This document shows, in pieces, positions 1 to 44,913 of a DNA stretch of 44,913 nt. The notes beneath the pieces were generated by a model. The model ran no database searches, was not told the origin of the DNA, and was given only the letters and a program-made list of their open reading frames with translations. This DNA comes from Erythrobacteraceae bacterium (GTDB taxonomy: Bacteria > Pseudomonadota > Alphaproteobacteria > Sphingomonadales > Sphingomonadaceae). The stretch lies in the NCBI GenBank assembly GCA_024642545.1, contig JAHEAW010000003.1, forward strand, positions 1 to 44,913, read 5' to 3'. The stretch's first letter is position 1, and every line of letters starts with the position of its first letter. The translations under genes and the position numbers were made by a program.

Positions 1-1769
1 ATGATGATCAGCATGGCACCGCGATTATTTCTGCCGCTGGCCTGATCAATGCCTGCTATTTGACGAACCGTGACCTGAAGGACATCAAGGTTGTGGTCAA
101 TGGCGCAGGCGCGGCTGCGCTGGCATGTACCGCGCTGATCAAGGCCATGGGCGTGCCGCATGATCAAGTGATCGTATGCGATCGTAGCGGTCCGATTTAT
201 CCGGGCCGGGCTGATGTCGACCAGTGGAAGAGCGCTCATGCGGTCCCGACCGAGGCGCGCACTCTGGAAGAAGCGCTCGACGGGGCCGATATTTTTCTGG
301 GTCTGTCAGCGGCGGGCGCGCTCAAGCCTGACTGGGTCAAGAAGATGGCCAAACAGCCAATTATCTTTGCAATGGCCAACCCTGACCCGGAAATCACACC
401 AGATGATGCCAAGGCGGTGCGGCCTGATGCGATCATCGCCACAGGCAGGTCTGATTTCCCCAATCAAGTCAATAATGTGCTGGGATTTCCGTTCATTTTC
501 CGCGGGGCGCTGGACGTGCAAGCGACCGCGATAAACGAAGAAATGAAGGTGGCAGCGGCGCATGCCATTGCCGAACTGGCGCGCCAGCGGGTGCCCGATG
601 AAGTAGCCGCCGCTTACGGCAAGAACCACAAATTCGGCACGGATTACATCATCCCTGTTCCTTTCGACCCTCGGCTGATGGAAGTCGTGTCTTCTGCCGT
701 GGCCAAGGCGGCGATGGATTCGGGCGTGGCCAAGGCGCCAATCAAGGATTTCGATGCGTATCGGCTGGCGCTCAAATCACGCCTCAATCCGACCACCTCG
801 GTGCTCACCAACACGTACGAAATCGCCCGCGCTAATCCCAAGCGGGTGGTCTTTGCCGAAGCGGAAGAGGATGTGGTGCTGCGCGCTGCGATCCAGTTCC
901 GCGACTTTGGCTATGGCAAACCCATACTGGTGGGCCGGACCAAAGCCGTGGCGGACAAGCTGCATATGCTGGGGGCGGATAATCCGGGCGACTTTGAAAT
1001 CCAGAATTCGGCAGATTGCGAATATGTGCCCGCGATGGTTGAGTATCTCTACAAGCGCCTGCAGCGGCGCGGTTATACCGAACGCGATGTACGCCGGATG
1101 GTCAATCAGGAACGCAATGTCTTTGCTGCTTTGCTGGTCGCTCTTGGTCACGGTGATGCGATGATTTCAGGCGTGACGCGGACCTTTGCGCAGACCGTGC
1201 GTGAAGTCCATCTGGTGCTTGACGCCAAGAAGGGTGCATTGCCGTTTGGCATCCATATGATGATCGGCAAGAATCACACCACTTTTCTGGCCGACACCAC
1301 TATCAATGAACGTCCCAGTGCCGAAGAACTGGCGCATATTGCCCGCGAAACCGCCGAAGTTGCGCGTCGCATGGGGCATGAACCGCGTGTGGCCTTCCTG
1401 TCTTATTCAACTTTCGGCAATCCAAGCGGCAAATGGCTGGAAAATATCCGGGCTGCAGTAGCGATCCTCGACCAGGAAGACCCCGGTTTTGAGTATGAGG
1501 GCGAAATGGCGCCCGATGCAGCGCTCAATACCAAGGTGATGGCGCTTTATCCATTCAGCCGCTTGTCCGCGCCTGCCAATGTATTGGTGATGCCCGGCCT
1601 GCAATCGGCCAATCTGTCAGCCAAGATCCTGCGCGAGTTGGGCGGTGATGATACAATTGGGCCGATGCTGCTGGGCATGGAAAAGCCGGTGCAGATCGTC
1701 CCGATGACGGCAATCGCGCCCGATATTTTGACGCTGGCAGTGCTGGCAGCGGCAGGAGTGGTCGGCTGA
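1..1769 (+). CDS. maeB: NADP-dependent malic enzyme with C-terminal phosphotransacetylase-like domain, 5'-truncated by window edge
   Basis: MaeB-type malic enzyme decarboxylates malate to pyruvate, making NAD(P)H, in the cytosol. The reading frame is open from base 3, where it reads DDQHGTAIISAAGL, the conserved malic-enzyme segment, so the TTG at 60 is not the start. The visible part is 588 residues; with a usual family length of about 750-770, roughly 170 N-terminal residues lie upstream of the window. The dinucleotide-binding loop VVNGAGAAA is near visible residue 32. The malic part continues to about residue 255 (IIPVPFDPR near 200). The rest, from about VLTNTYEIARANPKRVVFAE to the end, resembles phosphate acetyl/butyryltransferase; in MaeB proteins this domain is known as an allosteric acetyl-CoA-sensing module rather than an enzyme. 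It ends 30 bp from the convergent trmB. Confidence 0.93.
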   Translation, partial: DDQHGTAIISAAGLINACYLTNRDLKDIKVVVNGAGAAALACTALIKAMGVPHDQVIVCDRSGPIYPGRADVDQWKSAHAVPTEARTLEEALDGADIFLGLSAAGALKPDWVKKMAKQPIIFAMANPDPEITPDDAKAVRPDAIIATGRSDFPNQVNNVLGFPFIFRGALDVQATAINEEMKVAAAHAIAELARQRVPDEVAAAYGKNHKFGTDYIIPVPFDPRLMEVVSSAVAKAAMDSGVAKAPIKDFDAYRLALKSRLNPTTSVLTNTYEIARANPKRVVFAEAEEDVVLRAAIQFRDFGYGKPILVGRTKAVADKLHMLGADNPGDFEIQNSADCEYVPAMVEYLYKRLQRRGYTERDVRRMVNQERNVFAALLVALGHGDAMISGVTRTFAQTVREVHLVLDAKKGALPFGIHMMIGKNHTTFLADTTINERPSAEELAHIARETAEVARRMGHEPRVAFLSYSTFGNPSGKWLENIRAAVAILDQEDPGFEYEGEMAPDAALNTKVMALYPFSRLSAPANVLVMPGLQSANLSAKILRELGGDDTIGPMLLGMEKPVQIVPMTAIAPDILTLAVLAAAGVVG

Positions 1770-1798
1770 AGCAGGACCGGCGCTACGAAGCCCCTGTT

Positions 1799-1816
1799 GT
1801 TACCGCCGCCGGTAAC
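1799..1816. repeat. short inverted repeat between convergent maeB and trmB
   Basis: GTTACC-GCCGCC-GGTAAC forms a perfect 6-bp stem with a 6-nt loop. It overlaps the last codons and stop of trmB, 29 bp after the maeB stop. No T-run follows on either strand, so a terminator role for the convergent pair is only a possibility. Confidence 0.3.
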
Positions 1817-2498
1817 GGAAATACCACACCTCATGGCCCAGCCTGCGTGCCTTCTTCTCGTAGCGGGTTTCGCTCCAGCCGCCAGGCCGGGTCTGAAAAT
1901 CCTGCGGCCCTTCGATCAGCCAGTCGAATTGATCCGTATGGCGCCGCATGACCATCAGTGCGTGGCGCAAATAAACCGGGTGATCGGTACCAAAGCGGAA
2001 TTCGCCGCCGGGCTTGAGTTTGGCAGCGATCAGATCAAGCGGCCCGTCATTCATCATTCGGCGCTTGGCGTGCCGCGCCTTCTTCCACGGATCTGGATGG
2101 AGTAGATAAATGAAGCTGCACGCCTGGTCAGGAATGCGGGCCAGTACCTCCAGCGCATCGCCCATATGCAACCGGACATTGGTCAATCCCAGATCGCGCA
2201 CATGCGCAAGCGCGCCAACCATGCCGTTCACAAACGGTTCTGCGCCAATGAAGACATGATCGGGCAGCATATCCGCGCGCGTTGCCAGATGTTCGCCGGC
2301 ACCAATCCCTACTTCGAAATGTAGCGGGGCGGCATGGCCAAACAGCGCCTCGGCCGTGACTTGTCCATCCTCGGGCACGCTTAAGGGCGGGAGCAAGGTC
2401 TCAAGCAGATCCTGCTGCCCTTTGCGTAATGCACGGCCTTGTGTCCGTCCATAGAGACGGTTGAGTGTGGTCGGATCGCCAGGTTTGTTCGCTGTCAT
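1800..2498 (-). CDS. trmB: tRNA (guanine-N7-)-methyltransferase
   Basis: Cytosolic SAM-dependent enzyme that makes m7G46 in the variable loop of tRNAs. The protein has 232 residues, normal for bacterial TrmB. The SAM-binding loop is VGIGAGEH (about residues 63-70), the family signature HPDPWKKARHAKRR lies at about 134-147, and FGTDH near the C-terminus matches the conserved substrate-binding TD segment. The start is the ATG at 2498; the preceding Shine-Dalgarno is weak (GGCGGC). It is separated from the upstream minus-strand gene lolA by 259 nt that end in a strong intrinsic terminator, so trmB probably has its own promoter between about 2500 and 2547 or depends on readthrough. Confidence 0.95.
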   Translation of the reverse strand: MTANKPGDPTTLNRLYGRTQGRALRKGQQDLLETLLPPLSVPEDGQVTAEALFGHAAPLHFEVGIGAGEHLATRADMLPDHVFIGAEPFVNGMVGALAHVRDLGLTNVRLHMGDALEVLARIPDQACSFIYLLHPDPWKKARHAKRRMMNDGPLDLIAAKLKPGGEFRFGTDHPVYLRHALMVMRRHTDQFDWLIEGPQDFQTRPGGWSETRYEKKARRLGHEVWYFRYRRR

Positions 2499-2757
2499 GG
2501 TTGCCGCCGTTAGAGCGTCTTCAAAGCAGCCTCAAGTTGCCAGAGATAAAAACCCCCGCGCCGGGGGCATTGGCGCGAGGGTTCCTTATCAGCGTTCGTC
2601 ACGCTTTGTGCAGCTGGCCGTTTCAAAGGCAGGGCAACAGGGGGGAAACCCGCCCTTAACCAGGCTACCTTTTGGATATAGGAGCGGTTGGCTTGCTGGC
2701 CAATGAACAATCAGCCGCACTCTGTCGTATTTATCCAACCGGGCGCAGGCAGGGCGT
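2499..2757 (-). other. 259-nt gap between lolA and trmB; possible small RNA or long lolA 3' UTR
   Basis: No convincing protein-coding gene is seen. A 66-codon minus-strand frame (2510-2710) spans the terminator and has no family features, so I do not call it. The minus strand runs from the lolA stop for about 175 nt into a GC-rich hairpin followed by five Ts (2548-2581). This arrangement fits a 3' UTR or a small RNA of roughly 150-200 nt. I do not recognise the segment as SRP RNA, 6S RNA, tmRNA, RNase P RNA or a known riboswitch. Confidence 0.35.
2548..2581 (-). terminator. Rho-independent terminator upstream of trmB
   Basis: Reading the minus strand, CCCTCGCGCC and GGCGCGGGGG pair over about 10 bp with one mismatch around a 9-nt loop, and TTTTT follows directly. 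A tighter alternative hairpin (CCCCCG, 3-nt loop, CGGGGG) uses the same bases. It would end transcription coming from lolA or from an RNA gene in the gap, not trmB itself. Confidence 0.75.
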
Positions 2758-3435
2758 TCAGCGCGGGCGACGAGATGATTTGCGCGGATCGCGATACGTA
2801 AAAGTGTTGTCGCTGATGGCAAGTCCATAGCGCTGATTGCTGAGGCGCACCGTGGTACGGTTGTTTTGCGAATCCAGCGCGACCCAATTGGTCAATTGCC
2901 ACCCTCCCGGGGCGGAGGCATCACGAATGAAAATCATCGTGATGACACCATATTCCGGCCGCTTTGGATCGCGCACTTCAATGCTGATAACATTGGAATT
3001 TCCGGTTGGCACCAGCTTGCCATATTTGCTGATGTCCCGGTCCGGATCAAGCAATGCGCCAAGTGGCGAGTTTCTGATGGGCCAGCGCTGCACCTGATTG
3101 ACCTCATAATCGATCATGGTCAGCGATTTGCCGTTCGATACCACCAGGATCGGCACATCCTTGCTATATTGGAAGCGGATCTTGCCAGGGCGTTTCAACG
3201 TCACGACGCCGGTCACCATCTGGCCGTTGCGATCGGTCTGGGTAAAATCGGCCTGCATCGTGGAAATTGCACGCAGCGCCGATACCGCCTGATCAAGCTC
3301 GCTCATGGCAGCATGAGCAGGTGCCGATGGCGCAAGTATAGCCGCTGGTGCGGCTAAAGCCAGCGCGGCAACAAAAGCGCCACGAACAATGCGGCGCGGG
3401 GCGGAACTGGCGAAAAGAGAAGTTATAGCAGTCAT
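2758..3435 (-). CDS. lolA: outer-membrane lipoprotein carrier protein LolA
   Basis: Periplasmic chaperone that takes lipoproteins from the LolCDE complex and hands them to the outer membrane. The chosen start is the ATG at 3435, giving 225 residues; a longer frame upstream would run through the gap toward rpmG and put the signal peptide in the middle. The N-terminus has basic residues (PRR, R) followed by a hydrophobic alanine-rich stretch and a likely signal peptidase I site at AHA|AMSEL near residue 42. The body has LolA features: the early MQADFTQ segment, the strand-rich GVVTLKRPGKIRFQY, and DYEVNQVQRWPI. The C-terminal tail is basic (RKSSRRPR). The gene lies 82 nt downstream of rpmG on the same strand; cotranscription is possible but not shown. 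Confidence 0.9.
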   Translation of the reverse strand: MTAITSLFASSAPRRIVRGAFVAALALAAPAAILAPSAPAHAAMSELDQAVSALRAISTMQADFTQTDRNGQMVTGVVTLKRPGKIRFQYSKDVPILVVSNGKSLTMIDYEVNQVQRWPIRNSPLGALLDPDRDISKYGKLVPTGNSNVISIEVRDPKRPEYGVITMIFIRDASAPGGWQLTNWVALDSQNNRTTVRLSNQRYGLAISDNTFTYRDPRKSSRRPR

Positions 3436-3481
3436 GACCGGGCTGTTAGCGCGGATGCATTGAACTGTCACTGAATGGCAA

Positions 3482-3513
3482 GTGCTGGCGGCGTTCAGCC
3501 TGCGCCAGCGCAC
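3482..3513 (-). other. hairpin after rpmG, weak terminator candidate
   Basis: GTGC-TGGCG and CGCCA-GC-GCAC can pair (9 bp with a 2-nt bulge) around a 12-nt loop, starting 4 nt after the rpmG stop. No T-run follows on the minus strand, so it may be an mRNA-stabilising stem or a Rho-dependent end rather than an intrinsic terminator. Confidence 0.3.
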
Positions 3514-3517
3514 CCGA

Positions 3518-3685
3518 TCACTTGATCTTGGCTTCCTTGAACTCGACATGCTTACGCGCGACGGGATCATATTTGCGGAAGGTCATCTTTTCAGTGATGT
3601 TCCGGGGATTCTTCTTGGTGGTATAATAGAAGCCGGTGTCAGCGGTCGAGACCAGCTTGATCTTTACGGTTGCAGGTTTCGCCAT
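3518..3685 (-). CDS. rpmG: 50S ribosomal protein L33
   Basis: Small protein of the large ribosomal subunit. It has 55 residues, typical for L33, and reads [19 protein letters not shown], then [10 protein letters not shown], ending in [11 protein letters not shown]. The start ATG at 3685 has AGGAAA 5 nt upstream. It has no zinc-binding CxxC pairs, so it is the zinc-independent (C-minus) paralogue type. It stands between lolA and arfB on the same strand, with a hairpin on each side, and may be transcribed alone. Confidence 0.97.
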
Positions 3686-3742
3686 GGCGGTTTCCTAAAA
3701 GCTTTCGTGCTGCGGCCATTAACGGCCGGAACCAGTATGTGA

Positions 3743-3773
3743 AAATAATTGGGGCGACGCGCAAGCGCCGCCC
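3743..3773 (-). terminator. probable intrinsic terminator after arfB
   Basis: On the minus strand GGGCG-G-CGC, loop TTGC, GCG-T-CGCCC makes an 8-bp stem with one internal G-T pair, followed by the AT-rich CAATTATTTTC. It lies about 70 nt after the arfB stop and 58 nt before the rpmG start, separating the pabBC-rluA-arfB run from rpmG. Confidence 0.5.
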
Positions 3774-3841
3774 TTCAAGCCGCCTCCATTGGGGCAGGGT
3801 AGGTGGAATGTCAAGCCGCTTTGACCGCGCTGAGACTACTT

Positions 3842-4246
3842 CTACCAGTCGACCTTGCCGCGGTTGGCCTTGATTGAACCGCGGCTTTTCTTGGCTTTTA
3901 TCCGCGCTTCCTTGCCGACTCGGTTAACCCGGCTGCGCTTGCGTACACGCGGTGCCCGTTCGGCTTCCTCCAGCATTGCCCTCAGCCGTTTGCGGGCGTC
4001 ATCGCGATTCGCTTCCTGCGTGCGATAACTGCGCGCGGTGAGTACGATCTCCCCTTTCGAGGTCATCCTGCTTCCGGCAATTGTCTTTAGCCTGCTGAAC
4101 ACTGCCGGTTCGAGCCGCAGAGCAAAGACGTTGAGCCGCAGCTGTACGGCGGTCGCGACCTTGTTGACATTCTGCCCGCCCGGCCCGGAAGAGGCGATAA
4201 AGCTCTCCTCCAGCAGCGCTATCGCACGGTCTATGATATCAGGCAT
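3842..4246 (-). CDS. arfB: alternative ribosome-rescue factor B (peptidyl-tRNA hydrolase ArfB/YaeJ)
   Basis: Releases nascent chains from stalled, non-stop ribosomes. The ATG at 4246 gives a 134-residue protein, the family's usual length; longer in-frame starts lie inside the upstream gene and are unlikely. The catalytic GGQ motif is in SSGPGGQNVNK (GGQ at residues 23-25). The C-terminus, from about residue 100, is a lysine/arginine-rich tail (RVRKRSRVNRVGKEARIKAK), the part that in ArfB enters the empty mRNA channel. Its start overlaps the stop of the RluA-like gene by 8 nt (ATGCCTGA), so the two are probably translationally coupled. RF1/RF2 are excluded by size and the lack of a codon-recognition domain. 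Confidence 0.93.
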   Translation of the reverse strand: MPDIIDRAIALLEESFIASSGPGGQNVNKVATAVQLRLNVFALRLEPAVFSRLKTIAGSRMTSKGEIVLTARSYRTQEANRDDARKRLRAMLEEAERAPRVRKRSRVNRVGKEARIKAKKSRGSIKANRGKVDW

Positions 4247-4892
4247 CACCAAAGCCGAGCCGGATGAAATCCTCCGGCATAGGTGCGCGCGCGGCGATGT
4301 CAGCTTTGCCTTGTCGCGGGACGCAAAGCTCTGCTGCATGAAGCATGGTCCGGCCTGGAACTGAACCGGGCCCATAGACCGGATCACCAAGTAGCGCGGT
4401 CCCAAGACCGGCCAGAGCGTGGATTCGGATCTGATGTGTCCGGCCCGTTTCCGGCCGGAATTCCACCAGCGTATGGCCGCCACTTGCCCCGACGCGCCGC
4501 CAATGGGTGAGTGAAGGCTTGCCCTTCTTGGCGGCAATCATCCGCCAACCTTTTTCCGCGCTGCTGATTTTTGCCAAAGCAAGGTCGATCGTTCCTGCCT
4601 CTGCTACCAATTCCCCTGCGATCACGCCGAAATAGGTCTTGGACACCAGCCGTTTTTCGAATGCCAAAGAGAATCGTTTCAACGCTTTGGGGTTACGGGC
4701 AAGTAGCAGGCAGCCTGAAGTGTCAGTATCGATCCGATGGACTGGCACAGGCGGCCGCTGAAAGCCAAATTTCAGCTGTTCGAGATAATCTGCCAACGAA
4801 GGGCCGCCCTTGCGCGGCTGTTCGATCGGCAAGCCAGCCGGTTTATCAATGATCAGCGCTTCGGCATCTTCGAACAGGACGGGAATTTTCAC
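4239..4892 (-). CDS. RluA-family rRNA/tRNA pseudouridine synthase
   Basis: Cytosolic enzyme converting uridine to pseudouridine in RNA; the target cannot be told from sequence. It has 217 residues, about the length of E. coli RluA, and lacks the N-terminal S4 domain of RluC/RluD. The catalytic aspartate lies in HRIDTDTSGCLLLAR (Asp55; the family form is HRLDxxTSG). Further family segments are SKTYFGVIAGE, RPETGRTHQIRIH and DPVYGPG, and a late LHA. The start is a GTG at 4892 that overlaps the pabBC stop by 4 nt (GTGA), and its own stop overlaps arfB, so pabBC, this gene and arfB form one coupled unit. Confidence 0.9.
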   Translation of the reverse strand: MKIPVLFEDAEALIIDKPAGLPIEQPRKGGPSLADYLEQLKFGFQRPPVPVHRIDTDTSGCLLLARNPKALKRFSLAFEKRLVSKTYFGVIAGELVAEAGTIDLALAKISSAEKGWRMIAAKKGKPSLTHWRRVGASGGHTLVEFRPETGRTHQIRIHALAGLGTALLGDPVYGPGSVPGRTMLHAAELCVPRQGKADIAARAPMPEDFIRLGFGDA

Positions 4893-6697
4893 ACTAGATG
4901 CGCCTGCATCAACCCGCGCACAGAATTGCCCAGTAAAAAGCCATCCGCCAGATCGCCGATCGCTAATTCGGCTTCCCGCGCGGTGCCGTTTTCGATCAGG
5001 GAACGGCGCAGCACGCCGGGTAGCAGCCCCAGCCTGGCTGGCGGGGTCAATAATACGCCGTCGCGCTTGACAAAAATGTTGTTCCGGCAGCCTTCTGTGA
5101 CCAGCCCGTCTTCCCGCAGCAGCAGCGCTTCTTGTGCGCCCTCCGTCTGTGCCACTTCCAGCGCAGCCTCGTAAAACCCCCGATCGCTGGTCTTGTGGCG
5201 CAAACGCCAGTCGCCCGCGTCAACCGGCAGCGGCATCAGGATACAGCTCAGCCTGTCCTCAGGAGGGGAGGCAAGCGCCTGTGCCTCAAGCGCGATTGCT
5301 CCGCTTCTGGCCAGCAGCAGACGCAGCTTCGAGGCGGTCTCAAGTTCAAAGCACAGCGCCTGGATCTGGTTGCGGGCCTGATGCCGGTCGAAGGCGAACC
5401 CCAACTGCGCTGCACTGGCCTTGATACGCTCAAGATGCAGTTCAAGCAGCTCAATCCCTGCCTCCGGATCAAAGCGCATCGCCTCTATCAAATCGAAACC
5501 TGCAGCGGATGATTGCGCATCGGAATGGCGGGTGAAACCACCCTTGAGGATAGCTTCACGCCATTCTGCCAAAGGCTCGCTGTCGGCGACAATTGCCGAA
5601 CCCACGCCGAGCACGGCAGTGCCCTGATTGTTTTCGGCAGGTGTGAGGCGAAGCGTACGGATCGCGACGTTGAATGCAGCGTCGCCATTTGCGCCAATTC
5701 GGCCAATCGCGCCGCAATAGGGGCCTCGCGGGTCAAGTTCAGTTTGGTTGATGAGTTCCATTGCACGGATTTTGGGCGCGCCGGTGATCGAACCGCACGG
5801 AAAGATCGCCCGAATAAGGTCAATTGCGCCTTTTTCGGGCCGCAAATGCGCCTGAACTGTCGACACCATCTGATGCACTGTGGGGTAGGATTCAACCGCA
5901 AATGGTGCGTCGACCCGGACGGTTCCGGGCTGCGCAACCCGGCTGAGATCGTTGCGCATAAGATCAACAATCATCAGGTTTTCTGCCCTGTCCTTGATCG
6001 AACTTGCCAGTTCCTGCGCCATCGCCGCGTCTTGAATGGCATCTGCGGCACGCGGGCGGGTGCCCTTCATCGGCTTGGCCCTGACTGCCCCGTCTTTCAG
6101 GCTGAAAAAAAGTTCGGGCGAGAGGCTGAGCAGCCAATGGTAGCCATCAAACATCAGCCCGCCATAACCCGCGTTGGCGGCGGGCCGCAGCGCAGCGTAA
6201 AGCGCGACCGGATCGCCGCGATAGCTGCCTGCCAGCGGGAAGGTCAGATTGGCCTGATAAATGTCACCATCTGCAATCGCCTGCTGGAGTGTTTCGAATA
6301 GTTTTTGATAGCCGCCCGTCGATATTTGCGGCTCCAACGGACCGAGCGAAACGGTGCCCTGGGCCTGGTCAGCAAGCCAGCCGGGCATTTCATCAGCCAG
6401 GATGGTTTGCGGCCGACTGAACAGCCCCAGCCACACCAGCGGCCCTGCCGCGCCGGTTCGGGCGGCTGCCAGCGGCGCCAGCCGCGGTTCCAGCGCAAGC
6501 CCCGCCTCGTAAGCAATATAGCCTGCCAAAGTGCCGCCGCTGCTGCGCCGGGCTGCATCGGCGGCCAGCAGGACTTCCTCCACCTCATGCACGCGGCGAG
6601 CTACGAAAATGGCGTCTGGCGCTTCGAACAAATGTGCATCGCTGGCGCCGCTGCTGCGCGCATCATCAAGCAGGACAAAGGGTTGCCGTTCAGCCAT
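4889..6697 (-). CDS. pabB: bifunctional aminodeoxychorismate synthase component I / aminodeoxychorismate lyase
   Basis: Folate pathway: the PabB part aminates chorismate to 4-amino-4-deoxychorismate, and the C-terminal PabC-like part releases pyruvate to give p-aminobenzoate. The protein has 602 residues. The chorismate-binding domain fills about residues 1-395, with GDIYQANLT (~145), KPMKGTRPR (~211), DRAENLMIVDLMRNDLSR (~237) and CGSITGAPKIRAMELI (~302). The class IV aminotransferase-like domain fills about 405-602, with HLERIKASA, a candidate PLP lysine in RHKTSDRGFYEAAL, and EGCRNNIFV. The glutamine amidotransferase PabA is not in this window. The ATG at 6697 is the first in frame. A perfect inverted repeat lies just upstream (6706-6727). 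Confidence 0.92.
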   Translation of the reverse strand: MAERQPFVLLDDARSSGASDAHLFEAPDAIFVARRVHEVEEVLLAADAARRSSGGTLAGYIAYEAGLALEPRLAPLAAARTGAAGPLVWLGLFSRPQTILADEMPGWLADQAQGTVSLGPLEPQISTGGYQKLFETLQQAIADGDIYQANLTFPLAGSYRGDPVALYAALRPAANAGYGGLMFDGYHWLLSLSPELFFSLKDGAVRAKPMKGTRPRAADAIQDAAMAQELASSIKDRAENLMIVDLMRNDLSRVAQPGTVRVDAPFAVESYPTVHQMVSTVQAHLRPEKGAIDLIRAIFPCGSITGAPKIRAMELINQTELDPRGPYCGAIGRIGANGDAAFNVAIRTLRLTPAENNQGTAVLGVGSAIVADSEPLAEWREAILKGGFTRHSDAQSSAAGFDLIEAMRFDPEAGIELLELHLERIKASAAQLGFAFDRHQARNQIQALCFELETASKLRLLLARSGAIALEAQALASPPEDRLSCILMPLPVDAGDWRLRHKTSDRGFYEAALEVAQTEGAQEALLLREDGLVTEGCRNNIFVKRDGVLLTPPARLGLLPGVLRRSLIENGTAREAELAIGDLADGFLLGNSVRGLMQAHLV

Positions 6698-6705
6698 GGC
6701 CCTGC

Positions 6706-6727
6706 CTTAGCCGCTTGATCGGCTAAG
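6706..6727. repeat. perfect 8-bp inverted repeat upstream of pabBC
   Basis: CTTAGCCG, 6-nt spacer CTTGAT, then CGGCTAAG. It begins 8 nt upstream of the pabBC start codon and sits in the 100-bp divergent region with the HerA-like gene. It could be an operator or a leader hairpin close to the pabBC ribosome-binding site; no T-run follows on either strand. Confidence 0.5.
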
Positions 6728-6797
6728 TCGAGATGCTTGACCGCGCTGCCCCCACTGCGGCACAGAACAGATCGACACTTAACGGAGTTCCCATCGC

Positions 6798-8396
6798 GTG
6801 ACGGATATCTTTCTCGGCCTCGCTGCCAATGGCGAAAAGCAATACCTCGCTCTTTCCCGCGCAAACCGGCACGGCCTGGTGGCTGGAGCCACTGGGACCG
6901 GTAAAACCGTCACACTACAGGGACTTGCTGAAAGTTTCTCGCAGGAAGGCGTGCCAGTTTTTGTGGCAGATGTGAAGGGCGATCTGTCGGGCATCTCAAT
7001 GGCCGGATCGCCGACTTTCAAGCATGCAGACAAACTGGAGGAACGGGCCAAGGAATTGGGCATGTCCGATTATGCCTATTCGGACAATCCAGCAATTTTC
7101 TGGGATCTGTACGGTGAACAAGGGCATCCCATCCGCACCACCATTTCTGAAATGGGGCCTTTGCTGCTTGCTCGGTTGCTGGATCTGAACGAGACTCAGG
7201 AAGGCGTGCTCAATATTGTGTTCCGGTTCGCGGACGAGCAGGGCCTGCTGCTGCTCAATCTCGACGATCTTCAGTCGATGCTTGCTTACACATCTGAAAA
7301 TGCAACTGACCTCAGTGCCAAATATGGTAATGTTACCAAGGCCAGTGTCGGTGCAATTCAGCGTCAGTTGCTGACGCTTGACACTCAGGGGGCGGCACGG
7401 TTCTTTGGCGAACCTGCGCTCGAAATTGTCGACTTCATCAAGACCGATGATCAGAACCGCGGTTACATCAATATCCTTGCCGCTGACAAATTGATGCAGA
7501 GCCCCAAGCTCTATTCCACTTTCCTGCTTTGGCTGATGGCGGAATTGTTTGAAGTGCTGCCCGAAGTGGGCGATCCGGAAAAGCCCAAGCTGGTCTTCTT
7601 TTTTGACGAAGCGCATTTGCTGTTCGATGATGCGCCGAAGGCGTTGCTCGACAAGATCGAGCAAGTCGTCCGGCTGATCCGTTCGAAGGGTGTGGGTGTC
7701 TATTTTGTCACGCAAAACCCGATCGACATACCCGACACAGTGGCCGGGCAACTCGGCAACCGGGTGCAGCATGCGCTGCGCGCCTTTACGCCCAAGGACC
7801 AAAAGGCAATCCGCGCCGCAGCAGACACGTTCCGGATCAACCCTGATCTTGATGTGGCCACTGCGATAACCGAATTAAAGACGGGCGAGGCGCTGGTATC
7901 GACGTTGCTTGAAGATGGTGCGCCCAGCGTCGTGCAGCGTACGCTGATCAAACCGCCGCGCTCACGGCTTGGTCCCGTCACGCCCAAGGAACGTGCGATC
8001 ATTCAGTCGATCAGTCCGCTTGAAGGTAAATATGATACCGAAGTGGACCGCGAATCGGCCGAAGAAGTGCTCGCGAAAAAGGCGGCTGATGCTGCTGCAA
8101 CTGCGGAACAGGTAGCCGCAAGCAGTGTAGAAGCAGTTGGCAAGCAGGAACGCAAATCCACGTCGCTTTGGGACGGCCTTGGTGCCAGAGTTGCCAAGGC
8201 CGCTGCTGGTGCAGCGGCCGCCAGCGCTGGATCAATTCTGGCCAGCAAGCTTTCGGGCAAGAAGAGCCGTGCAAATCCAGGCGCCAGCGCGGCAAGTTCT
8301 GCGGCCGGGACTGTGGCAACCGAACTCGGCAAGGCTATGGGCGTCCCGGGGCTGGGGCGTTTTGCGCGCAACCTGATTGGCGGACTGATGCGTTAG
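6798..8396 (+). CDS. HerA-like ATPase, DUF853 (YjgR) family
   Basis: Predicted cytosolic P-loop ATPase of the HerA/FtsK superfamily; the cellular role of the YjgR/DUF853 family is not established. The protein has 532 residues. The Walker A motif is GATGTGKT (about residues 30-37), followed by [14 protein letters not shown]. Walker B is [16 protein letters not shown] (~265), with [15 protein letters not shown], an arginine-containing [19 protein letters not shown] segment, and a C-terminal region after about residue 430 that is rich in alanine and probably helical or disordered. The GTG at 6798 is preceded by ACGGAG 9 nt upstream. It is divergent from pabBC and convergent with the M1 aminopeptidase, so it is probably a single-gene transcript. 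Confidence 0.88.
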
Positions 8397-8399
8397 GCC

Positions 8400-8428
8400 A
8401 AAAGGCCAGGCGCACCAGCCCGCTGGCC
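8400..8428 (-). terminator. candidate terminator after the M1 aminopeptidase
   Basis: On the minus strand GGCCAG, 13-nt loop, CTGGCC is followed by TTTT, starting 2 nt after the aminopeptidase stop. The stem is only 6 bp and the loop is long. It lies in the 34-bp gap between convergent genes. Confidence 0.45.
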
Positions 8429-8430
8429 AA

Positions 8431-11112
8431 TCAGCGGCTGGCAAGCCATTGTTGTACGCCTGCGATCATGCGCGGCTTGGCTGCGGCCCGTTCTGCGAGC
8501 ACTGCGAAAGTGCGCTTGAACAGGTTTTGTTGGTCCGCTGGCAGACCCTCGCGATACTTTTTGAGCCGGTCAATCGTTGTGTCATCCTTGATACCAGTTC
8601 CCAGCCGGGGCAGATAGCGCCCGCGGGCCGACGAATCGACCAGGTTCAAAACCGGATCGAGATGATCGAGCACGAAATTGACCGCCATATCGCCATGATC
8701 GCCTGCGACAGCTGAAATCATTGCGGCACTATCTGTGGCCCCGACATCACCCGAAAGCGCCAGATCCAGCGCCCGGCGGGCAAGGCCAGCATCTTTCGCT
8801 GCGCCAAGCAGACCATAATAGCTGCTGCGTTCCACCGCGCTGGTGGAAGACTTTGCCAGCCCAAGCAGTGTTTCCCAGTCAGCGGGCGTTGCATTTCTGG
8901 CGATTATGCCGAGCCAGGTAGTTTTGAGCGGGCCGTCCAAGGCATGCGGATCAGTAGAAAGATTTACAAAGAGCCGCGACGCTTCGGCCATCACCGCTGG
9001 ATCGCCCATATTGCCCAATGCTGAAATCAGGGAGGAGCGCAGGTTTGCATCATTTACACTTTCGTCCAACTTGGGCTGGAAACCCAAGGCTTCCAGTCGT
9101 GGTGCCCAAGTGGCCATCGCTATCCGCCCGATTGCAGCTTGCGGATCCGGAGCATCGTCAAGCGTTTCGTAGATACGGTTCCATCGGCCCACAGCCGCCT
9201 CGGCAACCGTCGCATTTGCATCAGATGGAATGGCCGTGAGCAAATTCATCGGGACGCTGATTGGTTCGTAATCACCCGCTGCAAGTCCGAACTGGTCTGC
9301 TATCAGGCCCAGCTGATCGATGGGTGCCAATGTTGCCATTGCTTTGTTCAGGTCTGCCGCCATCGAAGGCGTATAAAGCGTACGATAATACCCAAGCTGG
9401 CCGGCGTTTACGAGCACTGTGCCGCAGCCATCCAGTGCCACGGTGGCGGTGTCGCCGCTCATGAGCGAGCGGACTGGCTTGCCCCCGGCCAAAGAGACAA
9501 GCACAGGAATGCGCCATCCTTGAGGAGACTTTGCCACTGCATCTTTTTGGTCGAGGCTGAACTGGCTCTGTTCCAGCACAACGGTGGTCTTGCCATTGCT
9601 GCAATCGGCGGACTTGACCAGTACCAGCGGGATGCCCGGCTTGTTGGTGAAATCCTTGGCAATGCCGGTCAGGTTGGTCGCGCCTGCTGCTTCAACCGCA
9701 GCCCATAGATCAGCAGTCTTCGCGTTACCAAACTTGCGCGCCGCCATATATGTGCGCAGCCCATTACGCCAGACGTCCTCCCCGGCGTATGCTTCGAGCA
9801 TCGAAATCACTGCTTCACCCTTTGAATAGGTAATAGAATCAAAGGCTTGATTGGTTTCCTCGACTGTACGGATATGCTGCACAATCGGGTGGGTAGTGAC
9901 ATAGGAGTCCAGTCCCATTGCAGCTTCACGCCCGCCAACACGGTCCAGCAACGCGTCCCACTCAGGATGGAAATGGTCTGTTGCCTTGGTTGCCATCCAG
10001 CTGGCGAAGCCTTCATTCAGCCAGATATCGTCCCACCATTGCATGGTCACCAGATCACCAAACCACTGGTGCGCCGTTTCATGCGCCTGAACGCCGAAAA
10101 TACGCTGGCGGGCGCGGGGGCTAGTGATTGCCGGATCATTCAGCAAGATGCGCTCGAAGGTAAAGATTGCGCCCCAGTTTTCCATCGCGCCAAAGAACTG
10201 TGATTGGCCGGGACCGGCGATATTATCGATCTTGGGAAGCGGGAATTTCTGCCCGAAGTAGTCGCTATAGTAAGGAATCAGCGGGGCCAGCGAATCGAGT
10301 GCGTAGCGGGATTGTTCTCCGCTGCCAGAGGGCGCAATGATGCCAGCCTCGACTCCGGGCATGGCGGGCTTGGCCATCCGTTCAAAATAGCCGAGGCCAA
10401 AGAACAGCAAATAGGATGACATTTTGGGAGTTGTCGCGAAGCTGACCTGCTTCAGCCCGTTCTTAAGATTTGTCGCCTTGGCCACGGGCATGTTGCTGAC
10501 GGCCATTTCATCCTGGGGTACAATGGCCGTCAGATCAAACGTTGCCTTATACGATGGCTCATCGAACATTGGCGCAAAGCGGCGCGCATCGGCTGCTTCG
10601 AACTGAGTGAAGAGGGCGCGCACATCTTTGCCATCGCGCTTATCCGGGTAATCTAGTGCAAACAAACCGTTGGCCTGAGTGTTGATGATCCCGTTGTAGC
10701 TGGTTTCCAGCCGATAACGTCCCGGTGCCATTTGCATGCCAGCGACGAAAGTGGCGGTTTGATGGTCAGGGTCCATTTTTGTCACAAGCGAAATTGGCTT
10801 GCCGCCCGCAAGCGGAACCAATCTGGCAGAGCTGATGGTGAGGTTGACCGCGTTGAGGGTGAGCGTGTCAGATGCCTTGAAGAGCTCCAGTTCAATGCGG
10901 GCTGTCCCGGCAAAGGTCAGCTTTTGCGCGTCGGGCGTGATAGTGATTGCATAATGCGTGGGCCGGGCAATACGCGACAGCTCGCTTGGTACAGCAGCAT
11001 CGAGCGGGGTATCAGCTGTTGGTTGGGCTACTGCCGGAACGGCACTCAGAGCCGCACAGGCGCTGCCGAGAAGAAGTATCGCGGGCAGACCCGCCAAGCC
11101 AGAATTTTTCAT
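8431..11112 (-). CDS. exported M1-family zinc aminopeptidase
   Basis: Removes N-terminal residues from peptides; here predicted in the periplasm or outside the cell. I take the ATG at 11112 (893 residues); a TTG 15 nt upstream (11127) is the alternative. A signal peptide is visible: MKN, hydrophobic GLPAILLLGSACAALSAVPA, cleavage near VAQ|PTADT. The M1 motifs are intact: exopeptidase loop GAMENWG (~308-314), zinc site HETAH (~344-348) and the third ligand Glu in LNEGF 19 residues after the second histidine. The C-terminal third is the helical ERAP1-like domain. Neighbours on the minus strand are a histidine kinase gene 118 bp upstream and, convergently, the HerA-like gene. Two cytosolic peptidases lie 4-8 kb away, but no shared regulation is visible. 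Confidence 0.93.
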   Translation of the reverse strand: MKNSGLAGLPAILLLGSACAALSAVPAVAQPTADTPLDAAVPSELSRIARPTHYAITITPDAQKLTFAGTARIELELFKASDTLTLNAVNLTISSARLVPLAGGKPISLVTKMDPDHQTATFVAGMQMAPGRYRLETSYNGIINTQANGLFALDYPDKRDGKDVRALFTQFEAADARRFAPMFDEPSYKATFDLTAIVPQDEMAVSNMPVAKATNLKNGLKQVSFATTPKMSSYLLFFGLGYFERMAKPAMPGVEAGIIAPSGSGEQSRYALDSLAPLIPYYSDYFGQKFPLPKIDNIAGPGQSQFFGAMENWGAIFTFERILLNDPAITSPRARQRIFGVQAHETAHQWFGDLVTMQWWDDIWLNEGFASWMATKATDHFHPEWDALLDRVGGREAAMGLDSYVTTHPIVQHIRTVEETNQAFDSITYSKGEAVISMLEAYAGEDVWRNGLRTYMAARKFGNAKTADLWAAVEAAGATNLTGIAKDFTNKPGIPLVLVKSADCSNGKTTVVLEQSQFSLDQKDAVAKSPQGWRIPVLVSLAGGKPVRSLMSGDTATVALDGCGTVLVNAGQLGYYRTLYTPSMAADLNKAMATLAPIDQLGLIADQFGLAAGDYEPISVPMNLLTAIPSDANATVAEAAVGRWNRIYETLDDAPDPQAAIGRIAMATWAPRLEALGFQPKLDESVNDANLRSSLISALGNMGDPAVMAEASRLFVNLSTDPHALDGPLKTTWLGIIARNATPADWETLLGLAKSSTSAVERSSYYGLLGAAKDAGLARRALDLALSGDVGATDSAAMISAVAGDHGDMAVNFVLDHLDPVLNLVDSSARGRYLPRLGTGIKDDTTIDRLKKYREGLPADQQNLFKRTFAVLAERAAAKPRMIAGVQQWLASR

Positions 11113-11183
11113 AAATTTGCGACCCAAAAACTGATTTTACAATCACGCCACGTATCGCCAAATTTGAAGTTGAGTTAGGCCTT

Positions 11184-11211
11184 TCGTCGATTGATATTTG
11201 CCGGTCGACGA
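11184..11211. repeat. 7-bp inverted repeat in the aminopeptidase upstream region
   Basis: TCGTCGA, 14-nt spacer, TCGACGA, in the 118-bp gap between the sensor kinase stop and the aminopeptidase start. It lies about 70-100 nt upstream of that start. It could be an operator or a stem after the kinase gene; no T-run is on the minus strand side. No clear -35/-10 pair was found in this gap. Confidence 0.35.
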
Positions 11212-11230
11212 TTTTGTTCAAACGCTATCT

Positions 11231-12688
11231 CTACCCAGCTGGCAAGCGCAGTTCTGCGCCAAGCCCGGCAATCTTGCCGGCAGCATCTTTCCGGTTGATC
11301 AGCACCAACCGGCCCCCGTGCTGTTCGGCAATTGCCCGGGCCAGCGTGAGGCCCAGTCCCGCGCCGCCTGTATCGCGGTTGCGCGAAGTTTCCCCGCGCG
11401 TGAAGGGCTCCAGCATGGCGCCAATACGATCATCGGCAATGCCCGGCCCAGTGTCTTCCACGCGCAGCACGATTTCTGGTCCGTCGCGCAGCAGATTCAC
11501 TTTCGCACTTTTCCCATAACGCACTGCATTGCTGATCAGATTGCGCAGCGCCCGCCGCATCCAGGTAACGTGTACTGGCAAGACAATCCGGCTGCTCTCT
11601 CCCAGCGACACCGGTTCGCCCATATCCTCAAACTCCTCGACCACCGATGCAGCGAGCGCTGACAGCTCGGTCCGTTCTGGCGGATCGCTGGCCCGCCCAA
11701 CCCGTGCGAGCGACAGGATATCGTCAAGCGAACGGGTGATATCTTCGATGCTTGCCGCCATCTTGCTGCGCTCTGCATCATCTTCCACGCTTTCGATCCG
11801 AACTCTGAGAGCCGCGAGCGGCGTTTTCAGATCATGGCCGATTGCCCCCAGCATGACATCTTTTTCATCAAGCAGGCCCGCTATCCGCGTTTCCATGGCA
11901 TTATGTGCCAAGATCAATTGGCGAATATCGACCGGCCCGCGCGGTCCTAGCGGCTCGGATGGCTCTTGCGTGCGGGCAAAGTGTTCGGTCCGGGTCGTTA
12001 GCAGCTTTAGCGGGCGGGTTATTCGTCGCAGTACCAAATATTGCATGGTCAACAGGAACACGAAGATCAGTGCGGTCTGTAGTATGATTGGCCTTAAAGT
12101 ACCGGTGCGGCGCGGCAGCAAGGCAACCCGGGCAACCGACCATTCGCCGCCGGGGCGGACCTGAATAGCCGCCACCAGAATATTCGCGCGCGGGCCATAA
12201 GCGCGCGTGGCCCGGCCGAGCAGACGGGGCCGGCTGCGGACCAGTGGGTCGCTTGCTAGCGGGCGCGCGGTAACCAGAACCGTGACCGGATTGAGGCCCT
12301 CGGCAGCAAGGATTTGCCGCAAGGCCTGTTCGCGGTCAGGCATGCGGGTTTCACTAGGACGGATCGGCTGCTGCATCGTGTGCTCGACGCGCAGGGACAT
12401 GGGGAATTCCCTTGCCCCGGAACCGCGCTCAAATCCGCCGCGCCGTTGCCCTTCTATCCGTTGGTCCATCCCGGGCCGCGGCCAGTCTGATCGCTCATGG
12501 GCAAAGCGCGGTGCCCCGATCAGGCGGAAGGCCGCTGTGTTGAGCATTGTCTGCTCCATCCGTCCTTGCGCTGCACGCCACAGCAACATGGCCGATACAG
12601 ATTGCGCCACCAGCAGCGCAGCAGCAAGCGCCAGTAAGGTCTGGCCGAGCAGACTGCCGGGCCACAGCCTGAGCTTGAGCCGCGCCAT
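11231..12688 (-). CDS. two-component sensor histidine kinase
   Basis: Inner-membrane sensor that phosphorylates the regulator encoded 2 nt upstream. The start is the ATG at 12688 (485 residues); the longer frame would overlap the regulator gene. A first membrane segment lies at about residues 12-36, then a periplasmic part rich in arginine and proline to ~198, a second segment at ~199-219, and HAMP after RRITRPLKLL. The phospho-acceptor histidine is His285 in AIGHDLKTPLAAL. The ATP-binding domain has LRNLISNAVRYG (N box), VEDTGPGIADD (G1) and GAGLGLTLARAI (G2). The periplasmic part has no domain I can name, so the signal is unknown. Confidence 0.92.
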   Translation of the reverse strand: MARLKLRLWPGSLLGQTLLALAAALLVAQSVSAMLLWRAAQGRMEQTMLNTAAFRLIGAPRFAHERSDWPRPGMDQRIEGQRRGGFERGSGAREFPMSLRVEHTMQQPIRPSETRMPDREQALRQILAAEGLNPVTVLVTARPLASDPLVRSRPRLLGRATRAYGPRANILVAAIQVRPGGEWSVARVALLPRRTGTLRPIILQTALIFVFLLTMQYLVLRRITRPLKLLTTRTEHFARTQEPSEPLGPRGPVDIRQLILAHNAMETRIAGLLDEKDVMLGAIGHDLKTPLAALRVRIESVEDDAERSKMAASIEDITRSLDDILSLARVGRASDPPERTELSALAASVVEEFEDMGEPVSLGESSRIVLPVHVTWMRRALRNLISNAVRYGKSAKVNLLRDGPEIVLRVEDTGPGIADDRIGAMLEPFTRGETSRNRDTGGAGLGLTLARAIAEQHGGRLVLINRKDAAGKIAGLGAELRLPAG

Positions 12689-12690
12689 AG

Positions 12691-13425
12691 TCAGCTTTGC
12701 CCAGACGCGATGCGGCGGACATCGGCGGCAAGGCAATAGCCGCCTCCGCGCACGGTTTGAATGATTTCAGGACTCCGGCTGTCCGCTTCGATCTTGCGGC
12801 GCAGGCGGCTGACCTGATTGTCGACAGCCCGGTCAAACATATGGGCTTCGCGCCCTTGCACCATATCGAGAAGCCGGTCACGGTCGAGCACTTGGCGCGG
12901 ATGGTCGAGCAAAGCCCTAAGCAGCCGGAATTCGGCTGTCGAAATTGGGATTACCACCCCGTCCGGGTCGGTTAGTTTGCGTTTGAGCGGATCAAGCTGC
13001 CAACCTTCGAAGCTGTAAAATGCGGTTTCTTCGATTGGCGTCGCGGCCCGCTGCGAGCGGCGCAGAACTGAACGAATACGTGCGACTAACTCGCGCGGTT
13101 CGAATGGCTTGACCACATAATCATCCGCGCCAATTTCCAAGCCGATTATCCGGTCCGTCGGCTCGCTTTTCGCGGTCAGCAAGATGACCGGCAAGCCGCG
13201 GGTTTCGGTCAAATGGCGGCACAGCGACAAGCCGTCTTCGCCGGGCATCATGATATCCAGCAGAACCAGATCGGGTGCTTGCTCAATCAGAATGCTGCGT
13301 GCTGCTGCCGCGCTTTCGGCTTCGGTGACGGCGAACCCCTGGCGCGCCAGATAGGCGGCCAAGGGTTCACGCAGGGTTGGCTCGTCATCAACCAGCAGGA
13401 TCCGGGTCGGGGTTTCGTCGTTCAT
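12691..13425 (-). CDS. OmpR/PhoB-family response regulator
   Basis: DNA-binding transcription regulator, 244 residues. The receiver domain has the acidic pair in LLVDDEP, the phospho-acceptor Asp57 in LVLLDIMMPG, the conserved LLTAKSE threonine and the lysine of VVKPFEPREL. The C-terminal winged-helix DNA-binding domain starts at about residue 130 (FEGWQLDPLKRKL) and includes FRLLRALLDHPRQVLDRDRLL and the NQVSRLRRKIE / IIQTVRGGGYCL segments. It is followed after 2 nt by the kinase gene, so the two are coupled. Upstream by 46 nt is the EF-hand gene on the same strand, so all three may be one transcript. The TTGTCGCA repeats upstream of the EF-hand gene are a natural candidate for its own binding site (inference). 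Confidence 0.95.
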   Translation of the reverse strand: MNDETPTRILLVDDEPTLREPLAAYLARQGFAVTEAESAAAARSILIEQAPDLVLLDIMMPGEDGLSLCRHLTETRGLPVILLTAKSEPTDRIIGLEIGADDYVVKPFEPRELVARIRSVLRRSQRAATPIEETAFYSFEGWQLDPLKRKLTDPDGVVIPISTAEFRLLRALLDHPRQVLDRDRLLDMVQGREAHMFDRAVDNQVSRLRRKIEADSRSPEIIQTVRGGGYCLAADVRRIASGQS

Positions 13426-13471
13426 TGCCCTATGCGCCTACGCGCCCGTGCTGTGTGTGATCAAGCAGTGG

Positions 13472-14230
13472 TTATGGAGCAGCAGGAGCAGCAGCGGCTT
13501 TGCGGGCCTGCCATTTGGCGCGCATCGCTTCGTGCGCGGCGTCTCGCTCCTGCTTGGTAATGGTGCCGCTATGGTCAGTATCGACCTGATCGAAATGTTT
13601 GGCCACTGCGGCGTCAAATTCGGCTTTGGTGACCGACTTGTCACCGTTGGTGTCAGCCTGCCTGAGCATACCCATTACCATCATCATCTCGCCGCGTTTG
13701 CCCCATTTGCCGCCGCGTTGGCCCTTCTTGCCGTGATGTCCTGCCATCTTGTCATGATTGCCGCGCATTTCTGGGGGCGGGCCGTCTTGGCCGCGCATGT
13801 GGTCCCGGTCCATCCGGCCAGCAGCCAGTTCCGCCTCGCTCAGACTGCCATTATGATCGGTATCGAGCCGGGCGAACATTGCTTCGCCGCGCTGCTTGCG
13901 CATTGCTGCCATCTTGGCTTCGCGCTTGGCTTGAAAGGCTTCCATTTCTGCCAAGGTCACTTGCCCGTCACCATTGGTGTCAATTGCCACGAATTTTTCA
14001 GTCTGCTTGGCCTGCCGGTCCGCGGCGTTGATCACGCCGTCACCATTGACGTCCAGCTTGGCGAACAGTTCGTCAGCATGGGCCATGGCTTCAGCCTTGG
14101 TTACCACGCCGTCACCATTGGCGTCGGGGCCATGTCCAGGCCCATGTCCCATTCCTGCTTGGGCGTAGGCCATTGTGCCAGCGCCAAGCGCCAGTGCAGC
14201 TGCCGAAAGGGTGAGGGTCAATTTGCGCAT
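13472..14230 (-). CDS. exported EF-hand calcium-binding protein with six EF-hand-like loops
   Basis: Predicted periplasmic or secreted Ca2+-binding protein of 252 residues. The signal peptide MRKLTLTLSAAALALGAGTMAYAQ has a likely cleavage at AYAQ|AGMG. Six EF-hand loops start at about residues 36 (DANGDGVVTKAE), 60 (DVNGDGVINAAD), 84 (DTNGDGQVTLAE), 123 (DTDHNGSLSEAE), 193 (DTNGDKSVTKAE) and 217 (DTDHSGTITKQE). The fifth has Lys at the usually conserved glycine position and the second ends in Asp. Between loops 4 and 5 lies a His/Met/Gly/Lys-rich segment (about residues 140-190) that could also bind metal. The ATG at 14230 has GGAG 8 nt upstream. The stop is 46 nt before the response-regulator gene. 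The ligand and function are unproven. Confidence 0.9.
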   Translation of the reverse strand: MRKLTLTLSAAALALGAGTMAYAQAGMGHGPGHGPDANGDGVVTKAEAMAHADELFAKLDVNGDGVINAADRQAKQTEKFVAIDTNGDGQVTLAEMEAFQAKREAKMAAMRKQRGEAMFARLDTDHNGSLSEAELAAGRMDRDHMRGQDGPPPEMRGNHDKMAGHHGKKGQRGGKWGKRGEMMMVMGMLRQADTNGDKSVTKAEFDAAVAKHFDQVDTDHSGTITKQERDAAHEAMRAKWQARKAAAAPAAP

Positions 14231-14262
14231 CGTAAAAACTCCATCTCTATTTCATCAAGAGC

Positions 14263-14308
14263 TGCACGGCGCCTTGTCAGGGGAGGGTGGCTGCTATGGC
14301 ACCGTGCA
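14263..14308 (-). promoter_or_regulatory. leader hairpin upstream of the EF-hand gene
   Basis: TGCACGGTGCC and GGCGCCGTGCA on the minus strand pair over 11 bp, including one G-U in RNA, around a 24-nt loop. The stem ends 32 nt upstream of the EF-hand start. If transcription starts near 14315 (a possible -10 TCTAAA lies at 14329-14324), the stem would sit in the 5' UTR. Its role is unknown. Confidence 0.4.
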
Positions 14309-14335
14309 TCTCATGACCTTGCTTTTAGACGGTGT

Positions 14336-14385
14336 TTGTCGCAGCTTTATCCCATTGGGGGTGAGAATTGTCGCACTTTGTCGCA
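14336..14385. promoter_or_regulatory. three TTGTCGCA direct repeats, candidate response-regulator operator
   Basis: Exact TTGTCGCA copies lie at 14336-14343, 14368-14375 and 14378-14385, with T/A before and G/C after each. The last two are 10 bp apart start to start, about one helical turn, and the first is 32 bp away, about three turns. Same-face direct repeats are typical of OmpR/PhoB-family sites. They lie 106-155 bp upstream of the EF-hand start. The 199-bp gap to the cupin gene otherwise holds only the leader hairpin. Confidence 0.5.
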
Positions 14386-14429
14386 GGATTGCCGCCTCAT
14401 TCATCTGCGTGCCAGCTTGAACCAAGGCT

Positions 14430-14840
14430 TCAGCGCGGACGGTGTTCGGTACCTTCGCCGGCTGTCACAAACACCGCCTCTGCAGGCCGGATAATGTCAG
14501 CGGTATGCCACACTCCCGCTGGATTGATGGCGTATTGCCCTGACCGAAGCGGGATGCACTTCTCTTCGCCATCAATTTCCTGAATCAACGTGATTTCGCC
14601 TGCAGTGCACAGTATGACTTCGCTGCCTTTGGGGTGCATTTCCCAAACATTCCAGCTCGCATCAAAACGGTGCATGCTCAGCAGCCGCCCTTCCGCCCCG
14701 TCTGCAGCATGCCGGTGGCTATAGCCGCTATACCATTGCAGATCCGAGAAGGGCGGTTGCGGCTGGGCCGTGGCACCAGGGCCCAAATGCACCCACTCGT
14801 CATGCAGATCGAGCGGGAAGGGGCTGTCTTGGCCGGGCAT
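14430..14840 (-). CDS. cupin-fold protein
   Basis: Small cytosolic protein of 136 residues with a single cupin barrel; the substrate is unknown. Cupin motif 1 is recognisable in WEMHPKGSEVILCTAGEITL (about residues 67-86) and motif 2 in LRSGQYAINPAGVWHTAD (about 98-115). The metal-binding set is reduced: the family HxH is not clear in motif 1 (only MHPKGSE), while the motif 2 histidine is kept (VWHTAD). The N-terminal part contains GYSHRHAADG. Its ATG at 14840 lies 6 nt after the stop of the VOC gene, so the two are likely cotranscribed. Confidence 0.75.
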   Translation of the reverse strand: MPGQDSPFPLDLHDEWVHLGPGATAQPQPPFSDLQWYSGYSHRHAADGAEGRLLSMHRFDASWNVWEMHPKGSEVILCTAGEITLIQEIDGEEKCIPLRSGQYAINPAGVWHTADIIRPAEAVFVTAGEGTEHRPR

Positions 14841-14846
14841 CGCAGA

Positions 14847-15224
14847 TCAGCCTGCGCCCATCACGAAGGCGTTCAGCTTGTTGCCATCCGGGTCGCGGAA
14901 ATAGGCGGCATAGAAACCGCCGTCGCCGCGCGCGCCCGGGGCACCTTCATCGCTTCCGCCATTTGCAAGAGCTATTGCATGGAGCTTGTTGACTTGCGCC
15001 GTGTCAGCAGCTTCGAGCGCCACCATCACGCCATTGCCGACAGTTGCAGCCCCGCCATCGAAAGGCATTGTGGCTGCCACACCTGCGCCGCTGCCGGGTG
15101 CACCCCAGGCGATAAAGCGATCAAATTCCATCATCCTGCCAACCCCCATCTCGGCGGCGATGGCATCATAGAATTTGGCGGCCCTTACAAGGTCGTTGGT
15201 TCCAAGAGTCACATAACCGATCAT
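14847..15224 (-). CDS. VOC (glyoxalase/bleomycin-resistance/dioxygenase) superfamily protein
   Basis: Protein of 125 residues with the paired beta-alpha-beta-beta-beta fold of the VOC superfamily. The first module begins MIGYVTLGTNDLVRAAKFYDAIAAEMG and the second ends in GGFYAAYFRDPDGNKLNAFVMG, a very common VOC ending (YFRDPDGN-L). The usual first-module metal histidine is replaced (YVTLGTND), so glyoxalase I activity cannot be assumed. The ATG at 15224 has GGGAG 6 nt upstream; longer starts run into the pepP gap and are unlikely. It is cotranscribed with the cupin gene by spacing (6 nt), 62 nt downstream of pepP. Confidence 0.85.
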   Translation of the reverse strand: MIGYVTLGTNDLVRAAKFYDAIAAEMGVGRMMEFDRFIAWGAPGSGAGVAATMPFDGGAATVGNGVMVALEAADTAQVNKLHAIALANGGSDEGAPGARGDGGFYAAYFRDPDGNKLNAFVMGAG

Positions 15225-15286
15225 CACAATCTCCCTTTCAAGAACGACTCGCGACCAGCTGGAACAATACAGGAACGTATCGCCGG

Positions 15287-17092
15287 CTACAAGGGACGGC
15301 AACCCTCCTTGAGCCATGCAAGGTCGCTGCCTTCAAGCTGCGGCGAGACAATCTCCCAAACCTTGGCGTGATAGCTGTTCCACCACTGTCTTTCGGTATC
15401 AGTCAGCAAGCCAACATCGATCATGGTTCGGTCAATCGGAACGTAAGTGAGCGTCTCGAAGCCAAGATAGGCGCCTTCCGCACCTTCGACTTTGCGCGGC
15501 TCAACCAGCACCAGATTTTCGATCCGGATGCCATATTCACCTGTTTTGTAATACCCGGGCTCGTTTGACAGGAACATACCGGCCTGCAGCGGTTCACCCG
15601 CCCCGACCTGTGTAGCGCTGCCTTTGGCAATGCGCTGCGGCCCTTCATGAACCGCCAGAAAACTGCCGACCCCGTGGCCAGTGCCATGAGCATAGTCGAC
15701 CCCTGCTTGCCACAGGAACTGCCGCGCCAGCACGTCAAGCGCGCCGCCGGGGGTGCCTTCTGGAAAAACGGCCATGTCCAGCGCAATGTGACCCTTCAGG
15801 ACGCGAGTGTAGCGGTCCTTGATTTCAGCCGAAGGTTCTCCCGGACCGATCCAAACGGTACGGGTAATGTCGGTGGTGCCGTCAAGATACTGGCCGCCTG
15901 AATCGACCAGATAGACGCTACCAGGCATAATCGCGAGATTGCTGTCTTCATCGACCCGGTAATGGCACAAGGCCCCGTGTGGGCCAGATGCAGAAATCGT
16001 ATCGAAAGACAGATCTTTCAGCTTGCCGGTCTGCTCGCGGAAGGCGCGCAGCTTTGCCGCCGCCGATAATTCGTCCTGCCCTCCCTTGGGCGCTTCGACA
16101 GATAGCCAATTGAGGAATTTCGAAACTGCCGCCCCGTCCCGCGCCTGCGCATCGCGGTGACCCTGCTGTTCGACCGGGTTCTTGATAGCCTTGGGCAAAA
16201 CTACAGGATCGCGGGCGGTAATGACTGTTGCCCCCCCATCTTCCAAAATCTGGAAAATCGCCGCAACACCGTTGTCCGGGTCAACCGCAACTTTCTTGCC
16301 CGACAGAGCCCCGAGAGCGGAAACGAATTCATCGCGCGGCCTGACGGTCACAGCATTGCCAAGATGCTGAACCAGCTCCGGCGTGACCTTTTCGGGCGCA
16401 ATGAACAGCTCTGCAGTGCCATCATCATGCGCGACAACGAAAGACAATGCGACAGGTGTGCGGTCAACATCGGCGCCGCGAATGTTGAGCAGCCATGCGA
16501 CCGAATCGAGTGCGCCGATGACGGCTGCATCGAGCCCTTCGTCCTTGAGCCAATCGGCTAGAACGGCGCGCTTTTCTGCGCTTGACTGGCCGGTATTGGC
16601 GTCATCCTGAATAAATGCCGCCGCTGCGGAGGGTTCGGGCTGGTCTTCCCATACGGCGTCGATCGGGTTGGTGCCGACTGTAACCAGTTCGCCGCCCGAT
16701 TTGGTCAGCGTGTCTGATACAGTTTTCGCCCAGGCGCGTGTGTGGAGCCACGCGTCAAAACCGATCTTTGCGCCTTGCTGAGTATTCCGCGCCAGCCAAG
16801 TCCCGATGCCGTCCTGCGGCACCTGACAATATTCATACAGATTACCGTCGACCTGCTCGCGCACCTGAATCGTATAACGCCCATCGACAAAGATCGCGGC
16901 CTTGTGGGCCAGCACCACGGCTGTCCCGGCCGATCCGCCGAAGCCGGTCAGCCAGGCCAGCCGCTGCGCATACCCGCCGACATATTCAGACATATGTTCA
17001 TCTGAGATGGGAACGACAAAGCCATCAAGGCCCTGCCTCTTCAGTTCTTCGCGCAAGGCAGAAAGACGGGCTTCATGGGTTTGCATCAGCAT
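15287..17092 (-). CDS. pepP: Xaa-Pro aminopeptidase (M24 family, long form)
   Basis: Cytosolic metallopeptidase removing the N-terminal residue before proline. The ATG at 17092 is chosen because AAAGGA lies 8 nt upstream; it gives 601 residues, as in the three-domain aminopeptidase P group (animal XPNPEP1-like), longer than E. coli PepP (about 440). Two N-terminal creatinase-like domains (about 1-310) precede the catalytic domain. The five metal ligands are seen in VYLVDSGGQYLDGTTDITR (two Asp), HGTGHGVGSFLAVHEGP (His), FLSNEPGYY (Glu) and GIRIENLV (Glu). It is divergent from the oligopeptidase B gene with only 37 bp between starts, so their promoters must overlap or lie within the genes. Confidence 0.95.
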   Translation of the reverse strand: MLMQTHEARLSALREELKRQGLDGFVVPISDEHMSEYVGGYAQRLAWLTGFGGSAGTAVVLAHKAAIFVDGRYTIQVREQVDGNLYEYCQVPQDGIGTWLARNTQQGAKIGFDAWLHTRAWAKTVSDTLTKSGGELVTVGTNPIDAVWEDQPEPSAAAAFIQDDANTGQSSAEKRAVLADWLKDEGLDAAVIGALDSVAWLLNIRGADVDRTPVALSFVVAHDDGTAELFIAPEKVTPELVQHLGNAVTVRPRDEFVSALGALSGKKVAVDPDNGVAAIFQILEDGGATVITARDPVVLPKAIKNPVEQQGHRDAQARDGAAVSKFLNWLSVEAPKGGQDELSAAAKLRAFREQTGKLKDLSFDTISASGPHGALCHYRVDEDSNLAIMPGSVYLVDSGGQYLDGTTDITRTVWIGPGEPSAEIKDRYTRVLKGHIALDMAVFPEGTPGGALDVLARQFLWQAGVDYAHGTGHGVGSFLAVHEGPQRIAKGSATQVGAGEPLQAGMFLSNEPGYYKTGEYGIRIENLVLVEPRKVEGAEGAYLGFETLTYVPIDRTMIDVGLLTDTERQWWNSYHAKVWEIVSPQLEGSDLAWLKEGCRPL

Positions 17093-17129
17093 GGTTGCGG
17101 TCCTTTCAATCCCCACATAGAGGCAGTGC

Positions 17130-19202
17130 ATGACCAATTCCAGTATTGCGGACATCAAAGCCGCGCCGATCGCTGCCAAAAAGCCGAAATCCACTACCCA
17201 TCACGGGATCACCATTACCGATGATTATGCCTGGCTGCGCGATCCCGGGTATCCTGCGGTCAGCCGCAAAAAGATTCTGGACCACCTCGAGGCAGAAAAT
17301 GCCTGGTACGAACAGCAGATGGCGCCGCACCAGCCGATGGTAGACCGATTGTTCAAGGAAATGCGAGGCCGGATCAAGGAAGCCGATTCGTCTGTTCCGC
17401 AAAAGGACGGCAACTGGCTGTATTGGGTTGAATATGAAGCAGGCGCGGAATATCGCAAATGGTACCGCAAACCTGTTGGCGGGGGCGAGCCGCAGCTGAT
17501 TCTGGACGAACCATCGCTGGCGCAGGGCAAAGACTATTTCAATCTCGGGTCAGCATCGGTCAGCAAGGATGGCACCAAGCTGGCCTATTCCTTCGATGAT
17601 AATGGTTCTGAACGGTTTACGGCCCGGATCAAGGATCTGGTGACCGACGCGCTTCTGCCCGATGAGATTACCGGCAGTCTTGGGGCGCTGGTCTGGTGTG
17701 CAGGCGATGCTGCGCTGATCTATAGTCTAGCCAATGAAAACTGGCGGACAGACAATGCGCGGCTGCACTGGTTAGGCCAGCCAGCGAGCGAGGATGTCGA
17801 ACTCTATCATGAAGATGATGAAGGCTTCCGCGTCGGGGCAGGACTGTCTGCCAATGAAGAATGGATTGTGATTGCCGCAGGCGATCATGAGACTGGCGAA
17901 AATTATCTGATCCCGACTGATAATCCTCTGGCCACACCAATTCTGGTAAAGGCACGCCAGCGCGGCGTGGAATATGATGTTGATGTGCGCGGCGAGACGC
18001 TGTTCATCCTTTCCAATGACACGCATGAGAATTTCCGGGTCGCCACCGCACCCCTTGAAAAGCCAAGCGAATGGACGACTATTCTTGGCGGGTCGAACGA
18101 TTTTTATATCACCGGTCTTGACCTGTTCCGCGAATTTTATGTGGTCGAAGGGCGCCGGGCAGGGCTCGATACGATTGAGCTGCGTTATTATGATGATCCG
18201 CATCGGGTCCAGTCAATCACCTTCCCCGAAGCAAGTTTTTGTGCCGGGCTGGGTGATAACCGCGAATGGCACACAGAGAAGCTGCGCCTATCTTACCAGA
18301 GCATGGTCAGTCCAGGCACGGTTTTCGATTATGACGTGAAGGAGCGCTCGCTCGAAACGCTGAAGGTTCAGGAAATACCGTCTGGTTACGATGCAGCGCT
18401 TTATACTACCGAGCGTCTGGAGATCAGCGCGCGTGACGGGACCAAGGTTCCGGTCAGCGTTGTTTACCGCAAGGACCGCGCGGCTCCGGGTCCGCTGCAC
18501 CTATATGGCTACGGCGCTTATGGGATTGCCATGGAGCCAGGCTTTTCAACCGCGCGGCTCAGTCTGGTTGATCGCGGCTTTGCCTATGCCATCGCGCATA
18601 TTCGCGGCGGCGATGATCTGGGCCGGGCGTGGTACAAGGCAGGTAAGCTGGAACAGCGGACCAACACTTTCACCGACTTTGTCGATGTAGCCAAGGGGCT
18701 GATTGATTATGGTCTGACGCAGGCCGGCCGGATCAGTATTTCGGGCGGTTCTGCTGGCGGCGAACTGATGGGGGCTGTGGTCAATTCCAACCCCGACCTG
18801 TTTGGCGCAGTGGTGGCGCATGTCCCGTTTGTCGATGTGCTTAACACCATGCTCGATGCGAGCTTGCCCCTTACGCCCGGCGAATGGCCTGAATGGGGCA
18901 ATCCGATTGAAGACAAGGCAGCGTTCGAACTGATTTGGTCCTACAGCCCTTATGATCAGGTCACAGCGCAGAACTATCCACCGATGCTGGTAACTGCCGG
19001 TCTTAACGATCCGCGGGTAACCTATTGGGAACCAGCCAAGTGGGTTGCCAAATTGCGCGAGGTCAAGACTGATCAGAATGCACTGCTTCTGAAAACCAAC
19101 ATGGGCGCTGGCCACGGCGGCAAGTCCGGACGGTTTGAGAGCCTGACTGAAACGGCTGAGGAGTTTGCCTTCATTCTATGGCAGCTGGGGATTGCCGAGT
19201 GA
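17130..19202 (+). CDS. ptrB: oligopeptidase B (prolyl oligopeptidase family S9A)
   Basis: Cytosolic serine peptidase that cuts short peptides after basic residues. The protein has 690 residues, the usual length for the family. The N-terminal part (about 1-405) is the beta-propeller that limits substrate size, with HHGITITDDYAWLRDP at the start. The alpha/beta-hydrolase domain follows, with the nucleophile in SISGGSAGGELMGA (~545), the aspartate in VTAGLNDPRVTYWEPAKW (~630) and the histidine in NMGAGHGGKSGRF (~665). The ATG at 17130 has AGAGG upstream at about the right distance. The stop overlaps the GTG of the thioesterase gene (GTGA), so they are coupled. Confidence 0.94.
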   Translation: MTNSSIADIKAAPIAAKKPKSTTHHGITITDDYAWLRDPGYPAVSRKKILDHLEAENAWYEQQMAPHQPMVDRLFKEMRGRIKEADSSVPQKDGNWLYWVEYEAGAEYRKWYRKPVGGGEPQLILDEPSLAQGKDYFNLGSASVSKDGTKLAYSFDDNGSERFTARIKDLVTDALLPDEITGSLGALVWCAGDAALIYSLANENWRTDNARLHWLGQPASEDVELYHEDDEGFRVGAGLSANEEWIVIAAGDHETGENYLIPTDNPLATPILVKARQRGVEYDVDVRGETLFILSNDTHENFRVATAPLEKPSEWTTILGGSNDFYITGLDLFREFYVVEGRRAGLDTIELRYYDDPHRVQSITFPEASFCAGLGDNREWHTEKLRLSYQSMVSPGTVFDYDVKERSLETLKVQEIPSGYDAALYTTERLEISARDGTKVPVSVVYRKDRAAPGPLHLYGYGAYGIAMEPGFSTARLSLVDRGFAYAIAHIRGGDDLGRAWYKAGKLEQRTNTFTDFVDVAKGLIDYGLTQAGRISISGGSAGGELMGAVVNSNPDLFGAVVAHVPFVDVLNTMLDASLPLTPGEWPEWGNPIEDKAAFELIWSYSPYDQVTAQNYPPMLVTAGLNDPRVTYWEPAKWVAKLREVKTDQNALLLKTNMGAGHGGKSGRFESLTETAEEFAFILWQLGIAE

Positions 19203-19591
19203 GCAGCCGTTTCCGCCAGCGCTTTACTGCCGCAGCAGAACACATTGACGTGATGGGCCACGTCAATAATGCTGTGTGGGTGACCTGGATTCAGGATCTG
19301 GCTACCGCTCATTGGGAAGCCGCCGCACTGCCCGGGCAACAGCTGGCCTTCATCTGGCTGGTTGTGCGGCATGAGATCGATTATCGCGGCAATATCGCGG
19401 TAGGCGAAAGCGTGACCGGCGAAACCTGGATTCCCGATGGTGCGAGCGGGGCAAAGTCACTCCGCCGCGCCGACTTCACCAACGCTATAGGCAAGGTGAT
19501 CGTTAGCGCCAGCACGACGTGGGCGATGCTCGACCGCGAAACCGGGCGTCCCGCACGGGTTCGGCCCGAAATAATGGCTCCGTTCAGATAG
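19199..19591 (+). CDS. acyl-CoA thioesterase-like hotdog protein (4HBT family)
   Basis: Hotdog-fold protein of 130 residues, expected to cleave a short acyl-CoA or acyl-ACP thioester. The signature of the 4-hydroxybenzoyl-CoA thioesterase-like group is seen near the N-terminus: HIDVMGHVNNAVWVTWIQD, with the expected D/GHVNN pattern. The middle has VVRHEIDYRGNI and the later strand VIVSASTTWAMLDRETGRPAR. I place the start at the GTG at 19199, which overlaps the oligopeptidase stop as GTGA; an ATG-like start further upstream at 19178 would overlap more. It converges with alanine dehydrogenase; the 69-bp gap has no clear terminator. The substrate is not predictable. Confidence 0.85.
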   Translation: MSSRFRQRFTAAAEHIDVMGHVNNAVWVTWIQDLATAHWEAAALPGQQLAFIWLVVRHEIDYRGNIAVGESVTGETWIPDGASGAKSLRRADFTNAIGKVIVSASTTWAMLDRETGRPARVRPEIMAPFR

Positions 19592-19660
19592 AGCGCAATC
19601 AGACAGCGGGCAGACCGCCGTTCTAAATGTCGCCCGGAAAACTTCCGCGTTGGGACGGCC

Positions 19661-20776
19661 TTATGCGAACAGGTCGGACGCGGGCCGATAGGCATAACCC
19701 AGTTCTTCAGCCACTGCCTGATAGGTTACTTCACCTGCGTGAACATTGAGCCCCGCTGCCAGGTGGGAATTCTGACGCAGCGCTTCCTTCCAGCCCAGTT
19801 GCGCAATCTTGAGCGCATGTGGCAAGGTTACATTATTGAGCGCATAAGTGCTCGTGCGCGCAACGGCGCCGGGCATGTTGGCAACGCAGTAATGGACAAT
19901 TTCATCAACCACATAGGTTGGTTCGGCGTGGGTTGTGGCATGGCTGGTCTCAAAGCAGCCGCCTTGGTCTATGGCGACATCGACCAGTACGGCGCCGGGC
20001 TTCATCCCACCCAGCATTTCGCGCGTCACCAGCTTGGGCGCGGCCGCACCGGGAACCAGCACAGCGCCAATGACCAGATCAGCCTCGGACACAGCTTCGC
20101 GCAGATTGGCCTTATTCGAAAAGCGTGTCTTGGCCCGGCTTTCAAAGTGGATACCAAGCCGTTCCAGCACTTCAGGGTCGCGATCGAGGATTGTTGTGTC
20201 GGCGCCTAGCCCGACTGCCATCTGCGCCGCATTGAAGCCAACTACGCCGCCGCCGATGACGACCACCTTTCCGGGTAATACGCCCGGGACACCGCCAAGC
20301 AGAACACCGCGTCCGCCATGCGCCTTTTCCAGCGCAGTTGCACCAGCCTGAATGCTCATGCGCCCGGCCACCTGGCTCATCGGTTTGAGCAATGGCAAAG
20401 TGCTGCCGGCACCGGTTACCGTCTCATACGCAATTGCGGTGATGCCGGACTTGATCAGATCGGCGGTCTGCTCAGGGTCGGGAGCGAGGTGGAGATAGGT
20501 ATAAAGGATCTGCCCTTCGCGCAATTTGGCGCGTTCAACCGCTTGCGGTTCCTTGACCTTCACGACCATGTCGCATTCAGCAAAAATGCTGTCTGGACCA
20601 TCAGTTATGAATGCACCTGCATTGCGGTACTCAGCATCGGTTGCACCAATTCCCATACCGGCACCGCTTTCAATCCACACTTCGTGGCCATGCGCGGTCA
20701 GTTCGGTGACGCTTTCAGGCGTCAGTCCGACGCGATATTCGTGGTTCTTGATTTCCTTGGGGCAGCCTATGCGCAT
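19661..20776 (-). CDS. ald: alanine dehydrogenase
   Basis: NAD-dependent enzyme that interconverts L-alanine with pyruvate and ammonium. The protein has 371 residues, the family norm. It begins [20 protein letters not shown] with the substrate-contacting residues of this motif, and has [10 protein letters not shown] (catalytic histidine region), the Rossmann signature [20 protein letters not shown] (about residues 170-190), and [19 protein letters not shown]. The C-terminus has [16 protein letters not shown]. The ATG at 20776 has AGGAG 8 nt upstream. It is divergent from the flavin-reductase-like gene with 137 bp between; no operator was recognised there. It could supply pyruvate from alanine released by the nearby peptidases. 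Confidence 0.97.
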
Positions 20777-20913
20777 CGAAGGTCTCCTTGGCAGTGTCCG
20801 TTACAATTGAAACCGGATTGGGGCAACCGAAAGCAAGTGAAGCCAAGTTCTTAAACCATCTTTGGCGCGCAAGTGTCCTTGTTTTGTCGTTTGGCCATCC
20901 ATAAATCAGCATA

Positions 20914-21552
20914 ATGCAATTCGATATGGATCAGCTCGCTTCGGCAGAGCGCTACAAGCTTCTCGTCAACACGATCACGCCGCGGCCGATCGCCTGGGTG
21001 GTCACGCAGGATAAGGCCGGGCACCGCAATGCGGCGCCGTACAGCTTCTTCAATGCGATGGGGTCCCAGCCGCCGCTGGTGGCGATAGCGATTGGCGGAG
21101 ATGACATTCGCCAAGGGGATGGGCAAAAGGACACGCTCCGCTCGATCCGCGAGACATGCGAGTTTACCATCGCGCTGGTAACCGAAGCAGACGCTGAGAA
21201 AATGGTCCTGACGGCGATTGATGCGCCGGTGGGAATAGATGAGATGGAGCTGGCCGGCATTGAGACAAGGCCCGCCAGCAAGGTTTCACCGCCTTTGATC
21301 GCATCCTCGCCAGTAACTTATGAATGCCGCTTGTGGCAGTTCATCGAAACCCATCCGGGGGGCGGGATTGTCCTGGGGGAAGTGCTGGCGATGCATATTG
21401 ATGACGCCGTACTGGGTGATGAAAATGGCAAGTTGCGGATTGATGCGCCAGCTTTGAAGCTGGTCGGACGTGCCCATGGGGCAGGGTGGTATTGGCGCGG
21501 TAGCGATCAGGTCAGGATTGACCGCACAGCATGGCCGCTGGATGCTGAGTGA
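20914..21552 (+). CDS. flavin reductase-like FMN-binding protein
   Basis: Protein of 212 residues with the split-barrel FMN-binding fold. The N-terminal half has the family's TPRPIAWVVTQDKAGHRNAAPYSFFNAM (split below 20 residues: TPRPIAWVVTQ and NAAPYSFFN), the characteristic start of this group. Then PPLVAIAIGG, KDTLRSIRETCEFTIALV and the central SPVTYECRLWQ. It ends with GRAHGAGWYWRGSD, which is typical of the DIM6/NTAB group. This group is often annotated as flavin reductase or as FMN-dependent oxidoreductase of unknown substrate; it is not clearly a flavin donor to a neighbouring oxygenase, since none is present. The ATG at 20914 is the first in frame. It is followed by a minus-strand terminator. 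Confidence 0.85.
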   Translation: MQFDMDQLASAERYKLLVNTITPRPIAWVVTQDKAGHRNAAPYSFFNAMGSQPPLVAIAIGGDDIRQGDGQKDTLRSIRETCEFTIALVTEADAEKMVLTAIDAPVGIDEMELAGIETRPASKVSPPLIASSPVTYECRLWQFIETHPGGGIVLGEVLAMHIDDAVLGDENGKLRIDAPALKLVGRAHGAGWYWRGSDQVRIDRTAWPLDAE

Positions 21553-21590
21553 GCTTGGCTGCCGGACTGACCCAGCGGCAACTCCATACG

Positions 21591-21614
21591 AAAAAGGGGC
21601 CCCGAAGGACCCCT
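21591..21614 (-). terminator. intrinsic terminator with UUCG loop
   Basis: On the minus strand AGGGGTCC-TTCG-GGGCCCCT forms an 8-bp stem including one G-U pair, closed by a UUCG tetraloop and followed by TTTT. It ends either the EAL-protein transcript or the small 12-codon ORF, which stops 20 nt upstream of it. Confidence 0.85.
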
Positions 21615-21634
21615 AAACCGTATTCAAATCAAAT

Positions 21635-21673
21635 TCAGCCCGACTTGCCGGGGAAAAGCCAAAACCAGATCAT
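21635..21673 (-). CDS. possible small gene for a 12-residue hydrophobic peptide
   Basis: The minus strand reads MIWFWLFPGKSG and then TGA. An ideal Shine-Dalgarno AGGAGG lies 5 nt before the ATG at 21673, and a strong UUCG-loop terminator lies 20 nt after the stop. A weak promoter-like pair is seen upstream. The first seven residues are all hydrophobic or aromatic with two Trp, the last five are polar with one Lys, so the peptide could insert in or sit at a membrane. It resembles no peptide I can name. It is not a trp leader: no minus-strand gene follows. Alternatively it is a chance frame in the 3' UTR of the EAL gene (stop 60 nt upstream). Confidence 0.4.
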   Translation of the reverse strand: MIWFWLFPGKSG

Positions 21674-21699
21674 AAACGCCTCCTGCTTCAAATTGCAGG

Positions 21700-21731
21700 T
21701 TTATAATGCGTTAACCATCCTTGTTTGTAAA
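21700..21731 (-). promoter_or_regulatory. weak promoter-like elements before the 12-codon ORF
   Basis: TTTACA (21731-21726) and TTATAA/TATAAA (21706-21700) on the minus strand, with 19-20 nt between them, longer than the usual 17. A start near 21693 would give a leader of about 20 nt. TTAACCAT on the plus strand lies in the spacer (21711-21718). Confidence 0.3.
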
Positions 21732-21733
21732 GT

Positions 21734-24067
21734 TTAAACCATATTTGCCTTCCGGCCTGATTGGTTAAGTATCTGAAATTGCTTGAGAGAATGAATGGGC
21801 AAAGGATAGGAAATGGCATAACCCTGGGCAATATCGAGCCCAAATCCGGAAAGAATATTAAGCACTTGGTCCGATTCTATACCTTCTGCGACAACGGCGA
21901 TTCGCGCCTCGCGCCCGATGGCTAGCAGGTTCTTGACGATCGCCCGGGCCTTGCGGTTGTGGCGCACGGCATCGACGAACGATCGATCAATCTTCAATTC
22001 GTCAAACGGGAATTCAAGGAAGGTCTCAAGGCTGGCCGCGCCAACTCCGAAATCATCGAGAGAAATGCGCATGCCCTGAAGTTTGAGCTGCTCAATGATC
22101 CGCCGTGCAAGGGCCGGATCGATGATCTTGGACGTCTCGGTGATTTCCAGGATCAGTCGGCGGGGGTCGAAGCCAGTTTCGGCCAGCACTTCTTCGATCA
22201 TGCCGAGAAGGTTGGTATCATGCAGCAGGGTTGCAGAAATATTGACCGACAGACTGGGTTCCGGTGCGCATTCCCCCAATGAGATAAAGCCGCGGATTGC
22301 CTGCTCAAGCACGTGTCGGGTGAGATGTTCCATCCGGCCTGCCATCTCGCATTGTTCGATAAACTGCGATGGCGGAATGGGACCGCGCGTGGGATCGTCC
22401 CATCGTACTAAGGCTTCCGCGCCAATCATGACCCCGTTGTGCAGTGATATCTGCGGCTGATAAACCACAAAAATCTCACCCTTGTTCAGCGCGCTATCGA
22501 TCCGGGCCTGAAGCGAGATATTCCATAGCCGCTCACTTTCGCTGGTTTCCTCGGCAATGCTTACCGGGCGGTGGGCCTCGCTGCTTTGTTCTGCAGCAGT
22601 AAGCGCCATGGCCACCCTTTGCCGCCCTTTGGCACTGAGAGTGCGATCAATACCAAAGGTGATGCCAGCATCCACGGCCGTATCGCCCACGATCAAGGGC
22701 TGCGCAAAGAGCGCGCGAACACCGCGAAGATGCTGGGAAAGTTCCTGCATGTCGGGCTCGGCACTCAGCCAGGCGAGATAGCGCCCACCGCCGATATAAA
22801 TCTGCAATTTGCTGTCGGTAACCTTCAGCCGGTCCGCAACGCGCAAGATGTAATCGGCGTGCAGTTCGTCGGGCAGTGTGGATAGAACTTCATCCAGCCT
22901 GTGTATCTTGGCCACTACCAAGGCAGCAGGGTCCAGATCCTTGTCCAACTGTTGCTCCAGCGCTCTGAAGGTCGGCAATTTCGTCGCCTCGTCAGTCAGC
23001 GCAAACCTGCTTTGCCAACGCTCCCTCAGTCTGAGGGCTGCATAAGACCCCAAGAGCGCAATCGAGGTGGAAAGGTTGGCTCTGATGCCATACTGCGCCA
23101 GAATCCAGACAAGCGCTGGGATAGCCGCACCAATTGCAAAGTAGCCAGCATGGCGCGGACGAGGTCCCCTGGCCCTTGCTGCAAGCAACAGCAGGATTGC
23201 GGCAAATGCCAGAAACACCTGCAAGCTGCTGGGACTGTGGCCAAGCCCGGCCTTCAGGGTTTCGGCTGCATAGATCGATACATAGCTGGCGGGCAGATCA
23301 ATTTGCCCGGGGATATTGGCGACGACATCGGACCGGTTGGAAAACTGGCTCGCCAAGCCGATGACAACATTTTTACCAGCAAACCGGGACAGATTGCCTG
23401 GGGCAGCCGCATCATCTTTGACATTGGCAACTTTGGACAGGTCGCTGTGCGGAATGCTGGACGGCGCAAAACTGTAAACGATATTGATATCTTGATTGGC
23501 GGGGCTGCGAAAATTGGCCAAGGATACAGGCAGCGTTTCCTTCAATCCTTTGTCGGTCTGGATCATCATCGGCATCGACCAGGTGAAACCCATGAAATCG
23601 ACAAAGCGATCATTGGGTACTGTGGCTGCCTTTCCTGCAATCTTTGGAAGAGTGCCCTCAAGATCGTTTTTGCCATCAACGTTGGTAACTACCTTGCGCA
23701 CCAGTATGATACGCGAACCCAGCTTCAGGATGGCGTCATGCAGGGCTTGGTCCGCTGCCGCCTCCGATGGCTTGTCGAATTGGACGTCGACAAAGACACG
23801 GTTTACTCCGGCTGTACCTAGATTTTGCAGCGCTCGTGCCAGCCGGAACCGGCCGCCGGGATTGTCGGGATCGGCAAGATTTTCATTGGCGCCGATAAAC
23901 ACGATGTCGCCCGATGCCTTTTGTTCAGACAGTCGTGCCTGAATATGCCAGACAATGTTATCAAGCGGGCTCAACAAGACCTGCGAAACACCCAGCGCAA
24001 TGACGCACGCGATCAGCACCTGCCTTACGCGGTCGATATGCCAGATCTGCTTTAGCTTCGATATCAT
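21734..24067 (-). CDS. CHASE2 sensor - degenerate GGDEF - EAL c-di-GMP phosphodiesterase
   Basis: Membrane protein of 777 residues that probably hydrolyses cyclic di-GMP. A membrane segment near residues 15-33 precedes a periplasmic CHASE2 domain (about 35-275), then hydrophobic segments between ~280 and 345. A GGDEF-like domain follows (~350-500), but its active site reads IGGGRYLAW instead of GG[D/E]EF, so it should not make c-di-GMP. The EAL domain (~520-765) looks intact: GAEALVRW, the SVNIS asparagine, LEITETS, SLDDFGVG, ELKIDRSF and VAEGIES, the residues known for metal and substrate binding. The ATG at 24067 is first in frame. The 190-bp region before it carries GGTTAAC and GTTAACC repeats. 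It is not adjacent to any other motility or biofilm gene here. Confidence 0.92.
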   Translation of the reverse strand: MISKLKQIWHIDRVRQVLIACVIALGVSQVLLSPLDNIVWHIQARLSEQKASGDIVFIGANENLADPDNPGGRFRLARALQNLGTAGVNRVFVDVQFDKPSEAAADQALHDAILKLGSRIILVRKVVTNVDGKNDLEGTLPKIAGKAATVPNDRFVDFMGFTWSMPMMIQTDKGLKETLPVSLANFRSPANQDINIVYSFAPSSIPHSDLSKVANVKDDAAAPGNLSRFAGKNVVIGLASQFSNRSDVVANIPGQIDLPASYVSIYAAETLKAGLGHSPSSLQVFLAFAAILLLLAARARGPRPRHAGYFAIGAAIPALVWILAQYGIRANLSTSIALLGSYAALRLRERWQSRFALTDEATKLPTFRALEQQLDKDLDPAALVVAKIHRLDEVLSTLPDELHADYILRVADRLKVTDSKLQIYIGGGRYLAWLSAEPDMQELSQHLRGVRALFAQPLIVGDTAVDAGITFGIDRTLSAKGRQRVAMALTAAEQSSEAHRPVSIAEETSESERLWNISLQARIDSALNKGEIFVVYQPQISLHNGVMIGAEALVRWDDPTRGPIPPSQFIEQCEMAGRMEHLTRHVLEQAIRGFISLGECAPEPSLSVNISATLLHDTNLLGMIEEVLAETGFDPRRLILEITETSKIIDPALARRIIEQLKLQGMRISLDDFGVGAASLETFLEFPFDELKIDRSFVDAVRHNRKARAIVKNLLAIGREARIAVVAEGIESDQVLNILSGFGLDIAQGYAISYPLPIHSLKQFQILNQSGRKANMV

Positions 24068-24257
24068 CGCCGCCGTATCGCCCCGGTTAACGTTACCCGC
24101 CCGAAATTCGAGCCAGTTGAACGTCGGCTATAGGGGGGAGATGGTAAAGATAGGCTTGCGATTGGCCGCAAAGTTAACCTTACTTTGAGCGCGGCAGAGC
24201 AAGTGAGTTGTTAATTAAGGTAAAAACACTGTAAAATTACCACTGGGAAGGCCGATA
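24068..24257. other. 190-bp gap between ftsK stop and the EAL gene
   Basis: It must hold the promoter of the EAL gene on the minus strand. GTTAAC is seen twice (24086-24091 and 24173-24178) and the AT-rich TTAATTAAG occurs near the ftsK end. No clear -35/-10 pair and no terminator for ftsK were found. A 15-codon plus-strand frame at 24141 follows a GGGGGAG stretch but is not convincing. Confidence 0.4.
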
Positions 24258-26597
24258 TCATAGCGGATTTCCGTCTTGATCGCGGTATATTTCGCGCCGC
24301 CCGACATGATTGGCGGGGCCAACCAGCCCTTCGCCTTCCATCCGTTCGATCCATTTGGCGGCAGTGTTGTACCCCACACCCATCTGGCGTTGCAGCCAGC
24401 TTCCGCTCGCCTTCTGGTTTTCAAAGATGATCTGGCAGGCTTGTCGATATTTGCGCTCATCGGGATCATCACTGGCGGTCAGTTCATCGTCAAAGGTGAA
24501 CCCGCCATCTTCAGGCTCTTCCGTCACTGCATCGATATATTCAGGCTTGCCCTGCGCACGCCAATGATCTGCCACAGCTTCCACTTCTTCATCCGACACA
24601 AAGGGCCCGTGCACGCGGATCATTGCCCCGGTGTTGGGTTTGTAGAGCATATCGCCCTTGCCCAGCAGCTGCTCGCTACCCTGTTCACCCAGGATGGTCC
24701 GGCTGTCGATTCGGCTGGTAACCTTGAAGCTGATCCGCGTGGGGAGGTTGGCCTTGATCACACCAGTAATAACATCGACCGAAGGGCGCTGTGTCGCCAT
24801 GATCAGATGGATCCCGGCCGCGCGGGATTTCTGGCTCAGACGCTGGATCAGAACTTCGATTTCCTTGCCAACCGTGACCATCAGATCAGCCAGTTCATCG
24901 ACGATCAGCACAATTTGCGGCAGCGGCGCGTAGTCAAGCTGTTCTTCCTCATAAATTTCTTCGCCGGTATCGGGATCGAACCCGGTTTGCACTCGCCGCC
25001 CAAGCGGTTTGCCTTTGGCGATCGCAGACTTCACCCGGTCATTGAAGCTGTTGATGTTGCGTGAATTGATGCTGCTCATCATCCGGTAGCGGCGCTCCAT
25101 CTCCTCCACCGCCCATTTAAGCGCCCGCACTGACTTGTGCGGTTCGGTCACAACGGGAGAGAGCAAATGCGGAATATCGTCGTAGCTCTTGAGTTCAAGG
25201 ACTTTGGGGTCGATCAGAATCAGCCGGCATTCTGCAGGGGTAAAGCGATAGAGCAGGGATAGCAGGATGCAGTTGAGGCCAACCGATTTGCCCGATCCGG
25301 TAGTGCCGGCAACCAGCAAATGCGGCATGGCGGCGAGGTCTGCTACCACCGGATCGCCAGCGATGTCCTTACCCAGAATAATCGGCAGATTGCCCGAGGA
25401 TTCGGCAAAGGCAGCGCAGGAGGCGAGCTCTTTCAGCGCCACTGTCTGGCGGTCGGCATTGGGCAATTCGATGCCCATCACGGTTTTGCCGGGTATGGGA
25501 GATACACGCGCTGAAATCGCTGACATGTTGCGGGCAATATCTTCTGCCAGACCGACTATGCGGCTGGCTTTGATACCCGGTGCTGGCTCCAGTTCATACA
25601 TGGTCACCACAGGGCCGGTCCGGACCGCAGTGATTTCACCCTTCACATTGAAATCATCGAGCACAGTTTCGAGCAGGCGAGCGTTGCGCTCAAGCGCCAT
25701 CTTGTCGAGCTTTGGCGCCTGATGAACGGGTGGTTCTTCCAGCAGTTCAAGGCTGGGTAATCGGTAATCGGCAAACATGTCGGCCTGTTTGGCGGCGGGC
25801 ATCAGCGCCTTTTTGGGCGGTGCAGTGGGATCGGAAATTTCCGGCGCGCGCCGCGGCACAGCGCCGGCGTTGATGGGTTTGGGATCGGTTCTGGCTTCGC
25901 GAATGCTGGCTTTCTTACGCCTGGGAAGAAACGCGCCGTCAGTATCATCGGCAGCCCGGCGGCGGTTCAGAAACTTCGGCAAGGTGAGCAGCTGCACCCA
26001 GTCGAGCGCGAAGACACGCGTAATCAGCAGGGTGCCAATCGCAAGCGCGGCAAACGCCATAGCAAAGATTGTCCAGCCCTGAGCGGCCACCGGCAGCCGC
26101 GCGGCAATTGCTTCTATTGCCCGTGCACCCAGCAATCCGGCTACCCCGCCCATTGAGGCTGGCAAAGAGCCGCCCGGTCCGTCAAAGGAGAGCGCCAGCA
26201 CTGCAGAAATCAGAACCATAGCGATCAGCAACAGGGCTGCGGGCTGCCACCATCTCGTTTCTATCGCGCGGTCTTCTTCCTCGACATCGCGCCATAATTT
26301 GCGCGCCCCGACATAAAGTAGCGGCAGCAGTAGTACACCGGTAAGTCCAAACAGCATGAGCACTCGCTCAGCAATCCAAGCGCCCGCTGCGCCCATCCAA
26401 TTGGCAATGTTTGCACCCGACGCGGCAGTTGAAAGGCTGGGGTCGGTTTGCGTGTAGCTGGTAAGTGAAAGGCCCAAAAAAACCATGGCTGCAAACAGGA
26501 TGGCGGCGCCCGCCATCTGCAGGGCACGGCGAAGCGACCGCCGAAATGCGGCTCGCCAGTCGGCAGATCCAGATTTCCCGATCGCACGGGCGGCCAT
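24258..26597 (-). CDS. ftsK: DNA translocase FtsK
   Basis: Septum-located motor that pumps DNA and aligns dif sites for XerCD during division. The protein has 779 residues, within the usual range. Four membrane segments lie in the first 190 residues, followed by a linker of only about 100 residues, and then the alpha-beta motor: Walker A GTTGSGKSVGLN, the LILIDPKVLELKSYDDIPHLL segment, Walker B IVLIVDELADLMV and IHLIMATQRPSVDVITG. The C-terminal gamma domain that reads KOPS DNA sites is present (SGSWLQRQMGVGYNTAAKW, then MEGEGLVGPANHVGRREI). The ATG at 26597 is used; the 67-bp gap upstream holds a weak stem-loop and a GGGGAG stretch about 5 nt before it. Confidence 0.97.
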   Translation of the reverse strand: MAARAIGKSGSADWRAAFRRSLRRALQMAGAAILFAAMVFLGLSLTSYTQTDPSLSTAASGANIANWMGAAGAWIAERVLMLFGLTGVLLLPLLYVGARKLWRDVEEEDRAIETRWWQPAALLLIAMVLISAVLALSFDGPGGSLPASMGGVAGLLGARAIEAIAARLPVAAQGWTIFAMAFAALAIGTLLITRVFALDWVQLLTLPKFLNRRRAADDTDGAFLPRRKKASIREARTDPKPINAGAVPRRAPEISDPTAPPKKALMPAAKQADMFADYRLPSLELLEEPPVHQAPKLDKMALERNARLLETVLDDFNVKGEITAVRTGPVVTMYELEPAPGIKASRIVGLAEDIARNMSAISARVSPIPGKTVMGIELPNADRQTVALKELASCAAFAESSGNLPIILGKDIAGDPVVADLAAMPHLLVAGTTGSGKSVGLNCILLSLLYRFTPAECRLILIDPKVLELKSYDDIPHLLSPVVTEPHKSVRALKWAVEEMERRYRMMSSINSRNINSFNDRVKSAIAKGKPLGRRVQTGFDPDTGEEIYEEEQLDYAPLPQIVLIVDELADLMVTVGKEIEVLIQRLSQKSRAAGIHLIMATQRPSVDVITGVIKANLPTRISFKVTSRIDSRTILGEQGSEQLLGKGDMLYKPNTGAMIRVHGPFVSDEEVEAVADHWRAQGKPEYIDAVTEEPEDGGFTFDDELTASDDPDERKYRQACQIIFENQKASGSWLQRQMGVGYNTAAKWIERMEGEGLVGPANHVGRREIYRDQDGNPL

Positions 26598-26608
26598 AAT
26601 TACTCCCC

Positions 26609-26625
26609 AAAAACCGGCAAGCCGG
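26609..26625 (-). terminator. weak terminator between the TenI/ThiE-like gene and ftsK
   Basis: On the minus strand CCGG-CTTG-CCGG is followed by TTTTT. The stem is only 4 bp, so termination would be partial at best; some readthrough into ftsK is likely. Confidence 0.3.
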
Positions 26626-26664
26626 GTGCCTTAGGGCCATAATGCACAGCGCAGGACTCCCGCG

Positions 26665-27231
26665 TCAAGAATCCATGCTCACAAAATTCGCAGGGCGGCT
26701 CAGCCCATCAATCGCTGCCCAGCGCGACCAGCCCAGATCAGCGGCGCGCGCGTGTGTCATGCCGCCGAGGGCGATGACCGGAATGCGCGATTGCTGGGCA
26801 AGAATATGAAAGCCTGCCAAACCCAATGTCTGCGCTTGTTTGTGGCTGCGAGTCGCAAACACTGGAGAAAGAAAAATACCGTCTGCTCCGGCGCCATCGG
26901 CAGCAGCAATTTCTTCAGCGTCATGGGCGGTTGCCAGCCATAATTGCTCAAGGGTGCGTTCAGCGCCTCTGTCTGCAGGGCCATAAAACCCATCACTGCC
27001 CCAGCTTGCAGCCAGAACTGCGCTGCCTGAGATGATCACGCAGTGTCCCAGGCTGCGCGCCAAAGCTGCCAGCTGCCGAAATCGTGCGCGGCGTTGCACT
27101 TTATCCAAATGATAGTGACGAAATACAAACCCCGATCCGCCCGGCAGCGCCTTCAAGGAATCTTCCAGGACGGCATCATTGCGCGCATCGCTCAGCAGCC
27201 ACAGCAGCGGTAAGGTCTGGAATGTCACCAC
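26665..27231 (-). CDS. TenI/ThiE-like TIM-barrel protein (thiamine phosphate synthase family)
   Basis: The C-terminal half is clearly of the ThiE/TenI superfamily: DGIFLSPVFATRSHKQAQTLG and IPVIALGGMTHARAADLGW, which match the phosphate-binding and beta-strand 7 regions. The N-terminal half lacks the QxRxK signature that binds HMP-pyrophosphate in ThiE, having FVFRHYHLDKVQRRARFR instead, so thiamine phosphate synthesis is uncertain; a TenI-like or other role is possible. The start is unsure: I use the GTG at 27231 (188 residues, reading VVTFQTLPLLWLLSD), while a TTG at 27270 would add 13 residues and overlap the divergent yggS start by 16 nt. No other thiamine gene lies in the window. Confidence 0.75.
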   Translation of the reverse strand: MVTFQTLPLLWLLSDARNDAVLEDSLKALPGGSGFVFRHYHLDKVQRRARFRQLAALARSLGHCVIISGSAVLAASWGSDGFYGPADRGAERTLEQLWLATAHDAEEIAAADGAGADGIFLSPVFATRSHKQAQTLGLAGFHILAQQSRIPVIALGGMTHARAADLGWSRWAAIDGLSRPANFVSMDS

Positions 27232-27254
27232 AGGCCCGCTATAGCGCGCATCGG

Positions 27255-27917
27255 ATGGAAAATGCAGCAAGTCAGTTAGAACAAGTCCGCAGCCGGATTG
27301 AGCATGCCGCGCAGATCGCTGGTCGCAGGGACGATGAGATCACGCTGATCGCGGTGAGCAAGACGCATCCGGCCGAAGAAATTCTGCCTTTGCTGGCCGC
27401 AGGGCAGCGCGTGTTTGGGGAAAACAGAGTGCAGGAAGCCCAGGCTAAATGGCCCGGCCTGCTTGAGCGGTTTCCTGACACCCAATTGCATCTGGTAGGT
27501 CAGCTTCAGTCCAACAAGGCGGCTGACGCGGTGCGCATGTTCGATCAGATTCATGCGCTTGATCGCCCCGGCCTCGTGCAGGCGCTGGCCAAGGCGATGG
27601 ATCAGGTGGGCAAAAAGGTGCCGTGCTTCATTCAGGTCAATATCGGCGATGAGGATCAGAAGGGCGGTTGCGCAATCCATGATCTGCCCGCGTTGATTGC
27701 CGTGGCACGAGACGCAGAAATTCCTCTTTCAGGGCTGATGTGCGTTCCGCCTGTTGGTATTGAACCGACGCCGTTCTTTGCGCTGCTGGACAAATTGGCG
27801 CGGGACCACGGCCTGACTGAATTGAGCATGGGCATGAGCAGCGACTATGAAATTGCAGTTCAGCTGGGCGCAACGCATATCCGTGTGGGAACTGCCCTGT
27901 TCGGAGCCCGGGGATAG
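27255..27917 (+). CDS. yggS: YggS/PROSC-family PLP-binding protein
   Basis: Cytosolic PLP-binding protein of 220 residues that keeps the free PLP pool and amino-acid levels in balance; no enzymatic reaction is known. The PLP lysine is in LIAVSKTHPAEE (about residue 37), with FGENRVQEA, LHLVGQLQSNKA, and the C-terminal SMGMSSDYEIAVQLGATHIRVGTALFG that closes the barrel and contacts the phosphate. The ATG at 27255 starts MENAASQLEQVRSRI as in homologues; the longer frame upstream overlaps the opposite gene. No strong Shine-Dalgarno is present. It is divergent from the TenI/ThiE-like gene with about 23 bp between starts, and 195 bp upstream of the TonB receptor. Confidence 0.95.
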   Translation: MENAASQLEQVRSRIEHAAQIAGRRDDEITLIAVSKTHPAEEILPLLAAGQRVFGENRVQEAQAKWPGLLERFPDTQLHLVGQLQSNKAADAVRMFDQIHALDRPGLVQALAKAMDQVGKKVPCFIQVNIGDEDQKGGCAIHDLPALIAVARDAEIPLSGLMCVPPVGIEPTPFFALLDKLARDHGLTELSMGMSSDYEIAVQLGATHIRVGTALFGARG

Positions 27918-28112
27918 ATTTGCCCCTGCTGAGTTGCCGGTTTGCGTGACAATTCTTCAACAGAAGGTCCAAAATCTGCCCACATTGACGCGATCGATAG
28001 CGCAGTAGCTTGACACAAGTCCCACACTGCCTCCATCGTCAAGTAGCTAAACGAAACGATTATCCGCGACTTTCCGCGGCAAAATAGATCGTTCGAACAG
28101 GAGAGGACTTCG
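27918..28112 (+). promoter_or_regulatory. 195-bp upstream region of the TonB receptor with a TTGACA -35 candidate
   Basis: A consensus TTGACA lies at 28010-28015, but the best -10 at the right spacing is only CATCGT, so this is a weak call. A small stem CCGCG-ACTTTC-CGCGG lies about 50 nt before the start. AGGAGAGGA lies 8 nt before the ATG. No Fur-like palindrome was recognised. Confidence 0.3.
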
Positions 28113-31082
28113 ATGATCAAGCCCACTTTACGCCATACATGTGCCTGCTTTGCGCTTGCCGCAGGGCTATTCGGGAGCAATGCCGCATTTGCTCAGGACG
28201 CTCAGCCAGATCAGGGTACGCCGGCTCAGAGTGACGTTTCCACAACTGCATCGCGTGAAATCGTGGTCACGGGCTCGCTGATTCGCGGCACGCCCAAGGA
28301 TGCGGCGCTGCCAGTAGATGTTTTCTCATCGGCTGAACTGGACAAGAAGGGCATCAGCTCTCCGCTGGACTTCATCAAGGAACTGCCATCAGTGGGGTCG
28401 GTGCTTGGTGACACCAATCAGTTTGCGACCACTTCGCAAGGCTTTCAGGGCAACGGTTCTATTAACCTGCGCGGCCTCGGCTTTACCCGCACGCTGGTGC
28501 TGCTCAACGGCAAACGCACGATTCAGGCGCCGGGTGATGGTTTTGCTGACACCAATCTGATTCCGATGTTTGCACTGGAGCGGGTGGAAATCCTGAAAGA
28601 TGGCGCAGCGGCGACTTATGGTTCCGATGCCATCGCCGGGGTGGCCAACTTCATCACCCGCAGCCGCTTTGAAGGGCTTGAAGCGTCCGGCGACTGGACC
28701 TTCATCAAGGGGTCGAAGGGCAATTATAATGCCAGCATTCTCGCCGGACATAATTTTGGCGACTTGAATGTCATGATTGGCGGCGGGTGGCAGCATCGCT
28801 CCGAATTGGCGACCACTGCCCGTTCTTACACCAGCCAGAGCTATGACCAGAATGCGTCGGGTTATTCTGCACTGGCAACGCCAGGACTTTTCGGGGTCAC
28901 CTATTTGAGTAATGTCGGCGGAAATCCGCCCTTTACATATGCGCCGGACAAAGGCTGTAATGAACTTGGCGGCTTCCAGACCGGCGTAGTATGTCGGTTC
29001 ACCTATATTCCCTATGATAATATCACAGAGGAAGAGGATCGCTATCAGGTCTATGGCCAAGCTTCGGCGGAGCTCAGTGATGCTGTACGCTGGCACGCCA
29101 GCGCATTGTGGGCCAAGACTGACCTTACGAGCCTCAACTATTCGCCTGCCTTCCCGCCAACGCAGGGGCCTAAGGGCTCCGGCTTTGTGGCGGCATTCAC
29201 AACCTCACCGAACAATCCGGGCGTACCAGCATTTCTTAATCAGCTGGGTCTGCCACAAAGCAGCGCAACCAATCCAATTCTGGCGATTACGAACCTGTAT
29301 TATCGCCCGTTCGGTTTCCTGGGAAATCCGCGTGATCCCGGCCGCGGTGCAGGTACTGGCCTGGCACAGAATAATGCCTGGCGTTTCAACAGCGGGTTCG
29401 AGATGGATGTCAGCAACAAGCTGACCCTCAACATCGACGGAACTTATTGGCGTTCTGCGCGCACCGCTTACGCGCCCGGTATCGTCGGTTCGCGGCTGCA
29501 ATCTGCGCTGAATGGCTTTGGCGGCCCCGATTGCACCGGCACTACTGCTGGCGCAAACGGCTGCCTGTGGTTCAACCCTTTCGTAAATGCAGGGCCCAGC
29601 AATCCCGCTCTGGGAATTGCCAACCCGTATTATGTGCCAGGCGCCGAAAACAGCGATGCGCTGGTGGCTTGGTTGCAGGTGCCCAACGGCACTTACCAAC
29701 GTGAAGAGCAATTCGTCGTTGATGCTGTGCTGTCTGGCGGCACCGGGATTGAACTACCCGGCGGCGAGGTCGCTTTTGCAGTCGGTGCGCAGTACCGTAA
29801 GGACAATTTCATTACACGGCCGCTCAACGATCTGTCGAACCTCAACATCAACCCTTGCTTCAAGGAAGGCGATGTCAGCTGCGTCGGCACAGCGACCGAT
29901 GGTGTTGGCCCGTTCATTTTCCTGGGCGGTACCCGGCCAGCTAATCTCGACCAGAGCGTTCGTGCCGTCTTTACAGAAGTAAAACTGCCGGTGCTCGATA
30001 ATCTCGAGCTTACCGGTGCCTTGCGCTATGAAGATTACGGCAGCCCGATTGGATCGACCTTCAATCCCAAGGGTTCGTTCCGGTTCCAGCCAACTCCGTG
30101 GCTGACTTTCCGCGGGTCAATCGGGACTACCTTCCGCGGTCCATTGTCGAGCAACGTTGATCCCAACGGGGTTGTCGCGCTTCAAGGCCTGACCGCCGCC
30201 GGCGGGAACTACAAGTCAGTCGATATTTTCGGCAATCCCAACCTCAAGCCTGAAACAGCGCTCACCTATAATGTCGGGGCCGTGATCAAAACAAGCGGGC
30301 TGACGCTGAGTGCAGACTTCTGGACTTACGATTTCAAGGACCAGATCGTCACAACTCCGGCCGATGCGATTGCCAGCCTGGTCGGCAATGGCCAAACCAG
30401 CGGGACTGCGCCGGTTGATTGCTCCAGCCCGCTGGCGGGCCTGATTACCTTCTCAGGCAATACCTGCGTCCAGGGCACTACGACCGGTATCGATATCGCA
30501 CGGGTCCGGACACAGTGGGTGAACGGTCCTAAGGTGACAGTGCGCGGGCTCGACTTCAGCGCCAATTACGATTGGCGTGCTGGCTTTGGTGTCGTGTCGG
30601 TTGGCGGCAATGCGACCGTCAACCTCAAGTACAAGACCAATGATTTCCTGATCAACGGAGTTTTGGTCGCACCGAGTTACGATGCTGTTGGCTATGGCAA
30701 CTACTTCCGCGATCCGGGCACGTTGCCGCGTTGGCGGGCGAATGGCTATGTCAATCTGGCGACAGGCGGATTGAACCTGCGTTATTCGGTCAATTATATT
30801 GCCAGCGTTACCGACGAGCGTTGCACCAGCGATCCTTGCTTTGCGATTGCCGGCGTGCCAGCGGGCAGCAATTATGGCAAGAACAGCGGCTCCTACGTGC
30901 AGCAGGATCTGGTGGCCAATTACACGCTGCCTGTCACCTTCGCAGAAGTTCAGCTTACCGGTGCGGTCCGGAATATCTTCGACCGTGCTCCGGCGCAGGC
31001 CTATCTGCCGCTTGGGTATAACCCCTACATCGGTAATGCGATCGGGCGGAACTTCTCGCTGGGCCTGAAGGTCAAATACTGA
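28113..31082 (+). CDS. TonB-dependent outer-membrane receptor
   Basis: Outer-membrane beta-barrel that imports a substrate using TonB energy; the substrate is unknown. The protein has 989 residues. The signal peptide runs from MIKPTLRHTCACFALAAGL to an AFAQ|DAQ cleavage. The TonB box is probably REIVVTGSL (about residues 47-55). The plug domain (about 60-185) includes SINLRGLGFTRTLVLLNGKR and ALERVEILKDGAAATYGSDAIAG, both hallmarks of the family. The barrel fills the rest and ends in FSLGLKVKY, with the C-terminal aromatic typical of outer-membrane proteins. The excellent Shine-Dalgarno AGGAGAGGA supports the ATG at 28113. A strong bidirectional terminator follows. No iron- or B12-related gene is adjacent, so I do not guess the ligand. 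Confidence 0.95.
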   Translation: MIKPTLRHTCACFALAAGLFGSNAAFAQDAQPDQGTPAQSDVSTTASREIVVTGSLIRGTPKDAALPVDVFSSAELDKKGISSPLDFIKELPSVGSVLGDTNQFATTSQGFQGNGSINLRGLGFTRTLVLLNGKRTIQAPGDGFADTNLIPMFALERVEILKDGAAATYGSDAIAGVANFITRSRFEGLEASGDWTFIKGSKGNYNASILAGHNFGDLNVMIGGGWQHRSELATTARSYTSQSYDQNASGYSALATPGLFGVTYLSNVGGNPPFTYAPDKGCNELGGFQTGVVCRFTYIPYDNITEEEDRYQVYGQASAELSDAVRWHASALWAKTDLTSLNYSPAFPPTQGPKGSGFVAAFTTSPNNPGVPAFLNQLGLPQSSATNPILAITNLYYRPFGFLGNPRDPGRGAGTGLAQNNAWRFNSGFEMDVSNKLTLNIDGTYWRSARTAYAPGIVGSRLQSALNGFGGPDCTGTTAGANGCLWFNPFVNAGPSNPALGIANPYYVPGAENSDALVAWLQVPNGTYQREEQFVVDAVLSGGTGIELPGGEVAFAVGAQYRKDNFITRPLNDLSNLNINPCFKEGDVSCVGTATDGVGPFIFLGGTRPANLDQSVRAVFTEVKLPVLDNLELTGALRYEDYGSPIGSTFNPKGSFRFQPTPWLTFRGSIGTTFRGPLSSNVDPNGVVALQGLTAAGGNYKSVDIFGNPNLKPETALTYNVGAVIKTSGLTLSADFWTYDFKDQIVTTPADAIASLVGNGQTSGTAPVDCSSPLAGLITFSGNTCVQGTTTGIDIARVRTQWVNGPKVTVRGLDFSANYDWRAGFGVVSVGGNATVNLKYKTNDFLINGVLVAPSYDAVGYGNYFRDPGTLPRWRANGYVNLATGGLNLRYSVNYIASVTDERCTSDPCFAIAGVPAGSNYGKNSGSYVQQDLVANYTLPVTFAEVQLTGAVRNIFDRAPAQAYLPLGYNPYIGNAIGRNFSLGLKVKY

Positions 31083-31102
31083 CCTGAACAACCGGTAAAC
31101 AC

Positions 31103-31136
31103 AAAGGGCCGGCGGATCGCTCCGCCGGCCCTTTTG
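31103..31136. terminator. bidirectional intrinsic terminator between TonB receptor and acyl-CoA synthetase
   Basis: AAAGGGCCGGCGGA-TCGC-TCCGCCGGCCCTTT is a perfect 14-bp stem with a 4-nt loop, with TTTT on the plus side and TTT on the minus side. It serves both convergent genes (receptor stop 31082, synthetase stop 31156). Confidence 0.95.
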
Positions 31137-31155
31137 ATTCCATGAAAGGTTCTGC

Positions 31156-32916
31156 CTAGCTGCGGCCTTTCTCAAACAAGACCTTCAAATCCTTCTTCAG
31201 GATCTTGCCATTGGCATTGCGCGGAAGTGTTTCAGAAACAAACAAGATCCGCACCGGGACCTTGAATTTCGCAAGGCGTTCAGCAACCCATGACTGCAAT
31301 TGCGCTTCGGTTGCATGTGTACCGGGTGCCAGATGCACCACCGCTGCTGGTTCCTCGCCCAGCGTGTGATGCGGTATTCCGACCAGCGCTGCATCAGTGA
31401 CTGCAGGATGATCATACAGGATATTTTCAACCTCGGATGAATAGATGTTCTCACCGCCGCGCAGGATCATGTCTTTCGCCCGGTCAACAATGAAGCAAAA
31501 GCCCTCATCATCGAGCCGCGCCAGATCGCCGGTGCGCACCCAGCCGCCAATAAATGTTTCGGCCGTTGCAGCAGGCTTGTTCCAATAGCCCTTGACCACC
31601 ATCGGGCCGCGCGCCCAAAGCTCGCCCACTTCCCCGACAGATAATTCCCCGGTGCCGTCTTCGTTCATGATTTTGAGGTCAGCGACTGCCACAGGCGGGC
31701 CGCAGCTGGTCGGCCGGTTAAGATAATCTTCGCTCGATATCCCGGTGACGGTCGCCATAGTTTCGGTCATGCCCCAGCCATTGCCGGGAAGCGCGCCAAA
31801 CTCTTCCCTGATTTTGCGTACCAGTTCGGGGGCAGCAGGAGCGCCGCCATAGGCAATCGCTTCAAGGCTGGAGAGGTCGTATTTGGACCGGTCGGGATGT
31901 TCCAGCAATTGCCAGGCGATTGTCGGCACGCCGCCGGTAACATTGACCTGTTCCCGCTCGATAATTTCGAACGCGCGCACCGGGTCCCAGCGGTGCATGA
32001 AAATCAGCGTGTTGCCTGCCACCATTGCGGCCATCAGCCCGGCAGAACAGGCAGTTACATGAAACAGCGGGATAACGGTCAGCATTACCTTCTGAGCTGG
32101 CTGGGGAATTGGGTCGCCCCTGCGTAATGCAGCGCAGGCCGCATTGTAACCGGTCGAAAAGATATTCGTCAGCAGATTGCGGTGGGTGCCCAATGCCCCT
32201 TTGGGATAGCCTGTAGTGCCGCTGGTATAGAAAATTGTCGCATCATCATCGGGCTGGATACTCGCATCGGGCAAGCCGATATCCGGTAGCTTGGTCCAGT
32301 CTGATGGGCCGCCGAGCACGGCTTCAAGCCGCTTGGCCGGTGCAGCCAGGTCTCCTGCTTCCGAACGGGCAGTCAGCACGTGCTCAAGAGCTGGAATTTC
32401 GTCCAGATGCGGCGCGATCCGTTCCCACCGTTCGGCGTCGCATAACAGCACTTTGGTGCCCGAATCGGCGAGCCCATAGGCCAGTTCATTCCCGGTCCAC
32501 CAAGCGTTGAGCGGGACACAGATTGCGCCCAGCGAGGTACAGGCGAAAAATACCACTGGCCATTCGGGCAAATTGCGCATGGCCAGCGCGACCCGGTCGC
32601 CCTTGGTAACGCCGAGCGATACGAGGTGTTGAGCCAGCGTAGCAACAGCCCGGTGAAAAGTGTCATAGGTGACCCGCTCACCTTCGTAGATGGTAAATTC
32701 CCGGTCCTCATGAGTGCGGGCCAGCGCCAGCAGCGCGCGCAGGTTTTCAGGCGCGTTCTTCCATACCCGGGTTGGCACGTCACCAATGGTGACAATGTCC
32801 ATTTCAAACCGTTCACCCGGTGCGGTAAGCGTATCGCGCACAGCGGCCCGGCTCATTGCCGGCCAGCCAGGCGGCGGGCTCCATTGACCTTCATCCAGCG
32901 TCAGTGTTTGCGGCAT
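31156..32916 (-). CDS. AMP-forming acyl-CoA synthetase (class I adenylate-forming)
   Basis: Activates a carboxylic acid to its acyl-AMP and then acyl-CoA; the substrate is unknown. The protein has 586 residues. The P-loop is IFYTSGTTGYPKGALGTHRN (about residues 232-251). Next come the YGGAPAAPELVRKI loop and GNGWGMTETMATV (A5 motif), and TGDLARLDDEGFCFIVDRAKDMILRGGENIYSSEVE (A7-A8), ending with LPRNANGKILKKDLK, whose Lys is the catalytic one. The length and the spacing fit medium- or long-chain acyl-CoA or aryl-CoA ligases. It lies 81 nt downstream of glnD, with no clear promoter in between, so it may be the last gene of the acs2-glnD-acs1 run. The ATG at 32916 is first in frame. Confidence 0.93.
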   Translation of the reverse strand: MPQTLTLDEGQWSPPPGWPAMSRAAVRDTLTAPGERFEMDIVTIGDVPTRVWKNAPENLRALLALARTHEDREFTIYEGERVTYDTFHRAVATLAQHLVSLGVTKGDRVALAMRNLPEWPVVFFACTSLGAICVPLNAWWTGNELAYGLADSGTKVLLCDAERWERIAPHLDEIPALEHVLTARSEAGDLAAPAKRLEAVLGGPSDWTKLPDIGLPDASIQPDDDATIFYTSGTTGYPKGALGTHRNLLTNIFSTGYNAACAALRRGDPIPQPAQKVMLTVIPLFHVTACSAGLMAAMVAGNTLIFMHRWDPVRAFEIIEREQVNVTGGVPTIAWQLLEHPDRSKYDLSSLEAIAYGGAPAAPELVRKIREEFGALPGNGWGMTETMATVTGISSEDYLNRPTSCGPPVAVADLKIMNEDGTGELSVGEVGELWARGPMVVKGYWNKPAATAETFIGGWVRTGDLARLDDEGFCFIVDRAKDMILRGGENIYSSEVENILYDHPAVTDAALVGIPHHTLGEEPAAVVHLAPGTHATEAQLQSWVAERLAKFKVPVRILFVSETLPRNANGKILKKDLKVLFEKGRS

Positions 32917-32997
32917 TGCCCTCTTCCATCTGTGCAGCCATTTTATCCGTAACTTTAATCAGCTTGTGTTGCCGCGCAAGCACCAGCTGGACCCGGC

Positions 32998-35760
32998 TCA
33001 GGCATCTTCCAGCTCTGCCTGCCGCTGATCGCTGGCTGCTTCCAGCAAGGCAGTCTCAATCGCCTGCAGCCGGTCCTTGCGTTCAATCTTGTTGCCCAGA
33101 AGATCGGTGACGTAAAACGTATCAGCGGCCCGTTCGCCATAGTTGGTAATATGCGCGGAATGAACCACCAGCTGGCTTTCGAACATCACCCGCGCCAGCC
33201 GGTTGAGCAGCGCAGAGCGGTCTCGCGCCAGGATTTCAACAAGCGTGAATCGGGTTGATGTCTGATTGTCGAATATCACGCGGGGGCGAACATCAAACGC
33301 TTTTGCTCTGGCATGGGGCAGCGGGCGGCGGGCCAATTGCGGCACCAGCTTGATTCGCCCCATCAACGCATCACCGATAGAGGTCTTGATCCGGTCGATT
33401 TGCCCCGGGTCATTGAACGGTTTGCCGTGCGGGTCCTGCACCAGAAAATTGTCGACTGCCCAGCCATTGCGGGCGGTGTGGATGCGCGCATCGATGATAT
33501 TTGCACCGGCCAGATGAATCCCGCCCGCAATCCGGTAAAACAGCCCGGGGTGGTCAGCGGCGATCACGCTCACCAATGTCGCCCCGCGCTCTGCATCATA
33601 TTCGCAGTGGATCGAGAGGTTTTCCTTCAGTCTGCGCGCCACAGAATATTGCACCAGATTGCGGCTGATGATTCCCTCGGGCTCAGCGATCCAATAGGCA
33701 TCATCGAATATCCCGCCGATATCTGCCATCAGGCCAGCCTTGTCACTCAGCAGGCGAGTGACCAGTTCCTGCTTGTGCGCGACCCGTTCCTTCCGGCCGT
33801 GTCGTATGTGGCCCAGCCGCAGGCGTTCTTGCGCGGCATCAGACAATTCGCCAAGTAACTGGCGTTTCCAGCTGTTCCACACGCCCGGGCCGACTGCGCG
33901 AATGTCAACTGCGGTCAGGATCATCAGATTGTGCAGTCGCTCGATACTTTGGACCTGGCCTACAAAATTCTCGATTGTACCCGGATCGGTCAGGTCGCGT
34001 TTGAAGGCTGTCGCGCTCATCAGTAAATGGTTGCGCACCAGCCACGCGACCAGAGCTGTTTCATCGTCATCAAGGCCGAAGCGCGGACAGAGCTTTTCTG
34101 CAACATCGCCGCCCAGCTGCGAATGATCACCACCGCGGCCCTTGGCGATATCGTGGAGCAATACCGCGACATATATCGCCCGGCGTGATTTGACTGTGTG
34201 AATCAGTTCCGAAGCACGCGGATGATCCTCAATCAATTCGCCTTTTTCAATGCGGCTGAGCAAACCGATGGCGCGGATGGTGTGCTCGTCCACTGTATAA
34301 TGGTGGTACATATCAAACTGCATTTGCGCATTCACACGCCCGAAATCGGGCACGAACTTGCCGAAAACGCTTGCCTCATTCAGCCACCGCAAGACGGTTT
34401 CTGGATCATTGCTGCCGGACAGCAAGTCGACGAACAGCGCGTTGGCGCGCGGATCCTTGCGGATCTTGGCTGTTATCAACGCGGAATCCCGGTCAGCTTG
34501 ACGCATGGCAGATGGATGCACTTCCAGCCCCTCTGCTTCGGCGATCTGGAAAATTTCGATCAGGCGGACCGGGTCTTTGGCGAACCAGTCATCCGACGGC
34601 ACTTCGATCTTGCCGCCAAAAATGCGGTAGCCTTTGACCAAGCGCGCCTTTGCCTTGAACCCGGCCAGCAGGCCGCGGCGGGCTCTGCGCTTGGCAAATT
34701 GCTCGTCAATATGGTCGAGGAACACGCCTGTCAGGCTGCCGACCCGCTTGGCCTGAAGGAAATAGAACTGCATGAAGCGCTCGACTGCGCTTTTGCCCGG
34801 CCGATCAGCAAAGTTCATTCGCTGTGCGACTTGCCGCTGGAGGTCAAATGTCAGCCGATCCTCAGCCCTGCCTGTCAGGATGTGCAGATGACAGCGGACT
34901 GCCAGCATGAAGCCTTCGGCGCGGCGGAAGGAGCGATATTCGCTCTGGGTTAGCAGGCCGACTTCCACCAGATCAGCGGCGCTGCGCACCTTGTGAATAT
35001 ATTTGCCAATCCAGTAGAGCGTATGCAGATCGCGCAGCCCACCCTTGCCGTCCTTGACATTGGGCTCAACCACATAGCGGCTGTCGCCCATGCGCTTGTG
35101 CCGCTCGTTGCGTTCGGCCAGCTTTTCGGAAACGAATTGCCGCTCTGTCCCGGCCACCACTTCTGCGTAGAAACGCCGCCGCGCCTCTTCATAGAGCACA
35201 TCATCGCCCCACAGAAATCGCCCTTCGAGCAGCGCAGTGCGGATGGTCAAATCTTCCTTGGCCATGCGCACCGTATCGTCGATCGTGCGGCTCGAATGGC
35301 CGACCTTCAGGCCCAGATCCCACAGAAAATAGAGGATCCCCTCGATGACCTGTTCGCACCATGGTGCGCGGCGGGTGGGTGTAAAAAAGGCGATGTCGAC
35401 GTCTGAATGAGGGGCCATTTCGGCGCGCCCATAGCCGCCCACCGCCATGATGGTCAGACGTTCGCCAGTCGTACGATTGCCCGATGGATAGACATGGCGC
35501 ACCACATGGTCGTGGATCAGGCGGACCAGCTGATCGACCAGAAAGGCCTGACCTGCGCAGCATTCATGACCGGTTGATGGCCGCTCTACCAGACGGTGGG
35601 CAAGCTCCTTTCGGCCATTGTCGAGCGCGCCGCGCAATATTGCCACGATTTGCGGACGTGCCTTGGCGGCACCGTCTTGAACCACCAACTCTTCGATTTG
35701 CACGTCCAGAGCGCGCCGATCGATAACCGCGCGTTGATGAGGAATTGTGACCTTGTTCAC
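32998..35760 (-). CDS. glnD: bifunctional PII uridylyltransferase / uridylyl-removing enzyme
   Basis: Nitrogen sensor that uridylylates PII when glutamine is low and removes UMP when it is high. The protein has 920 residues, the family's length. The nucleotidyltransferase active site is GGYGRAEMAPHSDVDIAFF (about residues 108-126). The HD phosphohydrolase domain has VLLHDIAKGRGGDHSQLGG (about 500-530), and two ACT domains that bind glutamine lie at the end (about 720-910), the first beginning near VSVIAADHPGLFYRIAG and the second near VEILARDRSALLNRLA. The start is a GTG at 35760, 6 nt after the stop of the upstream acyl-CoA synthetase, so they are probably cotranscribed. No glnB, glnA or ntr genes are in the window. 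Confidence 0.96.
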   Translation of the reverse strand: MNKVTIPHQRAVIDRRALDVQIEELVVQDGAAKARPQIVAILRGALDNGRKELAHRLVERPSTGHECCAGQAFLVDQLVRLIHDHVVRHVYPSGNRTTGERLTIMAVGGYGRAEMAPHSDVDIAFFTPTRRAPWCEQVIEGILYFLWDLGLKVGHSSRTIDDTVRMAKEDLTIRTALLEGRFLWGDDVLYEEARRRFYAEVVAGTERQFVSEKLAERNERHKRMGDSRYVVEPNVKDGKGGLRDLHTLYWIGKYIHKVRSAADLVEVGLLTQSEYRSFRRAEGFMLAVRCHLHILTGRAEDRLTFDLQRQVAQRMNFADRPGKSAVERFMQFYFLQAKRVGSLTGVFLDHIDEQFAKRRARRGLLAGFKAKARLVKGYRIFGGKIEVPSDDWFAKDPVRLIEIFQIAEAEGLEVHPSAMRQADRDSALITAKIRKDPRANALFVDLLSGSNDPETVLRWLNEASVFGKFVPDFGRVNAQMQFDMYHHYTVDEHTIRAIGLLSRIEKGELIEDHPRASELIHTVKSRRAIYVAVLLHDIAKGRGGDHSQLGGDVAEKLCPRFGLDDDETALVAWLVRNHLLMSATAFKRDLTDPGTIENFVGQVQSIERLHNLMILTAVDIRAVGPGVWNSWKRQLLGELSDAAQERLRLGHIRHGRKERVAHKQELVTRLLSDKAGLMADIGGIFDDAYWIAEPEGIISRNLVQYSVARRLKENLSIHCEYDAERGATLVSVIAADHPGLFYRIAGGIHLAGANIIDARIHTARNGWAVDNFLVQDPHGKPFNDPGQIDRIKTSIGDALMGRIKLVPQLARRPLPHARAKAFDVRPRVIFDNQTSTRFTLVEILARDRSALLNRLARVMFESQLVVHSAHITNYGERAADTFYVTDLLGNKIERKDRLQAIETALLEAASDQRQAELEDA

Positions 35761-35766
35761 GCGGTT

Positions 35767-37464
35767 TTAGCCGACCTCCATCTGGGCGGTATATTGCGCG
35801 CGCAGGCTCTTCTTGTCGATCTTCTGCGTGCCAAGGCGCGGCAGGGCTTCGTGGGCTTGCCATAAATGCGCAGGTTGCTTGAACTGCGCCAGCCGGCCCT
35901 TGAGGTAATCATGCAATTCGTCCGGGCTGAGGTGCTTGCCTTCGCGCACCAGATAGGTTGCGCCGACGATTTCTCCAAAGCGCTGGTCGGGCAGCCCGAA
36001 AACGGAACATTCTGTAACATCTGGGTGCGCATAGATCGCCTGTTCGACCTCGATACAAGAGATATTCTCCCCGCCACGAATGATGATATCCTTCTTGCGG
36101 TCGACAATGAACAAATAGCCGTCCTCGTCCAGATAGCCCAGATCGCCGCTGCGGAAATAGCCGTTACCGGTAAAAGCGGCATCGGTGGCTTCGTCATTCT
36201 TCCAATAGCCGCGGAAATTGGCGACGCTGCGCAGGCATACTTCACCAATCTGGCCTTGCTCCAGCAAATTCCCATCATCATCGAGAATGGCAAGATCAAC
36301 CAGCGGTCGGCTGGCTTTGCCTGTACTTCCCGGCTTGGCGAGGTAATTTTCATTGAAGTTGCCGCAGCCAACCGCATTGGTTTCAGTGAGACCATAGCCA
36401 AGCAGCGGGAATCCCTCGGGGAAGGATTCCTTGATCTTGGTAACATGATCTACCGGGCGCGGTGCGCCGCCTGCGGCAAAACTTTTGCAGCAGCTAAGAT
36501 CAAATTCGCCGCGCTGCGGGTGGCTGGCCATCTCGTAACTCATCAGCGGCACGCCGACGAAATAGCTAACCTGCTCTGCTTCGATCAGACGCATAGCTTC
36601 CAGTGCATCCCATTTGGGCATCAGTACCAGTTTGCGCGCAATCGCGAAGCTTTGCAGGAACAACGGAATCTCGCCGGTCACATGGAATAGCGGCACGGCA
36701 ACCAGCGCACAGGGCTGAGAAGATGATTCTTCGCCGCGCTGCGCCATCAGCAGCGCTGCCATCGCGCTTTGCGCGACATAGTTCATCACTCCGGAAATAA
36801 CCCCGCGGTGATCAGAAAAAGCGCCTTTGGGATAACCGGTTGAACCCGATGTATAGAGCATTGTTGCCAGATCATCAGGGCCAAGATCGGGCAGGGTTGT
36901 TTCGTGCAGGTTGCTGTCCGCCCAAATCGGACCGAGTCCCTGATCGGGTGCGCCGCCATGATCGAAGGTAACTACTTTGGCGCAATGATCGGTGCCATCC
37001 ATCCGTTTGGCGCGCTGCGGGTCGGCCAATACCAGACTGCAATCGGCCAGTCGGATGCCAAAAGCCAGCTCGTCGCCGGTCCAGAAGCCGTTGAGCAAGG
37101 TCACGCAGCCTCCGGCCATCGCCGCGCCCATGTAGGCAATCATCCAGTTGGCTGAATTGCGCGCTGCAATGCCCACCCGGTCGCCTACCTTGACCCCGTG
37201 GCGGGACACCAGCCCGGCAGCGACAGCTTGCGCGGCCTCATATGTTTCAGCAAAAGTCAGCCGAATGTCGCCATCGACCAGAAAGGCCAGATCGGCGTGT
37301 TCTTTGCAATAATGCGCGAAAAACTGGCTGAGACTGGGCGGCGCATTGCTGAATTCCGGAATTGTCGTGCCGTAGCGTTCAAGCGGCTGCGTTTCAAACG
37401 GCTGGCCGGGTTGGACCAATCCGTCCATGATTGTGTCCAGCGCCTTGTCCAGTTCAGTTGCCAT
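35767..37464 (-). CDS. AMP-forming acyl-CoA synthetase, second paralogue
   Basis: A further class I adenylate-forming enzyme, 565 residues, distinct from the one downstream of glnD; the acid substrate is unknown. The P-loop is MLYTSGSTGYPKGAFSDHRGV (about residues 207-227; shown as two parts, MLYTSGSTG and YPKGAFSDH). It continues with FAAGGAPRPVDHV, YGLTETNAVG, RSGDLGYLDEDGYLFIVDRKKDIIIRGGENISCIEVE, and ends PRLGTQKIDKKSLR, where the lysine near the C-terminus is the expected catalytic one. The ATG at 37464 has AGGAGAG 8 nt upstream, a good start. It begins the minus-strand run acs2-glnD-acs1 and is divergent from lgt; 173 bp lie between and hold both promoters, which I could not locate. Confidence 0.93.
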   Translation of the reverse strand: MATELDKALDTIMDGLVQPGQPFETQPLERYGTTIPEFSNAPPSLSQFFAHYCKEHADLAFLVDGDIRLTFAETYEAAQAVAAGLVSRHGVKVGDRVGIAARNSANWMIAYMGAAMAGGCVTLLNGFWTGDELAFGIRLADCSLVLADPQRAKRMDGTDHCAKVVTFDHGGAPDQGLGPIWADSNLHETTLPDLGPDDLATMLYTSGSTGYPKGAFSDHRGVISGVMNYVAQSAMAALLMAQRGEESSSQPCALVAVPLFHVTGEIPLFLQSFAIARKLVLMPKWDALEAMRLIEAEQVSYFVGVPLMSYEMASHPQRGEFDLSCCKSFAAGGAPRPVDHVTKIKESFPEGFPLLGYGLTETNAVGCGNFNENYLAKPGSTGKASRPLVDLAILDDDGNLLEQGQIGEVCLRSVANFRGYWKNDEATDAAFTGNGYFRSGDLGYLDEDGYLFIVDRKKDIIIRGGENISCIEVEQAIYAHPDVTECSVFGLPDQRFGEIVGATYLVREGKHLSPDELHDYLKGRLAQFKQPAHLWQAHEALPRLGTQKIDKKSLRAQYTAQMEVG

Positions 37465-37637
37465 CTAGCGATCTCTCCTAATCCCGATTATGCGATCCGC
37501 CTTGAATTGACGGTTTTATGCGCAGCTTCAGGCTTTCACCTCAAGCCGCGCTATGCCACAAGCCGCGCGGTGGATTTGCCATTGGCCAATCACCCGCAAG
37601 GCCGTACGCGGTCCTAACCACTTAAGGGGTAACCTGC

Positions 37638-38540
37638 TTGCTGTCACTACTGGCCTCCGCCGTATCTTCGCACCCGTTCCAATGGGCCGAACTGGGTTTG
37701 AAACCAGGCATCGACCTGGGGTTCTTTACGCTGCGCTTCTACTCGCTGGCTTATCTTGGCGGGATTTTGTTTGCCTATTGGCATTTGACCAAGATGATCC
37801 GGTCGGCGGGCGCACCGCTGGCGCAGCGCCATGTCGATGATCTGTTCTTCTATTGTACCTTGGGGGTCATTCTGGGCGGGAGGCTGGGCTATGCGCTGTT
37901 TTACACCGGCGGCAGTTCGGACGAACCGAGTATGTTCTTCCACTTCACGCCCGGCCAGACAGTCAGCTGGGATTTGCTGCGATTGTGGGATGGCGGGATG
38001 AGCTTCCATGGCGGCGTGATCGGAGTTTTGCTGGCGATTACTTTTGTGTGCCGCCGGGGTGACCTCAATTTCCTGCGCGTATGTGATTATATTGCAGTCA
38101 ATGTGCCCGTTGGCATGATGCTGGGCCGGCTTGCCAATTTCATAAATGGCGAATTGTGGGGGCGCGTCTCCGATGTACCGTGGGCGATGGTTTTTCCGGG
38201 CGGCGGCCCGTTGCCGCGTCACCCCAGCCAGCTTTATGAAGCCGCACTGGAAGGCCTGCTGCTGGCAATCATTCTGATCCCGCTGTTCTGGAAAACCCGC
38301 GCGCGCTACCGGCCCGGGTTGCTGGTCGGCACCTTTACCGCGGGGATTGCGGCGGCCCGCTTTACAGTCGAATTCTTCCGGCAGCCCGATGCGCAATTGG
38401 CGGAATTCGCCCGCGACACCGGCCTGTCGATGGGGCAATGGTTGACGATACCGCTGTTTATCCTGGGGGTCGCGGTGATGGCGCGGGCGCTGATGCGGGC
38501 ACCGCTGGGAAGCGGCGAGGGCAAGCCTTCTGCTGCATGA
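37638..38540 (+). CDS. lgt: prolipoprotein diacylglyceryl transferase
   Basis: Inner-membrane enzyme that adds diacylglycerol from phosphatidylglycerol to the lipobox cysteine of prolipoproteins, the first step of lipoprotein maturation (LolA, elsewhere in this window, acts later). The protein has 300 residues, normal for Lgt, with about seven membrane segments. The family signature GRLANFINGELWGR is at about residues 163-176. The active HGGVIG loop is at 124-129, and HPSQLYEAALEG is at about 194-205. The start is a TTG at 37638 with AAGGGG about 8 nt upstream; an in-frame TAA lies 13 nt before it, leaving little room for another start. It is followed after 13 nt by the MidA-type methyltransferase gene. 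Confidence 0.96.
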   Translation: MLSLLASAVSSHPFQWAELGLKPGIDLGFFTLRFYSLAYLGGILFAYWHLTKMIRSAGAPLAQRHVDDLFFYCTLGVILGGRLGYALFYTGGSSDEPSMFFHFTPGQTVSWDLLRLWDGGMSFHGGVIGVLLAITFVCRRGDLNFLRVCDYIAVNVPVGMMLGRLANFINGELWGRVSDVPWAMVFPGGGPLPRHPSQLYEAALEGLLLAIILIPLFWKTRARYRPGLLVGTFTAGIAAARFTVEFFRQPDAQLAEFARDTGLSMGQWLTIPLFILGVAVMARALMRAPLGSGEGKPSAA

Positions 38541-38553
38541 GTGACGGTATGGT

Positions 38554-39615
38554 ATGAGCGAAGAATCTATGAGTGTGGCGGAAATGTTTCGCCGCCTGAT
38601 CCGCACCAATGGCCCGATTTCCCTGTCTCAGTTCATGGGAGAGAGTAATGCCCGTTATTATGCCAGCCGCGACCCGCTGGGGACTGCTGGCGACTTTGTA
38701 ACTGCGCCTGAAATCAGCCAGATGTTTGGAGAACTGATCGGTCTTTGGCTGGCCGACATGTGGATTCACGCGGGCAAGGAAGAGCCGGTCCATTATGTTG
38801 AACTGGGCCCGGGGCGGGGGACCCTGGCCAAGGATGCTCTGCGCAGCGCAAAGCGCTATGGCCTCGAGCCTGAGGTACATTTCATCGAGGGCTCGACCAG
38901 CTTGCGGGCACTGCAGGAGGCCGCTGTACCCGACGTCAGGTTCCATCACGATCTTTCGAGCATTCCGGAATACGGGCCAATTCTGCTTGTTGCCAATGAA
39001 TTTCTCGATGCCTTGCCCGTTCGTCAGCTGGTCCGATCTGCCGATGGCTGGCGCGAACGGATGGTGACGCTGGAAGGCGATAAGTTCACGTTTACCGCCG
39101 GGCAGCAGCCGATGGATGGTGCCGTGCCGCCTGACTGGCGCGGAGCGACGCAAGGGACCCTGATTGAAACGAACCCAGCGGCTGCAGCCATCCTCTATGA
39201 AGTGGCAGGCAGGCTGGAAGCGCAGGGCGGGGCGGCGCTGTTTATCGATTATGGCCATCGGGAAACGCGCGGCGGATCGACCTTGCAGGCCGTGCGCGAG
39301 CACCGGAAGGTTGACCCCTTCGCCGCGCCGGGTGAAGCGGATCTGACTGCGCATGTCGACTTTGCAACCTTGGCCCGGATTGCCCAGTCGCGCGGGGTGC
39401 GCTGGCTCGGCACCGTGACCCAGGGGGCTTGGCTGAATGCACTGGGGATCGATATGCGAGCCGATGCCTTGGCCCGGATTGCGCCGCATTACGCGGCCGA
39501 GTTGCAGCAAGCCAAGCGGCGGCTGGTTGCTGATGACCAGATGGGGCTGCTGTTCAAGGTAATGGGTCTGGCAGGACCTGGTTGGCCGGGCGGAACCGGT
39601 TTCGACACCGACTGA
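38554..39615 (+). CDS. SAM-dependent methyltransferase, MidA/NDUFAF7 family
   Basis: Homologue of the mitochondrial complex I assembly factor NDUFAF7, which dimethylates an arginine of NDUFS2; the bacterial role is not settled but a protein-arginine target in NADH dehydrogenase is plausible. The protein has 353 residues. It opens with the family segment GPISLSQFMGESNARYYASRDPLG (GPISLSQFM and YYASRDPLG), then GDFVTAPEISQMFGELIGLW. The SAM-binding motif is YVELGPGRGTLAKDALR (about residues 78-94), followed by IHVVANEF-like LVANEFLDALPVRQ. The ATG at 38554 is used; a second in-frame ATG lies at 38569. It is cotranscribed with lgt by spacing and ends 7 bp from the convergent transporter gene. 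Confidence 0.92.
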   Translation: MSEESMSVAEMFRRLIRTNGPISLSQFMGESNARYYASRDPLGTAGDFVTAPEISQMFGELIGLWLADMWIHAGKEEPVHYVELGPGRGTLAKDALRSAKRYGLEPEVHFIEGSTSLRALQEAAVPDVRFHHDLSSIPEYGPILLVANEFLDALPVRQLVRSADGWRERMVTLEGDKFTFTAGQQPMDGAVPPDWRGATQGTLIETNPAAAAILYEVAGRLEAQGGAALFIDYGHRETRGGSTLQAVREHRKVDPFAAPGEADLTAHVDFATLARIAQSRGVRWLGTVTQGAWLNALGIDMRADALARIAPHYAAELQQAKRRLVADDQMGLLFKVMGLAGPGWPGGTGFDTD

Positions 39616-39622
39616 GGCTGCT

Positions 39623-41155
39623 CTACAGACCGATCCTGCGCGCCAGTTGCCGCGCTGCTTGCGCCGGTGATTGTTTGTTATCCTGCCGATCGACCGACAA
39701 ATTGGCCGCCCGCATATCCTGCACATCGATTGCACCGATCAGCGGTTCAAGCGCCGAGGCAAGCCTGGGGTCCTGCGCCGCTGTGGGCGATAGCAGCAAC
39801 AAGGCATCATAGGATGGGAAAGCGTCCAGCGGGTCCTTCAGTACCGTCAGATGATCCGCTGCAATCCGCCCATCCGAAGTATAGGCCGAGATCACGTCTG
39901 CCTCTCCGCCGGTCAGCGCGTCATACATGAAAGTGGTGGTGAAATTGCGCTGGCGGGCAAACTTGAGGCCATAGGCATCACGCACCGCGATCCATTCGGG
40001 CCGTTCGAAAAATTCGACATCGCCGCCAATGGTCAGGCGCGGCGCGACCCGGGCAAGATCGGCCAGCGTTGCAACCCGCAATTGTTCGGCCCGGGCGCTG
40101 GGCATCGCCAACGCATAGGCATTTTCGAACCCGAGTTTGCCCAGCACCTGTGTCCCGCTTGTGCCTTGCTCCCACTTCACAATGGCCTGATAGATCTTTT
40201 CACGCCCGGGATTATCCCGTCGTTTGAGCTGGTTGGTCCACAAGGTCCCTGTATAATCAATCGCAATGTCGATCGCACTGCTGGTCAACGCCTGATGCAC
40301 CACGGCCGAACCCAGGCCGTCGCGGTAGGTCACTTGATAGCCGGCCTGCTCCAGCCGCTGGCCGACCAGGCGGGCAAGAATATATTGCTCTGAAAAACTT
40401 TTCGCGCCGATCACAACCTGGTGTTCTGATTGCGGGCGCTGCGCATATCCAGCTGCGCCAATGCCCCCCAGCGCAAGTGCAATACCGCCCCAGACCAGCA
40501 ATTTTTTACGATCGGCAAAGCCCCGCTCGATCAGGCCAAGCAGCGCATCGGTGATCATCGCCAGCGCGGCTGCTGCGGTACATCCTGCAAGCACCAATGC
40601 CCAGTTCTGGGTCTGCAATCCGGCAAAGATTGGATCGCCCAGGCTTGGCTGGCCGATAGTGGTCGACAAGGTCGCCGCGCCAATCGTCCAGACAGCGGCA
40701 GTGCGAATTCCGGCCATGATAAAGGGCGCAGCCAGCGGTGCTTCGACCAGGCGCAATTTCTGCCACTTGGTCATCCCGACCGCTTCGGCTGCCTCGAGCA
40801 CGCCGCTTTCCATCTGTTCGCGCGCTGTCACGGTGTTGCGCAGGATTGGTAGCAAGGCATAAAGTGCCAAGGCCAGCAGCGCGGGCAGAAAGCCGAGTGT
40901 TGGCAGGCCTTCTCCAAAAACCACCCGCAGGCTCAGCAGGACCGGGAAAAACAGTGCCAGCAATGCAAGTGCCGGAATCGTTTGAACAAGGCTTGCAACG
41001 CCCAGCACAACGCGGGCAACGAGTGCAGAGCGGCTGGCCCAGACGGCTAGTGGCAGGGCCACGATAATGCCCAGCGCCAATGCCGCCGCTGACAGCAGTA
41101 CATGAGCGGAAAGCTTGTCTCCTAGCCCCAGCAGGGTGGTTACAATGTCGCTCAT
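39623..41155 (-). CDS. osmoprotectant ABC transporter, fused permease and substrate-binding protein
   Basis: Membrane component of a glycine betaine/choline-type (ProU/OpuC-like) importer, 510 residues. The N-terminal half (about 1-225) is the permease: several membrane segments and the ATPase-contact loop EAAEAVGMTKWQKLRLVEAPLAAPFIMAGI. A further membrane segment (about 222-238) leads to a periplasmic OpuAC-type binding domain (about 245-510), beginning VVIGAKSFSEQYILARLVGQRL with IAIDYTGTLWTNQL and FPSYDALLLLSP. Single-chain permease-binding fusions are known in this family. The ATG at 41155 overlaps the ATPase stop by 4 nt (ATGA). The substrate is inferred from the family; it could be betaine, choline, ectoine or carnitine. 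Confidence 0.92.
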   Translation of the reverse strand: MSDIVTTLLGLGDKLSAHVLLSAAALALGIIVALPLAVWASRSALVARVVLGVASLVQTIPALALLALFFPVLLSLRVVFGEGLPTLGFLPALLALALYALLPILRNTVTAREQMESGVLEAAEAVGMTKWQKLRLVEAPLAAPFIMAGIRTAAVWTIGAATLSTTIGQPSLGDPIFAGLQTQNWALVLAGCTAAAALAMITDALLGLIERGFADRKKLLVWGGIALALGGIGAAGYAQRPQSEHQVVIGAKSFSEQYILARLVGQRLEQAGYQVTYRDGLGSAVVHQALTSSAIDIAIDYTGTLWTNQLKRRDNPGREKIYQAIVKWEQGTSGTQVLGKLGFENAYALAMPSARAEQLRVATLADLARVAPRLTIGGDVEFFERPEWIAVRDAYGLKFARQRNFTTTFMYDALTGGEADVISAYTSDGRIAADHLTVLKDPLDAFPSYDALLLLSPTAAQDPRLASALEPLIGAIDVQDMRAANLSVDRQDNKQSPAQAARQLARRIGL

Positions 41156-41928
41156 GCGGGCCGGGCTTCCAGCGCGGACAGCGCATGGGCCTGATCGCGC
41201 GGCACAGCCACCAACCCTTGCGCTATGGCGCCGCCTGCGCCGCCCAGCAGCGATTTGGGGGTTTCATCCGCCACAATCTGTCCGCCTTCCATCACCAGCA
41301 CTCGGTCGGCCAGCAACAGCGCTTCGGCCATATCATGCGTGACCATCACAGTGGTCAGGCCCAGTTGGCGATGCAGCGCAGTTACCCGCTTGCCAAGCCC
41401 GTCGCGTGTTACCGGATCAAGCGCGCCGAACGGTTCGTCCATCAGCAAGAGCTGCGGACCACCCGCAAGAGCGCGAGCCACGCCAATTCGCTGCCGCTGC
41501 CCGCCCGATAATTCATGCGGCATGCGCTGTGCATAGCTGGCATCCAGTTCAACCAGTTCGAGCAATTCGCCGATCCGGCTGCGGTTCGCGCTCTGTCCTT
41601 CCAGTTTTGGACCGATTCCGATATTTTCTGCGACTGTCATATGAGGGAACAGGCCAACCCCCTGAAAAACATAACCAATCCGGCGGCGCAATGCAGCCAG
41701 CGGTGCATCGCGCACATCGCTGCTGTCAAATGTCACCTGACCCTGATCGGGATCAACCAGCCGATTGACCATTTTGAGCAGTGTCGATTTGCCTGACCCC
41801 GACGCGCCAACCAATGCAACAAACTCGCCGTGACCAACCGAGCAAGTCACTGAAGCGACGGCCGTAACCGCGCCAAAGGTCTTACTGACCCGGTTAAACC
41901 GGAGAAGCGGGGCCGGGTCTGTGTCCAT
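41152..41928 (-). CDS. osmoprotectant ABC transporter ATP-binding protein
   Basis: Energy-coupling subunit of the importer encoded next to it, 258 residues. Walker A is LVGASGSGKSTLL (about residues 40-52), the Q-loop YVFQGVGLFPHMTVAEN, signature LSGGQRQRIGVARAL, Walker B LLLMDEPFGALDP and the H-switch MVTHDM. It lacks the C-terminal CBS domains present in OpuAA/OpuCA, so the known CBS osmosensor is absent here. I choose the ATG at 41928; a GTG just before it at 41931 is an alternative. A GGGGG stretch lies just upstream. It follows the HWE kinase gene by 32 nt on the same strand and overlaps the permease-binding gene. Confidence 0.95.
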   Translation of the reverse strand: MDTDPAPLLRFNRVSKTFGAVTAVASVTCSVGHGEFVALVGASGSGKSTLLKMVNRLVDPDQGQVTFDSSDVRDAPLAALRRRIGYVFQGVGLFPHMTVAENIGIGPKLEGQSANRSRIGELLELVELDASYAQRMPHELSGGQRQRIGVARALAGGPQLLLMDEPFGALDPVTRDGLGKRVTALHRQLGLTTVMVTHDMAEALLLADRVLVMEGGQIVADETPKSLLGGAGGAIAQGLVAVPRDQAHALSALEARPA

Positions 41929-41960
41929 CACCCCCGGTCTATGGGCTTTTGCAGGTCAGG

Positions 41961-43463
41961 TCAAAGCGCGGAACGCGGCAGACTGAGCCGCGCAAAATAG
42001 CCCGTTGGGCGCAGCTCACGCTGCAATTCGCCGCGCAACTGGCTGGTCACGGTCATTTCCACCAAGCGGGAACCGAAGCCGCTATGCGTTGCTTCGGCAG
42101 GCGGGGGGCCGCCACTTTCACGCCATTCGATAATCGTCCGATCTTCTTCGGTCGCAATCGAAATGGCCACCTCGCCCCCAGGCACGGACAACGCGCCATA
42201 TTTGGCAGCATTGGTAGCAAATTCATGAAACACCAGCGCCAGCGGTGTGGCCGAGCGCGCGCGGATGGCCGCGTCATCGCCACTGATCCTGACCCGGTCT
42301 GCGTCTGCGGCCGCATAGGGCCGGAGCAGTTCACCGAGCAGGTCATGCAGACTATTGCCCATGTCCCCGCCAGCAGGGCGGACAAAATCATGCGCTCTGC
42401 CAAGTGCGCCGACTTTGCCGGAAAGGTCCTCGGCAAACCCCTTGGCATCGGGCCAATCGCGCGAGGTCAGGGAAATCAGCCCTGACACCACAGCAAAAAT
42501 GTTCTTGATCCGGTGAGAGAGTTCCCCCGCCAGCAAACCGCTTGCTTCGGTTTCGCGGTGGGTTGATTCAATATCGGTGATGGTCCCGTACCAGCGGGTC
42601 CGCCCGGCCGGCTCGCTCGTCACCGGCCTGCCGCGAGCGAGATTCCAGCGATATGACCCGTCAGCCATGCGCAGCCGGTATTCTGCCTCGAACGGTTCCG
42701 CGCGTGAGAATGTCTCGGTCCAGTTTTGCAAGGCCTTGTCAAAATCATCGGGATGCAGGAACGGCTTCCATTCCAGAGCAGTTCTGGGGCCCTCAGCACC
42801 GGTCAACTTTGCCCAGCGCGCGTTGAAGTAATCAAAGGTTCCATCCTCGTCGGCTGACCAGGCGATTTGCGGAACGCTGTCAATGACCGCGCGCAGCCGG
42901 GCTTCGCTTGCCTCTGCTTCGCTTTTGGCCTCCTTCTGGAAGCGGTTATGGTGCATGCGCCGAACCACCGCCCTCGTCATCACGTGCATCCCTTCCCGCT
43001 GGAAGGGATCGAGCCCGCCTGGATGCGGCTTTGTATCAATCGCGCATAACGCACCGATCGGCGTGCCGTCCTCGGCTACCAGCGGGAAACCGGCGTAAAA
43101 CCGGACATGCATGGGGCCGGTTACAGCCGAAAAATCGGCAAAGCGCGGATCTTGCGTGGCATCGGGCACAATCAGCGGCTGATCGCCCAGCATGGCGTGC
43201 GCGCAAAAGGAAGTAGAGCGCGGCGTTTCCCGCTCCTGTATCCCTTCCCGCGCGAGGAACCATTGCCGCTCTTCTTCCACCACTGTGACAGTCGCAACCG
43301 TCACCCCGCACAGTTTTGTTACAAAGCCGACAATCGCCGCAAGTTCAGGGTCATCTTCCAGCGCATCGACGCCGTGCGCAGCAAGGGTCTGGGCCCGCGA
43401 TTTTTCATCACAGGAAGTTGGCGATTCGCCCCTGTTGCCAGGCAAAGTGTTGAAACTGTTCAA
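41961..43463 (-). CDS. GAF-PAS HWE-family sensor histidine kinase
   Basis: Cytosolic sensor kinase of 500 residues with no membrane segment. A GAF domain (about 30-165; ERETPRSTSFCAHAM and FYAGFPLVAEDGTPIGALC) is followed by a PAS domain (about 190-300; RLRAVIDSVPQIAWSADEDG and DFDKALQNWTETFSRAEPFEAEYRLRMADGSYRW). The HWE/HisKA2-type dimerisation helix carries ELSHRIKNIFAVV, whose His is the phosphorylation site, and the catalytic part has HEFATNAAKYGAL and IIEWRESGGPP, the WxE mark of the HWE family. The start is a TTG at 43463, supported by a promoter placed 15 nt upstream. No response regulator lies nearby, so its partner is encoded elsewhere; HWE kinases of alphaproteobacteria often feed the PhyR general stress pathway (known), which I infer here only as a possibility. 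Confidence 0.9.
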   Translation of the reverse strand: MNSFNTLPGNRGESPTSCDEKSRAQTLAAHGVDALEDDPELAAIVGFVTKLCGVTVATVTVVEEERQWFLAREGIQERETPRSTSFCAHAMLGDQPLIVPDATQDPRFADFSAVTGPMHVRFYAGFPLVAEDGTPIGALCAIDTKPHPGGLDPFQREGMHVMTRAVVRRMHHNRFQKEAKSEAEASEARLRAVIDSVPQIAWSADEDGTFDYFNARWAKLTGAEGPRTALEWKPFLHPDDFDKALQNWTETFSRAEPFEAEYRLRMADGSYRWNLARGRPVTSEPAGRTRWYGTITDIESTHRETEASGLLAGELSHRIKNIFAVVSGLISLTSRDWPDAKGFAEDLSGKVGALGRAHDFVRPAGGDMGNSLHDLLGELLRPYAAADADRVRISGDDAAIRARSATPLALVFHEFATNAAKYGALSVPGGEVAISIATEEDRTIIEWRESGGPPPAEATHSGFGSRLVEMTVTSQLRGELQRELRPTGYFARLSLPRSAL

Positions 43464-43481
43464 ATTCGTTCCACGTCCATA

Positions 43482-43503
43482 ACGGATTATATAAGAAATC
43501 CGT
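43482..43503. repeat. 7-bp palindrome overlapping the HWE kinase -10 box
   Basis: ACGGATT, 8-nt spacer ATATAAGA, AATCCGT. The inverted repeat covers the TATAAT of the minus-strand promoter, so a protein bound here would block that promoter. No regulator gene is adjacent. It is 115 bp upstream of the isovaleryl-CoA dehydrogenase start. Confidence 0.5.
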
Positions 43504-43513
43504 GCATTCTCAA
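43486..43513 (-). promoter_or_regulatory. sigma-70-like promoter of the HWE kinase and osmoprotectant operon
   Basis: On the minus strand TTGAGA (43513-43508), 16-nt spacer, then the perfect TATAAT (43491-43486). A start about 7 nt later gives a leader of about 15 nt before the TTG at 43463. The match to the consensus is 5/6 and 6/6. Confidence 0.6.
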
Positions 43514-43553
43514 AGATTTTCGGACGAGGAGTTAACCTTTGAGGTGATTGCAG

Positions 43554-43604
43554 ATGAAGCCGATTTGCCGCACTTGCCTTGCTCGGCTATGCGCCAGATT
43601 GTAA
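43554..43604 (+). CDS. possible 16-residue leader ORF before isovaleryl-CoA dehydrogenase
   Basis: A short frame reads [16 protein letters not shown] and stops 13 nt before the dehydrogenase start. A GAGG lies 9 nt upstream of its ATG. It has a CxxC and two arginine-flanked leucine runs, but no other evidence of translation. It may be chance. Confidence 0.2.
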
Positions 43605-43617
43605 AGAGGAACCTGTA

Positions 43618-44778
43618 ATGCGCGCCACCCCCCAGTTTGATTTTGCTCTTGGCGAGACCGCCGAAATGATCCGTGAAACTACCGCGCGCTTTGCCGATGA
43701 GCAGATCGCCCCGCTGGCCGAGAAGGCGGACCGGGAGGACTGGTTTCCGCAGGAATTATGGCCGCAAATGGGCGCGCTGGGTTTGCACGGGGTCACTGTG
43801 CCGGAAGACGATGGTGGGCTCGGCCTTGGCTATCTCGAACACGTCATCGCGGTGGAGGAAGTCAGCCGGGCCAGCGCGTCAGTCGGCCTTAGCTACGGCG
43901 CGCATTCCAATTTGTGCGTCAACCAGATCAAGGCCTGGGGCAATCCGGAGCAGAAGGCGAAGTATCTGCCCAAATTGATCTCGGGTGAGCACGTTGGCAG
44001 CCTTGCGATGAGCGAGGCTGGGGCCGGTTCCGATGTCGTGTCGATGAAACTCAGGGCCGAGGCAGTGCAGGGCGGCTATGTGCTCAATGGCACCAAGTTC
44101 TGGATCACCAATGCGGCCTATGCCGATACGCTGGTGGTCTATGCCAAGACTGGAGAGGGTAGCCGCGGGATCACCGCCTTCCTGATCGAAAAGGACATGC
44201 CCGGATTCAGCATCGGCCAGAAGATCGATAAGATGGGGATGCGCGGCAGCCCGACGGCGGAACTGGTGTTCGACGATTGCGAAGTGCCGGAAGAAAACGT
44301 GATGGGCCCGCTACACGGCGGCGTGGGCGTGCTGATGAGCGGGCTCGATTACGAGCGCGTGGTGCTGTCCGGCATCCAGCTGGGCATCATGCAGGCGTGC
44401 CTGGACACGGTGATCCCGTACCTGCGCGAGCGGCAGCAATTCGGCAAACCGATCGGGTCGTTCCAGCTGATGCAGGCCAAGGTGGCGGATATGTACGTCG
44501 CGCTGCAATCAGCGCGGGCCTACACCTATGCGGTGGCCAAGGCGTGCGATGCGGGCCAGACAACGCGCTTCGATGCGGCGGGGGTGATTCTGCTGTCGAG
44601 CGAAAACGCCTTCCGCGTGGCAGCTGAAAGCGTGCAGGCGCTGGGCGGTGCAGGCTATACCAAAGACTGGCCGGTAGAGCGCTATCTGCGCGATGCAAAA
44701 CTGCTCGATATCGGGGCGGGGACAAACGAAATCCGGCGGATGCTGATCGGGCGCGAATTGATCGGAGCGGAGCGATAG
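43618..44778 (+). CDS. ivd: isovaleryl-CoA dehydrogenase
   Basis: FAD enzyme of leucine breakdown that oxidises isovaleryl-CoA to 3-methylcrotonyl-CoA and passes electrons to ETF. The protein has 386 residues with the ATG at 43618, which has AGAGGA 9 nt upstream; an earlier in-frame start would add 13 odd residues. The acyl-CoA dehydrogenase signatures are present: [19 protein letters not shown] (about residues 133-151), [10 protein letters not shown], and [21 protein letters not shown] near the C-terminus with [10 protein letters not shown]. The catalytic base is the glutamate of [15 protein letters not shown], the position at which isovaleryl-CoA dehydrogenases differ from most other acyl-CoA dehydrogenases. 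The rest of the leucine pathway (e.g. mccB) is not in the window. Codon use looks slightly more GC-rich than the genes before it. Confidence 0.92.
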
Positions 44779-44783
44779 AAGCC

Positions 44784-44913
44784 ATGCCAGTAGTTGAAGG
44801 CGAAGAGCCGAAGAAGTCGAAGCCATCGGTTCGTGCGCGAGCAGACGCCATCAAACAGTTCGTTTGCAAGAACTTGATTGCGGTTATCGAAGACCCGTCG
44901 GACATCAAAAACA
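44784..44913 (+). CDS. start of an unidentified gene, possibly TrmH/SpoU-type RNA methyltransferase (3'-truncated)
   Basis: Only 43 codons are visible before the window ends, starting MPVVEGEEPKKSKPSVRARA. The last part, NLIAVIEDPSDIKN, resembles the first conserved block of SpoU/TrmH RNA 2'-O-methyltransferases (a hydrophobic strand, then E..xDxxN), which would continue into a conserved GxxxR segment beyond the window. This is a tentative assignment from a short fragment. The ATG at 44784 is 5 nt after the isovaleryl-CoA dehydrogenase stop, so the two are probably cotranscribed. Confidence 0.45.
   Translation, partial: MPVVEGEEPKKSKPSVRARADAIKQFVCKNLIAVIEDPSDIKN

Follow-up and report, generated by a model that had tools for sequence, protein, structure and literature searches.

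A conserved microprotein gene behind one group of CHASE2-EAL genes in one bacterial family, and its possible role beside a predicted c-di-GMP phosphodiesterase

The question raised by this locus is whether an open reading frame (ORF) of 12 codons, lying directly behind the gene for a CHASE2-EAL protein, is a gene in its own right and, if so, what its product may do. The window studied here is the whole stretch of 44,913 nucleotides of DNA that was analysed. A first-pass annotation of this stretch had described an AGGAGG Shine-Dalgarno (SD) sequence, a 5-nt spacer, an ATG, 12 codons, a TGA and, 20 nt later, a UUCG terminator, and direct reading of the sequence reproduces each of these elements exactly. 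The features of the locus are the following:

21635..21673, minus strand: microprotein ORF of 12 codons, ATG at 21673, peptide MIWFWLFPGKSG, TGA ending at 21635 (read directly)
21679..21684, minus strand: Shine-Dalgarno sequence AGGAGG, with the 5-nt spacer CGTTT before the ATG (read directly)
21682..21699, minus strand: leader hairpin CCTGC(AATTTGAA)GCAGG, whose 3' arm overlaps the SD
21703..21731, minus strand: promoter-like block TTTACA-N17-CATTAT, beginning 2 nt past the EAL stop
21711..21718, plus strand: TTAACCAT box (ATGGTTAA on the minus strand), identical to a CtrA half-site
21590..21614, minus strand: intrinsic terminator with UUCG loop and T-run
21734..24067, minus strand: CHASE2-EAL protein of 777 amino acids (aa), the partner gene, with its stop TAA at 21736-21734

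The terminator is formed by the stem AGGGGTCC-TTCG-GGGCCCCT at 21614-21595, which starts 20 nt past the TGA of the microprotein and is followed by T's. The 777 aa partner contains Pfam domains EAL (5.6e-60) and CHASE2 (7.4e-8); its middle part probably represents, in our reading, a degenerate GGDEF-like domain, and the protein is a predicted c-di-GMP phosphodiesterase. Downstream of the microgene lies a Flavin_Reduct gene in convergent orientation. Read on the plus strand, the SD hairpin (21682-21699) is followed by TTTATAAT and could terminate this convergent flavin reductase gene.

The microprotein family emerges only when the locus is used as an anchor. A nucleotide pattern for MIWFWLF matched the window alone among 298 genomes of the family, and the literal peptide thus looks private to the species; among named genomes, where records near the window may be left out, the pattern had one match, in Kiritimatiellae. 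Hits of a WLFPGKSG pattern in three further genomes were rejected as chance, out-of-frame reads of a bamA-like gene, which we take to be bamA itself. Two genomes of this genus can be aligned with the window at the corresponding locus (73% over about 155 nt); an SD and the ORF end LFPGKSG-stop are kept in place, and the ORF reads MFRFWDWLFPGKSG and MWDFWNWLFPGKSG. The upstream block, CTTTACAAACAA(A/G)GATGGTTAACGCATT, differs in a single base, and the terminator is the same.

The same position beside CHASE2-EAL genes in relatives had been named by the first-pass annotation as the place to look, with loss of the ORF there as the argument against a gene. Of an initial 18 CHASE2-EAL loci, most are followed by a tiny ORF that shares the aromatic core. 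Another 100 loci were drawn among the matches listed in a profile search with the CHASE2-GGDEF part, which 143 of the 298 family genomes match at E ≤ 1e-30; the first 80 of these loci were taken by ranking, with one skipped, and the final 20 were selected manually so that second copies would be covered. Overall, a tiny ORF of 10-41 codons was identified at 101 of the 118 examined loci, in 101 genomes from 43 genera of one bacterial family, which bears out the proposal of a genuine coding-type gene of very small size and runs counter to loss in relatives. An automatic test, which required a start codon, 4 or more of the 6 SD letters, 8-60 codons, and W.W or FW, within 420 nt, was passed at 85 of the 118 loci, vs. 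6 on the reverse strand and a mean of 6.65 (range 4-12) in 20 first-order resampled sets; the motif W.W|FW was chosen after the first 18 loci had been inspected, and by our count 73 of the 100 later loci pass automatically. The total of 101 consists of these 85 ORFs, 4 with a weaker SD and 12 recognised by eye, the last ranging from MSIWDYLFGGRWGSGGSKG or MAWSIYDWFFG to weak ones such as MWIIEALFGTGRR; among the 16 non-automatic ORFs, those of L015, L023 and L069 are without a W-x-W core, and L101, with a possible degenerate peptide, was counted among the loci lacking the ORF. Genome G004 carries a second, near-identical microgene copy at a contig edge (L006:1-111, at the start of contig G004:C38; cf. 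L004:601-760), next to which the downstream gene recurs in a slightly altered version; either the assembly mixes strains or the locus is duplicated.

The peptides are 10-41 residues long (median 21), with 99 distinct sequences among the 101, and most members carry variants of the core G-[F/I]-W-[D/E/S]-W-L-F-G-G. A W-x-[WYF] core is found in 91 of the 101 peptides. In these cores, F or I occupies position -1 in 69 peptides; position +1 holds D in 54, E in 9 and S in 13, and position +2 holds W in 74; L (43) or I (18) is found at position +3, F at +4 in 43, and G at +5 in 57. By eye, we read the hydrophobic core as about 6 residues long, which is not enough to cross a membrane. Most members exceed that of the window in length, and many of the longer ones carry a basic N-terminal tail. 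These features bear on the proposal of the first-pass annotation that the product may be a membrane-active hydrophobic peptide. The window peptide is a short, divergent member of the W-x-W family, with W-F-W in place of the W-D-W of most members and hence no acidic residue between the tryptophans.

Two coding tests indicate that it is the peptide that has been maintained. For 22 disjoint pairs of equal length, the in-frame pS is 0.320 and the pN 0.092, vs. pS/pN of 0.120/0.137 and 0.109/0.148 in the two shifted frames; these pairs were required to have at least 60% peptide likeness, which favours a low pN. A second test took 18 disjoint pairs on the sole criterion of how close their EAL proteins are; it removes this bias and gives a weaker result, with an in-frame pS of 0.335 and pN of 0.153 vs. 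0.166/0.190 and 0.149/0.204 in the shifted frames, 20 of 38 pairs having been dropped for unequal ORF length. The synonymous excess in the proposed frame only points to selection on a peptide rather than on an RNA or a 3' UTR. The test covers the family rather than the window peptide, and the window's own copy could be decaying. A structured non-coding RNA is likewise not favoured, since the 146-nt strand folds just a little better than shuffled sequences (z -1.5; 16 of 200 shuffles as good); no Rfam match was found in the window at gathering scores. The earlier suggestion that the ORF could be a 3' UTR feature accounts neither for the selection on the peptide nor for genome G160, discussed below, where the microgene with its leader stands apart from the EAL gene. 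No match in Pfam or NCBIfam was found at E ≤ 1 for six longer members (23-35 aa) of the 101, the 12-mer of the window being too short for these scans.

The microgene does not accompany every CHASE2-EAL gene. A tree based on the EAL part places 14 CHASE2-EAL loci together (local support 91), none of them with the ORF, and the ORF is present at 101 of the other 104 loci. The label for ORF presence requires 4 changes on this tree vs. 16.2 when shuffled, the tree being a FastTree reconstruction with local supports and many unresolved forks. Eight genomes hold one linked and one unlinked CHASE2-EAL copy, with the ORF at one only. The paralogue clade, whose 14 sampled loci are without the microgene, includes L131, L134, L137, L140 and L142-L144. 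The EAL motif is kept in 98 of the 101 linked enzymes and DD.G (of DD[FY]G type) in all 101, as expected of phosphodiesterases. The form DDFG is seen in 0 of the 17 loci without the ORF, which have mostly DDYG, vs. 52 of the 101 linked ones.

Three exceptions lie outside the paralogue clade, viz. genomes G263, G126 and G160. At G263 only a possible degenerate peptide, MSFVSFIQWGGGVVKG, is seen, and at G126 the enzyme is present with no peptide recognisable by locus inspection or profile search. The pair is split in G160, where the microgene (L175, on contig G160:C4) and the CHASE2-EAL gene (L176, on G160:C3) lie on different contigs. By eye, the G160 microgene is followed by a terminator and preceded by a leader resembling the leaders of its relatives. 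Compared with genome G006, its downstream neighbour matches at 80% over 1,186 nt; leader and microgene together match at 81% over 152 nt, and the enzyme gene matches alone, at 74% over 2,282 nt. These matches place the break between the EAL stop and the leader, so that the leader stayed with the microgene; because the latter keeps leader, terminator and neighbour with the enzyme elsewhere, the two can act apart.

A microprotein profile searched against whole genomes gave one hit at E ≤ 1e-3 in each of 53 genomes. Of these 53 hits, 52 lie immediately behind a CHASE2-EAL gene, and the remaining one is in G160, whose CHASE2-EAL gene is on another contig; none of these 53 genomes is without CHASE2-EAL. 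As the profile was built from peptides of these same genomes, finding them is circular, but their position is not. The profile overlooks short members; even at E ≤ 0.1 it does not recover the 12-mer of the window. G003 (69% complete) and G005, both of the same genus as the window, lack the enzyme, and neither a pattern match nor a profile hit was found in them; since the 12-mer itself is missed, this does not prove that short members are absent there. A class sample of 279 genomes yielded a single peptide match (E ≤ 0.001), which fell in the same family, with short members escaping the profile, and the CHASE2-GGDEF matches outside the family reach only to about position 341 of 498, i.e. the CHASE2 part. 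In an order sample of 147 genomes, all 41 that match CHASE2-GGDEF belong to the window's family (the non-family share of the 147 is not given). The CHASE2-GGDEF part had no match among plasmids at E ≤ 1e-10. For the neighbouring ald gene, the best plasmid match was Qipengyuania citrea, a Sphingomonadales species, which lends no more than indirect support to the order named in the first-pass annotation.

The leaders of the microgenes carry conserved signals of their own. The promoter had been called weak in the first-pass annotation, and by sigma-70 consensus this holds, the promoter-like block having 9 of 12 letters, with 5 such sites in the region vs. 3.3 expected; however, the block recurs between genomes, as the arrangement TTnAC...GGTTAA is found in 44 of 101 leaders, vs. 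0.16 expected. GGTTAA or TTAACC lies between the EAL stop and the ATG at 84 of the 101 loci (mean 6.7 and maximum 14 in 200 resamplings). The exact TTAACCAT occurs in 31 of 101 leaders, vs. 0 of 101 EAL-coding control stretches and 1 of 17 loci without the ORF, and full TTAA-N7-TTAA sites occur in only 8 of 101. In a passage of PMC3692519, TTAACCAT is given as the CtrA half-site of Caulobacter. A sequence match of this type is present at the promoter block of the window (21711-21718), and the TTAACC box suggests CtrA timing without amounting to proof of CtrA control; part of PMC9756655 describes CtrA as interlinked elsewhere with c-di-GMP. A terminator is found at most 110 nt past 91 of the 101 ORFs, mostly 20-30 nt behind the stop, vs. 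5 in one resampled set.

Pairing of the SD in the window leader is 0.72 vs. 0.52 in shuffled sequences. It is 0.756 vs. 0.569 in a group of 53 loci with short leaders (30 in the top tenth), 0.737 vs. 0.547 in the 39 non-redundant short leaders (20 in the top tenth), and 0.565 vs. 0.589 in the 48 loci with long leaders (5 in the top tenth). With a transcription start about 7 nt past the -10, the 5' arm of the SD hairpin would be partly outside the short transcript. Among loci L008-L144, short leaders, with the ATG at most 74 nt from the EAL stop, often show TTTACAAAC...GGTTAACG and the SD hairpin, and long leaders often show a TTGTTAACCAT-like box and no SD hairpin signal; the longer, basic-tailed peptides seem commoner with the long-leader type.

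We consider that these observations are best explained by an autonomous microprotein gene, perhaps CtrA-controlled, whose product acts with the predicted CHASE2-EAL phosphodiesterase, a reading to which we give a probability of about 0.55. Of this reading, the comparisons establish the conserved coding gene, its tie to one CHASE2-EAL group, the terminator and the upstream box. The promoter block behind the EAL stop, with its CtrA-type box, would start an mRNA of about 100 nt ending at the UUCG terminator, and read-through from the EAL gene may add to this transcript. The transcript would encode a member of the family of peptides of 10-41 residues that have an aromatic core, typically G-F/I-W-D-W-L-F-G-G. 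Because the presence of the ORF tracks the lineage of the enzyme and not any CHASE2-EAL copy, we infer that the product works with that enzyme, most likely acting in trans together with the CHASE2-EAL protein that its own genome encodes; the split in G160, which did not abolish the microgene, suits such an action. From its CHASE2 architecture the enzyme is taken to be membrane-anchored and, the core being by eye too short to cross the membrane, contact at the inner-membrane surface is the simplest picture; the peptide may bind the anchored, predicted phosphodiesterase, or the membrane surface around it, and tune its output in either direction, so that c-di-GMP breakdown would follow the CtrA state of the cell. 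Somewhat more tentatively, and at rather less than even odds, the undescribed W-x-W microproteins may constitute a dedicated, CtrA-timed partner of one CHASE2-EAL group, i.e. a two-gene signalling unit whose second half annotation has missed.

A conserved neighbourhood can, however, reflect shared regulation instead of contact. The product may be a real microprotein independent of the enzyme, viz. a small membrane-surface or cell-cycle protein that shares only its regulation and neighbourhood with CHASE2-EAL, and the promoter block, box and terminator of its own agree with this, as does the G160 microgene, which retained its leader and downstream neighbour when the pair was split. We regard this explanation as unlikely, since the ORF tracks one CHASE2-EAL group and skips the paralogues even within one genome, and 0 of the 53 genomes with a profile hit (E ≤ 1e-3) are without CHASE2-EAL.

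It is improbable that the microprotein is instead an exported peptide ligand, sensed by the extracytoplasmic CHASE2 domain as an autocrine signal. The pairing with a CHASE2 sensor, the Gly-rich tails and the divergence outside the core would suit such a ligand, and the window has two candidate peptidase genes (15287-17194 and 17130-19202), which we recognised by eye and presume to encode peptidases, but no obvious signal peptide is seen by eye. Even less probable is a small peptide akin to type I toxins, its SD concealed by the leader. This would account for the SD sequestration in the short-leader group (20 of 39 in the top tenth, as above), but the 48 long-leader loci lack it, the microgene is tied to one gene, and a consensus scan, in itself weak evidence, showed no plus-strand promoter-like site nearby, such as an antisense RNA antitoxin would need. 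The core is by eye too short for a membrane span, and the membrane-spanning helix of such toxins (about 18 or more residues) is not found, judging from lengths of 10-41 and a core of about 6 residues. A regulatory leader or attenuator, in which the level of charged tRNA-Trp would be read at the Trp codons and act through the terminator, is hardly credible despite the Trp-rich tiny ORF, the terminator about 20 nt further on, and a next frame on the same strand at 31 of 101 loci (by a GC3 heuristic, the genes not being identified), since by the same heuristic the next frame is on the opposite strand at 70 of 101, conservation extends beyond the Trp codons to recurring F/I, D/E, L/F and G positions, with in-frame selection, and in the window, as the first-pass annotation had rightly held against an attenuator, the downstream gene is the convergent Flavin_Reduct gene, leaving none on the same strand to control.

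The preferred reading, that of a microprotein acting with the CHASE2-EAL enzyme, concerns a gene of 10-41 codons found in 43 genera, whose peptide is under selection and is in neither Pfam nor NCBIfam (six members searched), and which, as far as the profile can see, almost always lies beside one signalling enzyme. If it is a true modulator, a c-di-GMP phosphodiesterase would have a partner of very small size, and c-di-GMP turnover would be tied to the CtrA circuit by a simple, testable link. These results also indicate that locus-anchored comparison can validate very short ORFs. Literature searches with words of the peptide core found no paper, and those on the gene pair, small proteins, sRNAs and CtrA in sphingomonads gave no description of the peptide among the matches listed. 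Within the limits of these searches, the microprotein family is new, of a known general kind, viz. the small partners of signalling proteins.

Several known systems are comparable in part. The leader peptides trpL and, in Sinorhizobium, peTrpL consist of a tiny Trp-rich leader ORF followed by an intrinsic terminator, and the microgene is likewise a tiny Trp-rich ORF followed by such a terminator; unlike them, it has no constant downstream operon, its conserved residues extend beyond Trp, and it is linked to the gene of a c-di-GMP enzyme. The MgrB-PhoQ type represents a small-protein partner of a membrane sensor. The microprotein resembles MgrB in being very small, in having a separate gene, and in that it may tune a membrane sensor enzyme in trans; it differs in its length of 10-41 aa, in having, by eye, no membrane-spanning segment, and in its CHASE2-EAL partner, and we know of no sequence relation between the two. 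The upstream TTAACCAT (31/101) and TTAACC or GGTTAA (84/101) are features, known from sequence alone, that the microgene shares with CtrA-regulated genes of Alphaproteobacteria, as far as a passage of PMC3692519 describes these. Part of PMC3509220 describes how BluF, a degenerate EAL protein without phosphodiesterase activity, controls the ycgZ-ymgABC operon via a repressor. The products of that operon are, like the putative microprotein partner, small proteins genetically coupled to an EAL-domain protein, whereas in the present case, set against that account (PMC3509220), the enzyme retains its EAL motifs and a conserved box lies upstream of the microgene itself.
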